A DNA stretch of 64,000 nucleotides from contig NZ_CP168151.1 of NCBI RefSeq assembly GCF_026913205.2, forward strand, positions 186,001 through 250,000, written 5' to 3'. Source of the DNA: Lentilactobacillus sp. SPB1-3. GTDB taxonomy: Bacteria; Bacillota; Bacilli; Lactobacillales; Lactobacillaceae. The notes beneath the pieces were generated by a model. The model did no database searches and was not told the DNA's origin. It worked only from the letters and a program-made list of their open reading frames with translations. The translations under genes and the position numbers were made by a program. The first letter of the stretch is position 1; every line of letters starts with the position of its first letter. Of the stretch, positions 1 through 64,000 are shown one piece after another.

Positions 1-30
1 TTTTCATTAAGGTGCTATACTTATTTTCAA

Positions 31-44
31 TGAAAACGTTTTCT
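31..44. promoter_or_regulatory. cre-like CcpA site
   Basis: TGAAAACGTTTTCT matches the catabolite-responsive element pattern TGNAANCGNWNNCA except for the last base. It lies 40 bp before the first gene of the sugar operon, so carbon catabolite control of that operon is inferred. Confidence 0.65.
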
Positions 45-84
45 TTGTTTTTTGTAGAATATTTGACTAGAAGGAGTGTTATAT

Positions 85-1449
85 ATGCAAGCTCAAAAGA
101 AACATGGTTTTGGTTTTATTAAGTTTGAAGGCCAGGAACTTGATAATGGCTATACTAGTAAAATGCCAGTTTTTCAATTCGTATTGGTATCTTTATTGTT
201 CCCTATGTGGGGAGCAGCGGCCAGTTTAAATGATATTTTGATTACTCAATTTAAGTCGATTTTTCAGTTGAGTAATTTGGCATCTGCCTATGTACAAAGT
301 GCTTTTTCTTTAGGATATTTTTTAATGGATATTCCAGCATCTTGGTTAATTAAGCGTACATCTTACAAACTAACTATTATTATTGGTCTGCTATTATATT
401 TGATTGGATGTGTTTTATTCTTCCCTGCTTCTGCTGCAGCAACTTATGGATTCTTTTTAGCTGCCTTGTTTGTTTTAGCCACAGGATTGACTGTTATTGA
501 AACAGCTGCGGATACAGACTCAGCACTTTTAGGACCCGAGAAACAAAGAACACTACGTTTGAATATTTCTCAAACTTTTCTTCCTTTTGGATCTATTGCA
601 GGAATTTTGCTTGGTAAGTATCTCATTTTTTCTGGTGGTACTAACTTAGATACGCAACTTAGCAAATTATCTGGTAGTGCAAGAATTCGATTAGGCGAAG
701 AGGCTTTACAAAAAACATTACAACCATATAAATATATTGTTATAGTGATCGCCGTTATGATTATTTTATTTTTGATAACTGAATTTCCAAGTGGTAAACC
801 AAAACAAAAAGTTGATGTTCCAAAGGAAAATCTTGGTAGAACTGTACTTAATCTGTTAAAAAACCATAATTTTACTTATGGTATGTTCACATTATTCATG
901 TATGTTGGTTTGCAAGTTTCAGTTTGGTCATTTACTATTCGACTGGCTTTAGACTTGGATCATTCTATTAATGAAAGAACATCTTCAAACTTTGTTATTG
1001 GTAGTTATGTTGCTTTCTTCATCGGTCGTATATTAGCTGATTATCTTATGAGAAAGATTCCTCATTTGAAAGTATTACTTTGGTATTCAGTTCTTGGATT
1101 CATTGCTATTGGTTACATGATGATTGACCGAAGTTTTAATGGTGTGTATGTTGCTATCTTGGTATCAGGTTTGATGGGACCCGGCTACGCAACTATATAC
1201 ACTGAAACCCTTGGGTTTATAAAAGATCCTCATCAAACAGAAACAGCTGGCGCAATGTTAGTTATGATGGTTGTTGGTGGAGGAGTTTGGCCAGCAATTC
1301 AAGGATATGTTGCTGATGTTACTGGCTCAATGACCATATCATTTGCTGTTCACTTCTTAACATTTGGGGCAATGATTGTTTATGCTTACCATTACATTAA
1401 ACATCCGTTTGACGGTCTCAAAGAAGGTGCAAAGAATGACAACATTTAA
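85..1449 (+). CDS. FucP-like MFS sugar permease (FHS family)
   Basis: A 454-residue inner-membrane sugar:proton symporter. It resembles the FucP (fucose/glucose/galactose) subfamily: the early SLNDILITQFKSIF, the VQSAFSLGYFLMDIPASWL segment and VIETAADTDS match the FucP pattern in order, with about 12 membrane segments. The start is the ATG at 85, eight bases after AAGGAG (71-76); a GTG three codons upstream lies inside the Shine-Dalgarno region. It is the first gene of a four-gene operon and overlaps the next gene by 14 bp. Some FucP-conserved Asn residues appear changed (ETAADTDS rather than ETAANPY), so the substrate is probably not fucose. The family is clear; the substrate is unknown. 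Confidence 0.85.
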   Translation: MQAQKKHGFGFIKFEGQELDNGYTSKMPVFQFVLVSLLFPMWGAAASLNDILITQFKSIFQLSNLASAYVQSAFSLGYFLMDIPASWLIKRTSYKLTIIIGLLLYLIGCVLFFPASAAATYGFFLAALFVLATGLTVIETAADTDSALLGPEKQRTLRLNISQTFLPFGSIAGILLGKYLIFSGGTNLDTQLSKLSGSARIRLGEEALQKTLQPYKYIVIVIAVMIILFLITEFPSGKPKQKVDVPKENLGRTVLNLLKNHNFTYGMFTLFMYVGLQVSVWSFTIRLALDLDHSINERTSSNFVIGSYVAFFIGRILADYLMRKIPHLKVLLWYSVLGFIAIGYMMIDRSFNGVYVAILVSGLMGPGYATIYTETLGFIKDPHQTETAGAMLVMMVVGGGVWPAIQGYVADVTGSMTISFAVHFLTFGAMIVYAYHYIKHPFDGLKEGAKNDNI

Positions 1450-2470
1450 ATTGTACAAAGATTATTTTGAAGATAGTGAACGAATTTTGATTAAAAATGA
1501 TGAATTTATTGTTTCTAGCTTTAAATATTCATCCGGAGTTGAAGCTATTAAGATAAAGAATTCTCGTGGTTACTTAGTAATATTGCCATTTGAAGGCTTG
1601 ATGATTTGGGAAGCCATGTTTGATAATTTTGATTTAAAGATGAAAAATACATTTAAGCAACCTTATTCAGGAAAACAAATTACTGATTCATATGGTCCGT
1701 TTTTGTTTCATTCGGGATTATTGTCTAGTGGAAATCCTGGACCTGAAGATGATCATTACGCGCATGGTGAATTTCCTTTGACACCAATGGATTCGTCAGT
1801 TATCGATATTAAAGATGACGAGATAAAAATAAGTAGTCAAGTTGAATATGTTAAAGGTTTTGGTGATCATTATTTCGCAGAACCATCAGTTACCCTGAAA
1901 AAAGGGAGCGCATTATTTGATGTTCGGATGTTCGTTAAAAATCTTTCAGAGTATCAAGACATGCCACTTCAGTATTTAACACACATCAATTACAAGTTTG
2001 TTGAAGGCGCCGAAATTATGCAAAATATTCCTGATAGAGCATTTGAATTGCGCACATCTATTCCTGATCATATTCATCCAACTAAAGAATGGCTTGATTT
2101 TACAGGTGAGGTATCTAAGTCGGGTAAGCTTATTAATAAGCTAGACGATATTACTCATTTCGATCCTGAAATTGTGTTCTTCGGTGATGAGCTTAATAAA
2201 TTTGCTGAGCAAGCTGAATTTAGAATGAAAATGGATGATATCCATACGGTTAAAGTTTCATTTGATACTAAGCAATATCCATATGTTACACGTTGGCTTA
2301 TGTATAATCCTGATTTGCAGGTTGCTGCATTTGCACTTCCTGCAACTAGTCGAACCGAAGGTAGAACAGCGGCAAAAGAAGCTGGGACATTAATTATGTT
2401 AAAGCCTCAAGAAAGTAGAGATTTTGAAGTTACTACAGGTTTAGAGGATGAAAGTGTGGAAGGGAAGTAA
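1436..2470 (+). CDS. DUF4432 aldose 1-epimerase-like protein
   Basis: A 344-residue soluble protein resembling the DUF4432 family, a galactose-mutarotase-like beta-sandwich fold found in sugar catabolic operons. The motif GPFLFHSGLLSSGNPGPEDD with HYAHGEFPLTP downstream supplies the expected His/Asp/Glu cluster, and CSH-like active-site residues may include H132 (HGEF). The start is the ATG at 1436 after AAGAAGG; longer reading frames upstream start only with TTG inside the permease gene. The 14-bp overlap with the permease suggests translational coupling. A role in interconverting anomers, or isomers, of the imported sugar is inferred from family and context. No member here has a provable reaction. 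Confidence 0.75.
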   Translation: MTTFKLYKDYFEDSERILIKNDEFIVSSFKYSSGVEAIKIKNSRGYLVILPFEGLMIWEAMFDNFDLKMKNTFKQPYSGKQITDSYGPFLFHSGLLSSGNPGPEDDHYAHGEFPLTPMDSSVIDIKDDEIKISSQVEYVKGFGDHYFAEPSVTLKKGSALFDVRMFVKNLSEYQDMPLQYLTHINYKFVEGAEIMQNIPDRAFELRTSIPDHIHPTKEWLDFTGEVSKSGKLINKLDDITHFDPEIVFFGDELNKFAEQAEFRMKMDDIHTVKVSFDTKQYPYVTRWLMYNPDLQVAAFALPATSRTEGRTAAKEAGTLIMLKPQESRDFEVTTGLEDESVEGK

Positions 2471-2477
2471 GTAATTT

Positions 2478-3986
2478 ATGGCAAAGTATATATTAGGAAT
2501 TGATATAGGAACTTCAGGAACTAAAGCTATTTTGATGACTACTACGGGTGAAATTGTTGCTCAGAAAAAGGACAACTATTCTTTTGCCACTCCACATCCT
2601 GGATGGGCTGAAGCGAATGCAGAAGACTGGCTTAATGCAGTAACAGCGGTAATTAGAAAACTATCTTCACATGTTGATGATGAAGATATCGTGGCTATTG
2701 GCATTGATGGATTATATGGAGGTTCCGGAATTCCTGTAGATAAGGATGGGAATGTTTTAGGACCAGCTTTAATTTGGATGGACCGTCGTGCAACAAAAGA
2801 AACCGATCAAGTTAAGGAGTTAGTTAGTGATGGTGAATTAATGGATACGACTGCTAATTTATCTGATCCATACTATGGTTATACGAAGTTGATGTGGTTA
2901 AAAGAAAATAAACCAGATTTGTATAATAAAACTGATAAGTTTTTGCCTCCTGAATCCTATGTAATATTGCAACTTACCGGACAAACTAGTATTAATTATT
3001 CTGCTGCCGGCAATTTGGCTGGAATTTTTGATATTAATGAAGATAAGTGGTCTCAAAAAATCGCTGATAAATTAGGTTTGGATACAGAAAAATTGCCTCA
3101 GAAGTTTGTTACAAGCACGGAATCAGCAGGATCGATTACTGAGGCATGGGCACAGAGATTAGGAATTAAAGCGGGAACACCGGTATTCAATACGGGTGTT
3201 GATGTGGGGCCAGCCACAGTAGGTACCGGTGTTGTTAAACCAGGAGAGGTAACGGTTGCTTTAGGAACATCAATGAATGCAGCACTGGTAACAGAAAAAC
3301 CATTAAGGGATAATGGCTTGATTATATGGCCATATGCCTACCGTCCTAAAAATTTGTACTACAATTTTGCGGGAGCGAACACCGCAGGAGCAATAATAGC
3401 ATGGTTCGTTAAAGAATTTGAAAAAGAGTTAGATGAAAATGATGGGCCAAAGGAACTAGATTTTCAAAGTATGGATGTTCCAGCTGGAAGTAACGGCTTA
3501 CTAGTTCTGCCATATTTCATGGGAGAGAGAAGCCCATTATGGGATTCTACTGTCCGAGGAACTATTTTAGGATTATCATTAAAAACTACAAAGTATGAGT
3601 TGTATAATGCATTTCAAGAAGCAATTTCATACTCTGTTCGACAAAGTATTGAGACATTTGGAACCGAAATTGGTGATGAAATAACTCTGGTCGGTGGCGT
3701 TAGCAATTCTAAAAAGATGGTGCAAATGATTGCAGACGTTACAGGGAAGACAGTTTTAACAACCAAATCAGGAGGAGAAGCAAACTTAGGTAGTGCAATT
3801 TTAGCCGGTATTGGTATCAATGCAGTTAATCCAGAAGATGTATCAAAATGGATTAAAATTGATCAACGAGTCCTACCAAACAAGGAAAAGCACGAAATTT
3901 ATAATCAATACTTTAAGATGTATAAACATGCGTATAATAGAGTTAAGGATTTTTACAAGGACTTTTCTGCAATAGATAATGATTAA
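2478..3986 (+). CDS. FGGY-family carbohydrate kinase
   Basis: A 502-residue cytoplasmic sugar kinase of the FGGY family, the size of xylulokinase and gluconokinase. The N-terminal phosphate-binding motif GIDIGTSGTKAIL is at residues 6-18. The second-domain nucleotide motifs VALGTSMNAALV and ITLVGGVSNSKKM are present. It phosphorylates the sugar imported by the adjacent permease. No aldose isomerase lies in this operon, so either a ketose or polyol is phosphorylated directly or isomerisation is done elsewhere. It is clearly distinct from the xylB at 43498, which sits in the xylose operon. Seven bases separate it from the previous stop, consistent with one transcript. Confidence 0.85.
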   Translation: MAKYILGIDIGTSGTKAILMTTTGEIVAQKKDNYSFATPHPGWAEANAEDWLNAVTAVIRKLSSHVDDEDIVAIGIDGLYGGSGIPVDKDGNVLGPALIWMDRRATKETDQVKELVSDGELMDTTANLSDPYYGYTKLMWLKENKPDLYNKTDKFLPPESYVILQLTGQTSINYSAAGNLAGIFDINEDKWSQKIADKLGLDTEKLPQKFVTSTESAGSITEAWAQRLGIKAGTPVFNTGVDVGPATVGTGVVKPGEVTVALGTSMNAALVTEKPLRDNGLIIWPYAYRPKNLYYNFAGANTAGAIIAWFVKEFEKELDENDGPKELDFQSMDVPAGSNGLLVLPYFMGERSPLWDSTVRGTILGLSLKTTKYELYNAFQEAISYSVRQSIETFGTEIGDEITLVGGVSNSKKMVQMIADVTGKTVLTTKSGGEANLGSAILAGIGINAVNPEDVSKWIKIDQRVLPNKEKHEIYNQYFKMYKHAYNRVKDFYKDFSAIDND

Positions 3987-4001
3987 TTAAATTGGTCGGA
4001 G

Positions 4002-4967
4002 GTGGATACAATAGGTACCATTGACAAACGTGAACAAATGTTGAGGCTGGCCAGACTTTATTACGTTGAGGGTGTTGGACAAAGTCAGTTAGCGAAACAA
4101 GAGGGAATATCAAAAGCTACTGTTTCAAGAATGCTCTCACTTGCCCGTGAAAATGGATTTGTTACTATCACTGTTAACGACAATCTTAGAGATGCAAAGG
4201 TACTATCCAGACGACTTCATGAATTTTTTCCAACCGCTGATTTCACTGTCGTTTCCACATCTCAAAATGATCGAAACGAGATTCTTGATAAAGTTGCATC
4301 TTCAGTTGCAAAATACTTAGATGGATTAGTCAAGAGCGGGGATATTATTGGTTTTGGTGGTGGAGAATCTTTAAGCAAAGTTGCGGCCTATCTTGACGAT
4401 AAGAAAGTTAGGGACGTTGTTGTACTATCCTTAATGGGAATGGTTACGTCACCTAAGTATGAAATATTCACTTATGAAACAGGATTTAAACTGGCGAATG
4501 CTTATCAGTCAACTGCCAACTTCTTACCATTGCCAGTTATTTTTGACAACTCATCAACGAAGGAATTAGTTGAAAAAGAGTCTTTAGTTAGATATCTTGA
4601 GAAATTGGGTAGGCTTGCTAATATTGCGCTGATTTCCCTAGATGCGATTGAAGATAGTCCCATTTTGAACGAAATGAATTACTTTGATGATGAAGAAAAA
4701 CAAGAAATAAGAGATAATTCAGTTGGAGATATACTGGGACATTTCATTGATGACAAAGGAAACATTGTTAATTCCAAGCTAGAAGAAAGATTGGTTACGA
4801 CGCCTCTTAGTAATCTTAAACATAAAGAACATTCAATTGTTGCTGTGAATAAAGTGGAAACCGTTCCAGCCTTAATTGCAACTTTGAAAGCACAGTATTG
4901 TAATCGAGTTTTTATTGATCAGTATAGTGCACAAGTATTAATTGACTCGCAAAATACAATTGAATAG
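4002..4967 (+). CDS. SorC/DeoR-type sugar-responsive regulator
   Basis: A transcription regulator of about 320 residues: an N-terminal helix-turn-helix (VGQSQLAKQEGISKATVSRM, residues 25-44) followed by a SorC-type sugar-phosphate binding domain (GFGGGESLSKVAAYL near 120). It closes the operon and probably regulates it in response to the phosphorylated sugar. The start is uncertain. GGAGG at 3998-4002 overlaps the only in-frame GTG (4002), which cannot serve as both site and start. The codon eight bases downstream is ATA (4011), giving the sequence GTIDKREQ; the first in-frame ATG (4038) has no Shine-Dalgarno. A canonical terminator follows. Confidence 0.85.
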   Translation: MDTIGTIDKREQMLRLARLYYVEGVGQSQLAKQEGISKATVSRMLSLARENGFVTITVNDNLRDAKVLSRRLHEFFPTADFTVVSTSQNDRNEILDKVASSVAKYLDGLVKSGDIIGFGGGESLSKVAAYLDDKKVRDVVVLSLMGMVTSPKYEIFTYETGFKLANAYQSTANFLPLPVIFDNSSTKELVEKESLVRYLEKLGRLANIALISLDAIEDSPILNEMNYFDDEEKQEIRDNSVGDILGHFIDDKGNIVNSKLEERLVTTPLSNLKHKEHSIVAVNKVETVPALIATLKAQYCNRVFIDQYSAQVLIDSQNTIE

Positions 4968-4973
4968 TAAAAT

Positions 4974-5012
4974 AACAAACCACCCACAGTTCATCGTGGG
5001 TGGTTTGTTTTG
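4974..5012 (+). terminator. Rho-independent terminator of the sugar operon
   Basis: A perfect 14-bp stem (AACAAACCACCCAC, 4974-4987, with its complement at 4996-5009), 8-base loop, and a T-rich tail. Confidence 0.9.
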
Positions 5013-5035
5013 TCATAGACGAATATATGAACATC

Positions 5036-5105
5036 ATCAACCAATTAGTGAATAAAAACAGGCACGATAGTAGTAAAAAGCAAAACGAGTGCAACAATTA
5101 ATATC
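5036..5105. repeat. 70-bp direct repeat, copy 1
   Basis: This segment is nearly identical (about three mismatches) to 6657-6726, which is the 3' end of the small membrane protein gene at 6666-6854. It is a partial copy of that gene end, 1.6 kb away. Confidence 0.85.
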
Positions 5106-5122
5106 TGTGATTTTAACGGCAT
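5045..5122 (-). pseudogene. Partial copy of small membrane protein gene (25-codon ORF)
   Basis: The last 19 codons (VALVLLFTTIVPVFIH at the end) equal the C-terminus of the 62-residue membrane protein at 6666-6854, with one conservative change. The N-terminal part of that gene is missing. A short ORF beginning ATG at 5120-5122 (MPLKSQ, then the hydrophobic tail) remains open, but no good ribosome binding site precedes it. A truncated remnant is the simplest reading; a 25-residue single-helix peptide cannot be excluded. Confidence 0.55.
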
Positions 5123-5278
5123 AACGTGTAATTTGACTAGTACCTTACATAATATTTAGTATGCGAATTTATGTTTTTATCCCATACCAGTACTGTGTTG
5201 ATATAATATTTTATAAATGTTATTTTTACCGTTAAAATAATATTTATTGTTAATTGTGAACTTATTATAAGGAGGAAT

Positions 5279-5809
5279 ATTACGAATAATTTAGCGTTTC
5301 ATATTAAAGAAGCACGAATAAATAATGGACTTTCTCAAAATGATGTTGCAACTATTTTACATATTTCTAGACAGGCAGTTTCTAAGTGGGAACGAGGAGT
5401 TGTATATCCTGATTTAGACAATTTAATTAAGTTGAGTGATATTTACAAAATTTCAGTTGATGATTTATTACGAGAGAACAACGAGGGATTAAAATCCAGA
5501 ATTGAAGAAAACAATACAGAAATAAAAGACAGTCTAGAAAAATCAAAAAGGGTGAACACTCAGTTTTATCAAAATAATATTGAGGGATTAATGTTGATTG
5601 CTATTTCTATTTTATCAACGCTCATTCCTCCATTGGGATTAGTTATTCCAGCATATGTTATTTGGAGAAATACAAAATATAACAGTTTATATAAAACTAT
5701 TATGTTCGTTTCGGTCATTGCAATATTAGTAAGTGCCTTAAGTTGTTATGCAATCATAAGTGATAATTGGATTCATCCTGCCAACACAACCGTTTATCGT
5801 ATTAAATAG
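5279..5809 (+). CDS. XRE regulator with membrane tail (paralogue A), ATT start
   Basis: A 176-residue membrane-anchored regulator. An XRE helix-turn-helix lies at residues 8-60 (GLSQNDVATILHISRQAVSK), then a charged linker, then a hydrophobic hairpin (EGLMLIAISILSTLIPPLGL) and a second helix, ending SDN...TTVYRIK. The tail matches the proteins at 7801 and 23119 closely. No ATG, GTG or TTG precedes the helix-turn-helix: TAAGGAGG (5268-5275) is followed by ATT (5279), which aligns with the ATG of the 7801 paralogue. A TTG at 5432 would remove the DNA-binding domain. ATT initiation or start-codon loss are the options. The predicted topology places the HTH inside and the last 15 residues outside. 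Confidence 0.75.
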   Translation: MTNNLAFHIKEARINNGLSQNDVATILHISRQAVSKWERGVVYPDLDNLIKLSDIYKISVDDLLRENNEGLKSRIEENNTEIKDSLEKSKRVNTQFYQNNIEGLMLIAISILSTLIPPLGLVIPAYVIWRNTKYNSLYKTIMFVSVIAILVSALSCYAIISDNWIHPANTTVYRIK

Positions 5810-5880
5810 GAGTGTCGGTATGGTGTTGCTTCTTAATGTTGGAGCTAAGCGAATATGATATTTCAAACTTTCAATTGTGT

Positions 5881-5929
5881 GGAAACCTTTGGTTGCATTT
5901 GGTCATGAAACCATTGGTTTCTTTTTATT
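5881..5929 (+). terminator. Terminator after XRE paralogue A
   Basis: GAAACC (5882-5887) and GGTT (5891-5894) pair with AACC/GGTTTC (5909-5921), with an internal loop, followed by CTTTTTATTT. Confidence 0.55.
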
Positions 5930-6003
5930 TCATTGATTTAATGAGATTATTATATTGTTCGATAAATCAATAGTAAGCTCAAATTGTGATTGGAGTGATA
6001 TTA

Positions 6004-6192
6004 ATGAAAGCTAATTACTTAATAATTTTAGGATTTGCGCTACCTTTTCTTATTGCGAATATACTAATGTACATAATAAATAGTAGAATTCATGATGCCG
6101 AAAGAAGGAAAACATATTTTAAATACATTTCGTTTACTTGGCCTTTCGTGATAATGGTTTATGCGTTGCTGCTAATTAATATTTTTAATTGA
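6004..6192 (+). CDS. Small two-helix membrane protein
   Basis: A 62-residue protein with two hydrophobic segments (YLIILGFALPFLIANILMYI and FVIMVYALLLINIF) joined by a charged stretch (NSRIHDAERRKTYFKY). The start is the ATG at 6004 after TTGGAGTG. It has no recognised family. It lies in a run of small membrane protein genes and XRE membrane regulators, so a role as immunity, toxin or sensing partner is possible but not shown. Confidence 0.6.
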   Translation: MKANYLIILGFALPFLIANILMYIINSRIHDAERRKTYFKYISFTWPFVIMVYALLLINIFN

Positions 6193-6278
6193 ACTAAGAT
6201 ACGTATGAAACCATTCAACGTGCTTGAGTGTAGAAGATACATAGATAATCGGATTAATGATAAGGGGAGACAATTAAT

Positions 6279-6443
6279 TTGAATTTTAAATCGTACGCTA
6301 TTGGCATGATTACATATCTTTTTGTTGTAATTCTATTGGGTGTCTATTCTGGACATTTTGATATATATCAAAATGTAATAGTCCTATCAGTGTCATTTAT
6401 TTTATTCATAATTTTAAAATTTACTATCTACAGAAAAAAATAA
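6279..6443 (+). CDS. Small two-helix membrane protein (TTG start)
   Basis: A 54-residue protein starting at TTG, nine to twelve bases after AAGGGGAGA (6262-6270). It has two membrane helices (AIGMITYLFVVILLGVYSG and NVIVLSVSFILFIILKF) and a basic C-terminus (YRKK). A strong terminator follows two bases after the stop, supporting a real gene. No family is recognised. Confidence 0.6.
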   Translation: MNFKSYAIGMITYLFVVILLGVYSGHFDIYQNVIVLSVSFILFIILKFTIYRKK

Positions 6444-6444
6444 A

Positions 6445-6496
6445 TTAAAAAGGAAAGAGGCATAGTTGTTTAAGATTACGCTTCTTTCCTTTTTAA
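6445..6496 (+). terminator. Terminator after the 6279 gene
   Basis: AAAAAGGAAAGA (6447-6458) pairs with TCTTTCCTTTTT (6483-6494); the stem extends by three more pairs. Confidence 0.75.
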
Positions 6497-6665
6497 GTGT
6501 TATAAATAATGCGATTAATAATATTGTGGAAGCACAGAATAACATAAGAATATTCAGTTATTCTGACTGAATTTTGTTTTCTGCAATGATGTGACAAAAA
6601 CTGATTACTTTAAAAAAAGAGAGTTAAAAAATTCGTTCATGCGACTAGACTATTTTATCAACCAA
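6497..6665. other. Intergenic with inverted repeat
   Basis: No gene seen. A 9-bp inverted repeat CAGAATAAC (6535-6543) and GTTATTCTG (6557-6565) lies between two convergent small genes and may be a hairpin or a protein site. Confidence 0.35.
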
Positions 6666-6726
6666 TTAGTGAATAAAAACAGGCACAATAGTAGTAAAAA
6701 GCAAAACGAGTGCGACAACTAATATC
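6657..6726. repeat. 70-bp direct repeat, copy 2
   Basis: Matches 5036-5105 with about three mismatches; covers the 3' end of the small membrane gene at 6666-6854. Confidence 0.85.
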
Positions 6727-6854
6727 ATGACACGCGTGATGTTAAACCACAGTATTTGTCTCTTCGTAAGTGATAGATTTTTAAGGCTTATAACTAGGCC
6801 AATGACACTGAGGTACAACAAAAAATAAGTGAGATTTTTTATTAGTTCTGACAT
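6666..6854 (-). CDS. Small two-helix membrane protein
   Basis: A 62-residue protein with helices at about residues 7-25 (LTYFLLYLSVIGLVISL) and 41-61 (VMILVVALVLLFTTIVPVFI), separated by KNLSLTKRQILWFN. GGAGG sits nine bases before the ATG on the minus strand. It is transcribed divergently from the XRE regulator at 7010, a layout typical of a regulator next to its target, though no link is proven. Its 3' end is duplicated at 5036-5105. No family is recognised. Confidence 0.65.
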   Translation of the reverse strand: MSELIKNLTYFLLYLSVIGLVISLKNLSLTKRQILWFNITRVMILVVALVLLFTTIVPVFIH

Positions 6855-6945
6855 AATGGAATGCCTCCAATTTGATTTTATTTATTAAGATGTTGAGAAA
6901 AAATGTGGGATTATTTTGATTAACTTAGGTTTTTTTTCGACATGC

Positions 6946-6961
6946 AATACCCTATGGTATT
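6946..6961. promoter_or_regulatory. Palindromic operator candidate upstream of XRE 7010
   Basis: AATACC-CTAT-GGTATT is a perfect palindrome at the promoter position between divergent genes 6666-6854 and 7010-7633. Autoregulation by the XRE protein is inferred. Confidence 0.45.
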
Positions 6962-7009
6962 ATTAGGATGATGATTTTTGTGAACTATATTGGTCTTTCA
7001 GGAGGATAT

Positions 7010-7633
7010 ATGAACGTTGCTGAAAAATTAAAACTTTGTCGTAAAAATAAGGGGATGACCCAAGAACAATTGGCAAAACAGTTATATGTTTCACGAAAAA
7101 CAATTTCTAGCTGGGAAAACGGTCGTAATTATCCAGATATTAACAGCTTGATCAAAATGAGCTCTATATTTAATGTTTCGATGGATGACTTACTGCGAGA
7201 TGACCGTATGCTGGAATATTACGCCGAGCGAGATAAACAGGCTACTAAGAGTCATAGAATTGAGAGATATTCATACTATCTGGGAATTATCTTGTTGTTT
7301 TTAAGCTATATTGAGCTTTTTAGAGTCGAAGGTTTTCATACGGTAATCGTGCCAATTTTGTTGGTCGTTAGTATGGTTATTTTGACCATTCATTATTCTG
7401 ATTGGCAGAGATTCAATGTGAAGAAAACGGCGATGATGATTGCGACTTTTGCAATAGCGATTATCATAAATGGAATAGCAATGGGGCTTAGTCCGACTTT
7501 TAGACTGACGATTACACCTGCTAACTTGGCTAAAATGTTGGGTGGATTTGCTGGAGATTTGTTAATGACGATTGTGTTGTCGGTTAGTTTGACGTTGCTA
7601 ATATTTTTACAACCAAAGCGACATCTGGATTAG
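7010..7633 (+). CDS. XRE regulator with four-helix membrane domain
   Basis: A 207-residue protein. Residues 4-58 form an XRE helix-turn-helix (GMTQEQLAKQLYVSRKTISS, then WENGRNYPD). The C-terminal half has four hydrophobic segments (YYLGIILLFLSYIELF; VIVPILLVVSMVILTI; MMIATFAIAIIINGI; LLMTIVLSVSLTLLIFL). It is a membrane-bound one-component regulator type. The start is the ATG at 7010 directly after GGAGGATAT; the longer reading frame upstream crosses the Shine-Dalgarno sequence. The membrane domain differs from the tails at 5279, 7801 and 23119. Confidence 0.8.
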   Translation: MNVAEKLKLCRKNKGMTQEQLAKQLYVSRKTISSWENGRNYPDINSLIKMSSIFNVSMDDLLRDDRMLEYYAERDKQATKSHRIERYSYYLGIILLFLSYIELFRVEGFHTVIVPILLVVSMVILTIHYSDWQRFNVKKTAMMIATFAIAIIINGIAMGLSPTFRLTITPANLAKMLGGFAGDLLMTIVLSVSLTLLIFLQPKRHLD

Positions 7634-7743
7634 TTCGTTGATGGGTTCCTGATGTTCATAAGCATTCCTCCTTTACCTACATAGTAGAAACAGGCAAGAT
7701 GGCATTCAAGCTATGTCTGGTAGACACGATGGTTTTATATATA

Positions 7744-7778
7744 AAAAGCGCAAACTTAAAAGGATAAGTTTGCGTTTA
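7744..7778. terminator. Hairpin terminator between XRE genes
   Basis: CGCAAACTTA (7749-7758) pairs with TAAGTTTGCG (7765-7774); A- and T-runs flank it, so it may work in either direction. Confidence 0.7.
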
Positions 7779-7800
7779 AAAAATTAAAAAGAAGGCGAAT

Positions 7801-8325
7801 ATGATTAACTCTTTATCAGTAAAGCTTAAAGAAGCACGATTGAACCATGGATATTCACAAAATGAAGTTTCTACTATTTTACATATTTCGCGACAATCTA
7901 TTTCTAAATGGGAGAATGGCCGCACTTATCCCGACATAGATAATTTATTAATGTTAAGTGATCTTTATGAAATATCGCTGGATGATTTGATGAAAAGTGA
8001 TGAGAGTATTAAAGCTAATTATGCGAATAACAATCAAGAAATTATTGATAAGCGAAGAACCCAGACTAGAGTTAATGATGAATTGTATCAAAATAGTAAT
8101 GAGGGCTTGATGTTAGTGGTTTTATCTCTGGTTTCTGCTATCGTCCCGCCAATTGGAGTTATCTTACCAATTTACGTAATGTGGCGTAACACTAAATATA
8201 ATTCGTTATACAAAATGATTTATTTGATAAGTATCGTAGTTATGCTTGTAAGTCTATGGGGAACATGGATCATTATTTCTGATAATTTGCTACCATCACA
8301 CACTGAAGTTTATAGAATTAATTGA
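7801..8325 (+). CDS. XRE regulator with membrane tail (paralogue B)
   Basis: A 174-residue regulator with an N-terminal XRE domain (GYSQNEVSTILHISRQSISK, WENGRTYPD) and a linker, followed by the same membrane tail as the genes at 5279 and 23119: EGLMLVVLSLVSAIVPP, WRNTKYNSLYK, a second helix, then ISDN...TEVYRIN at the stop. GAAGG precedes the ATG. The tail is about 50-60% identical between paralogues, and the terminal YRI(K/N) is kept. This suggests selection on the short external end. The target genes are unknown. Confidence 0.82.
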   Translation: MINSLSVKLKEARLNHGYSQNEVSTILHISRQSISKWENGRTYPDIDNLLMLSDLYEISLDDLMKSDESIKANYANNNQEIIDKRRTQTRVNDELYQNSNEGLMLVVLSLVSAIVPPIGVILPIYVMWRNTKYNSLYKMIYLISIVVMLVSLWGTWIIISDNLLPSHTEVYRIN

Positions 8326-8372
8326 TTAGTTCTAATGACTAAGGTCTCGGTTCAACTTGCAAATTTGTGCGT

Positions 8373-8394
8373 AAATGTAAAATTACATTTTTTT
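8373..8394 (+). terminator. Short terminator after paralogue B
   Basis: AAATGTAA pairs with TTACATTT across a two-base gap, followed by TTTT. The tiny loop implies the inner pairs stay open. Confidence 0.5.
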
Positions 8395-8439
8395 AATGCG
8401 TCATAAGTGGTCATATAAATCTGGGAGATAAATTTAAAG

Positions 8440-8667
8440 ATGTTATTATTAATAGTTGTTTTGTTTTGTATGTTATCTTATAAATTGCTGACTAAGTGGA
8501 TATGGGTAATTTTGCCGTTTGCCATCATTTATGATCTGGGACTTTGGATAGTTTCACATTTGCTGGTCACTAGTGTAATTATTTTAATTGGTTTGGAATT
8601 ATATGATCAGTTGGTTTACCGACGACATCATAATCACAGCTTGTTTGGGCCAACAGATCAAAATTGA
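8440..8667 (+). CDS. Small membrane protein
   Basis: A 75-residue protein with an N-terminal helix (LLLIVVLFCMLSYKLL) and further hydrophobic stretches (WIWVILPFAIIYDLGLWIV; LLVTSVIILIGLELY), then a His/Arg-rich tail (YRRHHNHSLFGPTDQN). GGGAGA lies about eleven bases before the ATG. No family is recognised. Confidence 0.55.
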   Translation: MLLLIVVLFCMLSYKLLTKWIWVILPFAIIYDLGLWIVSHLLVTSVIILIGLELYDQLVYRRHHNHSLFGPTDQN

Positions 8668-8723
8668 CAGTGGCAAATTACTAATCCATCTTGGTACATT
8701 CGAATTAAGCGAGGAATAAGCAA

Positions 8724-9062
8724 ATGGCATTTAATGTTAAGAGTGTTGAGTTTATGAACAGTGATAACAAGATTCCGTTCACTGGATTAAGTGATTCGGA
8801 AGTAAGTACGCTTCAAGCTGGTGAAGATGTTTATCCAATTAAATGGACAGCGGTCATTAACCTTGCTTCCAAAGAAAAGTTAAATGAATTTGCTGAAAAC
8901 TTGAAAAATAGCTATTCGGTCAGAATCACTCTCTATAATAGCGATACTTATGAGATGCTGACAGGTTCGAGCAGTGAGATGTTTACCAAAATTAATATCA
9001 ATAACCAAAATTCTTCGGTTGTAATTGAGTCCGCTTTGACTAAGAAAACTGAAGATAAATAG
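8724..9062 (+). CDS. Hypothetical soluble protein
   Basis: A 112-residue protein with no membrane segment. The composition (alternating polar and hydrophobic residues, VRITLYNSDTYEMLTG, SSSEMFTKININN) suggests a beta-rich small domain. GAGG precedes the ATG and a strong terminator follows, so it is probably expressed. No family is recognised. Confidence 0.6.
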   Translation: MAFNVKSVEFMNSDNKIPFTGLSDSEVSTLQAGEDVYPIKWTAVINLASKEKLNEFAENLKNSYSVRITLYNSDTYEMLTGSSSEMFTKININNQNSSVVIESALTKKTEDK

Positions 9063-9070
9063 TGTATAGG

Positions 9071-9099
9071 GTCGTCTTCCTTTGGGAGGCGACTTTTTT
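9071..9099 (+). terminator. Terminator after 8724 gene
   Basis: GTCGTCTTCC pairs with GGGAGGCGAC (with G-T pairs) over a TTT loop, followed by six T. Confidence 0.85.
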
Positions 9100-9180
9100 G
9101 TTAAATTTAATTAAACTATTCACTAAAACTTATTTTATAAGACTGCTAATGGTACGCTATTAATAGATAAGGAGGCATTT

Positions 9181-10077
9181 ATGACTACTATTTTGCAAGT
9201 TACAGGATTAACTAAGCGCATTCACAAAAAAATAGTTTTAAAAGATATAACTTTCTCGATTGGTAAAGGAGAAATTGTTGGACTGGTCGGCCCTAATGGA
9301 GCTGGGAAAACTACAATTATGAAGTCAATTTTAAATTTAACTCCGTCAAATAAAGGAGATATATTTATTGAAGGAGAAAGAACATCATATCATCACCATT
9401 CTAACTTTAATGAGATTGGTGCATTAATAGAGAATCCATCACTTTATCCGTATTTAACAGGACTAGATCATTTAAAGATGTATTCCTTTGAGAATAAAAT
9501 AGACACCAATACTCAAAAAATATTAGACAGTTTAGAAATGAATTCCTTTATCACAAAAAAGGTGAAAAATTATTCCCTAGGTATGAAACAAAAGCTAGGT
9601 ATATGCATTGCATTGATTAATAATCCTAAGTTAGTCATTTTGGATGAACCTATGAATGGTTTAGATCCTAAATCTAACGTTAATTTAAGAAATTTGATAA
9701 TAGAACTGTCAAAAACGGGGATATCATTTTTAATTTCAAGCCACATATTAAGTGAATTAGAAAAATTGATTACTCAAGTGATTGTTATAAATCAAGGAGA
9801 GATAGTGACCAAGACCTCATTAAAAGAGTTACGGGAAGTTGGAAACAACTATTTAACTTTGAAAACAAGTGATAACTTCTTGTGTAGCAAACTTCTTTCA
9901 AATGCTGGATTGAAAAATAATGTTCTAAACAATGGGGAACGGATTCAGGCGTTGATAGATTCCCCTAATTCAATTAATGATATTTGCAAAATTATCTTTA
10001 AAAATAATATAGATATTATTGATATGGATAGGTTGAGCAATGATTTAGAAACGTCGCTATTGAGACTTATAGACTAG
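9181..10077 (+). CDS. ABC transporter ATP-binding protein (BcrA-like)
   Basis: A 298-residue ATPase of an ABC-2 exporter, the type used for bacitracin/lantibiotic resistance or peptide export. Walker A is GPNGAGKTT (residues 37-45), the signature is YSLGMKQKLG, and Walker B is LVILDEPMNGLDP followed by the switch His in ISSHILSE. Its partner permease begins 16 bases downstream but is interrupted by a stop codon, so the exporter may be inactive unless another permease serves it. GGAGG precedes the ATG. Confidence 0.88.
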   Translation: MTTILQVTGLTKRIHKKIVLKDITFSIGKGEIVGLVGPNGAGKTTIMKSILNLTPSNKGDIFIEGERTSYHHHSNFNEIGALIENPSLYPYLTGLDHLKMYSFENKIDTNTQKILDSLEMNSFITKKVKNYSLGMKQKLGICIALINNPKLVILDEPMNGLDPKSNVNLRNLIIELSKTGISFLISSHILSELEKLITQVIVINQGEIVTKTSLKELREVGNNYLTLKTSDNFLCSKLLSNAGLKNNVLNNGERIQALIDSPNSINDICKIIFKNNIDIIDMDRLSNDLETSLLRLID

Positions 10078-10092
10078 TATATGGAGGTTAAG

Positions 10093-10857
10093 ATGATAAA
10101 TTTATTAAGACAAGAAATATATAAAATAATTAAAAAGACTTCGTCCAAAATAGTTCCGATAATTCTATTTATATTGATGTTAGTTGTTGCAATGATGGCT
10201 AAGAATCAAGATTCTAAATTTTATATTTCATCAGCGTTCGCAGGATTTCAGTGGAGTGCAATAATCCTAATCATAGTCAGCGCATCTTTGATATCCGAAG
10301 AATTTCAGTACGGAACGATAAAAAAACTTATTTACAGTGTAAATAGCAGGTCGATTATTTACATAACTAAGCTAATAATTGTTATAGGATATGACATTTA
10401 TTTACATATATTATCGGTATTGTTTACGGTCATTTTGAAGATTGTTATTATTGGGAAAAGTCCTAGTTTTTCGAGTGAGTATTTATATAATTTACCCATT
10501 TGGCAGAATTTGTTGATTAATACACTTATTGATTTAATGGGCACGTTAATTATTATTACTGCAGTGTTTTTAATCGCTAGTATAACCAATACAGGTTCAG
10601 CCGCGATTGCATTTGGAATTGGGCTTTGCTTTTTAGGCTAAGGAATTTCGTCATTTATAAATAGAGTAGCAACTTCTAGTTCTGGTTGGTCTAAATGGAA
10701 TCCGTTTAACATGCTTAATATTACTAATCAGCTAGCTAATCCGAGCTATAAAGACATAACGCATTTAACAGTTAAACAATTAGTTACAGGTAATTTATTG
10801 TACTCATTAATATTTATTTTGTTTGGTATTTTGATATTTTCAAAACGACGTGTATAG
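10093..10857 (+). pseudogene. ABC-2 permease broken by an in-frame stop
   Basis: The reading frame encodes a membrane permease of about 254 codons: it starts MINLLRQEIYKIIKK, has six hydrophobic segments, and ends FGILIFSKRRV at a TAG (10855-10857). A single TAA at 10639-10641 (after FLG) interrupts it. The frame continues without other stops (GISSFINRVATS...), so this is one nonsense change. The chosen start is the ATG at 10093, five bases after GGAGG; an ATG at 10081 overlaps that site. The truncated product would keep about four helices. A sequencing error is possible. Confidence 0.75.
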
Positions 10858-10881
10858 GAAATCAAATCTATCTCAATTTAT

Positions 10882-10925
10882 AAGAAATCATCTTTATTAT
10901 GCGGATGATTTCTTAATTTTTTTAC
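10882..10925 (+). terminator. Terminator of the ABC operon
   Basis: AAGAAATCATC (10882-10892) pairs with GATGATTTCTT (10904-10914), followed by AATTTTTTT. The 10926-11104 stretch after it holds nothing that can be supported. Confidence 0.85.
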
Positions 10926-11104
10926 GCAAGTTAATAAATTTGAAGATAAACAGAGGCGTCCGAAGAGCATGTAACAGGATGGTTGCTCGTTGCCACAAAT
11001 ATTTACCAGTAATCTTAAGTTATATGAAACAAGTTGTTGGTAGTAAATATTTCAAATATAATCACAAAGTGTTTGGTCCCAAATCAACTGCCAATTTTTA
11101 TTAA

Positions 11105-11947
11105 CTACTTAAAGTTAAATGTATCGGGATCTGGACCAACTCTTAAGTTTTGATTCAATTCATTCAATTGAGTCATTTCTTCGTCTGATAGTTCAAAATC
11201 GAATACATCAGCGTTACTGTTCAATCTGTCCACGTGAGTTGATTTGACGTTTATCAAGATGTCCTGTTGGATATCCCAGCGTAGAATCACTTGGGCAGTA
11301 GACTTGTTATGGTTATTAGCAATTGCTTCAATTGTTGGATCAGACAACAATTTTCCTTGCATAAGTGGTGACCAAGCTTGCACTTTGATACCTTTAGATT
11401 CACTATATTGTCTTAATTCGACCTGTGATAATCTGGGGTGCAATTCGATTTGGTTAATTACGGGAATAACCTTAGCAAAAGTGAATAATTGATCCAAGTG
11501 ATGGATCTCGAAATTGCTGACACCAATAGCTTTGATTTTGCCATCTCTATATAAATCTTCTAAGGCTTTCCATGATTCTTCAAATGCGCTATCGCCAGGC
11601 CAATGAATTAGATATAAGTCTAAGTAGTCCAAATTCAAACGGTCCAGACTAGCATTAAACGCATCAATAGTTTCTTGATAAGAAAGATGATCATTCCACA
11701 CTTTTGAGGTAACAAATATGTCCTCTCGAGATAGATTGGCCGCTTTTAAGCCGGCTTTGATACCTTCACCAGTTCCAGTTTCGTTTTCGTAGATAGCTGC
11801 AGTATCGATTAAACGATAACCATTTACAATGGCGTTCTTAACTACTTCAGGAGTATCTTTTTCTGAAATTTGAAATACGCCTAATCCTAATCCAGGAATT
11901 CTTGTTCCGTTGTTCAATTCAACTGTGTCTGATAATGAATTAATCAT
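11105..11947 (-). CDS. Aldo/keto reductase
   Basis: A 280-residue NADPH-dependent oxidoreductase of the AKR superfamily (2,5-diketo-D-gluconate reductase-like size). The catalytic tetrad is visible: Asp and Tyr in DTAAIYENE, Lys in TSKVWN, and His in LIHWPGD. The NADP-binding end IGVSNFEIHH and LINVKSTHVDRL are typical. It reduces aldehydes or ketones in the cytoplasm; the substrate is unknown. AAGGAGATATGCA precedes the ATG. It is a single gene, convergent with the ABC operon. Confidence 0.9.
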   Translation of the reverse strand: MINSLSDTVELNNGTRIPGLGLGVFQISEKDTPEVVKNAIVNGYRLIDTAAIYENETGTGEGIKAGLKAANLSREDIFVTSKVWNDHLSYQETIDAFNASLDRLNLDYLDLYLIHWPGDSAFEESWKALEDLYRDGKIKAIGVSNFEIHHLDQLFTFAKVIPVINQIELHPRLSQVELRQYSESKGIKVQAWSPLMQGKLLSDPTIEAIANNHNKSTAQVILRWDIQQDILINVKSTHVDRLNSNADVFDFELSDEEMTQLNELNQNLRVGPDPDTFNFK

Positions 11948-12132
11948 TGCATATCTCCTTATGTATTTTAATTCATCATATCTACAAGCTGATTAGCTGT
12001 ATAGTACGCACTTTTAAGTGCCTTAAGTACAAAAAAGTAACTTAAAATGGATGGGAACAATAAAAAACGCCTACCAAAAAATTCCTGAGGTGACGTTTAA
12101 ACTGGCTATTCGCAATGAAATGTTCACTGAAT

Positions 12133-12384
12133 TTATTTTCTATATGATTCACTACTAGTTATGGCCATCAGTAAAGTAATCAGACTAAGCAAGGCAATCA
12201 ATCCGACACTTATTAGTTTTGTCTTTATGTCAGATGAAGAGACAATTACGAAATATAACCCAATAACCAGGATTAAAACTGGGAGAATTGCCTTGATCCA
12301 AGGCAATTTCATTCTAGGAATGAGTATTTTTTGTGCAAATAATATGGCGATAATAATTATGATAATGCTAATGTTAGTACTCAC
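12133..12384 (-). CDS. Small membrane protein (GTG start)
   Basis: An 83-residue protein with three hydrophobic segments (SIIIIIIAILFAQKIL; ILPVLILVIGLYFVIV; LISVGLIALLSLITLLM). The start is the GTG at 12382-12384, eight bases after GGAG. An opposite-strand reading frame over the same bases has no good start and is a shadow. No family is recognised with confidence. Confidence 0.6.
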   Translation of the reverse strand: MSTNISIIIIIIAILFAQKILIPRMKLPWIKAILPVLILVIGLYFVIVSSSDIKTKLISVGLIALLSLITLLMAITSSESYRK

Positions 12385-12495
12385 TGTGTGTTCTCCATTC
12401 TTGAAAAAGTTTAATCTGCTTACTTTTTTATTACATCATGGTTATATATGTGATGCAACTACTGCGATGATAAAACATAAGATTGCTTGCCTCCT

Positions 12496-12600
12496 TCAAT
12501 TATCTTTTGTGTTAACATGTCTGACAAACAGTTGCTGATATTCTCGAACTAATGTGAGCACAGGATGTTTTTGTGCTGGAAAAGCTTGCTGGAAAGACAG
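12496..12600 (-). pseudogene. Possible C-terminal remnant of a decayed gene
   Basis: A minus-strand frame of about 34 codons ends in a stop at 12496-12498 and reads FQQAFPAQKHPVLTLVREYQ near its end. This resembles the C-terminus of a LysR-type regulator by general look only. No start or upstream domain survives. A ribosome-binding-like AAGGAGG follows the stop. The 12385-12779 gap holds this, a repeated intergenic segment and a terminator. Confidence 0.3.
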
Positions 12601-12611
12601 AGGTTTTAACT

Positions 12612-12738
12612 AATTCTATTATGAACAACATATAGGTATAAGTGGAGTACCTATTAGTTGCGTTAACTTATTAATACTAGTGACATAGGTATCAAAATCA
12701 AAAAAACGCAAACCATCTTATAGAAGATGGTTTGCGTT
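12612..12738. repeat. Intergenic repeat, copy A
   Basis: About 127 bp resembling 15360-15486: both begin AATTCTATTATGA and end in the same AACGCAAACCA hairpin, with a related middle. Confidence 0.5.
12700..12738 (-). terminator. Terminator of the zinc dehydrogenase gene
   Basis: AACGCAAACCATCTT (12705-12719) pairs with AAGATGGTTTGCGTT (12724-12738) around a 4-base loop; on the minus strand a T-run follows. Confidence 0.9.
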
Positions 12739-12779
12739 CTCAGTTATGCTTTAATCAAATCGTTTATTTTTTCAGTATA

Positions 12780-13832
12780 TTAAGCTTGTTCTTTTTCCAA
12801 ATCGATTAAGATTTTTGCTTGGGATTTGTCGGAAGTTAATGCCTCAAATCCGTCTTCAACAATATCATCTAAATCAATGTGTTTAGTAATTACAGGTTTA
12901 ACATTAATTTGACCGCTTGTAACCAAATCAACGGTTTGTTGGAAGGTCTTCATTGAGTAAGCGATGGTAGTGGTGATTTGAACACCAGAATTCATTAGTT
13001 GCATTGGGTCGAATTGAATAGGGTGTGCGAAAATCGAAACAATTACCATTTTCCCCCGAGCTTTAGTTGCATCGATTGCTTGTTCAAATGTAGGCTGAAC
13101 TCCAGCAACTTCGAAGGAAACATCAACACCATTTGGAACGATTTCATGTATCTTTTGGATGGCATCTTCATTTGCGGGATTGATAACATCTGTTGCACCC
13201 ATTTCTTTTGCTTTATCTAGTCGAACTTCAGATAGATCAATGGAAATGATTTTAGTAGCACCAGCAGCTTTTGCAGCGGCAGCAACTAAAACGCCGATAG
13301 GGCCCGCACCGAAGATTGCAACAGTCTCACCGAATTTTAAATTACCTTCTTTAACGGCTTGAACAGCCACGGCAGTTGGTTCAATTGTAGCAGCTAGCTC
13401 TAGCGGAAAGTCTTTTGGCAAACTGTATAAGTTTTCTTCTGGGACATTAACGAGGGCGGTAAAACCACCATCATTGCTTAATCCAATAAAGCTGTAGCCA
13501 TCGTAAACATCGATATCATCAGGTGTATCATGATGCGTAATAGTTGGATTAACAGATACGTGATCGCCAACCTTGAACTTGGTTACATCAGGACCTACTT
13601 CTTGAATTACTCCAGAAAATTCATGTCCCATAGTTAGTGGAGCATGTCCTCCGGTCAGTTCATCGGTATGATCAACTGGAATAAAGACCGGACCCTCTAA
13701 GTATTCGTGCAGATCACTTCCACAAATTCCTGCCCAAGCGACTTTAATAACAACCTCATTGTCTTTGTGAGGCTTTAATTCAACATCTTCAACGCGAATA
13801 TCTTTAACACCGTGCCATACAGCTGCCTTCAT
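12780..13832 (-). CDS. Zinc-dependent alcohol dehydrogenase (butanediol dehydrogenase-like)
   Basis: A 350-residue medium-chain dehydrogenase, resembling (R,R)-butanediol/sorbitol dehydrogenases. The catalytic zinc ligands are in GICGSDLHEY (Cys) and GHEFSGVI (His-Glu). The NAD-binding glycine motif is GAGPIGVLVAAAAKAAGA, followed by an acidic residue (ISIDLSE), which favours NAD over NADP. The structural-zinc Cys cluster common in many ADHs is absent, as in butanediol dehydrogenases. The start is the ATG at 13830-13832 after AAGGAG; a longer frame upstream lacks support. Likely reactions: acetoin to butanediol, or polyol oxidation. Confidence 0.85.
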   Translation of the reverse strand: MKAAVWHGVKDIRVEDVELKPHKDNEVVIKVAWAGICGSDLHEYLEGPVFIPVDHTDELTGGHAPLTMGHEFSGVIQEVGPDVTKFKVGDHVSVNPTITHHDTPDDIDVYDGYSFIGLSNDGGFTALVNVPEENLYSLPKDFPLELAATIEPTAVAVQAVKEGNLKFGETVAIFGAGPIGVLVAAAAKAAGATKIISIDLSEVRLDKAKEMGATDVINPANEDAIQKIHEIVPNGVDVSFEVAGVQPTFEQAIDATKARGKMVIVSIFAHPIQFDPMQLMNSGVQITTTIAYSMKTFQQTVDLVTSGQINVKPVITKHIDLDDIVEDGFEALTSDKSQAKILIDLEKEQA

Positions 13833-14018
13833 AATTAATCGTCTCCTTAAAAGAGTAGTTTTGAAAATGACCGACGAATGTGGTGTAACCGTTTTCATCT
13901 ACCTAAGATTTTACGCTTGTTTAGCCATTTAAGCTATCTATTTTTTGAAAATGGATGAATAATAATGTGGCTTCTGCCATTTTATAATTAATAATATGCT
14001 GCGCCTCTATTATTATAT

Positions 14019-14813
14019 TTAGACTCTATGAATAATCGAGGAAATCTTTAATTTATAGTATAATTGCCACGATTTGGGATGATGCCAATTTAGAAATGCT
14101 AGAGCCAGTAATATGTATAATCCCGAATGGATGATGGCGCCAACAATCGATCCATGTATTGAAGAATCTGATATTCCTTCTCGAACTGTAACCCAATAAT
14201 CAAGAGAAAAGTGGGCAATGATTGGAATTAACAAACCACCTTTACGTACATATAAAACTCCTAATAGAATGCCCAGACCGAAAACCTCAATCATCTGTTC
14301 GATAGTGGCCATTAGTGATTGATTAGTTATGTTTCCAAAGTGATACAAGCTAAACAACAATGCTGATATGATAATTGATTTAATAAGATTATTTCTAGCT
14401 GAACTGCCCGAATTTGCCTTTAATAGTGCGCCTAAAATTACTCCTCGAAATAGATATTCTTCTGGAAAAGCAGCGATTATCCCAACTGTCAGACTTGTTA
14501 GAATATGATTTGGAGAGTGTATCGAATTTATAATTAATATGAATAAAAGTAGACCAGTAAGTATAACTGTATTTTTAGTTATCTTGAACTTCCAAAACAC
14601 GGGTTGCTTTAGCAAACAGTAGTTTAGTAAAATACCCAAACTTATCTCTAAAAGTTTGAATATAACATCCATTATTAAACTAGAACTTTTGCTAGGCGAT
14701 AGGTAATTTAATAGCGGATTGAATACAAATGAATCAAAAAAATTAATTAAGATCCAAAAGACAAAGATTTTTATTATTAGACTATTCTTTGATAACGAAG
14801 TAATTTTTCTCAC
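14019..14813 (-). CDS. CPBP-family intramembrane metalloprotease (Abi/CAAX-like)
   Basis: A 264-residue membrane protein with about seven helices. The CPBP motifs are present in order: the glutamate pair with arginine in FPEEYLFRGV, then LFSLYHFGN (His) and PIIAHFSLDYW (His). In lactobacilli such proteins often accompany bacteriocin or regulator genes and may give immunity or cleave membrane proteins. It lies 13 bp downstream of the XRE gene and is probably cotranscribed with it. Confidence 0.85.
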   Translation of the reverse strand: MRKITSLSKNSLIIKIFVFWILINFFDSFVFNPLLNYLSPSKSSSLIMDVIFKLLEISLGILLNYCLLKQPVFWKFKITKNTVILTGLLLFILIINSIHSPNHILTSLTVGIIAAFPEEYLFRGVILGALLKANSGSSARNNLIKSIIISALLFSLYHFGNITNQSLMATIEQMIEVFGLGILLGVLYVRKGGLLIPIIAHFSLDYWVTVREGISDSSIHGSIVGAIIHSGLYILLALAFLNWHHPKSWQLYYKLKISSIIHRV

Positions 14814-14826
14814 GCTCCTTTGGGTG

Positions 14827-15339
14827 TTAATGATTCATTCCATTGATAAAACCAGAAACAAAATCGGTGATTTGTGGAATAGCCAATGATGCAAACCAAA
14901 TGATTGCGTTAATGATTCCTTTTGTTGATAAACTATCGTTAATTTTTCGCCAGTTGACATTCAATGCCATATAGAGAAAGGCAATAGCCTGAATTAAACT
15001 CATGACATTGATAAGATTTTCTTCTTTAAAGCCGATGATGGCTGATAAGATTATCGCGATAACTGCGATTAAAATTCCAAAACCAATGATTTTAGCTATG
15101 TTGGTGTTTACTTTTCTGTGTTCTAAACTTTCCATAAATTGTTCATCTCCTCTTATCATTTCATCTAACGAAACATCGAATTTATCACTTATCGCGACTA
15201 CGTTTGCAAAACTTGGCCAGACAAGATTCTTTTCCCATTTTGAGATTGATTGCCTGGATATGTGTAGACTGTCTGCTAGTTCTTGCTGAGTTATACCGTT
15301 TATAGTTCTTAATTCTTTAATACGTTCTCCGATAGTCAT
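14827..15339 (-). CDS. XRE regulator with membrane helices
   Basis: A 170-residue protein: XRE helix-turn-helix at residues 3-58 (GITQQELADSLHISRQSISK, WEKNLVWPSF), then a linker and three hydrophobic segments (IIGFGILIAVIAIILSAIIGF; VMSLIQAIAFLYMAL; IINAIIWFASLAIPQI). It heads a two-gene unit with the CPBP protease. Its membrane part is not the tail seen at 5279, 7801 and 23119. AAGGAG lies before the ATG. Confidence 0.82.
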   Translation of the reverse strand: MTIGERIKELRTINGITQQELADSLHISRQSISKWEKNLVWPSFANVVAISDKFDVSLDEMIRGDEQFMESLEHRKVNTNIAKIIGFGILIAVIAIILSAIIGFKEENLINVMSLIQAIAFLYMALNVNWRKINDSLSTKGIINAIIWFASLAIPQITDFVSGFINGMNH

Positions 15340-15359
15340 AATTGCAGGACTCCTTTACG

Positions 15360-15486
15360 AATTCTATTATGAGCAATTGAGTATGATTTATGAAGCACCT
15401 GTTGGTTGCAAGGATTAAATTATTAAAATGTTTTGAATATATAAAACCAAAAAAACGCAAACCACCTACAAAAATGGTTTGCGTTT
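15360..15486. repeat. Intergenic repeat, copy B
   Basis: Related to 12612-12738. It forms the region upstream of the XRE gene and contains the terminator of the next gene. Confidence 0.5.
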
Positions 15487-15490
15487 TTTA
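15450..15490. terminator. Terminator of the MFS gene at 15499
   Basis: AAACGCAAACCA (15453-15464) pairs with TGGTTTGCGTTT (15475-15486). T-runs occur on both strands; on the minus strand it follows the MFS stop. Confidence 0.85.
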
Positions 15491-15498
15491 AATTTTAT

Positions 15499-16737
15499 TT
15501 ACTTAGTTTGAGTGCTCAACTTTTTAATTCCTGGTAAAGTCATCATGGTGATAAAGCTAATGATATAGAGCACTGATAGGAATGTCATCACAACCGTTAG
15601 AGAGTAGTGATCCATTAAAATCCCGATAACGACTGATGAAAATCCACCGATGGCTCGACCAACGTTGACGATAATATTATTAGCGGTCGAACGAATTTCA
15701 GTTGGATAGAGGCGTGAAATCACAGCTCCGTAACCGCCGAACATACCGTTTGAAAAGAATCCGACAATCGCGCCGATAATTAGTAATGTTACTGTACTAT
15801 GCGCCAGAGTAATGGTATAAACCATCATTGCTGAAGCAATTAGGAAAATTCCGAAGGCTCGGCGTGGCCCGAAGAAGTCTAGGATTGAACCAAATGTCAT
15901 CATGCCTAAGCTCATCCCCACAATTGTCGCAATCATCCAAAGAGATGATCCTGAGACATTTAAGCCAAGTTGTTTTTGAACAATAATTGGCAACCAGTTC
16001 ATTAATCCAAAGTAGCCGGCAATTTGTACTGTAGTCATAATCATTAGAGCGACACTTTGATAAGCCAATTTTGGTGAGCTGAACATATATTTAAAAACAG
16101 CAGTACTTGTTGAAAGACGACTACTTTGTTTGGCAGTGACAAACTCATTGGTTTCCGTTAAATGCCGACGAACAAAGTAAGTCAGGATAACTGGTATGAT
16201 TCCTAAGAGAAATAATCCGTGCCAACCCAGAGTTGGAATGATGAATGCGGCGGCAATCGCAGCTAAGATGGCACCAATTTGACCGCCAATTGCTGCTATG
16301 GAAGTCATTTTACCGATTTGATTTTTTGCAAACGATTCTGCAATAATTGCGATGCCGACGCCATATTCTCCTCCAGCTCCAATTCCTGCTAGGAACCTTA
16401 GGATGTATATCAAAGTGATGTTGTTTGCTAATGCCATCATTGCAGTTGCAAATGCAAAAATAAAAATTGTATAAGTGAAGGTTTTGACACGGCCAAACTT
16501 ATCGCCAACTAAGCCAAACAAGATTCCCCCGAATAGCATTCCTAAATTGGTAATTGATCCAATCATACCAGCTGCTCCACCACTTAGGTTGAGGTCAGTA
16601 ATCATAGAACTCATCGCAAACGATAAAAAAAGCACATCCATGTTTTCCAAAGCAAATCCTGAACTGGTCGAAGCAATCGTCCATTTTTGCCTAGTAGTTA
16701 AGCCATGAGTGTGCGAGTTTACAGTAGTATTTTCCAT
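15499..16737 (-). CDS. MFS transporter (AAHS/sugar-acid type)
   Basis: A 412-residue, 12-helix permease. The MFS loop motif GLVGDKFGRVKTF and the repeated GGEYGVGIAIIAE segment resemble metabolite:proton symporters of the aromatic acid family. The start is the ATG at 16735-16737; GGAGG lies ten bases upstream, inside a longer ORF start that is therefore rejected. It is a single gene, divergent from the pyrimidine operon. Its substrate is unknown. Confidence 0.8.
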   Translation of the reverse strand: MENTTVNSHTHGLTTRQKWTIASTSSGFALENMDVLFLSFAMSSMITDLNLSGGAAGMIGSITNLGMLFGGILFGLVGDKFGRVKTFTYTIFIFAFATAMMALANNITLIYILRFLAGIGAGGEYGVGIAIIAESFAKNQIGKMTSIAAIGGQIGAILAAIAAAFIIPTLGWHGLFLLGIIPVILTYFVRRHLTETNEFVTAKQSSRLSTSTAVFKYMFSSPKLAYQSVALMIMTTVQIAGYFGLMNWLPIIVQKQLGLNVSGSSLWMIATIVGMSLGMMTFGSILDFFGPRRAFGIFLIASAMMVYTITLAHSTVTLLIIGAIVGFFSNGMFGGYGAVISRLYPTEIRSTANNIIVNVGRAIGGFSSVVIGILMDHYSLTVVMTFLSVLYIISFITMMTLPGIKKLSTQTK

Positions 16738-16841
16738 GTGTTGTTCCTCCAAATGAATGCTCACAGGCATTCGTTATTTTTGTTGTGATTGATTATTCCA
16801 CGAACAAAAAGATAATGCAAGAGGAAATTGGTCAGATAATT

Positions 16842-17012
16842 TTGACTTGACATAAATTTTCGTAATGATAAAGTTATTAGAAATAACAAGCTTTAATTTG
16901 GTTCAGAGAAGCCAAAAGCGGACGAATAGATAATGTCCGTGAACTTGCGGGACAAATGGATAGAATTCAGGGTGAATACTATCTTCCGCAGTTATCTCGG
17001 GCTTTTTTTGTG
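16842..17012 (+). promoter_or_regulatory. Promoter and attenuator-like leader of the pyr operon
   Basis: TTGACT (16842) with TGATAA (16866-16871) at 18 bp spacing could be the promoter. The leader holds a hairpin at 16898-16915 whose loop reads GGTTCAGAGAAGCC, a compensated variant of the PyrR-binding motif ARUCCNGNGAGGYU. It then has GCGGAC/GTCCGT (16918-16940) and a long hairpin closed by TGCGG/CCGCA (about 16946-16990), and ends GGGCTTTTTTTG (16999-17010). A PyrR-controlled attenuator is the likely reading; the terminator stem was not resolved unambiguously by eye. Confidence 0.5.
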
Positions 17013-17033
17013 CCAAAAATTTGGAGGTAGCTT

Positions 17034-17762
17034 ATGCGAAAAGATGGTCCATTAATCATTTCTTTAGATGTTTCTTCTAAAGAAGAATTGGTTTCTTTTA
17101 TTCAGCGGTTCAATCCTGATGAGAAGCTAACTATCAAAATTGGCATGGAATTATTCTATGGTGAAGGCCCTAGTATTGTTCGGAATTTGCTGAACTTGGG
17201 ATATGATGTTTTTTTGGATTTGAAGCTTCATGATATTCCGAATACGGTGAGAAAAGGTATGAAACAGATTGGTAAAATGGGAGTTTCGTTCACTACGGTT
17301 CATGCCTTAGGCGGTTCAGAAATGATCAAACAAGCTAAGCAGGGGTTGCTTGAAGGCGCCAGTGAAGCAGGAGTTCAGCCGCCTAAGTTATTGGCGGTCA
17401 CCGAATTGACTTCGATTACACCCAAAGGATTAGCTGAAGAGCAAAACAGTAGGCTACCAATGGTAGATCAGGTTGTTGCACTTGCAAAACTGGCACGAAA
17501 TTCTGGTGCTGATGGAGTTATCACTTCGCCACTTGAACTTTCTGCCTTAAAAAAAGAGGTTGGTGATGACTTCTGGTACGTTACACCAGGTATTCGACCG
17601 AATGATTTTCCAAAGGATGATCAATCACGAACATCCACTCCAACAGAGGCTGCTAACGCGGGAAGTAGTGCGTTGGTAGTCGGTAGACCAATTATCAACG
17701 CTACGGATCCAGTAACTGCATATCAAAACATGATGGAGGAATGGTTAAATGCAAACCGATAA
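17034..17762 (+). CDS. pyrF: Orotidine-5'-phosphate decarboxylase
   Basis: A 242-residue enzyme making UMP from OMP, the last step of de novo pyrimidine synthesis. The active-site DLKLHDIPNT (residues 62-71) carries the catalytic Lys/Asp pair, and VTPGIRPND near residue 185 is the phosphate-binding end. GGAGG precedes the ATG at 17034. It is the first gene of pyrF-pyrE-pyrD, and its end overlaps pyrE by 14 bp. Confidence 0.95.
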   Translation: MRKDGPLIISLDVSSKEELVSFIQRFNPDEKLTIKIGMELFYGEGPSIVRNLLNLGYDVFLDLKLHDIPNTVRKGMKQIGKMGVSFTTVHALGGSEMIKQAKQGLLEGASEAGVQPPKLLAVTELTSITPKGLAEEQNSRLPMVDQVVALAKLARNSGADGVITSPLELSALKKEVGDDFWYVTPGIRPNDFPKDDQSRTSTPTEAANAGSSALVVGRPIINATDPVTAYQNMMEEWLNANR

Positions 17763-18396
17763 GATTGTTCAGCAACTGATTGATGATAATATTGTTAGTA
17801 TTTCACTAGATAAGCCGTTTAGATATGCAAGTGGCATGTTAGCGCCTATCTATACTGATTTTAGATTAACCATAGCAATTCCAGAGTTACGGGAGTTGAT
17901 CGTGGATGGGTTGGCAAAAATTATTAAAGACCAATATCCTGAAGTCACTGTCATTGGTGGTGTGGCAACTGCAGGAATTCCACACGCAGCTTGGGTAGCT
18001 CAGAAACTAGGTTTGCCGATGATTTATGTTAGGTCAAAGCCTAAGGACCACGGTGCCAATAAACAAATTGAAGGAAGAATTTCAAAGAACGATAAAGTTG
18101 TCTTGATTGATGACCTAATTTCCACAGGAGGCAGTGTTTTAAAAGCCGTTGAAGCTGTCAGAAAGGCAGGATATATCGTCAGCGGAGTTGCTGCAATTTA
18201 TACTTATGAATTTCCAGATGCAGATAATAACTTTGCCCATGCGAATACGCAACTTGCACCATTGATCACGTATTCTGATGTGATTAAACAGGGGTTTGAA
18301 GAGGGCCGATTCACTGAAAAACAGTTCAAGTTCTTATCTTCTTGGCACCAAGCACCATGGAAGTGGACAGAGCAGGAGGAAGCCCATGCAAACTAA
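17749..18396 (+). CDS. pyrE: Orotate phosphoribosyltransferase
   Basis: A 215-residue enzyme converting orotate and PRPP to OMP. The PRPP-binding motif VVLIDDLISTGGS (near residues 118-130) and YVRSKPKDHG are diagnostic. It overlaps pyrF at the start and pyrD at the end, consistent with coupled translation. It uses the orotate made by the dihydroorotate dehydrogenase encoded next. Confidence 0.95.
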   Translation: MQTDKIVQQLIDDNIVSISLDKPFRYASGMLAPIYTDFRLTIAIPELRELIVDGLAKIIKDQYPEVTVIGGVATAGIPHAAWVAQKLGLPMIYVRSKPKDHGANKQIEGRISKNDKVVLIDDLISTGGSVLKAVEAVRKAGYIVSGVAAIYTYEFPDADNNFAHANTQLAPLITYSDVIKQGFEEGRFTEKQFKFLSSWHQAPWKWTEQEEAHAN

Positions 18397-19330
18397 AGTG
18401 TCGATGCAAGCTGAAATTGCAGGGATTTCATTTGATAATTTACTGCTAAATGCCGCGGGAATTCGGTGCTCAACAGTCCAAGATTTGAATAGCATCTTAA
18501 CTTCAGAGGCCGGCGGGGTAGTTACTAAAAGTGCAACAGTCGAGGAGCGAGCAGGAAATGAAAGTCCTCGCATGCGGGCGTTGCCATTAGGAAGTATTAA
18601 TTCCATGGGATTACCCAATCACGGATTTGATTACTATATGGCCTATGTGCTGAAAGCTCAATCTGCTGGCTACAATAACGTGATATTGTCAGTTGCTGGA
18701 TTGTCACCGGCTGATGACTTGCTAATGTTAAGAGAAATTCAGCAGAGCGGTTTTGACGGTTTGGTAGAACTTAATCTATCTTGTCCAAATGTTAAGGGAA
18801 AACCTCAAGTTGGCTATGATTTTGCCGCCGTTGAGCAACTTTTGGGAGAGATATTTAAGTTTTTTGATAAACGTTTAGGATTGAAATTGCCACCATACTT
18901 TGATTTAACACAGTTTGATGAGATGGCCGCTATCATTAATCAATATCCAGTAACGTATGTTAATTCAATTAATTCCATTGGTAACGGATTGGTGATTGAT
19001 CCGGTCACAGAAACTGCCGTGATCAAGCCTAAGGGTGGCTTTGGTGGACTCGGAGGGGAATATGCTAAACCAACGGCGTTGGCTAACGTTAGGGGATTTA
19101 GACAGCGTTTGAAACCAGAAATTCAGATGATTGGTACTGGTGGTATTAAATCGGGGATGGATGTTTTTGAACACGTACTTTGCGGGGCGGACCTAGTTCA
19201 GATTGGTACGGCATTTGGTTCTGAGGGGACCCCAATTTTTGATAGAATTTCCCAAGAACTTCAAGATATCATGATTGAAAAAGGCTATCGCAGGTTAGCT
19301 GACTTTAGGGGAAAGCTAAAAACATTATGA
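18386..19330 (+). CDS. pyrD: Dihydroorotate dehydrogenase, class 1A
   Basis: A 314-residue FMN enzyme oxidising dihydroorotate, probably with fumarate as acceptor. The class 1 catalytic Cys is in LNLSCPNVKGKPQ; class 1A is favoured because no electron-transfer partner (PyrK) lies nearby and the sequence has the soluble class 1A look. FMN-binding ends are GTGGIKSG and QIGTAF. The start is the ATG at 18386 after AGGAGGA, not the longer frame inside pyrE. A terminator closes the operon. Confidence 0.92.
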   Translation: MQTKVSMQAEIAGISFDNLLLNAAGIRCSTVQDLNSILTSEAGGVVTKSATVEERAGNESPRMRALPLGSINSMGLPNHGFDYYMAYVLKAQSAGYNNVILSVAGLSPADDLLMLREIQQSGFDGLVELNLSCPNVKGKPQVGYDFAAVEQLLGEIFKFFDKRLGLKLPPYFDLTQFDEMAAIINQYPVTYVNSINSIGNGLVIDPVTETAVIKPKGGFGGLGGEYAKPTALANVRGFRQRLKPEIQMIGTGGIKSGMDVFEHVLCGADLVQIGTAFGSEGTPIFDRISQELQDIMIEKGYRRLADFRGKLKTL

Positions 19331-19357
19331 TTGTTATTTCTGAAGATTAATTTTAGG

Positions 19358-19392
19358 CTGTTATTATAGATGTTTTATAATAGCAGTTTTTA
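19358..19392 (+). terminator. Terminator of the pyr operon
   Basis: CTGTTATTATA (19358-19368) pairs with TATAATAGCAG (19376-19386), followed by TTTTTATTT. Confidence 0.8.
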
Positions 19393-19421
19393 TTTGCATA
19401 AAATTAATGGGAGGATACTTA

Positions 19422-21935
19422 ATGAAATCAACTGAACAAATCGAAGTTATTGGCGGTAACGTCAATAACTTAAAGAATATTGACATTAACATCCCGTTAC
19501 ATAAATTTGTGGCCATTTCAGGACTCTCAGGTTCTGGAAAATCTTCTCTAGCTATGGGCATTTTATATTCAGAAGGTGCTCGGCGATACTTGGATGCGTT
19601 AGCAACATATACTCGTCGGCGAATCAGCCAGGTCGGTCGTAGTGACGTTAGATCCGTCAAACATATTCCATCTGCGCTAGCTTTAAGGCAGCGGCCAACC
19701 GTTCCAGGAGCACGTTCAACTGTTGGTACGATGACAGAGATCTTTAACGTGATTCGACTGATTTATTCACGGCTAGGATCACCTAAATGTCCGAATGGTC
19801 ATCAAGTTCCACCAACCATTAAGATTGCGGAAGCGATGGATAAAGTCGGCGATGGTATGGGTGTGATAACTTGTCCTACTTGTGGCGTAAAATTCAATGC
19901 CTTTAGTGCCGAAGATTTCGCGTTTAATTCAGTTGGCGCTTGTCCTCAATGTGAGGGGTAAGGAGTCACCAAACAAATTGATCCAGATACATTGATCGGT
20001 GACCGAACCAAAACGATTCGTGAGGGTGCAGTTAACGCTTGGCACATTCCAGGACGAAACTTCATGCCCATCGTTGCAGAAGCGGCTGGAGTGCGAATCG
20101 ATGTCCCATTTAATGAACTAACTGATGAAGAAGTGGAGACAGTTCTTCATGGTGAACAAAGAAAATTCAGTATTAATATTCCGTCCAAAAATGGTCGGGT
20201 GTTTCATATGGACAATGCGCTTTATGAAAATGCATATAATGCCATTGCTGATAGTATGCAGACCACCAAGAGTGAGATTGCACTGAAACGGCTGAACAAA
20301 TTTTATAAATTCACTACTTGTCCAGTTTGTCATGGTAGTCGAATCAATCCTGATCGATTAACTCAACTGATCGATGGTAAGAACATTGCTGAGGCCAGTG
20401 AATTGGCTTTAGGTCAATTACCAGAATTTATTGATAATTTGAAGCAATGGTTGCCAGACGATATGCAAAAAATCGCTAATAATCTATCAAGTGAATTATT
20501 AAATCAGCTGCAACCATTACTTGATCTCGGATTAGATTATTTAACTATGGCGCGAGCTGGTGCGACACTTTCTACCGGTGAGTTGCAACGAATCCAGTTG
20601 GGTAGAACATTGAGAACTCAGACAACTGGAGTACTTTACGTATTGGATGAACCTTCTGTTGGGCTTCATCCGGATAATGTTGCAGGGATGATCAATATCT
20701 TCAAACAAATTGTCGAGCAAGGTAATTCATTAGTTGTGGTTGATCACGAAACATCGATTATTGACGCGGCTGATTGGATTGTTGAAATTGGACCGGGTTC
20801 TGGAGAAAAAGGTGGTCAAGTGATTACCCAAGGAACCCCTACTGAAATCAAGCAAAATCCGCATTCATTGATTGGTCCATTTTTAACTGGAAAAGAACAG
20901 TTAGTGACCCGAGAAGTTGCTCAAGAACCGTTTGAAAATGGTTCTATTGATCTGACGATTAATCAAAGATTTAATTTAAATAATGTGACTGCTGAATTAC
21001 CTATCAATCGGCTGACTGCGGTTACTGGATTTTCCGGTGCCGGTAAAACTACCTTGATTCTAGATGGATTACTCAAGGCCTTTGATACTCAACGACAACA
21101 TCAACAGTTACCAGACTACATCGCAAACTTTGATTCCGCGCATGTGAAGCATGTGGTGAGTGTCGATGCTGCTCCAGTTGGTAAAAATGCGCGGTCTACA
21201 GTGGCAACTTATACCAATATCATGGACAACTTGCGGAAGCTATTTGCTGGTCAACCACAAGCAAAAGAGAAGAAGTTTTCAGCAAGTCACTTCTCATATA
21301 ACAACAAGCAAGGAGCTTGTCCAACTTGTGGCGGTACCGGTGAAATTTCACTTGATATCCAGTATTTGCCAGACATGGTGGAGGTCTGTCCTATTTGTCA
21401 TGGAAAACGTTTCAGACCTGAAGTCTTGGATGTTAAGTGGAATGGGATGTCGATCGCCGAGGTGTTGGATTTAGATGTGACTGAGGCACTTGAGGTCTTT
21501 AAGGACAACGAAACAATCACACAGACTTTGACTACGTTAAAAGAAATGGGATTGGAGTATCTCCACTTGGGAGAAAGCACCCCGAGTCTTTCAGGTGGTG
21601 AAGCACAACGGTTGAAATTAACATCGCATATGAAACGTTCGCAAAAAAATACGCTGTTTATTTTTGATGAACCATCTGTTGGACTACATCCTATTGATGT
21701 TCACGTATTATTAAAGGTGTTTGACGGACTGATCAGACAAGGTGCAACAGTTATCATGATTACGCATGACCTTGATTTGATGGCCAATGCTTATTATATG
21801 ATTGATATGGGTCCAAAGGGCGGTAGCCTAGGTGGTAAGATTGTTGCTGCCGGTAAACCTCAGGATTTAATTAAGGATAATGATAGTTTAACGGTCAAAT
21901 ATTTAAGAGAACAATTCGCTAAGAATCAAAATTAA
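19422..21935 (+). pseudogene. UvrA-like ABC protein with one nonsense codon
   Basis: The frame of 838 codons encodes a UvrA-type protein with two ATPase modules: GLSGSGKSS and GFSGAGKTT Walker A motifs, zinc-finger cysteines (CPTCG, CPQC; CPVCHGSR; CPTCGGTGE), signatures LSTGELQR and LSGGEAQR, and Walker B ends FDEPSVGLHP. It is shorter than housekeeping UvrA (about 940 residues), resembling UvrA2/drug-resistance types. A TAA at 19959-19961 follows CPQCEG, where homologues usually have CEGLG; TTA to TAA is a one-base change. The frame is otherwise open. The start is the ATG at 19422, after GGAGG. Either a fresh pseudogene or a sequence error. Confidence 0.8.
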
Positions 21936-21943
21936 TAGTAATC

Positions 21944-21979
21944 AAAAAACGCCATTCATTATTATGAATGGCGTTTTAA
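21944..21979 (+). terminator. Terminator after the UvrA-like gene
   Basis: AAAACGCCATTCAT pairs with ATGAATGGCGTTTT around TATT. Confidence 0.85.
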
Positions 21980-22042
21980 TTTGAAAAATTACCAAGCTTA
22001 TATGTGTTGATTACTAAATGGTAAATAACCTATATAAACCCA

Positions 22043-22261
22043 TTAATTAAAGACGATTTCGAACTGCTGAGGCCCATCGATTGACCGAACATTGAAGACT
22101 TCGTGATTGGTCAATAATGAGTCAGTTCGAAACTCTGGATGGAGATGACCTGGGAATGCAAACCTGATTTGATTGTTGACCTTGCTAACATACCCGTTGC
22201 TACCATCAGATAACTTTACTGTTTGATCAGTCTTGTGGGGATTAACGTGAATCTTAACCAT
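22043..22261 (-). CDS. Hypothetical small protein
   Basis: A 72-residue soluble protein (MVKIHVNPHKTDQTVKL..., ending FEIVFN) with no membrane segment and a likely beta-strand pattern. GGAGG precedes the ATG by nine bases on the minus strand. No family is recognised. Confidence 0.6.
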   Translation of the reverse strand: MVKIHVNPHKTDQTVKLSDGSNGYVSKVNNQIRFAFPGHLHPEFRTDSLLTNHEVFNVRSIDGPQQFEIVFN

Positions 22262-22351
22262 AATTAGCTCGCCTCCTAATTCAAGTTTACCACCATGGAT
22301 GGCAATAACAACTAAATGAAAGGTTGTTATTGCTCTGCATTTATTCTTTAT

Positions 22352-22630
22352 TTAGAAGGCTAAAACTGTATCTGGAATATTTTCTATTTCAATCTCAACG
22401 GGACTATCTTTAGATATAAGAATTTGATTTTGTGTAGGATCATCAATATAAGATAAAGAATATTTCACACCGATATTTCCAATTATACTTACGATATCTA
22501 ACGTTGCCTTGAGACTATAGATGAAAAAATGCATCCGTTGATCATTTTTGTTAGTCGTGGTATATAAATTAGATTCATTTGGGATACTAAGAGATATGAT
22601 TCTTAATAATGATTCATTATGGGATTCCAT
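22352..22630 (-). CDS. Hypothetical protein
   Basis: About 92 residues (MESHNESLLRIISLSI..., ending IPDTVLAF), acidic and without membrane helices. ATAAGGCG lies upstream; a GTG directly before the ATG is an alternative start. No family is recognised. Confidence 0.5.
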   Translation of the reverse strand: MESHNESLLRIISLSIPNESNLYTTTNKNDQRMHFFIYSLKATLDIVSIIGNIGVKYSLSYIDDPTQNQILISKDSPVEIEIENIPDTVLAF

Positions 22631-22697
22631 CACTAATTCGCCTTATCTTTATAATTGATTTGATAGTTAAATTTACTAAAATTAAACTTTGGAATTT

Positions 22698-22912
22698 CTA
22701 TTTTGTGCGAGCTTTCTTTTTTCTAGCATTAAGCCAAATCATGGATACATAACCAATATTAGTTAAACCGAATATTATTCCTGCAAAAACACTCAACCAA
22801 AATGAGTGAAAAAGAAAATAGCAAGCAGCAAAACTAATTCAATGGCATCAGCAAATGTGAATGCTCGATTCCAAGAATCATATGGTTTGATGAATACTCT
22901 TGATGACTTCAT
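22698..22912 (-). pseudogene. Frameshifted small membrane protein gene
   Basis: A good start (GAGG seven to nine bases before ATG at 22910-22912) opens MKSSRVFIKPYDSWNRAF and a hydrophobic helix, then hits TGA near residue 40. Shifting frame by one in the T-rich stretch continues with a second helix (WLSVFAGIIFGLTNIGYVSM) and a basic end (NARKKKARTK) to a TAG at 22698-22700. This fits a two-helix protein of about 70 residues broken by a small indel. The other part of the 22634-23118 gap carries repeat copy 1. Confidence 0.55.
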
Positions 22913-22987
22913 TTACACACCTCATTAATTTTTGAATTTTGATTTACTATTCCTTCATCAATATATTAAATACGTTACCATATTTCT

Positions 22988-23097
22988 GAAGTGTTTTAAA
23001 AATTACTCAATATTGATGGTGATTTAAGAGTACTAATTTATGTTAAAAATAAAAAGAACGTACATATTTACATGCACGATGTAAACATATTCGTTCT
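22988..23097. repeat. Direct repeat flanking XRE paralogue C, copy 1 (with terminator)
   Basis: Similar over about 110 bp to 23755-23863. On the minus strand its AGAACG...CGTTCT hairpin, with TTTACAT/ATGTAAA inside and TTTTTATTTTT after it, terminates the XRE gene at 23119. Confidence 0.65.
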
Positions 23098-23118
23098 GAA
23101 GAAAATTTTATGTTGTAC

Positions 23119-23652
23119 CTATTTAACTCTATATATTTTAGTACTTGTTGGTTCAAAAAAATTATCATTAAGTAACACGAACGTGTTGAACAAATTTATT
23201 AACATTACCGTTAAAGATACCAAAATAATGGTTTTATATAAGCTATTGAATTTATTGTTTCTCCACAGAATATATAACGGTAATAAGATACCAACTATAG
23301 GAATCAACACTGATACAATACAAAGAATGAGTAATATCAAACCTTCATCTTTATTTTGATACAGGTCTTTGTTTGGAGTAGCCAAGTTAGCTTTTCTATC
23401 TAAAATTGTTTTTTTGTCCTCAGCAATTGTTTTAGGAAAATCATGGTTTTCTTTGACTAATTCATCGATGGAAACTTGATATATGTCGCTGAGATAAATA
23501 AGATTATCCAAATCTGGGTATCCTCTTCCATTTTCCCATTTAGAAATTGATTGCCTAGAAATATGTAAGATTGTAGCTACCTCATTTTGTGTTAGATTCG
23601 ATTCTATTCTTGCTTGTTTTAATGTATTTGATAGTTTTCTAATGAGTATCAT
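23119..23652 (-). CDS. XRE regulator with membrane tail (paralogue C)
   Basis: A 177-residue regulator: XRE domain (NLTQNEVATILHISRQSISK, WENGRGYPD), charged linker, then the membrane tail shared with 5279 and 7801 (EGLILLILCIVSVLIP, WRNNKFNSLYK, second helix, STKIYRVK end). The annotated ATG (23650-23652) directly abuts AAAAGG, so spacing is poor; the in-frame ATT nine bases later fits the site better, as in the 5279 paralogue. A plus-strand frame over it is a shadow. Confidence 0.82.
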   Translation of the reverse strand: MILIRKLSNTLKQARIESNLTQNEVATILHISRQSISKWENGRGYPDLDNLIYLSDIYQVSIDELVKENHDFPKTIAEDKKTILDRKANLATPNKDLYQNKDEGLILLILCIVSVLIPIVGILLPLYILWRNNKFNSLYKTIILVSLTVMLINLFNTFVLLNDNFFEPTSTKIYRVK

Positions 23653-23754
23653 CCTTTTATTTTTAAATTTGAATGGTAACTTTGAAGCGATTATTTTCTT
23701 TCTGAAGTCGCACTTTTGTAACGTCGATATGTACTAAATATGTTAACACACTTC

Positions 23755-23863
23755 GAAAGTGATTAAAAAAGGTGCAATATTGATAGTTATTTAATAATAC
23801 TAATTGATGCTAAAAATAAAAAAAGCATATGGGTTACATCAATCAAGTAAACCTATACGTTCT
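23755..23863. repeat. Direct repeat flanking XRE paralogue C, copy 2
   Basis: Similar to 22988-23097, including the CAATATTGAT core, the TTAAAAATAAAAA-type run and a degenerate hairpin ending CGTTCT. It lies upstream of the XRE gene, suggesting loss of a neighbouring gene copy. Nothing else is seen in the 23653-23973 gap. Confidence 0.6.
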
Positions 23864-23973
23864 TCACAATTTATATTTAATGAATTACGCTAAATATACA
23901 ATTAATAATATATAAAGGATGATGTTTTTATGATCGATAGAGTGACGCGACAATCCTTTAGTGGGGTATTAAT

Positions 23974-24261
23974 ATGATGAAAAAAGATATGCTTGCCGCA
24001 TTAACAGGATGTATATTTGGCGTTTTCTTATTTCCAATTTATGACCTTCTAGAACAATTTGTTAGAAAATATCCACATTGGCCTGCCGCAACGTTAGCTA
24101 TAGCCATGATTCTGATAATATTTTTTGCCTTTTTATTCATACTATACGTTGTTTTAGGAAAGAATAAGCGCTCGAACGAAGTGAATCACGTATGGGGAAT
24201 ATTGTTAATCTTCTTTCTGATATCTGGTTTGGCATCCTATTACTTATCAAATGGTTTTTAG
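23974..24261 (+). CDS. Membrane protein of unknown function
   Basis: A 95-residue protein with three helices (LAALTGCIFGVFLFPIYDLL; ATLAIAMILIIFFAFLFILY; VWGILLIFFLISGLASYYL) and a short positive loop (GKNKRSNE). GGGG lies before two adjacent ATG codons (23974, 23977). No family is recognised. Confidence 0.6.
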   Translation: MMKKDMLAALTGCIFGVFLFPIYDLLEQFVRKYPHWPAATLAIAMILIIFFAFLFILYVVLGKNKRSNEVNHVWGILLIFFLISGLASYYLSNGF

Positions 24262-24354
24262 GATTCAGTGTCTTCAAATAATACTCTAAATTTCTGATTT
24301 TAATGTGTGTTTCTCCCGTTACATAGAAATAAAGAGTAATGATATAGTACATAT

Positions 24355-24391
24355 AAAAAAGGACTACTTACCTTAGCAAGTAGTCCTTTTT
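24355..24391. terminator. Bidirectional terminator
   Basis: AAAAAGGACTACTT pairs with AAGTAGTCCTTTTT. It serves the minus-strand PAS operon and possibly the plus-strand gene at 23974. Confidence 0.88.
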
Positions 24392-24398
24392 CACATGC

Positions 24399-24995
24399 TT
24401 AAGATAGCCACGAGTCTGACGCTCCCGTTGATGCATCTTTAGCAGGTTCTCGATTTGAAGTTTGCGTTTTTTTATCTTGTTCAGGCCCTTTGTCATACTT
24501 TGGTGCGACAAATTTATCTGGATCGTACGTGGATTGTGATGTGCTAGTTGATACATCCGTTCCTAGAATACCATCGAAGGTTGGATTCTCATCAATCAAA
24601 TTAGTGAAGTAATCAAGCTGACCAGTAAAGACTAAAATCCCTAAATAAGTACCATCATCATCTCGTACAGCGAAGTAACCGTTATACGTGTGATGTTTTC
24701 CCGAAATGATTTCGAATTTATCTCTAGAACCGGACTTTAAAGCATCCACCATTTGATATACGCGCGGCAAGACGTTGGCGGGGTGAAGTGCCTCCATGCT
24801 TTCATTAAGTTGATCGGCAGTTCGTGGGTTAATTCGCGATTCTTGATTAGAGAAGTAAATAAAATTATCATTTTCGTCGATAAAGTCAATTTCAAACGGC
24901 ATGACGCTAAAAATGGCCTCAATTTGTTTGAGATCTAATTTACCAGTCTTAAATTGTACTACTGCATCTTTAATATAAGGATTAATGTCAGTCAT
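24399..24995 (-). CDS. PAS-domain protein with C-terminal flavinylation motif
   Basis: A 198-residue cytoplasmic protein. Residues 8-34 are a helical lead (AVVQFKTGKLDLKQIEAIFS), 34-130 a PAS domain of the DUF438-associated type (EIDFIDENDNFIYFSNQ; later GYFAVRDDDGTYLGILVFTG), and 131-185 a low-complexity linker. The last residues 187-193 read DASTGAS, matching the ApbE target pattern Dxx[ST]GA[ST], with the final Ser as likely FMN acceptor, followed by DSWLS. The upstream gene encodes ApbE, 15 bp away. A covalently flavinylated redox sensor or electron carrier is inferred. GAAGG precedes the ATG. Confidence 0.8.
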   Translation of the reverse strand: MTDINPYIKDAVVQFKTGKLDLKQIEAIFSVMPFEIDFIDENDNFIYFSNQESRINPRTADQLNESMEALHPANVLPRVYQMVDALKSGSRDKFEIISGKHHTYNGYFAVRDDDGTYLGILVFTGQLDYFTNLIDENPTFDGILGTDVSTSTSQSTYDPDKFVAPKYDKGPEQDKKTQTSNREPAKDASTGASDSWLS

Positions 24996-25010
24996 AAGAT
25001 TACCTTCTCA

Positions 25011-25961
25011 TCATAAAATTTGATAATCAGAATCAGTTAAAATAAATTTATCTTTGATATCATCGGACACTTCAATGGTGTGATCACTGTAAATAACTAT
25101 AAAACTAACTTGATATCCCAGTTCAGAAGCCATTTTACTTGCTCTGTCGATGCCATTGAAAAAACCAATGCTGGTCCAAATTTCTGCTTCAGTGGAAGTT
25201 GGGGTAATCGCGGTAATACCAGTAATGTTGGTTTCAAATGGGTATCCGGTTAATGAATCAATAATGTGGTGATACATATGATGATTAGTTTTTAAAAACC
25301 GTTCATAGACTCCAGAAGTAACTATGGATGATTCAGGAATAGTTACCACAGCTAAATCATTTCCGCGGGACAATTCGGGATTTTGAATGCCAATATTCCA
25401 CATCCCGTTTTCATGATTGCTTCTGCCAACTAATAAAATATTGCCACCTAAGTTAATAATACCGTTAGTAACGCCTTTACTTAACCAGAACTCTTTAATT
25501 TTATCCGCAATGTATCCCTTGGCAATCCCACCTAAATCAAGTTCCATGTCTGGATTGGTCAGAAATACAGTTTGCTTCACATCGTCTAAAATGATGTTAT
25601 CAGAATTGGTTAGATGTAAGGCGTTGTTTATTTGTGGCTTAGATGGAACGTTTGCACCATCAAAGCCTATTTTCCATAATTTAACAAGTGGCCCAATTGC
25701 GACGTTGAATCCAGCGTGCCAATTGCTAACGATCACGGCTTGTTTAACGATGTCATAAGCTTCAGTGGAAATTTGAATTGGTTTGATACCAGCATTATGG
25801 TTGATATCCATAATTTCTGATTGCTCACGATTGACAGTCAAAATATCTTCGTATTTTTGAATCAGTTCATTTGTTTGGGGTAGAATTTCTGGATCCGATT
25901 GCTCATCAATTGATAAGGTGATTTTGGTTCCTAAACCCGAGTAGATTTTTTGAATAATAAT
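25011..25961 (-). CDS. apbE: FAD:protein FMN transferase (ApbE family)
   Basis: About 316 residues. It transfers FMN from FAD to Ser/Thr of target proteins. Family motifs are in order: GLGTKITLSI, DLGGIAKGYIADKI, SIVTSGVYERF and HHIIDSLTGYPF. There is no signal peptide or lipobox, so it acts in the cytoplasm, matching the PAS target. The start is unusual: AAGGAGG (25973-25967) follows the MFS stop, and the next in-frame codons at start distance are ATT (25961, 25958, 25955); the upstream TTG overlaps the Shine-Dalgarno. It is the middle gene of an MFS-apbE-PAS unit. Confidence 0.88.
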   Translation of the reverse strand: MIIQKIYSGLGTKITLSIDEQSDPEILPQTNELIQKYEDILTVNREQSEIMDINHNAGIKPIQISTEAYDIVKQAVIVSNWHAGFNVAIGPLVKLWKIGFDGANVPSKPQINNALHLTNSDNIILDDVKQTVFLTNPDMELDLGGIAKGYIADKIKEFWLSKGVTNGIINLGGNILLVGRSNHENGMWNIGIQNPELSRGNDLAVVTIPESSIVTSGVYERFLKTNHHMYHHIIDSLTGYPFETNITGITAITPTSTEAEIWTSIGFFNGIDRASKMASELGYQVSFIVIYSDHTIEVSDDIKDKFILTDSDYQIL

Positions 25962-25980
25962 TCGAACCTCCTTCAAATGT

Positions 25981-27162
25981 CTAGTACATTGCTAGTGGCT
26001 TTGCTTTGATTGCTCTAATAAGTAATAGGACGATGACTAAGCTTATCAAAGCGTAGACTGCACCACTTAGACTGATATTGCTAACGCCAACCTTAGCAAC
26101 CATGATTGAGGCGGTGGCGGACCCTAATGAAATTCCAAAGTTGAAGAAAATGGAGTTTAGGGATGATGCCAAAACTAGGGACTGTGGATATTCAGATTCT
26201 GCAAGATTCAAGAAGTGAATTTGAATTGGAGCATTTAATATCGTTACGATTAAAGTTAAGGCCAAAATTACTATTAAAGCAAGGTACTTGAATGGTATAA
26301 GTAACGGTAATGCAATTAATAAGATGATGTCACAAATATAGAAGATAGGCATTTTATTCAGACTATTAGGTAATTCTGCAAGTTTACCAGACATCCGGTT
26401 GCTGATAATACTGAAAATTCCGATGATAAACAGTAACCAATTTAGACTGCCAAGACTGAAGTGCATGCTAGTCGTTAGTAGTGGTCGAATGTAAGTATAG
26501 TAAGAATACATAGTAGCTGCGGTGAACAGAACTAAGCCGATACCGTAATAGATTCGTGGATCTAGTAGTAATGTTAACTGGCTTTTAATAGTGCTGGTAG
26601 TTTGACTAACGTTTTTCGGTAACAGAATTCCTAATGGGATGATGGTCAAAATGCTGACGATTGAAATCATCCAGAACGCATATCGCCAGCCAATACTGGT
26701 ACTAATAGCTACACCGATCGGAACTCCGAACACTGAAGCAATACTGAATCCAGCAAAGATCCATGATACTAAGGCAGCACGTTTGTCTTGTGGTGCGATT
26801 TGGCTGGCAAATGCCATGATCAGAGAAATAATTGAGCCAGCAGTGAGGGCAGTTAGTACTCGAGAAATCAGCATAAACCAAAAGCTGGTTGCCAATGCAC
26901 TTAGTGAGTTACCAATTAAAAAGATAACCATTAATGTCATTAGCGTATTATAGCGACGATACTTACTAGTTAAAATAGTAATGAATGGGGTGCTGATGGC
27001 ATAAACTGTCGCAAAGATGGTCACTAAGTAACCGACTAATGAGATAGGGACACCAAAGGTTTTTGATAGGTCGGATAGCACACCAACCACCATGAACTCG
27101 TTACATCCAAGCATAAATGCTACTAGAACGAAAACGAGTGATTGTAGTCTGAATTTGTTCAA
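25981..27162 (-). CDS. MFS efflux permease (AraJ-like)
   Basis: A 393-residue, 12-helix transporter of the DHA1/AraJ-YdhP type: QSLVFVLVAFMLGCNEFMVV at the N-terminus, then RYNTLMTLMVIFLIGNSLSA, and GFSIASVFGVPIGVAISTSI as motif C. It starts at a TTG seven bases after AAGGA. It is first in the operon with apbE and the PAS gene. What it transports is unknown; a flavin or redox-related metabolite is only a guess from context. Confidence 0.85.
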   Translation of the reverse strand: MNKFRLQSLVFVLVAFMLGCNEFMVVGVLSDLSKTFGVPISLVGYLVTIFATVYAISTPFITILTSKYRRYNTLMTLMVIFLIGNSLSALATSFWFMLISRVLTALTAGSIISLIMAFASQIAPQDKRAALVSWIFAGFSIASVFGVPIGVAISTSIGWRYAFWMISIVSILTIIPLGILLPKNVSQTTSTIKSQLTLLLDPRIYYGIGLVLFTAATMYSYYTYIRPLLTTSMHFSLGSLNWLLFIIGIFSIISNRMSGKLAELPNSLNKMPIFYICDIILLIALPLLIPFKYLALIVILALTLIVTILNAPIQIHFLNLAESEYPQSLVLASSLNSIFFNFGISLGSATASIMVAKVGVSNISLSGAVYALISLVIVLLLIRAIKAKPLAMY

Positions 27163-27249
27163 GACGGATTCCTTCTTTCAAAATTATTGTTAAGTTAAGA
27201 GTACAGTATTTTAGGACAATTCAGAAGGCTTTACTAAATAGAATCATAA

Positions 27250-27282
27250 ATGGGTACCCCTAAGATTATTAGGGGTACCCAT
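27250..27282. repeat. Perfect 14-bp palindrome
   Basis: ATGGGTACCCCTAA pairs exactly with TTAGGGGTACCCAT around five bases. It lacks a T-run on either strand, lies after the xylose permease gene and before the MFS-apbE-PAS operon, and could be an operator or an imperfect terminator. Confidence 0.6.
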
Positions 27283-27331
27283 GGCTTGTTAAATGTTAAC
27301 TTAAAATAATACGTAATGTGTTATAAATTTT

Positions 27332-28696
27332 TTAGCTTTCGCGGCTTCTTAGTTCTTCTTCAATGTCTTCCAAAGAACGGTTTCTAGTTTCAAATACTTT
27401 ACTGTGAACGAACCAGATAGATGCGAAACAAAGAACACCATAACCGATGAATAAACTACCAGTACCGAAGAAATCAAGTAATGGTGGGAAAGTTAACGAA
27501 ACAATCATGTTAGCTGTCCAGTTGATAACACTTGAGAAAGAGTTACCTAATCCACGGATATTCAATGGGAAAACTTCACCAATCATAACCCACATAACAG
27601 GGCCCCAGGTTGCAGAGAAGAATGCAATGTAAATGGTTAATGCGATTACACAGATAATTGCTGCTAAATGACTTTGACCAGAGAATTTCATTGCAAAACT
27701 CATAATAAATAATGAAATACCCATTCCAATGGCACCGCCGATAAGCATCTTTCTACGATCGATTTTATCCATGATCATAACGGCAATGGCAGTAACGATA
27801 ACATTAAAAATACCAATTCCGATATGAGCAATCAAAGCAGCTGAAACACCGAAACCAACATCAGTAAAAATTGTTGGTGCGTAGTATAAAACAGTGTTAC
27901 ATCCCATAACTTGTTGGAAAATTGCTAAACCAACACCAATAACTAATGCTGGGCGAACTAACTTACCGAATAACTCTGACCAACCACCACTCTTGATGGC
28001 AGCTTGCTCTTTAATATCGCTTAGTTCTTTATTAACAACTGTTTCGTCATGCTTATTCATGATACTTAAAATCTGTTTAGCTTCTTCGACCTTCTGTTCC
28101 TTAACTAAGAAACGCGGACTTTCAGGCAAGAATAAGGCTCCGAAGAATAATAGGGCAGCAGGAATAGCAGCGAAACCTAACATCCAACGCCATCCAGTGT
28201 AAAATCCTGAAAGACCATAGTTAGTTACATAAGCAAGGAAGATTCCAGTCATGACCATTAATTGGAATAAACTAGACATAGCTCCACGCTTATCAGCTGG
28301 TGATAATTCAGCAAGGTAAGTTGGGATTAACGCTGAAGCGGCACCAACGGCCATACCTAAAATAATTCTGGAAATAATGAGTGTCCAGAATTCAGGAGAA
28401 AAAGCTGATCCTAATGCACCAATAAAGAAGATGACACCTGATAGTAATACTAATTTTCGACGACCATATTTATCAGACATTGGTCCAATAATTGCAGAAC
28501 CTAAAATTGCACCTAATAGAACGGCGCTAACGACCCATCCTTGTTGCCAAGAATCTAGATGTAATTGCTTTTCAATAAATAAAATAGCTCCAGAAATAAC
28601 ACCAGTGTCATATCCGAACAGTAAACCACCAAGAGCTCCGAAAAAATAAACGAAGCCGGCCGAAATATGATGAACTTTAACATTATTTTGTTGCAT
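27332..28696 (-). CDS. xylT: D-xylose:proton symporter (sugar porter MFS)
   Basis: A 454-residue sugar porter of the XylE/AraE/GLUT family. Motifs: FGYDTGVISGA, DKYGRRK, ESPRFLV, FQQVMGCNTVLYYAP, and GPVMWVMIGEVFP with PLNIRG. Placed in the xylose regulon, it most likely imports D-xylose. The ATG at 28694-28696 lies eight bases after GGGG; a GTG three codons upstream is within that site. Its promoter has a cre site over the -35 box and a XylR-like palindrome downstream. Confidence 0.85.
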   Translation of the reverse strand: MQQNNVKVHHISAGFVYFFGALGGLLFGYDTGVISGAILFIEKQLHLDSWQQGWVVSAVLLGAILGSAIIGPMSDKYGRRKLVLLSGVIFFIGALGSAFSPEFWTLIISRIILGMAVGAASALIPTYLAELSPADKRGAMSSLFQLMVMTGIFLAYVTNYGLSGFYTGWRWMLGFAAIPAALLFFGALFLPESPRFLVKEQKVEEAKQILSIMNKHDETVVNKELSDIKEQAAIKSGGWSELFGKLVRPALVIGVGLAIFQQVMGCNTVLYYAPTIFTDVGFGVSAALIAHIGIGIFNVIVTAIAVMIMDKIDRRKMLIGGAIGMGISLFIMSFAMKFSGQSHLAAIICVIALTIYIAFFSATWGPVMWVMIGEVFPLNIRGLGNSFSSVINWTANMIVSLTFPPLLDFFGTGSLFIGYGVLCFASIWFVHSKVFETRNRSLEDIEEELRSRES

Positions 28697-28728
28697 GATA
28701 AGCACCCCAATCGTATTTTATTTGTAAG

Positions 28729-28749
28729 TTAGTTGGTTTAGTAAACTTA
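28729..28749. promoter_or_regulatory. ROK/XylR-type operator upstream of xylT
   Basis: TTAGTTGGTT and AGTAAACTTA flank one central base, an imperfect 21-bp palindrome downstream of the promoter. It belongs to the 21-bp spacing class seen at 31186 and 31362. Confidence 0.55.
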
Positions 28750-28759
28750 TCAACATGTA

Positions 28760-28796
28760 TACTATCATTTGTGTTTTACGTTTGCAAGCGCTTTCT
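28760..28796 (-). promoter_or_regulatory. Promoter with overlapping cre, xylT
   Basis: On the minus strand AGAAAGCGCTTGCA (28783-28796) is a near-consensus cre. It overlaps the -35 TTGCAA, with TAGTAT 17 bp downstream as -10. Confidence 0.6.
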
Positions 28797-28829
28797 AAAC
28801 TAAAAAGTTCGAACTTTTTTATCCACAAA

Positions 28830-28876
28830 ATAAAAACCACGTTAAATGCATACAATTAGCACTTAGCGTGGTCTTT
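28830..28876 (-). terminator. Terminator of the alpha-xylosidase gene
   Basis: On the minus strand GACCACG...CGTGGT closes a hairpin (AGTGC/GCATT pairs inside), followed by TTTTTATTTT. A separate short palindrome AAAAAGTTC/GAACTTTTT sits at 28802-28819. Confidence 0.75.
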
Positions 28877-28879
28877 TAC

Positions 28880-31162
28880 TTAAAGATCGATAGTTGTTTC
28901 TGAAGAATCAGCAGTTACAGTTTTAACTTTACCGTCATGGTGGACAATAATGTTTGAGTTGCCACTAATTCCATTTGTTTTGACAGTTAGTTGATCGTTT
29001 TTCCGAGTTACTGATACTGAGCCGACTGAATCGCCTTTTTGATTGACAACTCTAGTAGTTACAGAAGCACCTTCTAAAATTTCGTAACAGTTAATATCTG
29101 GACTGTCTGAGTAATCGTACTCAGCATGAACAGCACCTGGTTTTCTTAGAATGATGCTATTTTCTGGTGCTAGAACGGGGAGGTTCAAGTTATCATATTG
29201 TTCGTTTAACCATTCTCCACCTTTAGAAATCGAGTAGCTTTGCTCATTCAGGATATTGGTCCATTTTCCTTCAGGTAAGTAATATTTAACGTTACCCTCA
29301 TCATTGAAGATAGGTGCAACTAATAATTTACTACCCAGCATATACTCATGTTCTAGGTAATAAGTATTGCGATCATTTGTGTACTCTAAGAACAAAGGTC
29401 TCATCAATGGAGTACCGGTTTCATGGGTATTTACAGCTTCATCAAACAGATAAGGCATTAATGACAATTTTAAATCAACGAATTTCTTTGTATTGGCAAC
29501 GGCTTCTTCATCAAACAACCATGGAACCTTGTATTGAACACTACCGTGGTATCTAGAATGAGATGAGAGAAGGCCAAATTGAGACCAACGCTTGTATAAC
29601 GATGGAGAAGCTTGTTCTTCAAATCCACTAATATCGTGACTCCAGAATCCGAAACCAGACAATAGGAATGATAAACCACCTCTAAGTGAATCAGCCATTG
29701 ATTTGAAACGAGAAAGGTTATCGCCACCCCAGTGAACTGGGAATTTTTGTGATCCAACAGTTGCAGAACGAGCGAAGACAACGGCTTGGTCTTCTCCTTT
29801 TTCTTGTTTAACTAAATCATAAACTGCTTCATTGTACTGATAAGTGTAGTAATTATGCTCACGATTTGGATTTGAACCATCATAAAATACTGCATCTTCA
29901 ACAGGAATTCGTTCACCAAAATCAGTTTTGAAACAGTCGACACCCATATCCAACAGAGCTTTTAACTTGCTTGTGTACCAAGCGACAGCTTCGGGATTGG
30001 TGAAGTCCACAAATCCATTTCCGGCTTGCCAGAGGTCCCATTGCCAAACATTTCCATCCTTGCGTTTGATAAAGTAACCATTCTTTTTACCTTCTTCGAA
30101 TAATGGAGATTTTTGGGCAATATATGGATTGATCCAAACACAAACTTTAATTCCGCGATCATGAATTCGTTTGATTAATCCTTCAGGATCAGGGAATTGT
30201 TCAGTGTCCCATAGTAGGTTGCACCATTCAAAGCCTTTTTGCCAGAAACAATCAAAGTGAAAAACATCTAGAGGAATTTTACGGTCTTTCATACCGTCGA
30301 TAAATTTCATAACCGTTTCTTCGCGGTAATCTGTGGTAAATGAGGTCGAAAGCCATAGGCCAAATGACCATGCAGGCGGAAGAGCAACTTGACCTGTAAG
30401 ACGAGTATATTTATTTAAAACTTCCTTAGGGGTTGGTCCATCAATGACGAAGTACTGTAATGATTCACCTTCGACACTAAATTGAGTTCTGTCTACGTTT
30501 TCAGAAGCGATTTCAAATGATACTTTTTCAGGTTGGTTAACAAACACACCATATCCATTACTGCTGAGGTAGAATGGAATGTTTTTATATGCTTGTTCAC
30601 TACCAGTACCACCATCACGATTCCAAATATCAACAGATTGGCCATTCTTCACAAATGAAGTGAAACGTTCTCCAAGACCGTAAATCAGTTCATCAATATC
30701 CATTGATAGTTGTTCTCTCATATAATGTTTGTTAGTGTTTTTATCTAAAATTACACCTTGGGCTTTGTCCATTGATTTTGTGATCACTTTATCGTCATGA
30801 AGAAAATCAATTTCAAAATCTGATTTGTAAGGCATTTTCGCTGTTAATGAACCAGATTTGAATGAAAGTTCATCCTCACTGGTGTTGATAGTAACATTAG
30901 GATGTTCGTCAGCGAGTTCAAATGATGGACCAACTTGATTTTGATCAAAATGAATCAACTGAACACCAATAACTCCTTCAATAGGTGATGTTAACTTAAT
31001 TGTTGTCATTCCTAAGTTTAATTCATCACCGCGATCGGCGATTTGTTTAAATGGCGCATACAAAGTTAATTCATTGTCACTTTTGTTGAAATCAAAAATT
31101 TCTCTTGGAGATTGAATCTCGTATTGTGGGCGAGTTAACCAATAACCGTCTGTAAATTTCAT
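28880..31162 (-). CDS. xylQ: Alpha-xylosidase, GH31
   Basis: A 760-residue cytoplasmic glycosidase removing alpha-xylosyl residues, e.g. from isoprimeverose. The GH31 nucleophile Asp lies in DCFKTDFGERIP and the acid/base Asp in HWGGDN, both in the YicI (alpha-xylosidase) form rather than alpha-glucosidase. LDVFHFDCFWQKGFEW is the typical subsite segment. No signal peptide. It is divergent from the GPH transporter at 31414, with cre and a palindromic operator between. The name follows the xylQ of xylose-using lactobacilli by function and context. Confidence 0.9.
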   Translation of the reverse strand: MKFTDGYWLTRPQYEIQSPREIFDFNKSDNELTLYAPFKQIADRGDELNLGMTTIKLTSPIEGVIGVQLIHFDQNQVGPSFELADEHPNVTINTSEDELSFKSGSLTAKMPYKSDFEIDFLHDDKVITKSMDKAQGVILDKNTNKHYMREQLSMDIDELIYGLGERFTSFVKNGQSVDIWNRDGGTGSEQAYKNIPFYLSSNGYGVFVNQPEKVSFEIASENVDRTQFSVEGESLQYFVIDGPTPKEVLNKYTRLTGQVALPPAWSFGLWLSTSFTTDYREETVMKFIDGMKDRKIPLDVFHFDCFWQKGFEWCNLLWDTEQFPDPEGLIKRIHDRGIKVCVWINPYIAQKSPLFEEGKKNGYFIKRKDGNVWQWDLWQAGNGFVDFTNPEAVAWYTSKLKALLDMGVDCFKTDFGERIPVEDAVFYDGSNPNREHNYYTYQYNEAVYDLVKQEKGEDQAVVFARSATVGSQKFPVHWGGDNLSRFKSMADSLRGGLSFLLSGFGFWSHDISGFEEQASPSLYKRWSQFGLLSSHSRYHGSVQYKVPWLFDEEAVANTKKFVDLKLSLMPYLFDEAVNTHETGTPLMRPLFLEYTNDRNTYYLEHEYMLGSKLLVAPIFNDEGNVKYYLPEGKWTNILNEQSYSISKGGEWLNEQYDNLNLPVLAPENSIILRKPGAVHAEYDYSDSPDINCYEILEGASVTTRVVNQKGDSVGSVSVTRKNDQLTVKTNGISGNSNIIVHHDGKVKTVTADSSETTIDL

Positions 31163-31185
31163 AATCTGTCACCTCAAAAGTTGTA

Positions 31186-31206
31186 TTAGAAAGTTGAACT
31201 TACTAA
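31186..31206. promoter_or_regulatory. ROK/XylR-type operator, alpha-xylosidase
   Basis: TTAGAAAGTT and AACTTACTAA flank one central G: a nearly perfect 21-bp palindrome between the promoter and the gene start. Confidence 0.7.
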
Positions 31207-31217
31207 ATGCTGACCAA

Positions 31218-31254
31218 AGTGTAAAACGTCACGCGATAAATGTCAACGCTTACA
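31218..31254 (-). promoter_or_regulatory. Promoter with overlapping cre, alpha-xylosidase
   Basis: Minus-strand TGTAAGCGTTGACA (31241-31254) fits the cre consensus fully. Its TTGACA is the -35 box, with TACACT 17 bp downstream. Confidence 0.75.
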
Positions 31255-31328
31255 TTTTAGAATAAATATTTATATACCTGTAATCACCGGCAATGCTGGG
31301 TTTGCTGATAAAACAAAAAATCAATGCG

Positions 31329-31357
31329 TTGACTTAATAATTCTGGTTAAATATAAT
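31329..31357 (+). promoter_or_regulatory. Promoter of the GPH-ROK-GH3 operon
   Basis: TTGACT (31329-31334), 17 bp, TATAAT (31352-31357). Confidence 0.75.
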
Positions 31358-31361
31358 CTGT

Positions 31362-31382
31362 TTTGAAAGTTGAGTTTACTAA
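31362..31382. promoter_or_regulatory. ROK/XylR-type operator, GPH operon
   Basis: TTTGAAAGTT and AGTTTACTAA flank one G, aligning with the 31186 site. It starts five bases after the -10 box, where a repressor would block transcription. Confidence 0.6.
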
Positions 31383-31413
31383 TATGCTAAATCTAATTAA
31401 AGAGGTGCGTATT

Positions 31414-32838
31414 ATGAGTCAAAATGTTAATGCTAGTAGCGGTCAACAACCTGAAAACAAACCAGTTGAACCACATGCAAAGAATATGGTGCCGTGGGGA
31501 GAAAGATTTTCATATGGTTTAAGTGATTTTGCATGTAACTTATCCTTCCAAATGGTTGGAACATATTTAATGATTTTTTATACTGATACTTTCGGAATTA
31601 GCGCTGCAGCCGTTGGAACATTATTTTTAGTCGCCAGAATCGTTGACGCATTTGATGGTCCTTTCTGGGGAATTATGATTGATCATACCCATACCAAATG
31701 GGGAAAGAGTCGGCCATATTGGTTATGGTTCACAATTCCATTTGCTGTTTTTTGTGTGCTAGTTTTTACTACTCCAAATCTCAGTTTACCTGGTAAATTG
31801 GCGTGGGCCTATGTGACTTATCTAGGAGTTGATATTTTATATTCTGCTGTAAACATTCCAATTACATCTATTTTGCCATCATTAACTAGTAGCCCTCAAG
31901 AACGGGTCACATTGTCAACTATTCGTCAATTTATGGGAACAGCTGGAGCTGCAATCGTTACTGGAATTACATTGACAATGGTTGCTTACTTTGGTGGCGG
32001 ATCAACTACAAGTGCTCGAGGATGGTTTATTTGGGCATTGATAGTCGGCGTTATCGTAGTAGGCATCTTTGCAATTGTATTTAAGAATACTAAGGAAAGA
32101 GTCCAGACAAAGAGCTCACGCGAATCTATTCCAATTAAGCAATCATTGAAAGCTTTAAAGAATAACTGGCCGTGGGCAATTATTATTTTCATCAACTTTA
32201 TTTATTGGATGGGAATGCAAACTAGATCTCAAGTAACTGTATATTTCTTTAAGTACAATATGAACAATGCTGGATTAGCTTCATTCGTATTAAGTTTGCA
32301 ATTTGTTTCATTGTTAGCAGTTGTTTTGACCCCACTAACATCGAGATTGATTGGTAAAAGGAATACAATGTTAGTAGGAATGATCATGGCAGTAGCCGGT
32401 CAGCTATTATTAAGTGTTGGTGCAACTCATTTAAGTGTATCTATCATCATTGTAGCTACAATTATCGGTTATCTAGGTACTGGATATGTTTCAGGTTTGA
32501 TCGCCGTTATGTTAGCTGACGCGGTTGATTATGGAGAATGGAAAAACGGTGTTCGTGCTGAAGGTATCGTTACTTCATTCTCAAGCTTCAGTGCTAAATT
32601 AGGAATGGGTATTGGTGGTGTGATTACTGGATGGATTCTATCTATGACAGGTTATGCTGCAAACCAAGCTCAAAATGCTGGTGCATTGCACGGTATTGAA
32701 CTTAACTATATCTGGGTACCATTAATTGGATTTGCTCTTTCAGGAATTGCACTGATGTTCTATCATGTTGATGGAATAGAAAAGAAGATGCAGTCCGATT
32801 TGGCTATTAAGCATGCCAAGGAGAATGCCGAACAATAA
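31414..32838 (+). CDS. GPH-family glycoside symporter
   Basis: A 474-residue, 12-helix glycoside:cation symporter of the GPH (LacS/XylP/MelB) family, without a C-terminal IIA domain. GLSDFACNLSFQMVGTYLM and DTFGISAAAVGTLFLVARIV match the N-terminal family pattern, with KWGKSRPYWLW in the loop. It probably imports a xyloside such as isoprimeverose. The start is the ATG at 31414 after AAAGAGG; a TTG-started longer frame includes the operator and is rejected. It leads an operon with a ROK regulator and GH3 glycosidase. Confidence 0.88.
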   Translation: MSQNVNASSGQQPENKPVEPHAKNMVPWGERFSYGLSDFACNLSFQMVGTYLMIFYTDTFGISAAAVGTLFLVARIVDAFDGPFWGIMIDHTHTKWGKSRPYWLWFTIPFAVFCVLVFTTPNLSLPGKLAWAYVTYLGVDILYSAVNIPITSILPSLTSSPQERVTLSTIRQFMGTAGAAIVTGITLTMVAYFGGGSTTSARGWFIWALIVGVIVVGIFAIVFKNTKERVQTKSSRESIPIKQSLKALKNNWPWAIIIFINFIYWMGMQTRSQVTVYFFKYNMNNAGLASFVLSLQFVSLLAVVLTPLTSRLIGKRNTMLVGMIMAVAGQLLLSVGATHLSVSIIIVATIIGYLGTGYVSGLIAVMLADAVDYGEWKNGVRAEGIVTSFSSFSAKLGMGIGGVITGWILSMTGYAANQAQNAGALHGIELNYIWVPLIGFALSGIALMFYHVDGIEKKMQSDLAIKHAKENAEQ

Positions 32839-32862
32839 AGAAGAAAAGTGAGAATTTGAAAA

Positions 32863-34020
32863 TTGATTATCAATAAAGATGTTATGCGCAGCCGAAATGA
32901 ACAGTCGGTGCTTCAAACAATTATAAATAATGGGCCGATTTCCAGAAATGAAATTTCTAAGTTGTTAGGTCTTAATAAAATGTCTGTTTCTGAAATTGTT
33001 GGAGCATTTATTGATAAGAAAATTGTTACTAGTTTGGGAGAGGACCAAACAACTTCTACTAGCGGTCGTAAGCCGGAAATCGTTGCGTTTAATTCTTCAT
33101 ATGGATATGTAATTAACTTTAGTATTTCAGGCAATAGTTTAGAGATGTTAGTTACTAAGCTGGATGGTAGAACGCTAGAACATAGTCTTCAAAAAATAAC
33201 CGGGTTTTCTATCTCAGACATTGTTGAACTGATGAAAAATCAAATAGATCAATTACCAAAGTTAAACACTGAGAATGGTTTACTAGCAATTTCAATTGCA
33301 ATTTTTGGTGTGGTATACAACGAAAAAATAATTTCATCACCGTTTATTAATTTTGAAGGATTTGATATTGCAGGATACTTTAAAAATGAGTATGATGTTC
33401 CGGTTATTTTGGAAAATGAAGCCAATCTATCCGCGATTTTTGAGCAGGATTTTAGTAAGCAAGAGTTACAAAATATTATTTCCATCAGTATTCATGAGGG
33501 TATTGGTGCTGGAATCATTTTGAATACTCAGCTATACACTGGTAATTATGGTCAGGCTGGAGAAATTGGCCGAATAATCGTTAGAAATTCGGACAAGAAT
33601 GATTCTAATTTATCTTCTTTACCAACGTTTGATCAGGAATGGTCTCACGATGCCATTATTTCTAAGGCACAGCAATTAAAGAATGATTTCAATTATGATT
33701 TAGATGACCTAGTTACTGATTTTAATAATCATGATTCACAAATTTCTAAATTAATTGATGATTTTTGTTATCAATTAACGATTGTCACGATTGATTTAAT
33801 TGCCTCTTTTGATCCACAAATGATATTTTTTAATTCTCAACTAGTTGAAAGAATTCCAGAAATTTTAAAAATTGTGCAAATGAAGTTGTCATTTGTTCCA
33901 TTGGTTCCACCGCTGGTTATGTCAAAAAATGTTAGTTTAGCTACTCTTTTAGGTGGAGCCTCAATGGCAATTCATCGAGCATTGGATATGGAAAAAGTCA
34001 GATTGATTTTTCATCATTAA
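32863..34020 (+). CDS. ROK-family regulator (XylR-like), paralogue 1
   Basis: A 385-residue protein: N-terminal winged helix-turn-helix (ISRNEISKLLGLNKMSVSEI, residues 25-44) and a ROK sugar-binding domain (ILENEANLSAIFE, GIGAGIILNTQLYTG, GEIGRIIV). The ROK zinc-site cysteines are absent, as in XylR repressors. It starts at a TTG ten bases after AGTGAG, giving MIINKDVMRSRNE, the usual N-terminus. It likely represses the 21-bp operators at 31186 and 31362. It is about 35-40% like the 36458 protein by eye. Confidence 0.85.
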   Translation: MIINKDVMRSRNEQSVLQTIINNGPISRNEISKLLGLNKMSVSEIVGAFIDKKIVTSLGEDQTTSTSGRKPEIVAFNSSYGYVINFSISGNSLEMLVTKLDGRTLEHSLQKITGFSISDIVELMKNQIDQLPKLNTENGLLAISIAIFGVVYNEKIISSPFINFEGFDIAGYFKNEYDVPVILENEANLSAIFEQDFSKQELQNIISISIHEGIGAGIILNTQLYTGNYGQAGEIGRIIVRNSDKNDSNLSSLPTFDQEWSHDAIISKAQQLKNDFNYDLDDLVTDFNNHDSQISKLIDDFCYQLTIVTIDLIASFDPQMIFFNSQLVERIPEILKIVQMKLSFVPLVPPLVMSKNVSLATLLGGASMAIHRALDMEKVRLIFHH

Positions 34021-34042
34021 TGTTTGAAGTGAGGAGCTTTGT

Positions 34043-36259
34043 ATGGAATTAGATAATAGTTTGATTGATAAATTAACGCTTAAAGAGAAAGCTGCGTTGG
34101 TTTCGGGAAAAGATTTTTGGTACACTGCAAAAATTGACCATTCGGATTTACCAGTGATCATGATGACTGACGGACCGTCAGGACTACGGAAACAAGTTGA
34201 TAATCCTGAAGGGCTGAGTCTAAATGACAGTGTTCAAGCGGTTTGTTTTCCAGCTTCAGCTTTAACGGCTTGCTCATTTAACCGTCAAAAGTTGAACATG
34301 CTTGGTCATCAACTCGGATTAGCCGCCAAAGCAGAGGGGATATCGGTACTTTTAGGGCCGGGTATTAACCTAAAGCGCAGTCCATTGGCAGGACGTAATT
34401 TTGAATATTTTTCAGAGGATCCATATCTTGCCGGCGAGTTAGCCGCAGCCTACGTTAAAGGAGTTCAAAAAGAACATGTTGGGGTAAGTGTGAAGCATTT
34501 CGCTGCTAATAATCGAGAGAATCAAAGATTTACTGTATCTTCCAACATTGATGAACGAACTTTAAGAGAAATATACCTTTCAGCATTTGAAAAGGTTGTT
34601 AAGAAAGCGGAACCCGCTACGCTTATGTCTTCGTATAACTCAATCAACGGCACTCCGAGTTCGCAAAACAAATGGCTTTTGACAGACATTTTACGTAATG
34701 AATGGAATTTTAAAGGTTTGGTAATGTCTGATTGGGGTGCGGTCTCTGATCATGCAACTGCTATCAAAGCTGGCTTAGATTTAGAGATGCCTGGTAAAGG
34801 CGAAGAGTCTGTGCAAGAAATTATTGATGCAGTTCAGAATGGCAACTTGTCAGAACAAGACTTGAATAAGTCAGTTAGTCGTGTCATAAAAATGGTTGAA
34901 GATTGGCACCTTAGTGGTAATGAAACAAAGTTTTATGACATGGATAAGCAGCATGAATTTGCTAGAGAATTAGCAGCTGACAGTTTTGTTCTATTGAAAA
35001 ATAATCAGTCAGTTTTGCCAATTAAACCAAATGATAAGATTGCAATTGTCGGGCAATTAGCCGCTAACCCTAGATATCAAGGTAGTGGCAGTTCACATGT
35101 AAATCCATATCATTTGGTTACTCCATTGGATAGAATCAATCAGGTCAGGACTGATGCTGTTTTTGAACCAGGATATTCTTTGGATGATGATAATATTGAT
35201 TCTGAAGAGATTGGTAAAGCCGTTGGAATTAGTAAAAATGTTGATAAAGTGATTGTGTTTGCTGGGTATCCAGAAAGAATGGAATCTGAGGGATTTGATA
35301 AAGATAACATTGATTTACCAGCCAATCAGAACAAATTGATTCAAGAAATTAGTAAAGTTAACAAGAATGTCATCGTCGTTCTGCAGAATGGTTCTGTAGT
35401 TAACATGCCATGGGCAGATAACGTCGCCGCCATTTTGGAAACATATTTGGCTGGAGAAGCTGTTGGAGAAGCTACGTGGGATGTGCTTAGTGGTTCAGTT
35501 AATCCATCGGGTCGATTAGCTGAAACATTTCCTGTTAAGCTGGAAGATAATCCAAGCTTCTTATCCTTTGGAAGTGATTTGGAGAACGAAAATTACCGAG
35601 AAGGATTATTTATTGGATATCGGTACTACGACAAAAAGAAAATGCCCGTACGATTCCCATTTGGTTTTGGGTTAAGCTATACTACATTCGATTATGAACA
35701 ATTACGAACTGGTGTTAGAGAAGATGATGTTCAAGTTGAATTGTTAGTGAAAAATACGGGTAAGTATGCAGGAAGTCAAAGTATACAAGTATATGTTGGC
35801 AATTTGACCAGTATGGTTGAAAAGCCAGTAAAAACCTTAGCTGGTTTTGACAAAATACATCTCGAACCTGGAGAAGAAAAGTCAGTCACCATTACACTTG
35901 ATAAGCGAGCTTTTAGTTGGTACGACACCAGTCATAAAAGATGGCAAAGTGACAATGGCCACTATAAAATTTTTATTGGTGAAAGTTCCCTAGATATTAA
36001 ACAACAAACTACAGTAAATATTCGTTGGAACGATGAAGACTTTGAACCAGTTAATAGTGGTACGTACATTAGTGAACTGATGAAGAGACCTAATTTTGAT
36101 TCATCGATGAATAGTCTGGGACTACAAAAAATTCTTGCAGGAATTTCAGACGATGGTCCAACAGCAAAGATGTTTAAAAATATGCCACTTAGAGCTGCTA
36201 CTACAATGGGAGTAACTCCAGAGCAAATTAAAGAATTGATCAATAAGCTAAATGAATAG
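34043..36259 (+). CDS. Beta-glycosidase, GH3
   Basis: A 738-residue GH3 enzyme with the N-terminal TIM-barrel domain (VIMMTDGPSGLR; GRNFEYFSEDPYLAGELA; VKHFAANN; LVMSDWGAV with nucleophile Asp), an alpha/beta sandwich domain (VLLKNNQSVLPI; GYPERMESEG) and a fibronectin III-like end. No signal peptide, so it acts on imported disaccharides. Its place after the GPH and ROK genes suggests beta-glucosidase or beta-xylosidase activity on xyloglucan- or xylan-derived sugars. Confidence 0.9.
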   Translation: MELDNSLIDKLTLKEKAALVSGKDFWYTAKIDHSDLPVIMMTDGPSGLRKQVDNPEGLSLNDSVQAVCFPASALTACSFNRQKLNMLGHQLGLAAKAEGISVLLGPGINLKRSPLAGRNFEYFSEDPYLAGELAAAYVKGVQKEHVGVSVKHFAANNRENQRFTVSSNIDERTLREIYLSAFEKVVKKAEPATLMSSYNSINGTPSSQNKWLLTDILRNEWNFKGLVMSDWGAVSDHATAIKAGLDLEMPGKGEESVQEIIDAVQNGNLSEQDLNKSVSRVIKMVEDWHLSGNETKFYDMDKQHEFARELAADSFVLLKNNQSVLPIKPNDKIAIVGQLAANPRYQGSGSSHVNPYHLVTPLDRINQVRTDAVFEPGYSLDDDNIDSEEIGKAVGISKNVDKVIVFAGYPERMESEGFDKDNIDLPANQNKLIQEISKVNKNVIVVLQNGSVVNMPWADNVAAILETYLAGEAVGEATWDVLSGSVNPSGRLAETFPVKLEDNPSFLSFGSDLENENYREGLFIGYRYYDKKKMPVRFPFGFGLSYTTFDYEQLRTGVREDDVQVELLVKNTGKYAGSQSIQVYVGNLTSMVEKPVKTLAGFDKIHLEPGEEKSVTITLDKRAFSWYDTSHKRWQSDNGHYKIFIGESSLDIKQQTTVNIRWNDEDFEPVNSGTYISELMKRPNFDSSMNSLGLQKILAGISDDGPTAKMFKNMPLRAATTMGVTPEQIKELINKLNE

Positions 36260-36275
36260 GGTTGTTGATTGTATC

Positions 36276-36338
36276 AAAAAGAGAGAATTTCAAATGATAG
36301 TTTTGATTAATTATCAATTGAATACTCTCTTTTTTTAT
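36276..36338 (+). terminator. Terminator of the GPH-ROK-GH3 operon
   Basis: AAAAAGAGAG pairs with CTCTCTTTTT, with inner TTTCAA/TTGAA and TGATA/TATCA pairs, then a T-run. Confidence 0.85.
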
Positions 36339-36457
36339 CCCTAAGGGCGTGTACTATGGTAAATTGTTATTATCGTTTAAGTATAATTATTACTTTATTC
36401 ATTAAATAATAAGGTGTTATATTTATTAAAATCTTTAACGCAGCGAGGAAAAGGAAA

Positions 36458-37618
36458 ATGATCGATTTAAAAGAGTTAGACGTGTTGAATCGTGACACAC
36501 CCAAACGAATTTTACGACAATTAATTAATGATAAGGTGACTACAAGAGCGCAAATTGCCAGAGATTTAAAACTAAATAAGTCAACGGTTTCAAGCGTCTA
36601 TGATGATTTAAAAGATCTTGGAATCATTACCGAAGTTGGTGAAGGTGAGGCTTCAAAAGTAGGGGGTCGAAAGCCCACTAACATCAAATTGAACAGTCAA
36701 TTTGGCTATACAATTAGTATCGATTTGGCATACCATCGAGTTCATTTTATGGTGAACTATTTGGATACATCGATAATTGCACAAGAGGATTTGGATGTTA
36801 AAGATCCAAAAATTGAAGGAATTATTGATATGGTATCCGAACGAATTGAACACTACCAACGTGTTACTTCGTCAATTAATGGTCTTTTAGGAATTGGTAT
36901 TTCCATCCACGGAATCGTCAGAGACAATTCCGTAAATTATTCGCCATTCCTAGATATGGATAATGTGAATATTCAACAAGTATTTGCACAGAAGTATAAC
37001 GTGCCAGTTTATTTAGAAAATGAATCTAACTTGACTGGTCTATATGTTAGGGACTTTTTAAACTCAGATAGAGCAAAAAATATGATTGCTATTAGTATTC
37101 ATAAAGGAATTGGTTCTGGCATTATCATCGATAACAAGTTGTTTCGAGGATATAACGGTGAGGCTGGTGAAATCGGACGTACTCTGACAAAATTACCAAC
37201 AGGTGGATACACCACGATTGAAAAAATTTGTTCAGAAGATGCAATTATTAATTATGCGCGGGAGAGAATCGGACAAGATGAGGTTAATAATCGACAACAA
37301 TTGCTTGCTTTATTGGACAAAGAAAATCCAATCGTAATGGAAGCAATCGACCAATTTATTAGTGAAATTTCAATGCTAATTTATAATGCCTCCATGAATT
37401 TCGATACCAAGTTTATCTACATTGGATCGCCCCTAATGGAAGAACGACCACAGATATTCCAGTTGATTGTGGAGAAAATTAAGAGTCTTGGAAAAGCTGA
37501 CATCAAATTGATCCTATTGGATGATGCGGACAAGGCTTGTCTTTTAGGAAGCTGTTCAATGATTACCCATCAAGTGTTAGGATTGGAATCAGCAGACTTA
37601 ACGTTCAAGAATAAATAG
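36458..37618 (+). CDS. xylR: ROK-family regulator (XylR), paralogue 2
   Basis: A 386-residue ROK repressor: helix-turn-helix TRAQIARDLKLNKSTVSSVY (residues 30-49), then sugar-binding motifs LENESNLTGLYV, GIGSGIIIDNKLFRG, GEIGRTL. GAGGAAAAGGAAA precedes the ATG. It sits upstream of the AraC gene and the xylP-xynB-xylAB genes, so it is the best candidate for the 25-bp operators at 38738 and 42024. Symbol given by context. Confidence 0.85.
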   Translation: MIDLKELDVLNRDTPKRILRQLINDKVTTRAQIARDLKLNKSTVSSVYDDLKDLGIITEVGEGEASKVGGRKPTNIKLNSQFGYTISIDLAYHRVHFMVNYLDTSIIAQEDLDVKDPKIEGIIDMVSERIEHYQRVTSSINGLLGIGISIHGIVRDNSVNYSPFLDMDNVNIQQVFAQKYNVPVYLENESNLTGLYVRDFLNSDRAKNMIAISIHKGIGSGIIIDNKLFRGYNGEAGEIGRTLTKLPTGGYTTIEKICSEDAIINYARERIGQDEVNNRQQLLALLDKENPIVMEAIDQFISEISMLIYNASMNFDTKFIYIGSPLMEERPQIFQLIVEKIKSLGKADIKLILLDDADKACLLGSCSMITHQVLGLESADLTFKNK

Positions 37619-37669
37619 TTTAATTGCAACCGGTAGTTATCTCATGATGAACTTGGGAGGGAGATTACT

Positions 37670-38575
37670 TTGACACAATTTATTTCTATTCCAGTAATTG
37701 AATCTAATATATACATGTTTGGTGGGCATCAACACACTGTTCAAGGCGGGTGGAGTTTCTTTGAACAGAAGCACCAAGCTTTTGAACTAATGTGTGTTAT
37801 AAGCGGCCATCAAACCACTGAATTTAAGAATGCCAACTCCATAACTTATGGACCTGGGGACGTGGTAATTATTTCTCCTGGCACAGTTCATCTTAATCGT
37901 AACGCCAGTGCAACGGATGAAATGACCTATATTTGTTTCCACTTTGATTTCGATAGTCTTAGATTAAAATCCAGATTGATCGGTTATCTAGCTAACCGTG
38001 TTCTTACAAGTGACACACTAACTGCTCAAAAGTCGGAACAAGTTGCGAAAAAAATTGTTAGTCTAAGTGTTTCTGAAACATTGAGTGCAGAAGCAATTAA
38101 ATTAGAGATTCAAATTGCTGTTTTACAATTTATGGCGTATTTAGAAGAAAGCCTAGATAATGACAATGGACATATAGAATCTCATTTTACTGATCAAGAA
38201 GCGAAAACTAGTCAGGAAATTGCGACCATCATTCAAAAAATGGTTGAGCAGATTGGTGATAGAACCTTTACTTTTCACGATGTTTGTAATGAAATCGGAA
38301 TCAGTAAGGGATATGGTTATCGAACATTTAAAAAAGTATACGGTGTTACGCCACTGCACTATATTGAAGATCAAAAGTATCAGAAGGCTAAAATGCTATT
38401 GGGTTATTATAATTATTCAATTGAAGATGTGGCAGATAAGTTAGGGGCAGCTGACCTATCTGTTTTTAGCAAGCAATTTAAAAAATGGGCAGGAATTACA
38501 CCGTCACAATATCGTAAGCAAATCACTAAGAAAAGAACGGTTAAGTCCAGTAAAGAAACTGGTTATTTCGAGTAG
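37670..38575 (+). CDS. AraC-family regulator
   Basis: A 301-residue protein: N-terminal cupin-like domain (VISGHQTTEF; YGPGDVVIISPGTVHLN) and two C-terminal helix-turn-helices (FTFHDVCNEIGISKGYGYRT and SIEDVADKLGAADLSVFSKQ), with the family end GITPSQYRKQ. It starts at a TTG after GGGAGGGAG. Fifty bases after the ROK gene, it is probably cotranscribed. An activator role for the xyloside genes is inferred. Confidence 0.88.
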   Translation: MTQFISIPVIESNIYMFGGHQHTVQGGWSFFEQKHQAFELMCVISGHQTTEFKNANSITYGPGDVVIISPGTVHLNRNASATDEMTYICFHFDFDSLRLKSRLIGYLANRVLTSDTLTAQKSEQVAKKIVSLSVSETLSAEAIKLEIQIAVLQFMAYLEESLDNDNGHIESHFTDQEAKTSQEIATIIQKMVEQIGDRTFTFHDVCNEIGISKGYGYRTFKKVYGVTPLHYIEDQKYQKAKMLLGYYNYSIEDVADKLGAADLSVFSKQFKKWAGITPSQYRKQITKKRTVKSSKETGYFE

Positions 38576-38608
38576 AAAATTAATCAAAAATTTCACTAAG
38601 GTCACAAA

Positions 38609-38662
38609 TTGACAAAAAATGGGTACAAAGGTGTATATTAATGCCAATTGAAAGCGTATACA
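38609..38662 (+). promoter_or_regulatory. Promoter and cre upstream of xylP-xynB
   Basis: TTGACA (38609-38614) and TATATT (38634-38639, 19 bp spacing) or TGTATA (17 bp). TGAAAGCGTATACA (38649-38662) is a full cre match just downstream. Confidence 0.7.
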
Positions 38663-38737
38663 ATAATTAATCGTAGGAACCCTTTGGAAGCCAATAGGGA
38701 ATCTTATCATCTTTCTGCAGGAGATGTTTTACTTTTG

Positions 38738-38762
38738 TTAGTTGGTTAAATTCACCAACTAA
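38738..38762. promoter_or_regulatory. XylR-type operator, 25-bp class
   Basis: TTAGTTGGT and ACCAACTAA are perfect inverted 9-bp half-sites separated by seven bases, in the leader of the xylP-xynB operon. Confidence 0.75.
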
Positions 38763-38803
38763 ATTGTCGGAAGCTATAGGATTATTGGAAAGGGGTCATC
38801 AGT

Positions 38804-40282
38804 ATGGATGACAAAGTAAATGCTACTACGGATAACCATGTAGCGAAAAATGAATTTGCTAAATTATCAATGAAAGAAAAAATCAGTTATGGAGCAGGGG
38901 ATTTAGCCCAAAACTTGATTTTCGGTACCGTTGGTTCGATGCTGTTGTTTTATTTAACTACAGTGTTTGGAATCTCGGCAGCTGTTGGAGCAACGATTTT
39001 CTTAGTTGTTAGATGGATTAATGTCTTCTGGGATCCATGGGTTGGTGCAGTGGTTGATCGTAGCCATTTCAAGAGAGGTAAATATCGCCCATTTATTTTA
39101 TACTTCGGAATACCTCTGACAGTTTGTGCCGCATTACTATTCTTCCCAATCGGTGCAGTTCGGGGAAGCGTGGTTTATGCATTTATTTCATATTTGGCAA
39201 CTGCTCTTATCTACTCATTCGTTAACATTCCTTATGGGGCACTTAACGCTTCACTTACGCGGGACAACGATGAGGTTTCAAAACTAACCACAATCAGAAT
39301 GACTGAAGCAAACATTGGTAACTTAATGGTATATACCTTCTTACCATTATTTGTTCAACTTGCTTCACCTGACAAACAGTTAAAAGACATCGGTTTGTTT
39401 GGAGTTAAGTTAAATCTAGGCAATTATGCTTCACCACACGCTGGCGGCGCATATTTCTTAGTAATGTCAATTTACATGTTGATTGGTTTCTTATTACTTT
39501 TGGTTACTTACTTTGGAGTAAAGGAACGAGTTTTGCCAACTAAAGAAGAAACTGAGTCAGTTAAGTATTCAGATTTATTTGGTGAAATTAAACGTAACAA
39601 GGCTTTACAAGTATTAGGAATGTTTTTCTTGATTGGCTTTACCTTTATGTTCTTTGGTAACACTGTTTGGCCTTTCTATATGCAATACAATGTTGGTCAC
39701 CCAGAATGGATGGCATCAATTAACTTGATTGGATCAATTCCAGGAATTTTCTTAGTATTCTTATGGCCAATCGTTCGTAAAAAAATTGGTAAAAAACAAT
39801 TCTTCTATTTATTCTTAGCACTATTTATTGTTGGTCAAATTATTCTATGGGTTTGGCAAATGACAGCATTTAAGAATTCACCATTCCTAGGATACGTTGG
39901 TAGATTCTTGCAACAATGGGGAATTACCGCAGCTACTGGATACATGTGGTCACTAGTACCAGAAGTTGTCTCATACGGTGAATACAAATCTAAGAAGCGG
40001 GTTGCAGGAATTATTAACGCTATCATGGGTTTGTTCTTTAAGATTGGACTTGCTCTTGGTGGAATTATTCCAGGATACATCAACGCATTCTTTAAATTCG
40101 ATGGAACTAAAGCAACACAAAGTGGTTCTGCAATGATGGGAATTCAATGGTCCATGATTTGGATTCCAATTGTTTTAGCACTAGTTGCAATGTGGATCAT
40201 GAGTCGTTATCCATTGAGCGATAAAGATGTTACTGAAATTAACTTAGAAATTGATCAACGTAAGGCCGAAGGCAAAATATAA
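38804..40282 (+). CDS. xylP: Xyloside transporter, GPH family
   Basis: A 492-residue GPH symporter resembling XylP/XynT-type transporters: GAGDLAQNLIFGTVGSMLLF, FGISAAVGATIFLVVRWINV and HFKRGKYRPFILYFG. No IIA domain. AAAGGGG precedes the ATG. It is cotranscribed with a GH43 beta-xylosidase 23 bp downstream, so xylo-oligosaccharides or xylobiose are the likely cargo, rather than isoprimeverose alone. It is a paralogue of the 31414 transporter. Confidence 0.88.
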   Translation: MDDKVNATTDNHVAKNEFAKLSMKEKISYGAGDLAQNLIFGTVGSMLLFYLTTVFGISAAVGATIFLVVRWINVFWDPWVGAVVDRSHFKRGKYRPFILYFGIPLTVCAALLFFPIGAVRGSVVYAFISYLATALIYSFVNIPYGALNASLTRDNDEVSKLTTIRMTEANIGNLMVYTFLPLFVQLASPDKQLKDIGLFGVKLNLGNYASPHAGGAYFLVMSIYMLIGFLLLLVTYFGVKERVLPTKEETESVKYSDLFGEIKRNKALQVLGMFFLIGFTFMFFGNTVWPFYMQYNVGHPEWMASINLIGSIPGIFLVFLWPIVRKKIGKKQFFYLFLALFIVGQIILWVWQMTAFKNSPFLGYVGRFLQQWGITAATGYMWSLVPEVVSYGEYKSKKRVAGIINAIMGLFFKIGLALGGIIPGYINAFFKFDGTKATQSGSAMMGIQWSMIWIPIVLALVAMWIMSRYPLSDKDVTEINLEIDQRKAEGKI

Positions 40283-40305
40283 AATTTAAAAGTGAGGAAT
40301 ATAAA

Positions 40306-41925
40306 ATGAAAATTGTAAATCCCGTTCTTCCAGGATTCAATGCTGATCCAAGCATAATTCGAGTTGATGATACCTACTATATTGCGAATTCAACTTTTGA
40401 ATGGTTCCCAGGTGTGCGTCTTCATGAATCAAAAGACTTAGTTCATTGGAATCTATTACCATCACCACTGTCAACGACTGAGCTATTAGATATGAAGGGA
40501 AACCCTGCTTCAGGTGGTATCTGGGCACCAGACTTGTCATATGCTGACGGTAAATTTTGGTTAGTCTACACAGACGTTAAGGTAACTGAAGGCGCATTTA
40601 AGGATATGACCAACTATTTAACCACTGCTGAAAACATTAAGGGACCTTGGAGTAAACCAATCAAGCTAAATGGTGTCGGTTTTGATGCTTCATTATTCCA
40701 TGACCAAAATGATAAGAAATACTTGATTCAACAAACATGGGATCATCGAGAATATCACCACCCATTTGATGGAATTACTTTAACTGAGTTGAATACAGAT
40801 ACGATGAAGCTAATGCCAGAGACTGCAAGAACAATCTATACTGGGACTAAAGTCAAATTGGTTGAAGGCCCACATCTATATCAAAAAGATGGTCATTACT
40901 TCTTGTTCGCCGCACAGGGTGGAACAGTATTCACCCACCAAGAAGTCGTTGCTAGATCAGAGAGCTTAGATGCCAATTCATTTGTTACCGAGCCTGGCGA
41001 TGTGTTCTTAACTAATTTTGATACTCCAGATCTAGGAATTCAGAAACAAGGACATGGTGCACTGGTAAGCACACCTGGTGGTGAATGGTATTATGCATCA
41101 TTAAGTGCTCGTCCATGGAATCATGAAAACGAATCTGCATATGATCCACGGGGCTGGAGTACTCTTGGAAGAGAGACATCCATTCAAAAAGTTGAATGGG
41201 ATGAAGAAGACTGGCCAAGAATTGTTGGTGGCCATGGTGGTCGAGTTGAAGTTGAGGCACCTAAAGATGCCATTGAGACTAAAGCACCAGCAGACCACTC
41301 ACGTCATGATGAGTTTGACAATGCCGATTTGGATTTAGATTGGAACACCTTGAGAGTTCCATTCTCTGAAAGCATGGGTTCATATGGTGATGGAAAATTA
41401 AAATTAATTGGTAAAGGATCACTCGCAAGCAACTTTGACGTATCGATGATTGCAAGTAGATGGCAAGCATTTAACTTTGATGCCGAGACTAAAGTTAAAT
41501 TCAATCCATTCTCATATCAACAAATGGCCGGATTGACTAACTTTTATAATGATAAGCATTGGTCATGGGTATTCATTACATTTGATGAAAACAAGGGACG
41601 AGTTATTGAAGTGGGCGAGAATAATCGGGGAAATTACACATCATACTTAAAAGATGATGCGATTAAGATTCCGGATGGTACTGAGTATGTTTACTTCAGA
41701 ACGAAAGTTAGAAAGCAGTCATATAGTTATGAATATTCATTTGATGGCAACAACTGGACTGAAATTCCTGTTACGTTAGATGCCGTTGTGTTGTCAGATG
41801 ATTATGTATTACAAACTTACGGTGGCTTCTTTACTGGCGCATTTGTAGGCTTGGCAGCTGTTGATTACTCCGGATATGAAGAACCAGCAGAATTTGATTA
41901 TTTCGATTACAAAGAATTAGATTAG
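40306..41925 (+). CDS. xynB: Beta-xylosidase, GH43
   Basis: A 539-residue intracellular enzyme cleaving xylose from xylo-oligosaccharides. The five-blade propeller carries the base Asp in FNADPSIIRV, the pKa-modulating Asp in FDASLFHD and the acid Glu in VEGPHLY; a beta-sandwich C-terminal domain follows (about residues 325-539), as in the Selenomonas-type XynB. No signal peptide. GTGAGG lies upstream of the ATG. Confidence 0.93.
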   Translation: MKIVNPVLPGFNADPSIIRVDDTYYIANSTFEWFPGVRLHESKDLVHWNLLPSPLSTTELLDMKGNPASGGIWAPDLSYADGKFWLVYTDVKVTEGAFKDMTNYLTTAENIKGPWSKPIKLNGVGFDASLFHDQNDKKYLIQQTWDHREYHHPFDGITLTELNTDTMKLMPETARTIYTGTKVKLVEGPHLYQKDGHYFLFAAQGGTVFTHQEVVARSESLDANSFVTEPGDVFLTNFDTPDLGIQKQGHGALVSTPGGEWYYASLSARPWNHENESAYDPRGWSTLGRETSIQKVEWDEEDWPRIVGGHGGRVEVEAPKDAIETKAPADHSRHDEFDNADLDLDWNTLRVPFSESMGSYGDGKLKLIGKGSLASNFDVSMIASRWQAFNFDAETKVKFNPFSYQQMAGLTNFYNDKHWSWVFITFDENKGRVIEVGENNRGNYTSYLKDDAIKIPDGTEYVYFRTKVRKQSYSYEYSFDGNNWTEIPVTLDAVVLSDDYVLQTYGGFFTGAFVGLAAVDYSGYEEPAEFDYFDYKELD

Positions 41926-41930
41926 TATTT

Positions 41931-41960
41931 TTAAAAGTCCATGGATGTGGGCTTTTAATT
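41931..41960 (+). terminator. Terminator after xynB
   Basis: TTAAAAGTCCA pairs with TGGGCTTTTAA (one G-T); the T-run is weak, so readthrough is possible. Confidence 0.6.
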
Positions 41961-41977
41961 AATTCAAAAAAAGATTA

Positions 41978-42015
41978 TGAAAAGGCTTGCAAAAAATATT
42001 GAAAGACATTATAAT
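41978..42015 (+). promoter_or_regulatory. xylA promoter with overlapping cre-like site
   Basis: TTGCAA (41987-41992), 17 bp, TATAAT (42010-42015). TGAAAAGGCTTGCA (41978-41991) matches cre except C to G in the core, and covers the -35 box. Confidence 0.7.
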
Positions 42016-42023
42016 TTATTTTG

Positions 42024-42048
42024 TAAGTTGGTTGGATGAACAAACTAA
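42024..42048. promoter_or_regulatory. XylR-type operator upstream of xylA, 25-bp class
   Basis: TAAGTTGGTT and GAACAAACTAA form an imperfect inverted repeat with the same overall span as 38738-38762, nine bases after the -10 box. Confidence 0.65.
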
Positions 42049-42079
42049 TTAAAGCTAAAACAATTTGGAGGCATTTCTT

Positions 42080-43414
42080 ATGAGTTTATGGGATATTAAT
42101 AAGATTAAATATGAAGGCACAAAAGATTTGAAGTCAGGTGACTTTTTCCAATACTACAACCCTGATGAAATGATTGGTGGTAAAAAAATGCGTGACTGGC
42201 TACGTTTCTCTGTAGCATACTGGCACACATTTGACCAAAGATTAGTTGACCCATTCGGTGACGGAACAGCAATTCGTCCTTATGACAAGTACTCTGATCC
42301 TATGGATCAAGCCTTAGCTAAGGTAGATTACGCCTTTGAATTTTACGACAAATTAGGTGTTGATTACTTAGCATTCCATGATCGTGACCTTGCTCCTGAA
42401 GGCGACACATTACGTGAAACTAACAAAAACTTGGATAAAGTTGTGGATAAGATTGTTGAAAACCAAAAGACAAGTGGTATGAAAGTACTTTGGAACACAT
42501 CAAACATGTTTACCAATCCTCGATTTGTTGCTGGTGCCGGTACTTCACCATACGCTGACATCTTTGCTTACTCAGCAGCCCAATTAAAGCACAGTCTTGA
42601 AATTGGTAAGCGAGTAGGTTCTGAAAACTATGTATTCTGGGGTGGTCGTGAAGGATACGAATCACTATGGAACACTGACATGAAGCTTGAACAAGAACAT
42701 GCTGCTAAATTATTCCACATGGCTAAAGATTACGCTGATGAAATTGGCTTCGATGCTCAAATGCTTCTTGAACCAAAGCCAAAGGAACCAATGACTCATC
42801 AATACGACTTTGATGCAGCTACTACCATTGCCTTCATGAAGGAATATGGCTTGGACAAAGACTTCAAGTTAAACCTTGAAGGTAACCATGCTAACCTTGC
42901 TGGACACACTTACCAACACGAAATTCGCGTTGCAAGAGATGCTGGCATGCTAGGATCATTGGATGCTAACCAAGGTGACAAGTTAATTGGTTGGGATATC
43001 GATGAATTCCCTTCAGACTTGTATGAAGCCGTTGGTGCAATGTACGAGGTCGTTGAAGCCGGTGGAATTGGACCTCATGGTGGATTGAACTTTGATTCAA
43101 AACCACGTCGTTCATCATTCGATGCAAACGATTTGTTCTACAGCCACATTGTTGGTATGGATACTTTCGCTGCCGGATTGAGAGTTGCTAACAAGATGAA
43201 AGAAGACGGCGTCTTAGAAAATCTTGTTGCCGACCGTTACAGCTCATACAAGAGTGGTATTGGTGCCGATATCGAAAGTGGTAAAGCTGATATCAAGACA
43301 CTTGAAGATTACTCATTAGATAAGACTCAAAAGGACTTGCGTGATGCAACTTCTTCTGATCACCTTGAAAGAGTTAAGGACACAATTAACCATTACATCA
43401 TTGATACACTTTAA
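42080..43414 (+). CDS. xylA: Xylose isomerase
   Basis: A 444-residue enzyme converting D-xylose to D-xylulose. Class II features: catalytic His/Asp in [10 protein letters not shown], metal ligands in [15 protein letters not shown] and [13 protein letters not shown], and DANQGD plus GWDIDEFP. The ATG at 42080 follows GGAGG by eleven bases; a TTG overlapping that site opens a longer, unsupported frame. Codon use looks highly biased (e.g. many CTT/GGT), fitting strong expression. Confidence 0.97.
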
Positions 43415-43444
43415 TTTTAAGTGATTGAAGTAAGTTATAATTTA

Positions 43445-43478
43445 AAGGGATGGAATTAACCTTCCATTCCTTTTTTTG
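43445..43478 (+). terminator. Hairpin between xylA and xylB
   Basis: AAGGGATGGAA pairs with TTCCATTCCTT, followed by TTTTT. It would reduce xylB expression relative to xylA. Confidence 0.75.
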
Positions 43479-43497
43479 ATAAAGGGAGGCAATCATT

Positions 43498-45006
43498 ATG
43501 ACACAATGTGTTCTTGGAGTGGACCTGGGTACCAGTTCCGTTAAAGTTTCTGCAGTAACGGCTGATGGTACGATTATCGCTCAAGAAGGGATGGATTTTC
43601 CATTACAACAACCAAAACCAGGCTATGCTGAACAAGACCCTGAAGATTGGGTTAGCGCCACAACCGTTTCAATTGTTAAATTAATTCTTGATGATCAAAT
43701 TAAAGCGGCTGATATTGCTGGAATCAGTTACTCAGGCCAAATGCATGGGTTAGTGCTACTGGACGAAAACAACGAAGTACTTAGACCAGCAATGCTATGG
43801 AATGATACTCGATCAACGAAACAATGTGAGGAAATCATGGCTAAGATGGGTGATAGATTCATTGACATTACTCATAACAAACCTCTGGAAGGATTTACTT
43901 TGCCTAAATTATTGTGGGTCAAGGAAAACCAGCCAGATATTTTTGCCAAGGCTAAGACAATGTTGTTGCCAAAAGACTATTTACGATTCAGAATGACTGG
44001 CAACTTAGCGATGGATTATTCCGATGCTACTGGAACGGTTATGTTGGACGTTGATACACAGAAATGGAGTCAAGAAATTCTTGATGCGTTTGAAATTCCG
44101 GCGACACTTTGTCCACCACTAGTTCGCTCGATTGATGAAACAGGGGATATTATGCCGGCTTACGCCGAATATTCTGGCCTCTCAACGGACACGAAAACAT
44201 TTGGTGGTGGTGCTGATAATGCCTGTGGCGCTGTTGGTGCAGGTATTGACTCACCAGCGAAGGTCCTTTCAAGTATTGGAACTTCTGGTGTGATTTTGAA
44301 ATACGAACCACAAAAAGAAACTAATTATCGTGGAGTGCTTCAATACGAAGATCATGCCATTCCTGATGCTTTTTATTCAATGGGAGTAACCCTAGCTGCT
44401 GGTTTTTCACTAAGTTGGTTCAAGAAAACCTTTGCTAAGGACGAAGCTTTCAATGATGTTGTAGAAAGTGCAGGCGATTCTACCGTTGGTGCTAATGGAT
44501 TATTATTTGCACCATATATCGTTGGTGAACGTGCACCTTATGCTGATGCGTATATTCGGGGCAGCTTTATCGGGATTGATGGAATTCATCAACGCCACGA
44601 TTTTGTTCGGGCAGTTCTTGAAGGGATCATTTTCTCATTCAGAGATATTTTAGATATTTACGAAGAGAATGGTGCGAAGTTTGATACTGTTGTTTCAATT
44701 GGTGGTGGCGCCAAGAGTCCACTTTGGCAACAGATTCAGGCAGATATTTTTAACGTTAAAGTGGTCTCGTTGAAAAATGAACAGGGACCTGGATTAGGGG
44801 CTGCTATGTTAGCTGCTGTTGGTTTAGGATGGTTTGATAATATTCAAGAATGTACTAAAGTGTTTGTTTCATTCAAGGATGTCTTTTTACCCAAACCAGA
44901 AAATGTTAGAAAATATCGTCGACTTCATGATATTTATAAGCAAATGTATCCAAGTACCAAACAAATTACGAGTGACTTAATTAAGTATCGAGAAGAAGAA
45001 TTATAA
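43498..45006 (+). CDS. xylB: Xylulokinase
   Basis: A 502-residue FGGY kinase making D-xylulose 5-phosphate for the pentose phosphate/phosphoketolase route. Motifs: [27 protein letters not shown] (typical of xylulokinase), [14 protein letters not shown] and [20 protein letters not shown] precedes the ATG. It is 83 bp after xylA with an intervening hairpin. Confidence 0.95.
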
Positions 45007-45014
45007 GCATATAT

Positions 45015-45047
45015 AAAAACCGCAAACCATAACAGTTTGCGGTTTTT
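45015..45047. terminator. Bidirectional terminator after xylB
   Basis: AAAAACCGCAAAC pairs with GTTTGCGGTTTTT; shared by the convergent permease gene. Confidence 0.88.
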
Positions 45048-45054
45048 GCTTACT

Positions 45055-45711
45055 TTAGGCTAAATGTCTTTCTAATACTGTTTGGGCAATGGTCAATAAC
45101 CAACAGAAGAACCAATAGATAACAGCAATCGTGAGATAAATTGTCATGTAGTCTTGATGGGCACCAGCAATGATTTGAGCATCCATGAACATTTCACTGA
45201 CAGTAATCATCGCTGCCAGAGACGTGCCTTTGAATAGATCAAGTAAAATATTGCCTAATGCGGGAATCGCAATTTTAAAAGCTTGCGGAAAGACGATTTT
45301 CGCGATAACTACTCGGTAAGGAAGTCCCAGAGAATAAGCAGCTTCCCATTGACCAGGATCGATTGCCATAAAAGATGATCGAAAAACTTCGGATACAAAG
45401 GCACTACTAACGATGCTAAATGAAATAATAGCAGCAGGTAAAGCCGCTGTGTTAAAACCGAAGTAAATCACGAATAGGACAACGATCATTGGCACCCCTC
45501 GCATAAAGGAAATGAATCCACGAGCAAGTTGATGTAACAATTTATGCTTACTTAGTTGAGCCAGTGTTAGCATTAAACCTAGCGCCAACGCGAGTGCGAA
45601 ACTAATGACGGTTAAAACCAATGATATTGGAAGACCAGCTAATATTTTGGGAATCGAATTAAACGCAAGTGGTGCATCAAAAAAATTAGGAATTGAAAAG
45701 TACTTTAACAT
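45055..45711 (-). CDS. Amino-acid ABC transporter permease
   Basis: A 218-residue permease of the polar amino-acid (HisMQ/GlnP) type with about five helices. The EAA loop is EAAYSLGLPYRVVIAKIVFPQ without its first part altered, and FMRGVPMIVVLFVIYFG is typical. It follows the binding-protein gene by 15 bp. No ATPase gene is adjacent; a shared ATPase elsewhere must serve it. Confidence 0.88.
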   Translation of the reverse strand: MLKYFSIPNFFDAPLAFNSIPKILAGLPISLVLTVISFALALALGLMLTLAQLSKHKLLHQLARGFISFMRGVPMIVVLFVIYFGFNTAALPAAIISFSIVSSAFVSEVFRSSFMAIDPGQWEAAYSLGLPYRVVIAKIVFPQAFKIAIPALGNILLDLFKGTSLAAMITVSEMFMDAQIIAGAHQDYMTIYLTIAVIYWFFCWLLTIAQTVLERHLA

Positions 45712-45726
45712 TATGAAGTCACCCGA

Positions 45727-46566
45727 CTATTTGATTACAAAATGTTTGGAAATTTTTGCAGTTGGTTTCTTAGTTACGTCAGCTTTGTAGTACTTCATAG
45801 CGATCTTTTTGAGGGTCCCATCTTTTTTCAATTCTTTGAGTGCCTTGTTAACCTGTTTTGCTAATTTGGTGTCACTTTTTTTCATGACGATTCCTGTTCC
45901 GGCACCGTCATCACTGGTCGTAAAGAACATGTTGGTCATAATCTTAAGACCATTGTTTGGAACTGCCGAGAGGGCTAATTTTTGAAGATAGTAGTCATTC
46001 ATAATAAAGTCAGTCCGGCCATTTTTGACGTCCTTTAAGTAAACTGAATTGGCAACGTTGTTGTAATTCACAGTTTTGGCGCCAAGTTGTTTAGCAAGTT
46101 TTTGGTAACCAGTTCCGGCTTCGCCAGCGGCTCGCTTACCTTTGATATCCGCCCATGAATGAATTCCTGAATTATCTTTTTTACGAACAACGATACTGTT
46201 CCATGAGTGTTTATATGGTGTAGATAGGATAAATTGTTTTTTTCTGGCAGGAGATACTGAAAAGTCATTAGCCGCCATATCGACTTTACCAGTCTTAACT
46301 GCAGTTAATTGACCAGCAACGTTCATTTCCTTGAATTCAACCTTACGATTGAGTTTCTTGGCAACGGCTCTGACTATTTCAACATCGAAACCAGTTAGTT
46401 TGTTTGTTTTTTCATCGTGAAATGAAGTTGGATACAAAGTTCCAGATGTGGCAACTGTAATTGGTCCCTGACTGGAATTTGATTTTCCACACCCAGTTAT
46501 CAGAACTAAAAGAATTGCTAATGCGCCGAATAAACCAATAAATGATAATGTGTGTTTGCGTTTCAT
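45727..46566 (-). CDS. Amino-acid ABC transporter substrate-binding lipoprotein
   Basis: A 279-residue extracellular receptor anchored as a lipoprotein: helix AILLVLITG followed by Cys (lipobox LITGC, Cys26). The SBP family 3 pattern is clear (LTGFDVEIVRAVAKKLNRK; VKTGKVDMAANDFSVSPAR; GTGYQKLAKQLG). Polar amino acids such as cystine or glutamine are likely; the exact ligand is not readable. GGAGG precedes the ATG. Confidence 0.9.
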   Translation of the reverse strand: MKRKHTLSFIGLFGALAILLVLITGCGKSNSSQGPITVATSGTLYPTSFHDEKTNKLTGFDVEIVRAVAKKLNRKVEFKEMNVAGQLTAVKTGKVDMAANDFSVSPARKKQFILSTPYKHSWNSIVVRKKDNSGIHSWADIKGKRAAGEAGTGYQKLAKQLGAKTVNYNNVANSVYLKDVKNGRTDFIMNDYYLQKLALSAVPNNGLKIMTNMFFTTSDDGAGTGIVMKKSDTKLAKQVNKALKELKKDGTLKKIAMKYYKADVTKKPTAKISKHFVIK

Positions 46567-46607
46567 GAATGGAGCCTCCTTTATTTATTGATTTTAGTAT
46601 ATGCTGA

Positions 46608-46621
46608 TGAAAGCGTTTTAA
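46608..46621. promoter_or_regulatory. Weak cre-like site
   Basis: TGAAAGCGTTTTAA fits cre except near its 3' end, upstream of the binding-protein gene. Nothing else stands out in 46567-46814. Confidence 0.3.
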
Positions 46622-46814
46622 CAAGCGGAGCCTTTATTTTTTAAAAACGCTGATTTGCTGGGCTTCAGAAAACGTCAGAGTTTGTGAAATTTTTAAAGAT
46701 TACAGTTTGGTTAATTCAGCGCTCTTTCGCCAAATTTAGTTTCCTTTAGCTAGTGATTTTGCTATTATATTATCTTGTGAGCAAAAAGAAGTTTGTAGGA
46801 GATTTTAATAAATC

Positions 46815-47879
46815 ATGAAAATCAAGATGATTAGTCGGTGGTTAGTAGTTTTAGCAGTTTCATTAATAGGAGTTATCTATCCAACTGCCAATCTTTCTCA
46901 AGGATTCAAAGACCAATATCATAGTGCCGAGGCTGAGAGTAGCCAAGGAAGAAGTAGTAAAGTTCAAACACCTCAGCCACGAAATTTAAAAAAGCATACT
47001 TTCGTAAATAAGCATTTTCAAGTCACGAGTAAAATCGATGGAGTAATGTTTAGACAAGTTAACGCGATTCCCGTATATGTGAATGATCAAAAGATTATGA
47101 AGTCATATCCAAATACGATTTGGTATAAAGTTGGTGAATCAATTGACGGTAGCTTAAGCCAAGTTAAGGGTTCTAATCGGAATAACGTAATTGTAGTTCC
47201 TCAAGGGGCAATTAAAAATATTGCGACCCAACGTTATAACGTTGCTTTACCGAATACAAATAAATTACGAAAGAAAACAGTATTGTTTTTAGGAGATTCA
47301 ATTACTAAAGGATATAACGGTAGCTATACATATAAACATGCTAGTTTTCCATTGTGGGTGCATAAATATCTTCAAGTTAGAGTGCATAAAGAAGGACATA
47401 TTCGATCTTCCATCACAGGGGATTCTTTTAATGATTTATTTACGATTTTGCCACACGTTAATTTCAAAAATACCGATGATGTCGTGATTGAATATGGCAC
47501 AAATGATTATCGACACAGTAATAAGTCACTTGACCAAGTTACAAATGGGCTTGCGACAGCGATTAAATATATAAGAAAACAAAATCCGAATGTCAAAATT
47601 TATGGAATCATACCCTTACCAAGATTCGATTTCTATAATATGTCTACGGCATTAGGCTCGGGCGGTTATACTTTCCCAGATCTTCAAAAAGGCTTGGCAC
47701 AAACCTACCATGATCTCGGAGTTAATACGTATAACGTTGCTAAAGTTCATCCTGATTTTGTTAATACCAGTAATTTCTATCAAAAATATTATGACCATCG
47801 TGTTCATCCAACTTGTCAGACTTACCAACAATTCGGTTTATATCTGAGCCAGTGGTTGCAACAACAATTAAATAAATAA
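46815..47879 (+). CDS. Secreted SGNH/GDSL hydrolase
   Basis: A 354-residue exported protein. An N-terminal hydrophobic segment (WLVVLAVSLIGVIYPTA, about residues 9-25) acts as signal peptide or anchor. A linker of about 125 residues precedes the SGNH domain: block I GDSITKGYNGS (Ser), IEYGTNDYRH (Gly/Asn block), and DHRVHPT near the end (Asp/His). It is a lipase/acylesterase-type fold; possible substrates are cell-wall acyl groups. GTAGGAG lies about twelve bases before the ATG. Confidence 0.85.
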   Translation: MKIKMISRWLVVLAVSLIGVIYPTANLSQGFKDQYHSAEAESSQGRSSKVQTPQPRNLKKHTFVNKHFQVTSKIDGVMFRQVNAIPVYVNDQKIMKSYPNTIWYKVGESIDGSLSQVKGSNRNNVIVVPQGAIKNIATQRYNVALPNTNKLRKKTVLFLGDSITKGYNGSYTYKHASFPLWVHKYLQVRVHKEGHIRSSITGDSFNDLFTILPHVNFKNTDDVVIEYGTNDYRHSNKSLDQVTNGLATAIKYIRKQNPNVKIYGIIPLPRFDFYNMSTALGSGGYTFPDLQKGLAQTYHDLGVNTYNVAKVHPDFVNTSNFYQKYYDHRVHPTCQTYQQFGLYLSQWLQQQLNK

Positions 47880-47892
47880 ACGCTTGTTAAGC

Positions 47893-47940
47893 AAACGCTC
47901 TGATGCTATTAGATTAAATAGTACCAGGGCGTTATTTTAA
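47893..47940 (+). terminator. Terminator after the SGNH hydrolase
   Basis: AACGCTCTG pairs with CAGGGCGTT, with inner CTATT/AATAG, followed by ATTTTAATTT. Confidence 0.7.
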
Positions 47941-48057
47941 TTTGCGGTGGGACATTTGGATCTAACCAAAAGGTAGAAGGGTAGAATTGCCAGAGATTTC
48001 GTATATACTTAATAGTTGATGATTTTCATTTTTGTACAATAGAAAGGTTTAATTATT

Positions 48058-49266
48058 ATGAGTAACATTAATACGCCACAGTGGCAGAAAAACATGCGGG
48101 CCCTGTGGTTGGGTAATTTTGCAACTGGTGCTGGTGCCAGTATGTCATTGCCCTTCTTACCATTATTTATTTCTCAGATGGGTAATTTTCCAAAGTGGCA
48201 ATTGACCTTGTATGCTGGAGCTGCGTTTGCTATTACTTTTTTGTCTCAAGCAATTGTTTCACCAATGTGGGGAAACTTAGCTGATCGAACTGGTCGGAAG
48301 CCCATGCTGTTAAGAGCTGCTTTTGGGATGACAATTAGTGCGACTTTGACTGGCTTTTCACCAAACGTGTGGGTCCTGATTTTAATCAGAGGGGTTCAAG
48401 GAACGTTTTCTGGCTATATCAATAATGCTTATGCGTTAGTGGCTAGCGAAGTTCCCACAGATAAAAGTGGATCAGCTATGGGGAAAATGACTACTGGAAC
48501 CGTTGGCGGTCAATTGATTGGTCCAATTATCGGTGGATATTTAGCCGGCATATTTGGATATCGAATTCCTTTTTTCATTTTTGGAGCTATGATGCTCTGT
48601 GCGTCGTTAATTACCTTATTCTTTGTTAAGGAAGACTTCACACCAATAGTTAAAAAAGCCAAAAGTGGTATTAAGGACGCTTTTCGTGGCATTGCTCATA
48701 AAAGAGTTGTGTGGGCAATGTTTGCATCGTCATTGTTGATTCAAGCGGCAACTAATTCGATTAACCCGATCATTAGTTTGTTTGTAAAACAGTTGATGCA
48801 CAATCACGGCAATGTTGCTTTAATTAGTGGAATTATTGCGGCTTTACCAGGAATTGCCACATTGTTCGCTGCACCTAAACTTGGTGCGTTAGGGGATCGG
48901 GTTGGCCCGCAAAAATTGTTGTTGTGGGGATTAGCATTTTCAGGAATCGTGTTCTTCCCAATGTTCTTTGTTACGTCTGTTGGCTTCTTAGGGGTACTGC
49001 GTTTCTTAATTGGTATCGCGGATGCTGCCTTGCTGCCCGTCGTTCAAACAGTATTGACGTTGGAGTCACCAACTGACTCTGTTAGTCGAATCTTTAGTTA
49101 TTATCAATCTGCTCAAGCGTTTGGATGTGTGGTTGGTCCAATGCTTGCCGCAGGAGTTGCCGGAATTTTTGATTATCGGCACGTGTTCTTGATGACCACA
49201 ATATTAGTTATTATTAACCTTATTATGGTAAGTCTTGCTTATAAAAAAGATTATCGAAAAGTATAG
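48058..49266 (+). CDS. MFS multidrug efflux transporter (PmrA-like)
   Basis: A 402-residue, 12-helix DHA1 transporter. Motif A is GNLADRTGRKPML and motif C-like GGQLIGPIIGGYLAG. The N-terminus (LWLGNFATGAGASMSLPFLP) resembles PmrA/LmrP-type pumps. GAAAGG precedes the ATG. It ends against the convergent TetR gene at a shared terminator. Confidence 0.85.
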   Translation: MSNINTPQWQKNMRALWLGNFATGAGASMSLPFLPLFISQMGNFPKWQLTLYAGAAFAITFLSQAIVSPMWGNLADRTGRKPMLLRAAFGMTISATLTGFSPNVWVLILIRGVQGTFSGYINNAYALVASEVPTDKSGSAMGKMTTGTVGGQLIGPIIGGYLAGIFGYRIPFFIFGAMMLCASLITLFFVKEDFTPIVKKAKSGIKDAFRGIAHKRVVWAMFASSLLIQAATNSINPIISLFVKQLMHNHGNVALISGIIAALPGIATLFAAPKLGALGDRVGPQKLLLWGLAFSGIVFFPMFFVTSVGFLGVLRFLIGIADAALLPVVQTVLTLESPTDSVSRIFSYYQSAQAFGCVVGPMLAAGVAGIFDYRHVFLMTTILVIINLIMVSLAYKKDYRKV

Positions 49267-49298
49267 AAAAAGTTGGGAATTTCTTCCCAACTTTTTTT
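49267..49298. terminator. Bidirectional terminator
   Basis: AAAAAGTTGGGAA pairs with TTCCCAACTTTTT, T-runs on both strands. Confidence 0.9.
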
Positions 49299-49863
49299 AA
49301 TTTGTATAGATTGGTTGTCCCAATCGTAAGAGTAATCCGTTGATTTCATCTTGCAGATAAAATTGAATTTGTTTGGCTTCTAATACTAAATTACTTGAAT
49401 CGTCCTTTAAAAATCTTTTTAATCTCATGACTAACGATGTACTTAGCATTTCTTGGACAAATTGAAAATAATCATCATCAACATTGATATGTTTTTGGCG
49501 AGCCATGTCTGCTAAAATACTACCAATCATATTCTGAATGTGTTCTTGAATAATCTCTTCTGGAGCATTTTGATCATCGATTTGAATAACGCGTTGGTAG
49601 AATTGACGATTATCATTGAAGTAGGTTAGCAGCTTGACCATGGTCTCTGGCCACGTTTTGTATTCAGTACAACGGGAAACAGCTTCTTTAACCTCTGATT
49701 GATAAACCCATTGTAGGACATCGTACTTGTCATGGAAGAAGTCATAGAATGTCTGCCGACGTAAGTTTGCGGTTTGCATTATGTTGGTTACTGATATTTG
49801 GTTAAATGGTTTAGTTAGTACTAGTTGCTTTGTCGCATTAGCAATCCGTTGTTTAGTCAACAT
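49297..49863 (-). CDS. TetR-family regulator (DhaS-like)
   Basis: A 188-residue regulator. The helix-turn-helix is ISVTNIMQTANLRRQTFYDF (about residues 22-41), with the FHDKYDVL continuation typical of the TetR/DhaS_C group. It is divergent from the NAD(P)-binding protein at 50033, its probable target. GAGTGAC lies before the ATG. Confidence 0.85.
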   Translation of the reverse strand: MLTKQRIANATKQLVLTKPFNQISVTNIMQTANLRRQTFYDFFHDKYDVLQWVYQSEVKEAVSRCTEYKTWPETMVKLLTYFNDNRQFYQRVIQIDDQNAPEEIIQEHIQNMIGSILADMARQKHINVDDDYFQFVQEMLSTSLVMRLKRFLKDDSSNLVLEAKQIQFYLQDEINGLLLRLGQPIYTN

Positions 49864-50032
49864 ATCTATGTCACTCCTCTTTTATCATCTAATTTCATTT
49901 TAAGTAAAATCTTGCTGGCTGTCGATGATTGCGACGTAAAACATTTCGGACAAATGCTGAGGATTGTCCGTTAAATTCATTAGCCATCGACCCTATAATG
50001 AACTTGTAAACTAGAAAGGGGAATGATTATTT

Positions 50033-50674
50033 ATGGCAAAAGTATTAATCTTAGGCGCTAACGGTAAAATTGCTCGTCTAGCTGAAGAAGAATTATTATC
50101 TGATACAGATATTTCAATGAAATTATTTTTAAGAAATGCTAGTCGTCTGACGGCGACTGACAGTGCCCGTCAAGAAGTCATTGAAGGAGATTCCACTGAT
50201 AAAGAATCTCTCAAGAGCGCAATTAACGGGGTGGACGTTGTTTACGCTAACTTATCAGGATCTAACATTGAAGATCAGGCTAAAAACGTTGTCGCAGCAA
50301 TGGATGAAAGTGGTGTTAAACGTCTAGTCTGGATTTCAACTCTTGGAATTTATGATGAAGTTCCCGGTAACTTCGGTAAGTGGAATCATGAAATGTTGGA
50401 TGGTGGCTATTTAGAGACCTATGCCGCAGCAGCTAAAGTCATTGAAGGTTCAGATTTGGACTACACAATTATTCGTCCAGCTTGGTTATCAAATAAAGAT
50501 ATTGTCAGTTATGAATTTACTGAAAAAGGTGAACCATTCAAGGGCACCGAAGTATCTCGAAAGAGTATCGCTGACGTCGTTGTTAAGTTAATCCAAGACC
50601 CAAGCAAGGAAGTTCGTCATTCTATTGGTGTTAACCAACCTAATACTGATGGTGACAAGCCTAGCTTTTACTGA
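50033..50674 (+). CDS. NAD(P)-binding oxidoreductase (atypical SDR)
   Basis: A 213-residue Rossmann protein of the NmrA/atypical SDR type: ILGANGKIARLAEEELL (glycine-rich loop at residues 5-21), VIEGDSTDKESL, GVDVVYANLSGS, and TIIRPAWLSN. It lacks the classic YxxxK spacing. A general stress or quinone-related reductase role is typical of the family; the substrate is unknown. AAAGGGGAATG precedes the ATG. Confidence 0.85.
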   Translation: MAKVLILGANGKIARLAEEELLSDTDISMKLFLRNASRLTATDSARQEVIEGDSTDKESLKSAINGVDVVYANLSGSNIEDQAKNVVAAMDESGVKRLVWISTLGIYDEVPGNFGKWNHEMLDGGYLETYAAAAKVIEGSDLDYTIIRPAWLSNKDIVSYEFTEKGEPFKGTEVSRKSIADVVVKLIQDPSKEVRHSIGVNQPNTDGDKPSFY

Positions 50675-50689
50675 TAAATGACAATATAT

Positions 50690-50724
50690 TAAAAAAACCG
50701 ACCTCGTTGAGGTCGGCTTTTTAT
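50690..50724. terminator. Bidirectional terminator
   Basis: CCGACCTC pairs with GAGGTCGG around GTT, with A- and T-runs on either side; shared by convergent genes. Confidence 0.9.
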
Positions 50725-51716
50725 ATTCTACGAGTACTTTCGCCCTCATTTATGTTGAAAGTGAGTAATTGTGACTGGTGAGGACGTTCATCTGTGTTTA
50801 GTAACTGTTGCATTCCGCGTTTGCCGATTTCTTTGAAAGGTTGAATTGCAGAAGTGATGATTGGTCTATAAATGTTAGTAATATTTGTACCATCTAAACT
50901 CATTACAGAAACATCTTCAGGTACGGAAAAGCCTAATTCTTTGGCTTGGTTGATTATCCCAATTGCCACCATATCGCTACCACCAATTAGTCCAGTGACT
51001 CTTAGTTTAGGCTGGAAAAGTTTCTTCGCCGCGGTTATTCCATCCTCGTAGCTAAAATCACCCATTAAAGCTAAACCTGGGTTGAATGAAATGTGGTTAT
51101 TTTTTAGAGCGTCTTTATAACCTCGAAGACGCTCAGTTCCAGTGTCAGACAAGTCGTTTCCAACTAAAGAGATTTTTCGATGGCCACGTTCAATTAAAAA
51201 TTCGGTGGCACGATAGCCCAATTGATAATTATCAGTAGTTATGAATGCTGAACCTTTAGGGCCATGAGCTGTTGATAAGAGAATATAAGGTATTCGCGAT
51301 TGCTGTAAATAATCTAAATTAGAACCATTCAGCTCTACTGCCACCATTATAATTCCCATCACGGATCTTTCAATCGCAGTTACTAATGATTTATATTGAA
51401 TTTCCTCATCATTTTCTCCAGCGTAGAGAAAAATAACGTTTAAATTATTTTCGAAGGCAACTTCCTGAATACCATCAATGATCTGGTCAGCAAAGTTAGT
51501 TTTTGTTGATGAAATAATCACTGCAACAACTTTACTGGTTTGAGTTACTAATTCAACTGCGGTTGTGTTTTTTTGATATCCTAATTCTTCGGCAGCCTTG
51601 TGCACTTTAGTTGCCGACTTTTCAGAAAAGTACCCGGTTTTATTATTAAGGATACGAGAAACTGTGGCGACCGATAAATTAGTTTTTTTGGCAATATCTT
51701 TGATTGTAGCTTTCAT
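50721..51716 (-). CDS. LacI-family regulator
   Basis: A 331-residue repressor: helix-turn-helix IKDIAKKTNLSVATVSRILN (residues 4-23) and hinge, then a periplasmic-binding-like sugar domain (VVAVIISSTKTNFADQIIDG; ALMGDFSYEDG; DVSVMSLDGTNI). It is divergent from the SLC45/GH13 operon, with two TTGTAAACG-type operators between, so it probably controls alpha-glucoside use. Confidence 0.92.
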   Translation of the reverse strand: MKATIKDIAKKTNLSVATVSRILNNKTGYFSEKSATKVHKAAEELGYQKNTTAVELVTQTSKVVAVIISSTKTNFADQIIDGIQEVAFENNLNVIFLYAGENDEEIQYKSLVTAIERSVMGIIMVAVELNGSNLDYLQQSRIPYILLSTAHGPKGSAFITTDNYQLGYRATEFLIERGHRKISLVGNDLSDTGTERLRGYKDALKNNHISFNPGLALMGDFSYEDGITAAKKLFQPKLRVTGLIGGSDMVAIGIINQAKELGFSVPEDVSVMSLDGTNITNIYRPIITSAIQPFKEIGKRGMQQLLNTDERPHQSQLLTFNINEGESTRRI

Positions 51717-51776
51717 GATAAATACCTCGAATTCTTTAATAACCTTATTCTATCACACTTAAAACGGTTTGATACA

Positions 51777-51824
51777 TTGTAAACGTTTGTGGTGTTGTCA
51801 AATAACTATTGTAAACGTTTACAA
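51777..51824. promoter_or_regulatory. Two LacI operators in the divergent region
   Basis: TTGTAAACGTTTACAA (51809-51824) is a perfect palindrome, and TTGTAAACGTTTGT (51777-51790) is a second copy 32 bp away. They fit the adjacent LacI repressor and also resemble cre. Confidence 0.75.
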
Positions 51825-51879
51825 AAGATGTTAAATTATGTGTGTAAACAAAAAGAGGTTATCCTTAGGAGGGAAGATC

Positions 51880-53283
51880 ATGATTAACAATAAGGTGTCA
51901 GATGGTAAAGTCGGTAGTTCTACGGTTCAAGTTGAACCGGCTGCTCATAAATTACCTCAGTTGAGATTATCGACTATTTTTGCATTAACATTTGGATTTT
52001 TTGGCGTTAACATGGCGTTTTCATTACAGTCATCACAAATGGGACGAATTTTTCAAACGTTGGGTGCTAATCCTAATAATTTAGGCTGGTTTTTTATTAT
52101 GCCGCCATTGGCAGGAATGATTATTCAGCCATTGATTGGTAAGTATTCGGATAAAACTTGGACAAAGTTTGGACGACGAATGCCTTACTTATTAATATCT
52201 GGGCCAATTGGAGCCATCGTATTGATTCTACTTCCAAATGCAGGTTCATTTGGATTTGGATACGGTTCATTAGCCGCGTTGATGTTTGGAGCTGTTGCCA
52301 CATTATTTATGGATTTGACATCTAATGCATGTATGCAACCATATAAAATGATAATCGGTGACATGGTCAATGAGGACCAAAAAGATATGGCTTGGTCTTG
52401 GCAACAGTCTTTCTCAAACCTTGGTGGTGTTGTGGCAACGATTGCGCCATTCTTGTTAACATTATTTGGTGTTGCTAACACCGCTCCTAAAGGTGAAGTA
52501 CCTTTGACAGTTAAGATTTCTTACTATGCAGCTGCAATTATTTTATTATTGTCATCTATGTATACAGTATTCTCAGTTCATGAATACGATCCCGTTAAGT
52601 ATGCAGAATATCATGGACTGGACCCAGAAGAAGAAAAAACAAAAACTCCTGGATTTATTGAGTTATTAAAGACCGCTCCTAAATCATTTTGGGAAATCGC
52701 TGTGGTACAATTTTTCGAATGGTTCGCAATTATGTACTTATGGACATACTCAACTGGTGCAATTGCTAAAAACGTTTGGAATACTGTCGATGCATCATCA
52801 GCTGGTTATCAAGCAGCCGGAAACTGGTACGGAGTTCTGTTCTGTATCCAATCAGTTTCATCAGTATTCTTTGGTATCTTACTGGCTAAATCTCGTCCTG
52901 ATCAACGAAAACTTTGGTACAAAGTTGGTGCGCTGGTTGGTGCCGTGGGATTTATTTCAATATTCTTTATCCATAGCCAATGGTTACTAATCATTTCGTT
53001 CATCTTGATTGGAGTTAACAATTTGACCATGAATACTCAGCCTTTCTCATTACTTACTGAATCACTTGACGGTAAAAATGAGGGAGCATACCTGGGATTA
53101 TTTAACTGCAGTATTTGTCTACCACAAATCGTTGCATCTCTCGCAAGTTTTGCGATTTTCCCACTAGTTGGTCACAATATGCCTGCAATGCTATTAGTTG
53201 CTGGAATTTCATTGATATTTGCAGCATTGTCAGTTAATTTAATTCATTCATCATTCGATAAAAAATCTGTGGAGGAAGACTAA
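51880..53283 (+). CDS. SLC45-type alpha-glucoside/sucrose MFS transporter
   Basis: A 467-residue symporter resembling SLC45/GPH-like maltose or sucrose transporters: LTFGFFGVNMAFSLQSSQMG, MPPLAGMIIQPLIGKYSD, and KFGRRMPYLL. It starts at the ATG at 51880 after AGGAGG; a longer frame includes that site. One base separates its stop from the GH13 gene, so the two are coupled: uptake and hydrolysis of an alpha-glucoside. Confidence 0.85.
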   Translation: MINNKVSDGKVGSSTVQVEPAAHKLPQLRLSTIFALTFGFFGVNMAFSLQSSQMGRIFQTLGANPNNLGWFFIMPPLAGMIIQPLIGKYSDKTWTKFGRRMPYLLISGPIGAIVLILLPNAGSFGFGYGSLAALMFGAVATLFMDLTSNACMQPYKMIIGDMVNEDQKDMAWSWQQSFSNLGGVVATIAPFLLTLFGVANTAPKGEVPLTVKISYYAAAIILLLSSMYTVFSVHEYDPVKYAEYHGLDPEEEKTKTPGFIELLKTAPKSFWEIAVVQFFEWFAIMYLWTYSTGAIAKNVWNTVDASSAGYQAAGNWYGVLFCIQSVSSVFFGILLAKSRPDQRKLWYKVGALVGAVGFISIFFIHSQWLLIISFILIGVNNLTMNTQPFSLLTESLDGKNEGAYLGLFNCSICLPQIVASLASFAIFPLVGHNMPAMLLVAGISLIFAALSVNLIHSSFDKKSVEED

Positions 53284-53284
53284 T

Positions 53285-54955
53285 ATGAAATCAACATGGT
53301 TTAAAGATTCTGTAATTTATCAAATTTATCCAATGAGCTTTCAAGACAGTAATCATGACGGAATCGGTGATTTAAATGGAATCCGCCAAAGGTTACCATA
53401 TCTAAAGGATTTAGGAGTTGATGTTTTATGGTTGAATCCAATTTATAAATCACCAAACATTGATAATGGTTATGACATCGCTGATTATGAAAGTATCAAT
53501 CCAGATTATGGAACGATGGAAGACTTCGATAATTTATTAGCAGATGTTCACGAGCATGGAATGAAATTATTGATGGACTTGGTGGTTAACCATACATCTG
53601 ATCAACATGAGTGGTTCCAAGAAAGTAAAAAATCAAAAGATAATCCATATTCTGATTACTATATTTGGCGTGATCCTGTTGACGGTCACGAACCAAATAA
53701 CTGGGGTTCATATTTCAGTGGATCAGCTTGGACATTTGTGCCTGAAAGAGGACAGTACTACTTACACTTGTTCGCTAAGGAACAACCTGACTTGAACTGG
53801 GAGAATCCTGAAGTTCGTCAACAAGTATATAAGTTAATGAAATTTTGGCTCGACAAGGGTGTTAATGGATTTAGAATGGATGTTATTAATTTAATTTCTA
53901 AGCCAGCAGGATTGCCAGATGCTGAAGTACCAGTTGGTGGTATCTATGGAAATGTAGAGCCATTAGTGGCTGATGGACCACGGTTGAATGAATTTCTTAA
54001 AGAGATGAATCAAGAAGTTTTATCTAATTACGACATGATGACGGTGGGTGAAATGCCAGGATCCACTCCAGAGGATGCCATGCAGTACACAAATCTTGAG
54101 GGTACTGAGTTGAATATGGTTTTCCAATTTCAACACGTTAACTTGTCACCAAATAAAGACTCACGTTTTGGTAAATTTAGCGATGACAAAATCAAGCTAC
54201 CAGAGTTAAAACAAGCTTTATCAGTATGGCAAGAAGAATTAGATGGCAAAGGTTGGAACAGTCTTTACTGGAATAACCATGACCAACCACGAGCAGTTTC
54301 GAGATTCGCCACTGATGACCCAGAATATCGAGTCAGAGCAGCTAAAATGCTTGGAACTACGCTTCACTTTATGCAAGGGACACCATTTGTGTATGAAGGT
54401 GAAGAAATTGGGATGACGAATAATCATTTCAATAAGCTTGAAGAGTACGAAGATCTGGAAGTTTTGAACATGTATCACGATGTGGTTGATACACAGCACA
54501 TTGTCGTTCCGGAACAGTTGATGAGATGGATAGCCGATCGTTCAAGAGATAATGCCAGAACGCCGATGCAATGGGATGACAGCCAAAATGCTGGATTTAC
54601 AGATGCTACCCCTTGGTATCGATTGAACCCTAATTATCATGACATCAATGTCAAAAATGCACTTGAAGATAAAGACTCGGTTTACTATTATTATCAAAAA
54701 TTAATTCAACTTCGCCATGACAGTGAACTGATTCGGTATGGAACATATGAATCACTTGATCCTGATGACGATGAAGTCTTTGCATATAAACGACAATATA
54801 ATGGCCAAACTTTATTGGTCATTAGTAACTTTACTAATAAGAAAGTTAGTCGCGATTATGGTCAAGAAAATGCTGATGAGTTGCTGATCAGTAATTACGC
54901 AGATCAAAGTAACGATTTTAGGCCTTATGAAACAAAAGCATATTTGTTTAAATAA
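53285..54955 (+). CDS. Alpha-glucosidase / oligo-1,6-glucosidase, GH13
   Basis: A 556-residue cytoplasmic GH13 enzyme. The conserved regions are in order: LMDLVVNHTSD, GFRMDVINLIS (nucleophile Asp), TVGEMPG (acid Glu) and WNNHDQPRAV (transition-state Asp). The residue after the nucleophile region (Val in MDVI) favours alpha-1,6/1,2 oligosaccharide specificity such as isomaltose. GTGGAGG precedes the ATG. Confidence 0.92.
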   Translation: MKSTWFKDSVIYQIYPMSFQDSNHDGIGDLNGIRQRLPYLKDLGVDVLWLNPIYKSPNIDNGYDIADYESINPDYGTMEDFDNLLADVHEHGMKLLMDLVVNHTSDQHEWFQESKKSKDNPYSDYYIWRDPVDGHEPNNWGSYFSGSAWTFVPERGQYYLHLFAKEQPDLNWENPEVRQQVYKLMKFWLDKGVNGFRMDVINLISKPAGLPDAEVPVGGIYGNVEPLVADGPRLNEFLKEMNQEVLSNYDMMTVGEMPGSTPEDAMQYTNLEGTELNMVFQFQHVNLSPNKDSRFGKFSDDKIKLPELKQALSVWQEELDGKGWNSLYWNNHDQPRAVSRFATDDPEYRVRAAKMLGTTLHFMQGTPFVYEGEEIGMTNNHFNKLEEYEDLEVLNMYHDVVDTQHIVVPEQLMRWIADRSRDNARTPMQWDDSQNAGFTDATPWYRLNPNYHDINVKNALEDKDSVYYYYQKLIQLRHDSELIRYGTYESLDPDDDEVFAYKRQYNGQTLLVISNFTNKKVSRDYGQENADELLISNYADQSNDFRPYETKAYLFK

Positions 54956-54967
54956 GTTATGAAGATT

Positions 54968-55006
54968 ACCTCAATATCTGAAATCAGTCGGATGTTGGGG
55001 TTTTTA
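54968..55006 (+). terminator. Terminator after GH13
   Basis: ACCTCAATATC pairs with GATGTTGGGGT (G-T pairs), followed by TTTT. Confidence 0.75.
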
Positions 55007-55058
55007 TTGACTATAAATGTAAAAGATGTTTTACTTTATATGTAAAACGATTTTTACA
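55007..55058 (+). promoter_or_regulatory. Promoter with two tandem palindromic operators
   Basis: TTGACT (55007-55012), 17 bp, TTTACT (55030-55035). GTAAAA-gatg-TTTTAC (55019-55034) covers the -10 region and TGTAAAA-cgat-TTTTACA (55041-55058) lies just after; autoregulation by the XRE protein is inferred. Confidence 0.65.
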
Positions 55059-55075
55059 TTTGTGGAGGAGACATA

Positions 55076-55282
55076 ATGCGAAATACAATTAAAATTCGAC
55101 GAAAAGCCGTCAAAATGTCTCAAGCAGATCTTGCTGAATTAACGTCAGTCACAAGACAGACAATTATTGCAATTGAAAACGATAAGTATGATCCTTCGTT
55201 GCAATTGGCGTTTAAACTTGCTGAGGCATTAGAGACTAATGTAGACGAATTATTTATTTTTAGGGAGGATAAGAATGAATAA
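55076..55282 (+). CDS. Small XRE regulator (YozG-like)
   Basis: A 68-residue Cro/CI-type regulator that is almost only the helix-turn-helix (KMSQADLAELTSVTRQTIIA, then IENDKYDPSLQLAFKLAEAL). Such proteins usually pair with a downstream small membrane protein, as here: its end overlaps the next gene by eight bases. GTGGAGG precedes the ATG. Confidence 0.88.
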   Translation: MRNTIKIRRKAVKMSQADLAELTSVTRQTIIAIENDKYDPSLQLAFKLAEALETNVDELFIFREDKNE

Positions 55283-55733
55283 ATCAGAAAGAATTGTTAA
55301 GTTTACTTTTTGGACTAATAACTTGATGTCCATATTAATTGGTATGATTATGTTCTTAACGTTCACAATGAACGGTTGGTTTCCAATTAGACAAATAACT
55401 ATTGATGCTTTAGCTATTATTGCTGTCTTTGTTTTAGTAGTACAGATTTATTATTTAAGAGTAAAAATGAATATTCCATTTTCTAAGTGGAATAATATAT
55501 ATTATTTCACAGAAGATGAGCGTGATGAGAATAATGCGAATAGGGTGAATTCAATTTTGGCGGGCCAAGACTATCAATTTTGGATGTACATTATTGGAAT
55601 AATTCCAGTATTAATGTATGGGTTTTATGGGTCTGCTCTGCTGATGATGCGATCGCTCATCATATTGTTTTCTGTTGGAACAATTAGTATTAACATTAGA
55701 TATAAATCCTTATGGAACAAAATGAATAGTTGA
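55275..55733 (+). CDS. Membrane protein paired with the small XRE regulator
   Basis: A 152-residue protein with four hydrophobic segments (LMSILIGMIMFLTFTM; ALAIIAVFVLVVQIYYL; MYIIGIIPVLMYGFYG; LLMMRSLIILFSVGTISI) and the DERDENNANR stretch common in this DUF3796/DUF2178-like group. It may sense the membrane and modulate the XRE protein. The family assignment is tentative. Confidence 0.7.
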   Translation: MNKSERIVKFTFWTNNLMSILIGMIMFLTFTMNGWFPIRQITIDALAIIAVFVLVVQIYYLRVKMNIPFSKWNNIYYFTEDERDENNANRVNSILAGQDYQFWMYIIGIIPVLMYGFYGSALLMMRSLIILFSVGTISINIRYKSLWNKMNS

Positions 55734-55741
55734 TTTTATTG

Positions 55742-55780
55742 GTAATCATCGTTTGATGGTTGCTTTTTATTTATTTTTTT
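55742..55780 (+). terminator. Terminator after the XRE pair
   Basis: GTAATCATC pairs with GATGGTTGC (G-T pairs) around GTTT, followed by TTTTTATTTATTTTTTT. Confidence 0.75.
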
Positions 55781-55787
55781 CAAGCAT

Positions 55788-55801
55788 CGTAAACGTTTCC
55801 A
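55788..55801. promoter_or_regulatory. cre-like site upstream of mntH
   Basis: CGTAAACGTTTCCA matches cre except for the first base. Confidence 0.4.
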
Positions 55802-55841
55802 TTGTTTATATTTGAATAACCAAAAGTGTATCATTAGTCAG

Positions 55842-55950
55842 AAATGCCCGTCCACGGGCATTTTGGGGGTTATATTATAACTCGAAGGATGATATCCTAG
55901 TTAAGGATGTTCAGGCGGACCATTTCGTCCAACGAAGGAGGACTCCATTT
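55842..55950 (+). promoter_or_regulatory. mntH upstream region with hairpins
   Basis: AAATGCCCGT pairs with ACGGGCATTT at 55842-55863. Further down, TCAGGCGGAC (55911-55920) is repeated, inverted, in the 3' untranslated region. GGAC/GTCC hairpin at 55917-55930. No MntR box or yybP-ykoY riboswitch was recognised. Confidence 0.4.
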
Positions 55951-57528
55951 ATGGATAAACAAACTACTCCGAAGAAACATCATTTAATTAAATACGCAAA
56001 TGGTCGCTCTTTGGAAGAAATTAACGGTACAGTTGAGGTACCAAAGGGAAAAGGATTCTGGAAAACATTATTTATGTATTCTGGGCCGGGTGCATTAGTA
56101 GCTGTTGGATACATGGATCCAGGTAATTGGTCAACTTCAATTACCGGGGGACAAAATTTTCAATACTTACTGATGTCTGTGATCTTAATGTCGAGTTTAA
56201 TTGCAATGCTGTTACAATACATGGCGGCTAAACTGGGCATTGTGACTCAAATGGATCTAGCACAGGCAATTCGTGCTAGAACAAGTAAGGCTTTAGGAAT
56301 CGTGTTATGGATCTTGACCGAGTTAGCTATTATGGCAACAGATATCGCTGAAGTTATTGGTGCAGCGATTGCTTTATATCTTTTATTCCACATTCCATTA
56401 GTTTACGCAGTTTTTATTACCGTACTTGATGTATTGTTATTGCTATTATTGACTAAAATTGGATTTAGAAAAATCGAAGCAATCGTCGTATGTTTGATCT
56501 TAGTGATTTTGTTTGTGTTCGTTTACCAAGTGGCACTTTCCAACCCAGACTGGTTAGGCGTGTTCACTGGTTTAGCTCCTACCAGCCAAACATTTGCAGG
56601 TAGTCCTGACATTGGCGGTATGAACCCATTAAGTGGAGCTTTAGGAATTATTGGGGCCACGGTTATGCCTCATAATCTATACCTGCACTCTGCCATTTCA
56701 CAAACTAGAAAAGTTGACCATTCTGATGAAGAAGACGTCGCTCGTACAGTTCGTTTTACAACTTGGGATTCTAACATTCAGTTATCATTTGCGTTTGTTG
56801 TTAATTCACTACTCTTAATCATGGGAGTGGCTGTATTTAAGAGTGGGGCAGTTAAAGACCCGTCATTCTTTGGCTTGTTTGAAGCTTTATCAGATACTTC
56901 AGTCTTGAGTAACGGAATTTTGATTCAAGTTGCTAAATCTGGAATTTTATCAGTCTTATTTGCGGTTGCATTATTGGCTTCTGGTCAAAACTCAACCATT
57001 ACTGGAACCTTAACTGGTCAAGTAATCATGGAAGGGTTCATTCACATGAAGATGCCATTGTGGTTACGTAGATTGATCACTCGATTGATCTCAGTTATCC
57101 CTGTGTTGATTTGTGTCATGATGACCGGTGGTAGAACACCAATTCAACAACATGAGGCGATTAATAATTTGATGAATAACTCACAAGTCTTTCTAGCATT
57201 TGCGTTACCATTTTCTATGTTGCCATTGTTGATGATGACTAATTCAGCAGAGGAAATGGGAGAACGCTTCAAGAATTCAAGATTGATTAATATTTTAGGA
57301 TGGTTCTCAGTTATCGCATTAACTGCGTTGAACATGAAGGGACTTCCTGATGCAATTAAGGCATTCTTCGGTGCAAATCCAACTGCTGCTGAAGTTAGCA
57401 TGGCCAATATTATTGCTTATGTATTAATCGCTTTGATTCTTGCATTATTAGCATGGACTATTTATGACATGCATAAGAGTAACAAGAAATTCAATCTTGA
57501 ATTTGAAGCTCAAGGTTCTGAATTTTAA
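55951..57528 (+). CDS. mntH: Manganese transporter, NRAMP family
   Basis: A 525-residue proton-coupled divalent metal importer with 11-12 helices. The metal-site DPGN motif is in [10 protein letters not shown] (first helix) and MPHNLYLHS in helix six. High manganese uptake is typical of lactobacilli. AAGGAGG precedes the ATG. It is a single gene with its own terminator. Confidence 0.95.
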
Positions 57529-57601
57529 GTAGTACAAGTAGTTATTGTCGTTCATTTCGCTATGAACAGAGTTTAAAAAAATATATGTCCGCCTGACATA
57601 G

Positions 57602-57647
57602 AAAAAAAGCCGTCTCGAATCGAATGTGATTTGGGGCGGTTTTTTTG
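57602..57647 (+). terminator. Terminator of mntH
   Basis: GCCGTCTCGAATC pairs with GATTTGGGGCGGT (G-T pairs), followed by TTTTTTT. The 57648-57798 stretch after it shows no gene. Confidence 0.85.
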
Positions 57648-57798
57648 TTTATCATGAGAAATTTCCTAAGAGAATGTTAGCGCAAAAAATTCAGGCGGTC
57701 TATATTTTCATGAGGGATTTAAATATTGTGAACGCACGTTAATGACTGACGATTCATACATGACAGTGAATAATTTTAATTTATTTTGAAATAGTCTA

Positions 57799-57827
57799 TT
57801 GACATATCAAATGATTAGCAGTTTAAT
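57799..57827 (+). promoter_or_regulatory. Promoter of the ECF transporter operon
   Basis: TTGACA (57799-57804), 17 bp, TTTAAT (57822-57827). Confidence 0.75.
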
Positions 57828-57834
57828 ATTAGAA

Positions 57835-58098
57835 AATGATTAGATAAGCGAAGATTGAATGAGTAGATTCTAATTGTGTGCTAAAGAGAGTCAGGTTAGG
57901 TGAGAGCTGATCACAACAATTACGTCGAATATGGTTCATGAGCTTTTCTTTGTGAATGTAAAGTGAGCAAAGACGGTAGCCCCGTTACTGGCAAAGCAGT
58001 TCGTATTCTGGACTGTGGAGATACTGGCTCAATGTTTGTCAGTAAAGACAGGTGGTACCGCGCAAAAGCGCCCTCGATTTTTTCGAGGGCGCTTTTTT
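57835..58098 (+). promoter_or_regulatory. T-box leader, methionine specifier
   Basis: A tRNA-sensing T-box. The T-box sequence AGGTGGTACCGCG (58050-58062) carries the UGGU bulge that pairs with an ACCA end. Stem I includes GAGTAGA on the 5' side and GAATATGGTTCA on the 3' side; its specifier triplet reads ATG (57931-57933), meaning Met. The terminator is GCGCCCTCGA (58068-58077) and TCGAGGGCGC (58083-58092) with a T-run. Uncharged tRNA-Met would open the operon under methionine shortage. Confidence 0.85.
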
Positions 58099-58129
58099 TG
58101 TTTATCTAATACAAAATGGAGGAATGAAT

Positions 58130-58720
58130 ATGATTGTAAAGGAAAATCGTGAATCAGTATTTAGCAAATTAGTTGGAAAGTGGAGTACTCAATCCGTAGT
58201 TACAGTTGCTGTTGGAGCCGCCTTATTTGGAGTGTTGTTAGACTTTGTTGGTATTCCAATCTACACAAACACTAAGTTATCTGTGGCGTATCTATTGCCA
58301 GTTTTCATTGGCGCAACATATGGTCCACTTCCAGCAGGCTTGATTGGATTATTTGGAAACTTTTTTGCGGACCTAATTGCTGGATCAGGGTTTTGGCCAG
58401 AATGGTGGATCGGTAATTTTATCGCAGCATTCATCATTGGGTTATTGCCACTTTATGGTGCTCGGATTGAGGATGGTATCTTTACTAAGAAACATGCCGT
58501 CATCTTTACTGTTGCTTCGTTACTAGGATTGTTGGTTGCTTTTGGATTTGTTGCACCATTCCTAAACACATTGTTTTATGGTGGTGAAAAATTAATTAAC
58601 TTTGCTCAAGGATATATCGCTGTTGTTTCCGACGGTGTAGTTACGATCCTGGCGGGTATTCCGCTACTATTTTCTCTTGCTAAACGAAATCGGAAAAATT
58701 CACATCTAACTAAGGAATAA
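58130..58720 (+). CDS. ECF transporter substrate-binding S component (methionine-type)
   Basis: A 196-residue membrane protein with about six helices (e.g. VTVAVGAALFGVLLDFVGIP; PAGLIGLFGNFFADLIAGSG), the usual size and topology of ECF S components. The T-box specifier and the downstream homocysteine methyltransferase point to methionine or a close precursor, like the MtsT type predicted in other Firmicutes. The start is the ATG at 58130, seven bases after GGAGG; an ATG at 58124 is too close. Confidence 0.85.
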   Translation: MIVKENRESVFSKLVGKWSTQSVVTVAVGAALFGVLLDFVGIPIYTNTKLSVAYLLPVFIGATYGPLPAGLIGLFGNFFADLIAGSGFWPEWWIGNFIAAFIIGLLPLYGARIEDGIFTKKHAVIFTVASLLGLLVAFGFVAPFLNTLFYGGEKLINFAQGYIAVVSDGVVTILAGIPLLFSLAKRNRKNSHLTKE

Positions 58721-58734
58721 ATTGGAGGCTCATT

Positions 58735-60429
58735 ATGGCAGAAGTACAACCAATTATCAGTTTTGAAGACTTCACTTTTAGATATAAAAGCCAGGATGAA
58801 CCGACTTTAAAGCATATCAACTTAGATGTTTTTCCTGGTGAAAAGGTTCTGATTCTTGGCCCTAGCGGTAGCGGTAAATCAACTTTGGCTAAAGCTATTA
58901 ATGGATTGATTCTAGATAAAGACAATGGTGGATTCACTGGTGACGTTGTGGTTAACGGGGAATCATTAAATGATGCAACAGTTTTCTCTAGGTCATCAAC
59001 CATCGGTACAGTGCTTCAAGATTCTAATTCACAATTTGTTGGTCTTAGTGTGGGTGAGGATATTGCGTTTTATCTGGAAAATCTAAACACACCTTTACCT
59101 GAGATGAAAGAAAAAGTGGCAAGTTCAGCAAAGATAATCGGGATGCATAATCTCTTGAAACGGCTGCCTTTTTCTTTGTCAGGTGGCCAAAAACAACGAG
59201 TGACCGTGGGCGGTGTTTTAAATGGAGATGCTCCAGTGATCTTATTGGATGAACCATTAGCGGCATTAAATCCTAAGATGAGCAACCAGATGATTGAGCT
59301 GTTGGATAATCTAAACAAAAAGAATAATAAAACGATTGTGATTGTAGAGCATCGTCTTGAAGAAGTACTGCATCGCAATATTGATAAGATTGTGCTTGTT
59401 GCTGATGGCGAAATAGTGACCGTAGCCACTTCAGATGAGCTATTAAAAACTGATTTATTAGAAAAATATGGAATTCGCAGACCACTATATTTAGAATGCC
59501 TCGAACGATTGGGTAAAGTTGAAACTAATAGTAGAAATATTTGGAATGTCGATCGAATTGATTTAACGGGTTATCAAGATAAGCTTAGGCAGTTAGTTGC
59601 CAAGCCATCCACAGAACAATCGAATGCTGATTATTCAAATAAGGAAAATTTGATTGAAATCAATAACTTGAGATTTAGCTATGATAACCAACCGTTTGTT
59701 CATATTGATAATCTTCAGATTAACAGAGGTGAAAAGATAAGTTTAATTGGCAAAAATGGTGCGGGAAAGTCAACATTTGCTCAATTGCTTTGTGGTGTTT
59801 TAAAGCCACAACTGGGAACTATCAATGAACTTGGAAATGACATTGAAAAGCAATCCATTCAAGAAGTGGGTCAGCAAGTTGGATACATTATTCAGGATCC
59901 CGACAAGATGATTGTGGAAGATACAGTGATAGATGAAGTTGCTTTAGCATTAAAACTTCACGGATTTGCAAGCGAGGAAATTAAACTTCGAGTCGATAAA
60001 GCATTGAAAGTTACTGACTTATATTCTATGAGAAATTGGCCAGTTGATGCACTGAGTTTTGGCCAGAAAAAACGGCTGACGATTGCATCAATGTTAGTTA
60101 TTAAACCTGCCGTTCTGATTTTGGATGAACCAACTGCGGGTCAAGACTTTAGACACTATAAACAAATGATGGACTTTGTAAATCAGCTTGTTAGTCAGAA
60201 TGATATGGCAATGATCGTCATCACCCATGATATGCAGTTAGCACTTGATTATACAGACCGAACTATCGTGATTGATAATGGTGGCGTAATTTCCGATAAA
60301 GATCCATATGCCACATTAGCAGATAAAGAATTATTAACACGTACAGGATTAGTACAAACGTCAATTTATAAGTTAGCTGATCGGGTTGGAGTATCTGGTG
60401 AGAAATTAGCAAGAACAGTTTCGATTTAG
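58735..60429 (+). CDS. ECF transporter ATPase, two fused ABC domains
   Basis: A 564-residue energising protein with two ABC modules in one chain. Module 1: GPSGSGKST, LSGGQKQR, ILLDEPLAALNP. Module 2: GKNGAGKST, LSFGQKKRL (altered signature), LILDEPTAGQD. It corresponds to EcfA1/EcfA2 fused, dedicated to the operon's own S component rather than shared, as in group I ECF transporters. TTGGAGG precedes the ATG. Confidence 0.9.
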   Translation: MAEVQPIISFEDFTFRYKSQDEPTLKHINLDVFPGEKVLILGPSGSGKSTLAKAINGLILDKDNGGFTGDVVVNGESLNDATVFSRSSTIGTVLQDSNSQFVGLSVGEDIAFYLENLNTPLPEMKEKVASSAKIIGMHNLLKRLPFSLSGGQKQRVTVGGVLNGDAPVILLDEPLAALNPKMSNQMIELLDNLNKKNNKTIVIVEHRLEEVLHRNIDKIVLVADGEIVTVATSDELLKTDLLEKYGIRRPLYLECLERLGKVETNSRNIWNVDRIDLTGYQDKLRQLVAKPSTEQSNADYSNKENLIEINNLRFSYDNQPFVHIDNLQINRGEKISLIGKNGAGKSTFAQLLCGVLKPQLGTINELGNDIEKQSIQEVGQQVGYIIQDPDKMIVEDTVIDEVALALKLHGFASEEIKLRVDKALKVTDLYSMRNWPVDALSFGQKKRLTIASMLVIKPAVLILDEPTAGQDFRHYKQMMDFVNQLVSQNDMAMIVITHDMQLALDYTDRTIVIDNGGVISDKDPYATLADKELLTRTGLVQTSIYKLADRVGVSGEKLARTVSI

Positions 60430-60439
60430 GAGGATAGCT

Positions 60440-61297
60440 ATGGAAGATACATTTATAATCAATTATTTGCCCGGAGAACATGCAATTCAAAAATTAAATG
60501 GAACAACCAAAATAGTGTTGTTAATCGCAAACTTATTGCTAATTATGCTTACCTTCGATGTTCGAATTCTGACCACTGCATTCTTGATAAATTTTTGTCT
60601 ATTACTTTCCGAAAAGCCAAAATGGCAGACAGTCAAAGCAGTTACTTGGTTTGTTATCTGGATGAATGTGGTGAATGTTGCGATGATGTTTTTAGTCTCA
60701 CCAAATATAGGAAGTACTACTATTGGGCAATCTACAGTTCTATTTAGTTTGACTAATAATTTTCCTGTTACAGCTGAAACGGTATTTTATCTAAGTGTTC
60801 GTTTGTTAAAGGTTTTCAGTATGTTCGTAGCAAGTTTGTGGTTTATTCTAGCAATTACTCCAAGTCAATTGGCTGAAGGGTTATATCGATTGCATGTTCC
60901 GTACAAGGTATGCACAGTGATGTCTCTTGGATTAAGATCTATTCCGGACATTATGCGAGACTACAAGACAATTAAGAATTCTCTACAAATGCGTGGATTA
61001 GAGTTAGACAAGAAAAAATCTAGCATGATTCAAAGAGTCAGACTTTCAGTAAAGATTTTAATGCCATTATTAATGGCGACATTTAATAAGGTCGGCACGA
61101 TTTCAACAGCGATGGAGTTACGCTTGTATGGCATAAAGAAGCAACGCTCTTACTATACTTACCAAAAGCCACTTAAGCTTGATTGGACTTTTCGGGTCTT
61201 AGCTATTATCGAAATTGTTTTTGCAATCACATATTTATTTATTGAAGTGTTTGTTATTCGAGGAGGATTATCATACGTTTGGTATCCTGGAAAATAG
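60440..61297 (+). CDS. ECF transporter transmembrane T component
   Basis: A 285-residue EcfT (CbiQ family) coupling protein with five or so helices. The conserved cytoplasmic helices carry LRSIPDIMRDYKTIKNSLQM followed by RG and the MELRLYGIKKQR box, which bind the ATPases. GGAGGATAGCT precedes the ATG, ten bases after the ATPase stop. Confidence 0.88.
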   Translation: MEDTFIINYLPGEHAIQKLNGTTKIVLLIANLLLIMLTFDVRILTTAFLINFCLLLSEKPKWQTVKAVTWFVIWMNVVNVAMMFLVSPNIGSTTIGQSTVLFSLTNNFPVTAETVFYLSVRLLKVFSMFVASLWFILAITPSQLAEGLYRLHVPYKVCTVMSLGLRSIPDIMRDYKTIKNSLQMRGLELDKKKSSMIQRVRLSVKILMPLLMATFNKVGTISTAMELRLYGIKKQRSYYTYQKPLKLDWTFRVLAIIEIVFAITYLFIEVFVIRGGLSYVWYPGK

Positions 61298-61311
61298 GCG
61301 AGGTGAAACTC

Positions 61312-62262
61312 ATGGTAAAAAGTAAATTAAAGAAACGATTAGATGAATCACCACGTAATGCTTTGGTGCTAGATGGTGCAATGGGCACCTTGCTTGAAAC
61401 AGAGGGGTTGATTGACAGCCAGAGATTATGGTCGAGTCAACCACTCGTTAATAATCCAGATGCGATTTATGATGCTCACTTGAAGTATCTTGAGGCAGGG
61501 GCAGATGTGCTCATTACGTCAACATATCAAGCAAATCCAAGGGTATTTACTGCTAATGGTTTTAATGAGAATCAGGCCAATATGTACATTGCTGAGTCAG
61601 TGAAGTTAGCGCAACGAGCGCGCGACTCATATGCATCTGAGAATCATTCGAAACCCGCAATCATTGCAGGAAGTATCGCTCCTTATGGTGCTTTTCTCAG
61701 TGATGGTAGTGAATACACTGGAGAATATCAGCTCTCTAAAGATGAATTTCAAGCGTTTCATCGACCTCTTTTGAAGCAGCTGAATAAATCCGGAGTTGAT
61801 TTGTTGGCGCTAGAAACATTTCCAAGATTTGATGAAATCAAGGCCTTAGTCGAATTGATTCAAAATGAATTTGATGATCAAAAAGCTTGGGTAGCTTTAA
61901 GCACAATGGATGAAGCTACGATATGTGACGGCACTTCAATCGCTGAGGTCGTTAAATATCTAGATGAACAACCTAATGTTGAATTTATTGGAGCAAATTG
62001 CACCTCTATCTTCCGAATAGATGGAATTATTAAACACATTCGTCGATATACTAATAAACCAATCATTGTTTATCCAAACAATGGGGATGAATATGACGGG
62101 ACTATTGGTGAGTGGATCACTCAAGATTTATCAGCTGACTTTGGAAAGTTTGCGCAAACTTGGTTGGCAAGCGGTGCCAACATAATTGGTGGCTGTTGCC
62201 GATCAACTCCTGAAGACATCAGTAAAGTTGCAGAAGTAATTCATGGCTTGAAGGTTGAATAA
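61312..62262 (+). CDS. mmuM: Homocysteine S-methyltransferase
   Basis: A 316-residue zinc enzyme making methionine from homocysteine with S-methylmethionine as methyl donor. Zinc cysteines are in GANCTSIF and IGGCCRST; LVLDGAMGTLLE marks the N-terminus. The ATG at 61312 follows GGCGAGG; a longer frame overlapping the T component is not needed. Together with the T-box and ECF genes this is a methionine acquisition operon. Confidence 0.92.
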   Translation: MVKSKLKKRLDESPRNALVLDGAMGTLLETEGLIDSQRLWSSQPLVNNPDAIYDAHLKYLEAGADVLITSTYQANPRVFTANGFNENQANMYIAESVKLAQRARDSYASENHSKPAIIAGSIAPYGAFLSDGSEYTGEYQLSKDEFQAFHRPLLKQLNKSGVDLLALETFPRFDEIKALVELIQNEFDDQKAWVALSTMDEATICDGTSIAEVVKYLDEQPNVEFIGANCTSIFRIDGIIKHIRRYTNKPIIVYPNNGDEYDGTIGEWITQDLSADFGKFAQTWLASGANIIGGCCRSTPEDISKVAEVIHGLKVE

Positions 62263-62287
62263 TAAAAAATATAAATTGAAACAAGTG

Positions 62288-62319
62288 CACTCTCGTCAAA
62301 ATTTGACGAGAGTGTTTTC
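62288..62319 (+). terminator. Terminator of the methionine operon
   Basis: CACTCTCGTCAAA pairs with TTTGACGAGAGTG, followed by TTTTC. Confidence 0.85.
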
Positions 62320-62431
62320 ATGATGTACGTAATTTCCTGAAATTCTCTTTTTTCATCTTCCAATTCATGTATAATTAATTGTTACGAACTTTCGATGGTT
62401 CTAATAAATACATAACTTGGGAGATGGAATT

Positions 62432-63313
62432 ATGCACCACTTGAATAGAGTGATGTTGGTAATTGCATTGGTTTTTGGATTAACTATTAGTTCAGAAGCT
62501 GCGATGACACCAACTAATGTTAGTGCTACCACAGCCGTTTACATAACGAGAACAGGGAAGCACTACTTTTATCACCGACATAACCGCGGCTTGAATAGAG
62601 CTAAAAAGGTATATCGAGTCAGTTTGGTCACGGCACGAAGAAAAGGACTTACGTTAGCTAAAACTGACTATAGTACTGGACGGACTACAGTCCGACGTGC
62701 TCCAAGGCGAACTGTAAGAAGAGCAGTTAAACGGAATCCAACTGTTTCAAAGACGAGCTACCACGATAAATTAATTACGGTCGTTAATGGCAATCGACCA
62801 ACATTTACTCACAACGAATTGTCATTAGCTAGAGGGCCTTGGCAATATTACGGCCGTTTGGATGACTTTAATCGACCAACAATTGCTAAAGCAATGTTGA
62901 ATGAGAGATTGATGCCATTGGCCCAACGCGAATCGTTATATGTTGATCCGACTGGTTGGCACAATAAGCGAACTAATTCAGGTTGGTTATACAATCGTTG
63001 TCATTTGATTGGCTACCAACTTACAGGACAGAATAATAATCCTAGAAACTTAATCACGGGAACCCGTGAACTTAATGATCCTGGGATGCTGAAGTATGAA
63101 AATCAAATAGCAAGTTATCTGAGACTCAGCTCTCACCACTATGTTCGTTATTCAGTGGCTCCGAACTTTAAAGGCAATAATTTATTGGCATCTGGGGTAC
63201 ACATGCAGGCTAAATCTGTTGGTAGTGACGCGGTTAGCTTCAATATCTACGTTCATAACATTGAACCTGGGTATGCGTTGAATTATGCAACAGGTACGAG
63301 TGTGAAAAATTAA
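62432..63313 (+). CDS. Secreted DNA/RNA non-specific endonuclease
   Basis: A 293-residue exported nuclease with a signal peptide (VMLVIALVFGLTISSEA, about residues 6-22). Residues 35-75 form a small domain (GKHYFYHRHNRGLNRAKK) like the next gene's product, then a basic stretch (RRAPRRTVRRAVKR). The nuclease domain of the EndA/SpdI beta-beta-alpha-metal type has YNRCHLIGYQLTG (catalytic His) and NNPRNLITGTRELN (metal Asn). The start is the ATG at 62432 after GGGAGATGG. Nutrient DNA degradation or competence-related DNA processing is possible. Confidence 0.88.
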   Translation: MHHLNRVMLVIALVFGLTISSEAAMTPTNVSATTAVYITRTGKHYFYHRHNRGLNRAKKVYRVSLVTARRKGLTLAKTDYSTGRTTVRRAPRRTVRRAVKRNPTVSKTSYHDKLITVVNGNRPTFTHNELSLARGPWQYYGRLDDFNRPTIAKAMLNERLMPLAQRESLYVDPTGWHNKRTNSGWLYNRCHLIGYQLTGQNNNPRNLITGTRELNDPGMLKYENQIASYLRLSSHHYVRYSVAPNFKGNNLLASGVHMQAKSVGSDAVSFNIYVHNIEPGYALNYATGTSVKN

Positions 63314-63356
63314 TAAGTCTATTTAAATATAAAAAAAGATTAAGAGGTCTATAAAA

Positions 63357-63605
63357 ATGAACAAATTCAAAAAAGCAGCAATTATCACAGGATTAGTATT
63401 TACAGTACAAACAGCTGGTAGTGCAGTTGTATTACCACCGGTTGTTAGTAATGCAAGGACTACTTATGTTTGGATTGCTCCTTATCAAGGAAGAAAGTAT
63501 CATTATAGTAGAGGTTGTCGTGGATTGAACAGAGCACGTTCTACGCGACACGTAACATTGCATTGGGCTAAATCACATCGATACAAGTTATGTGGATGGG
63601 AATAG
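63357..63605 (+). CDS. Small secreted protein with YHxxxC-type domain
   Basis: An 82-residue protein with a signal peptide (AAIITGLVFTVQTAGSAVVL) and a domain YHYSRGCRGLNRARST...AKSHRYKLCGWE. This resembles the C-terminal motif GxxYHxxxCxxL...A...CxxC often attached to secreted nucleases, but ends one residue past the expected second half (LCGWE). It shares RGLNRA with the nuclease upstream. The ATG follows AAGAGG. Confidence 0.75.
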   Translation: MNKFKKAAIITGLVFTVQTAGSAVVLPPVVSNARTTYVWIAPYQGRKYHYSRGCRGLNRARSTRHVTLHWAKSHRYKLCGWE

Positions 63606-63643
63606 TAATCTTAACCCGGATTAGTTTATAAGGAGTCATTACC

Positions 63644-64000
63644 GTGAAAAATATTATATCTCCAGTAATCAAAAAGGTTGATTATAGCAGTGAGTCTTTT
63701 GAGGAACTAACTAATAGCATTGCTGGTGACGAACGAGAATTTAGACTACTAGTTAAATTTCCGACCGTTTATATCGTGTTTTCAAAGATTAAGAACAGAG
63801 AATATGAAGTATATGTCGGGGAAACCAACAATATTGAGCGGAGAACCTTTCAGCACTTACATGAGTCAAGAGAAGATTGGCAAGAATTATCCAAAATTGA
63901 TAGTGCCAAGATGTTTGTTATAGGTCATGATCATTTCAATAAGTCTTTAACATTAGACATAGAAAATAAGATGATGCTGTACATGACAAGCGTCCCTCAA
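63644..64000 (+). CDS. GIY-YIG domain protein (partial, cut by window end)
   Basis: The first 119 codons of a larger protein, starting at a GTG eight bases after AAGGAG. The GIY-YIG nuclease core is visible as VYIVFS (residues 44-49) and YVGETNNIERRTFQHL (about 59-74). The following HFNKSLTLDIENKMM matches N-terminal parts of proteins with a C-terminal DUF2075 helicase domain, which lies outside the window. That assignment is from memory of the family. Confidence 0.7.
   Translation, partial: MKNIISPVIKKVDYSSESFEELTNSIAGDEREFRLLVKFPTVYIVFSKIKNREYEVYVGETNNIERRTFQHLHESREDWQELSKIDSAKMFVIGHDHFNKSLTLDIENKMMLYMTSVPQ

Follow-up and report, generated by a model that had tools for sequence, protein, structure and literature searches.

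The window, the whole 64,000-nucleotide stretch of Lentilactobacillus sp. SPB1-3 DNA analysed here, carries on its minus strand, as judged from ORFs and Pfam matches, the gene order MFS transporter (25981–27162), apbE, which encodes a cytosolic FAD:protein FMN transferase (25011–25958), and a PAS_10 protein with a candidate C-terminal flavinylation tag (24399–24995). The transporter gene lies immediately upstream of apbE, a position it also has in L. kosonis, and the PAS gene starts 15 bp downstream of apbE. Directly 3′ of the PAS gene is a perfect inverted repeat flanked by A and T (24355–24391, minus strand), which is terminator-like by eye and is missing from the computed scan's list. The three genes perhaps form one transcript.

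The PAS protein has 198 residues, as delimited by its ORF, Pfam match and homologues. PAS_10 is the sole domain found by Pfam (E 1.5e-15, residues 26–123; 58.2 bits against the PF13596 cut-off of 22.1), and FMN_red (PF03358) is absent. In an AlphaFold model built from 13 sequences, the PAS domain, comprising residues 13–124 in agreement with the family model (24624–24959, minus strand), is ordered with pLDDT mostly of 71–91; the tail, residues 137–198, is predicted to be disordered (pLDDT about 32–42; mean of the whole model 64), which bears out the flexible linker that the initial annotation had placed after the PAS domain. The closest folds to the PAS domain in a structure search are 2qkp and 3cax.

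Alignment of the minus-strand tail reveals a decayed first tag, DVSTSTS, at residues 147–153 (24537–24557), where relatives have DTSTGAS or DATTGAS, the linker motif FVAPKYDK at residues 162–169 (24489–24512), the acceptor tag DASTGAS from D187 to S193 (24417–24437) and, 3′ of the tag, the C-terminal DSWLS (24402–24416). The C-terminal 12 residues are DASTGASDSWLS. The fit of residues 187–193 to the ApbE acceptor motif Dxx[ST]GA[ST], as that motif is given in the accessible part of a 2025 review (PMC12052999), had been noticed before and is confirmed from the ORF and the alignment; Ser193 is the expected site of FMN attachment.

The adjacent ORF (25011–25976, minus strand) matches the Pfam ApbE family with E 3.6e-69, and its best solved relative in a structure search is 7esa/7f39, given as Listeria ApbE in the available text of PMC12052999. 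No signal peptide or lipobox is recognizable in it by eye, in line with the cytoplasmic location first proposed, so that enzyme and tag share a compartment, and it is the only ApbE that a profile search finds in this genome. The ORF opens with TTG at 25976, just before and adjoining the Shine-Dalgarno sequence GGAGG (25967–25971). The end at 25961 assigned earlier implies an ATT start, and homologues back an ATT at 25958 or 25961. GGAGG stands 8 nt before the ATT at 25958 and, with equal spacing, before an ATC in L. kosonis and in one further genome (G001), both of which have no in-frame ATG, GTG or TTG between the upstream stop and the ATC, and the codon aligned with it in the apbE of S. silagei is ATG. 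From this comparison, apbE probably starts at AUU in the window and at AUC in L. kosonis (L111) and G001 (L033). In the L. kosonis assembly, apbE and the preceding MFS gene are each split across two frames (L111 3836–5984), and these two splits may be sequencing errors.

Secreted ApbEs carry Asp in an (A/G)D(A/G) motif; in 35 of 36 ApbE rows from lactic acid bacteria, which include one gene twice, Glu stands in its place. The only row with Asp (L106) shows a lipobox by eye, and Glu in this position is possibly a signature of cytosolic ApbE. A 626-aa protein in another genome (G020; L110 6094–7971) has what looks by eye like a LysR-like helix-turn-helix N-terminus, apparently fused to ApbE.

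The nearest named relative of the window, L. kosonis with 76% identity, places it in Lentilactobacillus; the genome comprises 1.93 Mb in one contig. Searched as a degenerate DNA pattern, the acceptor motif has 9 sites in this genome, against 8 for a reversed-pattern control; because the motif itself is not rare in the genome, its weight rests on conservation. Four of the nine sites are located in the tails of two PAS proteins, one in the window protein and three in an FMN_red-PAS protein; among the remaining five, three fall in ORFs of 351, 436 and 79 aa, none of them PAS-like, and two lie where no ORF of at least 60 aa reads the motif. Shuffling of the window tail produces the motif in 0.2% of cases.

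The second tagged protein (G000:C1:265323-266777) contains an FMN_red domain (residues 6–152), a PAS_10 domain (249–358) and three copies of DASTGAS. Its gene, about 54 kb from the PAS/apbE pair, is preceded by genes for a 208-aa FMN_red protein and a 463-aa FrdA-like FAD_binding_2 protein, the latter with no FMN_bind match in Pfam, and by a gene that, from its sequence, we take to be fumC. FMN_bind (PF04205) has zero matches in the window protein by Pfam and in the whole genome by profile search, so that no FMN_bind-type system was found here. In three Lentilactobacillus species a short-chain dehydrogenase gene precedes the short PAS gene (L112–L114 5075–5877; called by Pfam for L112 and by eye for L113–L114), and a gene similar to it adjoins the FMN_red-PAS gene of the window genome on the opposite strand.

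Matches to the window PAS protein occur in 28 of 60 genomes, its own included, and at 26 named loci. Merging of copies and addition of four plasmid loci gave 71 PAS rows, reduced to 69 when two pieces of a broken gene (L136) were dropped: 38 fused to FMN_red, 20 short, and 11 long with the PAS domain at the C-terminus, which we take to be DUF438-type, a name also found in plasmid annotations. The rows leave out a weak PAS match in a 315-aa frame (G019:C120) and count as it is the later ORF of the L. parafarraginis gene (L037/L135), which has an in-frame stop early in its PAS part; three of the plasmid rows (L137, L138 and L140) were picked out of 444 and 23 records that matched.

At least one canonical tag is present in 50 of the 58 short or FMN_red-fused tails (116 tags in total), namely in 17 of the 20 short proteins (28 tags) and 33 of the 38 fused ones (88 tags), counts that are not independent trials because the rows are related. 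Shuffling the 58 tails 1000 times gives at most 3 tags, and none of the 11 DUF438-type relatives has a canonical one; on these two controls, a chance motif and a generic feature of PAS_10 were both rejected. The five fused proteins that lack a canonical tag bear near-canonical variants, and the largest array (L098) has six canonical tags, or seven near-canonical ones. Homologues lacking the motif had been named in the initial annotation as grounds for refutation; they do exist, as three short proteins, one with a lost tail in a genome without ApbE (L041 in G002) and a near-identical pair (L029, L139), against the 17 that are tagged. Untagged short PAS_10 genes lie near the ferrochelatase gene hemH and a permease gene (L050 4184–7583, L139 1388–4462), with hemH annotated in L139 and recognized by eye in L050, and the L. 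panis copy is located on a plasmid; from this context a haem link of the untagged proteins is possible.

In a 13-row alignment D187, T190 and S193 are invariant and the linker drifts. A terminal tag with GPS goes with an internal tag with GAS, and the reverse is seen in the window protein and L. kosonis; some tag sites have GPS, SSAS, TSAS or ASAS instead of GAS. All five short proteins adjoining apbE share the AP[KQ]YDK linker motif and a WLS end, and three other Lentilactobacillus proteins end in RWIP. Judged by sequence, the acceptor tag is a family trait of Lactobacillales PAS proteins, and the window protein represents one variety of a PAS_10-tag module that is widespread and more often fused to FMN_red. 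A single origin of the short forms was rejected, as a PAS tree of 119 columns requires that proteins switched between the short and the fused form several times; open forks and long branches blur the direction and number of these switches.

ApbE occurs in 42 of the 60 genomes and FMN_bind in 31. Tagged PAS proteins, canonical in 21 genomes and with variant tags only in 4, occur in 25 of the 42 genomes with ApbE and in none of the 18 without it (Fisher 6e-6, kinship uncorrected), so the search of homologues for co-occurrence proposed at the outset had a positive outcome. Within the genus the corresponding numbers are 10 of 14 and 0 of 10 (Fisher 6e-4, kinship uncorrected). These tables take one genome (G023) as ApbE-positive despite an apbE split across two frames. 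The four ApbE-positive genomes of the genus without a tagged PAS protein (G009, G014, G020, G022) all contain FMN_bind. Ten of the 11 genomes that have ApbE and lack FMN_bind encode a tagged PAS protein, including one with variant tags only (G035) and the one with the split apbE, and the eleventh (G045) has an ApbE that is of the lipoprotein type by eye. The named genomes tested have ApbE in 12 of 12 cases and FMN_bind in 11 of 12, so the PAS protein is not the sole candidate substrate there.

At 27 of the 38 FMN_red-fused loci apbE lies on the same strand within 1.7 kb; five tagged short genes adjoin it, and it is not found in the stretch read around the other 12 of the 17. In both Secundilactobacillus genomes with a short PAS protein in which the surroundings of apbE were read, fumC-frdA lie about 3 kb from it. 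Chromosomal and plasmid copies alike keep the order with FMN_red and ApbE, and a trio of apbE, an FMN_red gene and a gene for FMN_red-PAS-tag is found on plasmids of Lactococcus lactis, Enterococcus faecium and Lacticaseibacillus paracasei, set among IS elements in the latter two. On the E. faecium plasmid (L138) the trio lies between IS1216 copies and the tags read DAVSSAS, DAVTSAS and DAVSSAS, with no Gly. In lactobacilli, FMN_red, FMN_bind and FAD_binding_2 are also fused in three different orders in single chains; a 1020-aa ORF of S. collinoides, for example, runs FMN_red, PAS_10, tags, FMN_bind and FAD_binding_2, and a 249-aa FMN_red protein with three tags and no PAS match adjoins apbE in another genome (G012). 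These layouts suggest a place for the tail FMN between an NAD(P)H-oxidising FMN_red and an FAD-dependent reductase.

That the window PAS protein is flavinylated is highly probable: the basis is the motif, its conservation, the co-occurrence with ApbE and the gene linkage, all read from sequence. The chemistry of an ApbE-modified tail is not new, since two tailed FMN_red proteins of Lactococcus (WP_021723379.1, WP_205872264.1) are described in the accessible text of PMC11334425 (mSystems 2024) as flavinylated by their cognate ApbE in E. coli. They resemble the window protein in having the tag on an unstructured C-terminal extension with the cognate ApbE nearby, but unlike it they contain an FMN_red domain. 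A relative of this class encoded on an L. lactis plasmid, WP_011915228.1, has FMN_red, PAS_10 and two tags; the whole word PAS is absent from the main text of that paper. According to the available part of the 2025 review (PMC12052999), a tag of 7 residues is enough and does best when placed at a terminus, and ApbEs that act in the cytosol on a soluble target have been described, as for the soluble fumarate reductase of Klebsiella. That system, like the one in the window, combines a cytosolic ApbE with a cytosolic redox substrate. In the Klebsiella enzyme the FMN sits in its FMN_bind domain, whereas in the window the predicted site is on the tail of a PAS protein. As for the new kind of carrier or sensor proposed at first, the motif is real and conserved, but the protein is not a one-off, and both the flavinylation of tailed FMN_red proteins and cytosolic ApbEs with soluble targets were known already. 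Among the texts within reach, which leave out most subscription journals, none was found that connects flavinylation with LjPAS or another natural PAS protein, and the link is likewise absent from the accessible text of PMC4521753, PMC8965153, PMC11509896, PMC12504390 and PMC8238504.

LjPAS from Lactobacillus johnsonii, reported in 2015 together with PAS-FMN_red fusions, slows the formation of the active, H2O2-forming FRedA/B reductase, according to the accessible text of PMC4500961. Purified LjPAS preincubated with FRedB halves the initial rate and improves the solubility of FRedA, and has no effect after the dimer has formed. Its regulation is given inconsistently in that text, as repressed anaerobically in the abstract and as a 3-fold drop of the transcript on aeration in the results. 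The protein was purified from E. coli, the listed production strains carry no apbE plasmid, and the terms ApbE, covalent and flavinyl do not occur in the text of PMC4500961 as available; the purified LjPAS presumably lacked FMN.

The forward qPCR primer for LjPAS matches exactly in 2 of 397 genomes of the family, and the reverse primer in one; the assignment of the LjPAS genomes rests on these primer matches. The gene so identified encodes a 244-aa PAS protein with the tail tags DATTGAT, DTATGAS and DTSSGAS and the end SGASEY. Since the 3′ cloning primer, as given in the accessible text, also encodes SGASEY when its other strand is read by eye, the published LjPAS itself ends in a tag. Both genomes have a single ApbE, on the same strand as two adjacent FMN_red genes and about 2 kb from them with two genes in between; one of these FMN_red genes begins with the published FRedB primer. 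Like the window protein, LjPAS is a PAS_10 protein on its own with C-terminal tags, its gene is separate from those of the FMN reductases, and the genome has an ApbE. It differs in its 244 residues and three tags, in that its sequence is much closer to the PAS protein fused to FMN_red than to that of the window, and in that apbE is not found in the 8 kb read around its gene.

The window PAS protein is fairly probably a substrate of the cytosolic ApbE that acts as a carrier of tethered FMN for FMN_red and FrdA-like reductases. The adjacent ApbE would transfer FMN from FAD to Ser193 in the disordered tail. It is moderately likely that the PAS domain then docks on FMN_red and that the tail, as a tether, shuttles electrons; the tail FMN would take them from the NAD(P)H-dependent FMN_red reductase and hand them to the FrdA-like FAD_binding_2 reductase or to oxygen, a direction of flow that we infer. 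The window protein would be a detached form of the FMN_red-PAS-tag proteins. Against this explanation stand the roughly 54 kb between the PAS/apbE pair and the FMN_red/FrdA locus, the 12 of 17 tagged short genes with no apbE in the stretch read, the FMN_bind in 11 of 12 named genomes, the departures from GAS at some tag sites and the Glu in place of the secreted-type Asp in 35 of 36 ApbE rows, as does the purified LjPAS, made without the L. johnsonii ApbE, which in the available text slowed FRedA/B and did not drive it. An FMN_red-type reductase of lactobacilli is also seen in the NADH-dependent hydroxycinnamate reductase HcrAB of L. plantarum, which combines a COG0431 (FMN_red-like) domain with an FMN reductase as partner; no PAS-tag is described for it in the accessible part of PMC10295242.

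The LjPAS data point as well to a regulator, in which the PAS-tag protein would bind the FMN_red subunits and set the speed of dimer formation, while the FMN of the tail would either load the FMN site or block it. The halved rate and the better solubility of FRedA (PMC4500961, accessible text) agree with such a role, as do the three tags of LjPAS itself. A regulator is nevertheless unlikely, as it has no obvious need for as many as six canonical tags in tandem, LjPAS is inert on the dimer once formed, and the single chain of S. collinoides places PAS and tags between FMN_red and FAD_binding_2.

A redox, oxygen or light sensor, with the tethered FMN folding into the PAS pocket in the manner of LOV or NifL and signalling to a partner, is improbable. 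It would draw on the PAS fold, on the flavin PAS protein NifL (2gj3) among the weaker fold matches (E about 1e-3) and on an engineered LOV domain that, in the accessible part of PMC10722498, holds ApbE-attached FMN in its pocket. The LOV construct is likewise a PAS-superfamily domain with covalent FMN from ApbE, but it is man-made with the motif cut into the domain, whereas the tag in the window is natural and on the tail. A sensor is opposed by the lack of an output domain, by the wide variation in tail length, tag number and tag position with a tail predicted to be disordered, and by the distance to the nearest regulator-like gene, a helix-turn-helix gene (23119–23652) about 0.75 kb off, past an ORF on the opposite strand. 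Where the initial annotation had left the choice between sensor and carrier, the gene context fits a carrier better, both being readings of the sequence. Very improbable is a role of the tail tags outside electron transfer, as an incidental sink for ApbE or a store of flavin. In favour of it, a drifting tail can easily gain or lose short tags, and some are decayed; against it, terminal GPS is paired with internal GAS, with the reverse in the window protein, and chromosomes and plasmids preserve the gene order with FMN_red and ApbE.

There is about an even chance that Lactobacillales PAS proteins whose tails bear between one and six or seven covalently flavinylated tags, LjPAS included, are soluble swinging-arm FMN carriers, fused to FMN_red or detached from it, and would form a class of cytosolic electron carriers outside FMN_bind and the extracytosolic paradigm. 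The PAS tail tag has the look of a natural counterpart to the flavin-tag built by engineers. In genomes with ApbE and no FMN_bind, the tagged PAS protein offers a substrate for the enzyme in 10 of the 11 cases seen here; a gap of this kind was left by Meheust et al. 2021 for 4% of their genomes (PMC8238504, accessible text). The tags also recast LjPAS and the H2O2-forming FRedA/B system, in which the published LjPAS was made without its ApbE. If they are indeed carriers, swinging-arm PAS proteins would bear on H2O2 formation by lactobacilli.
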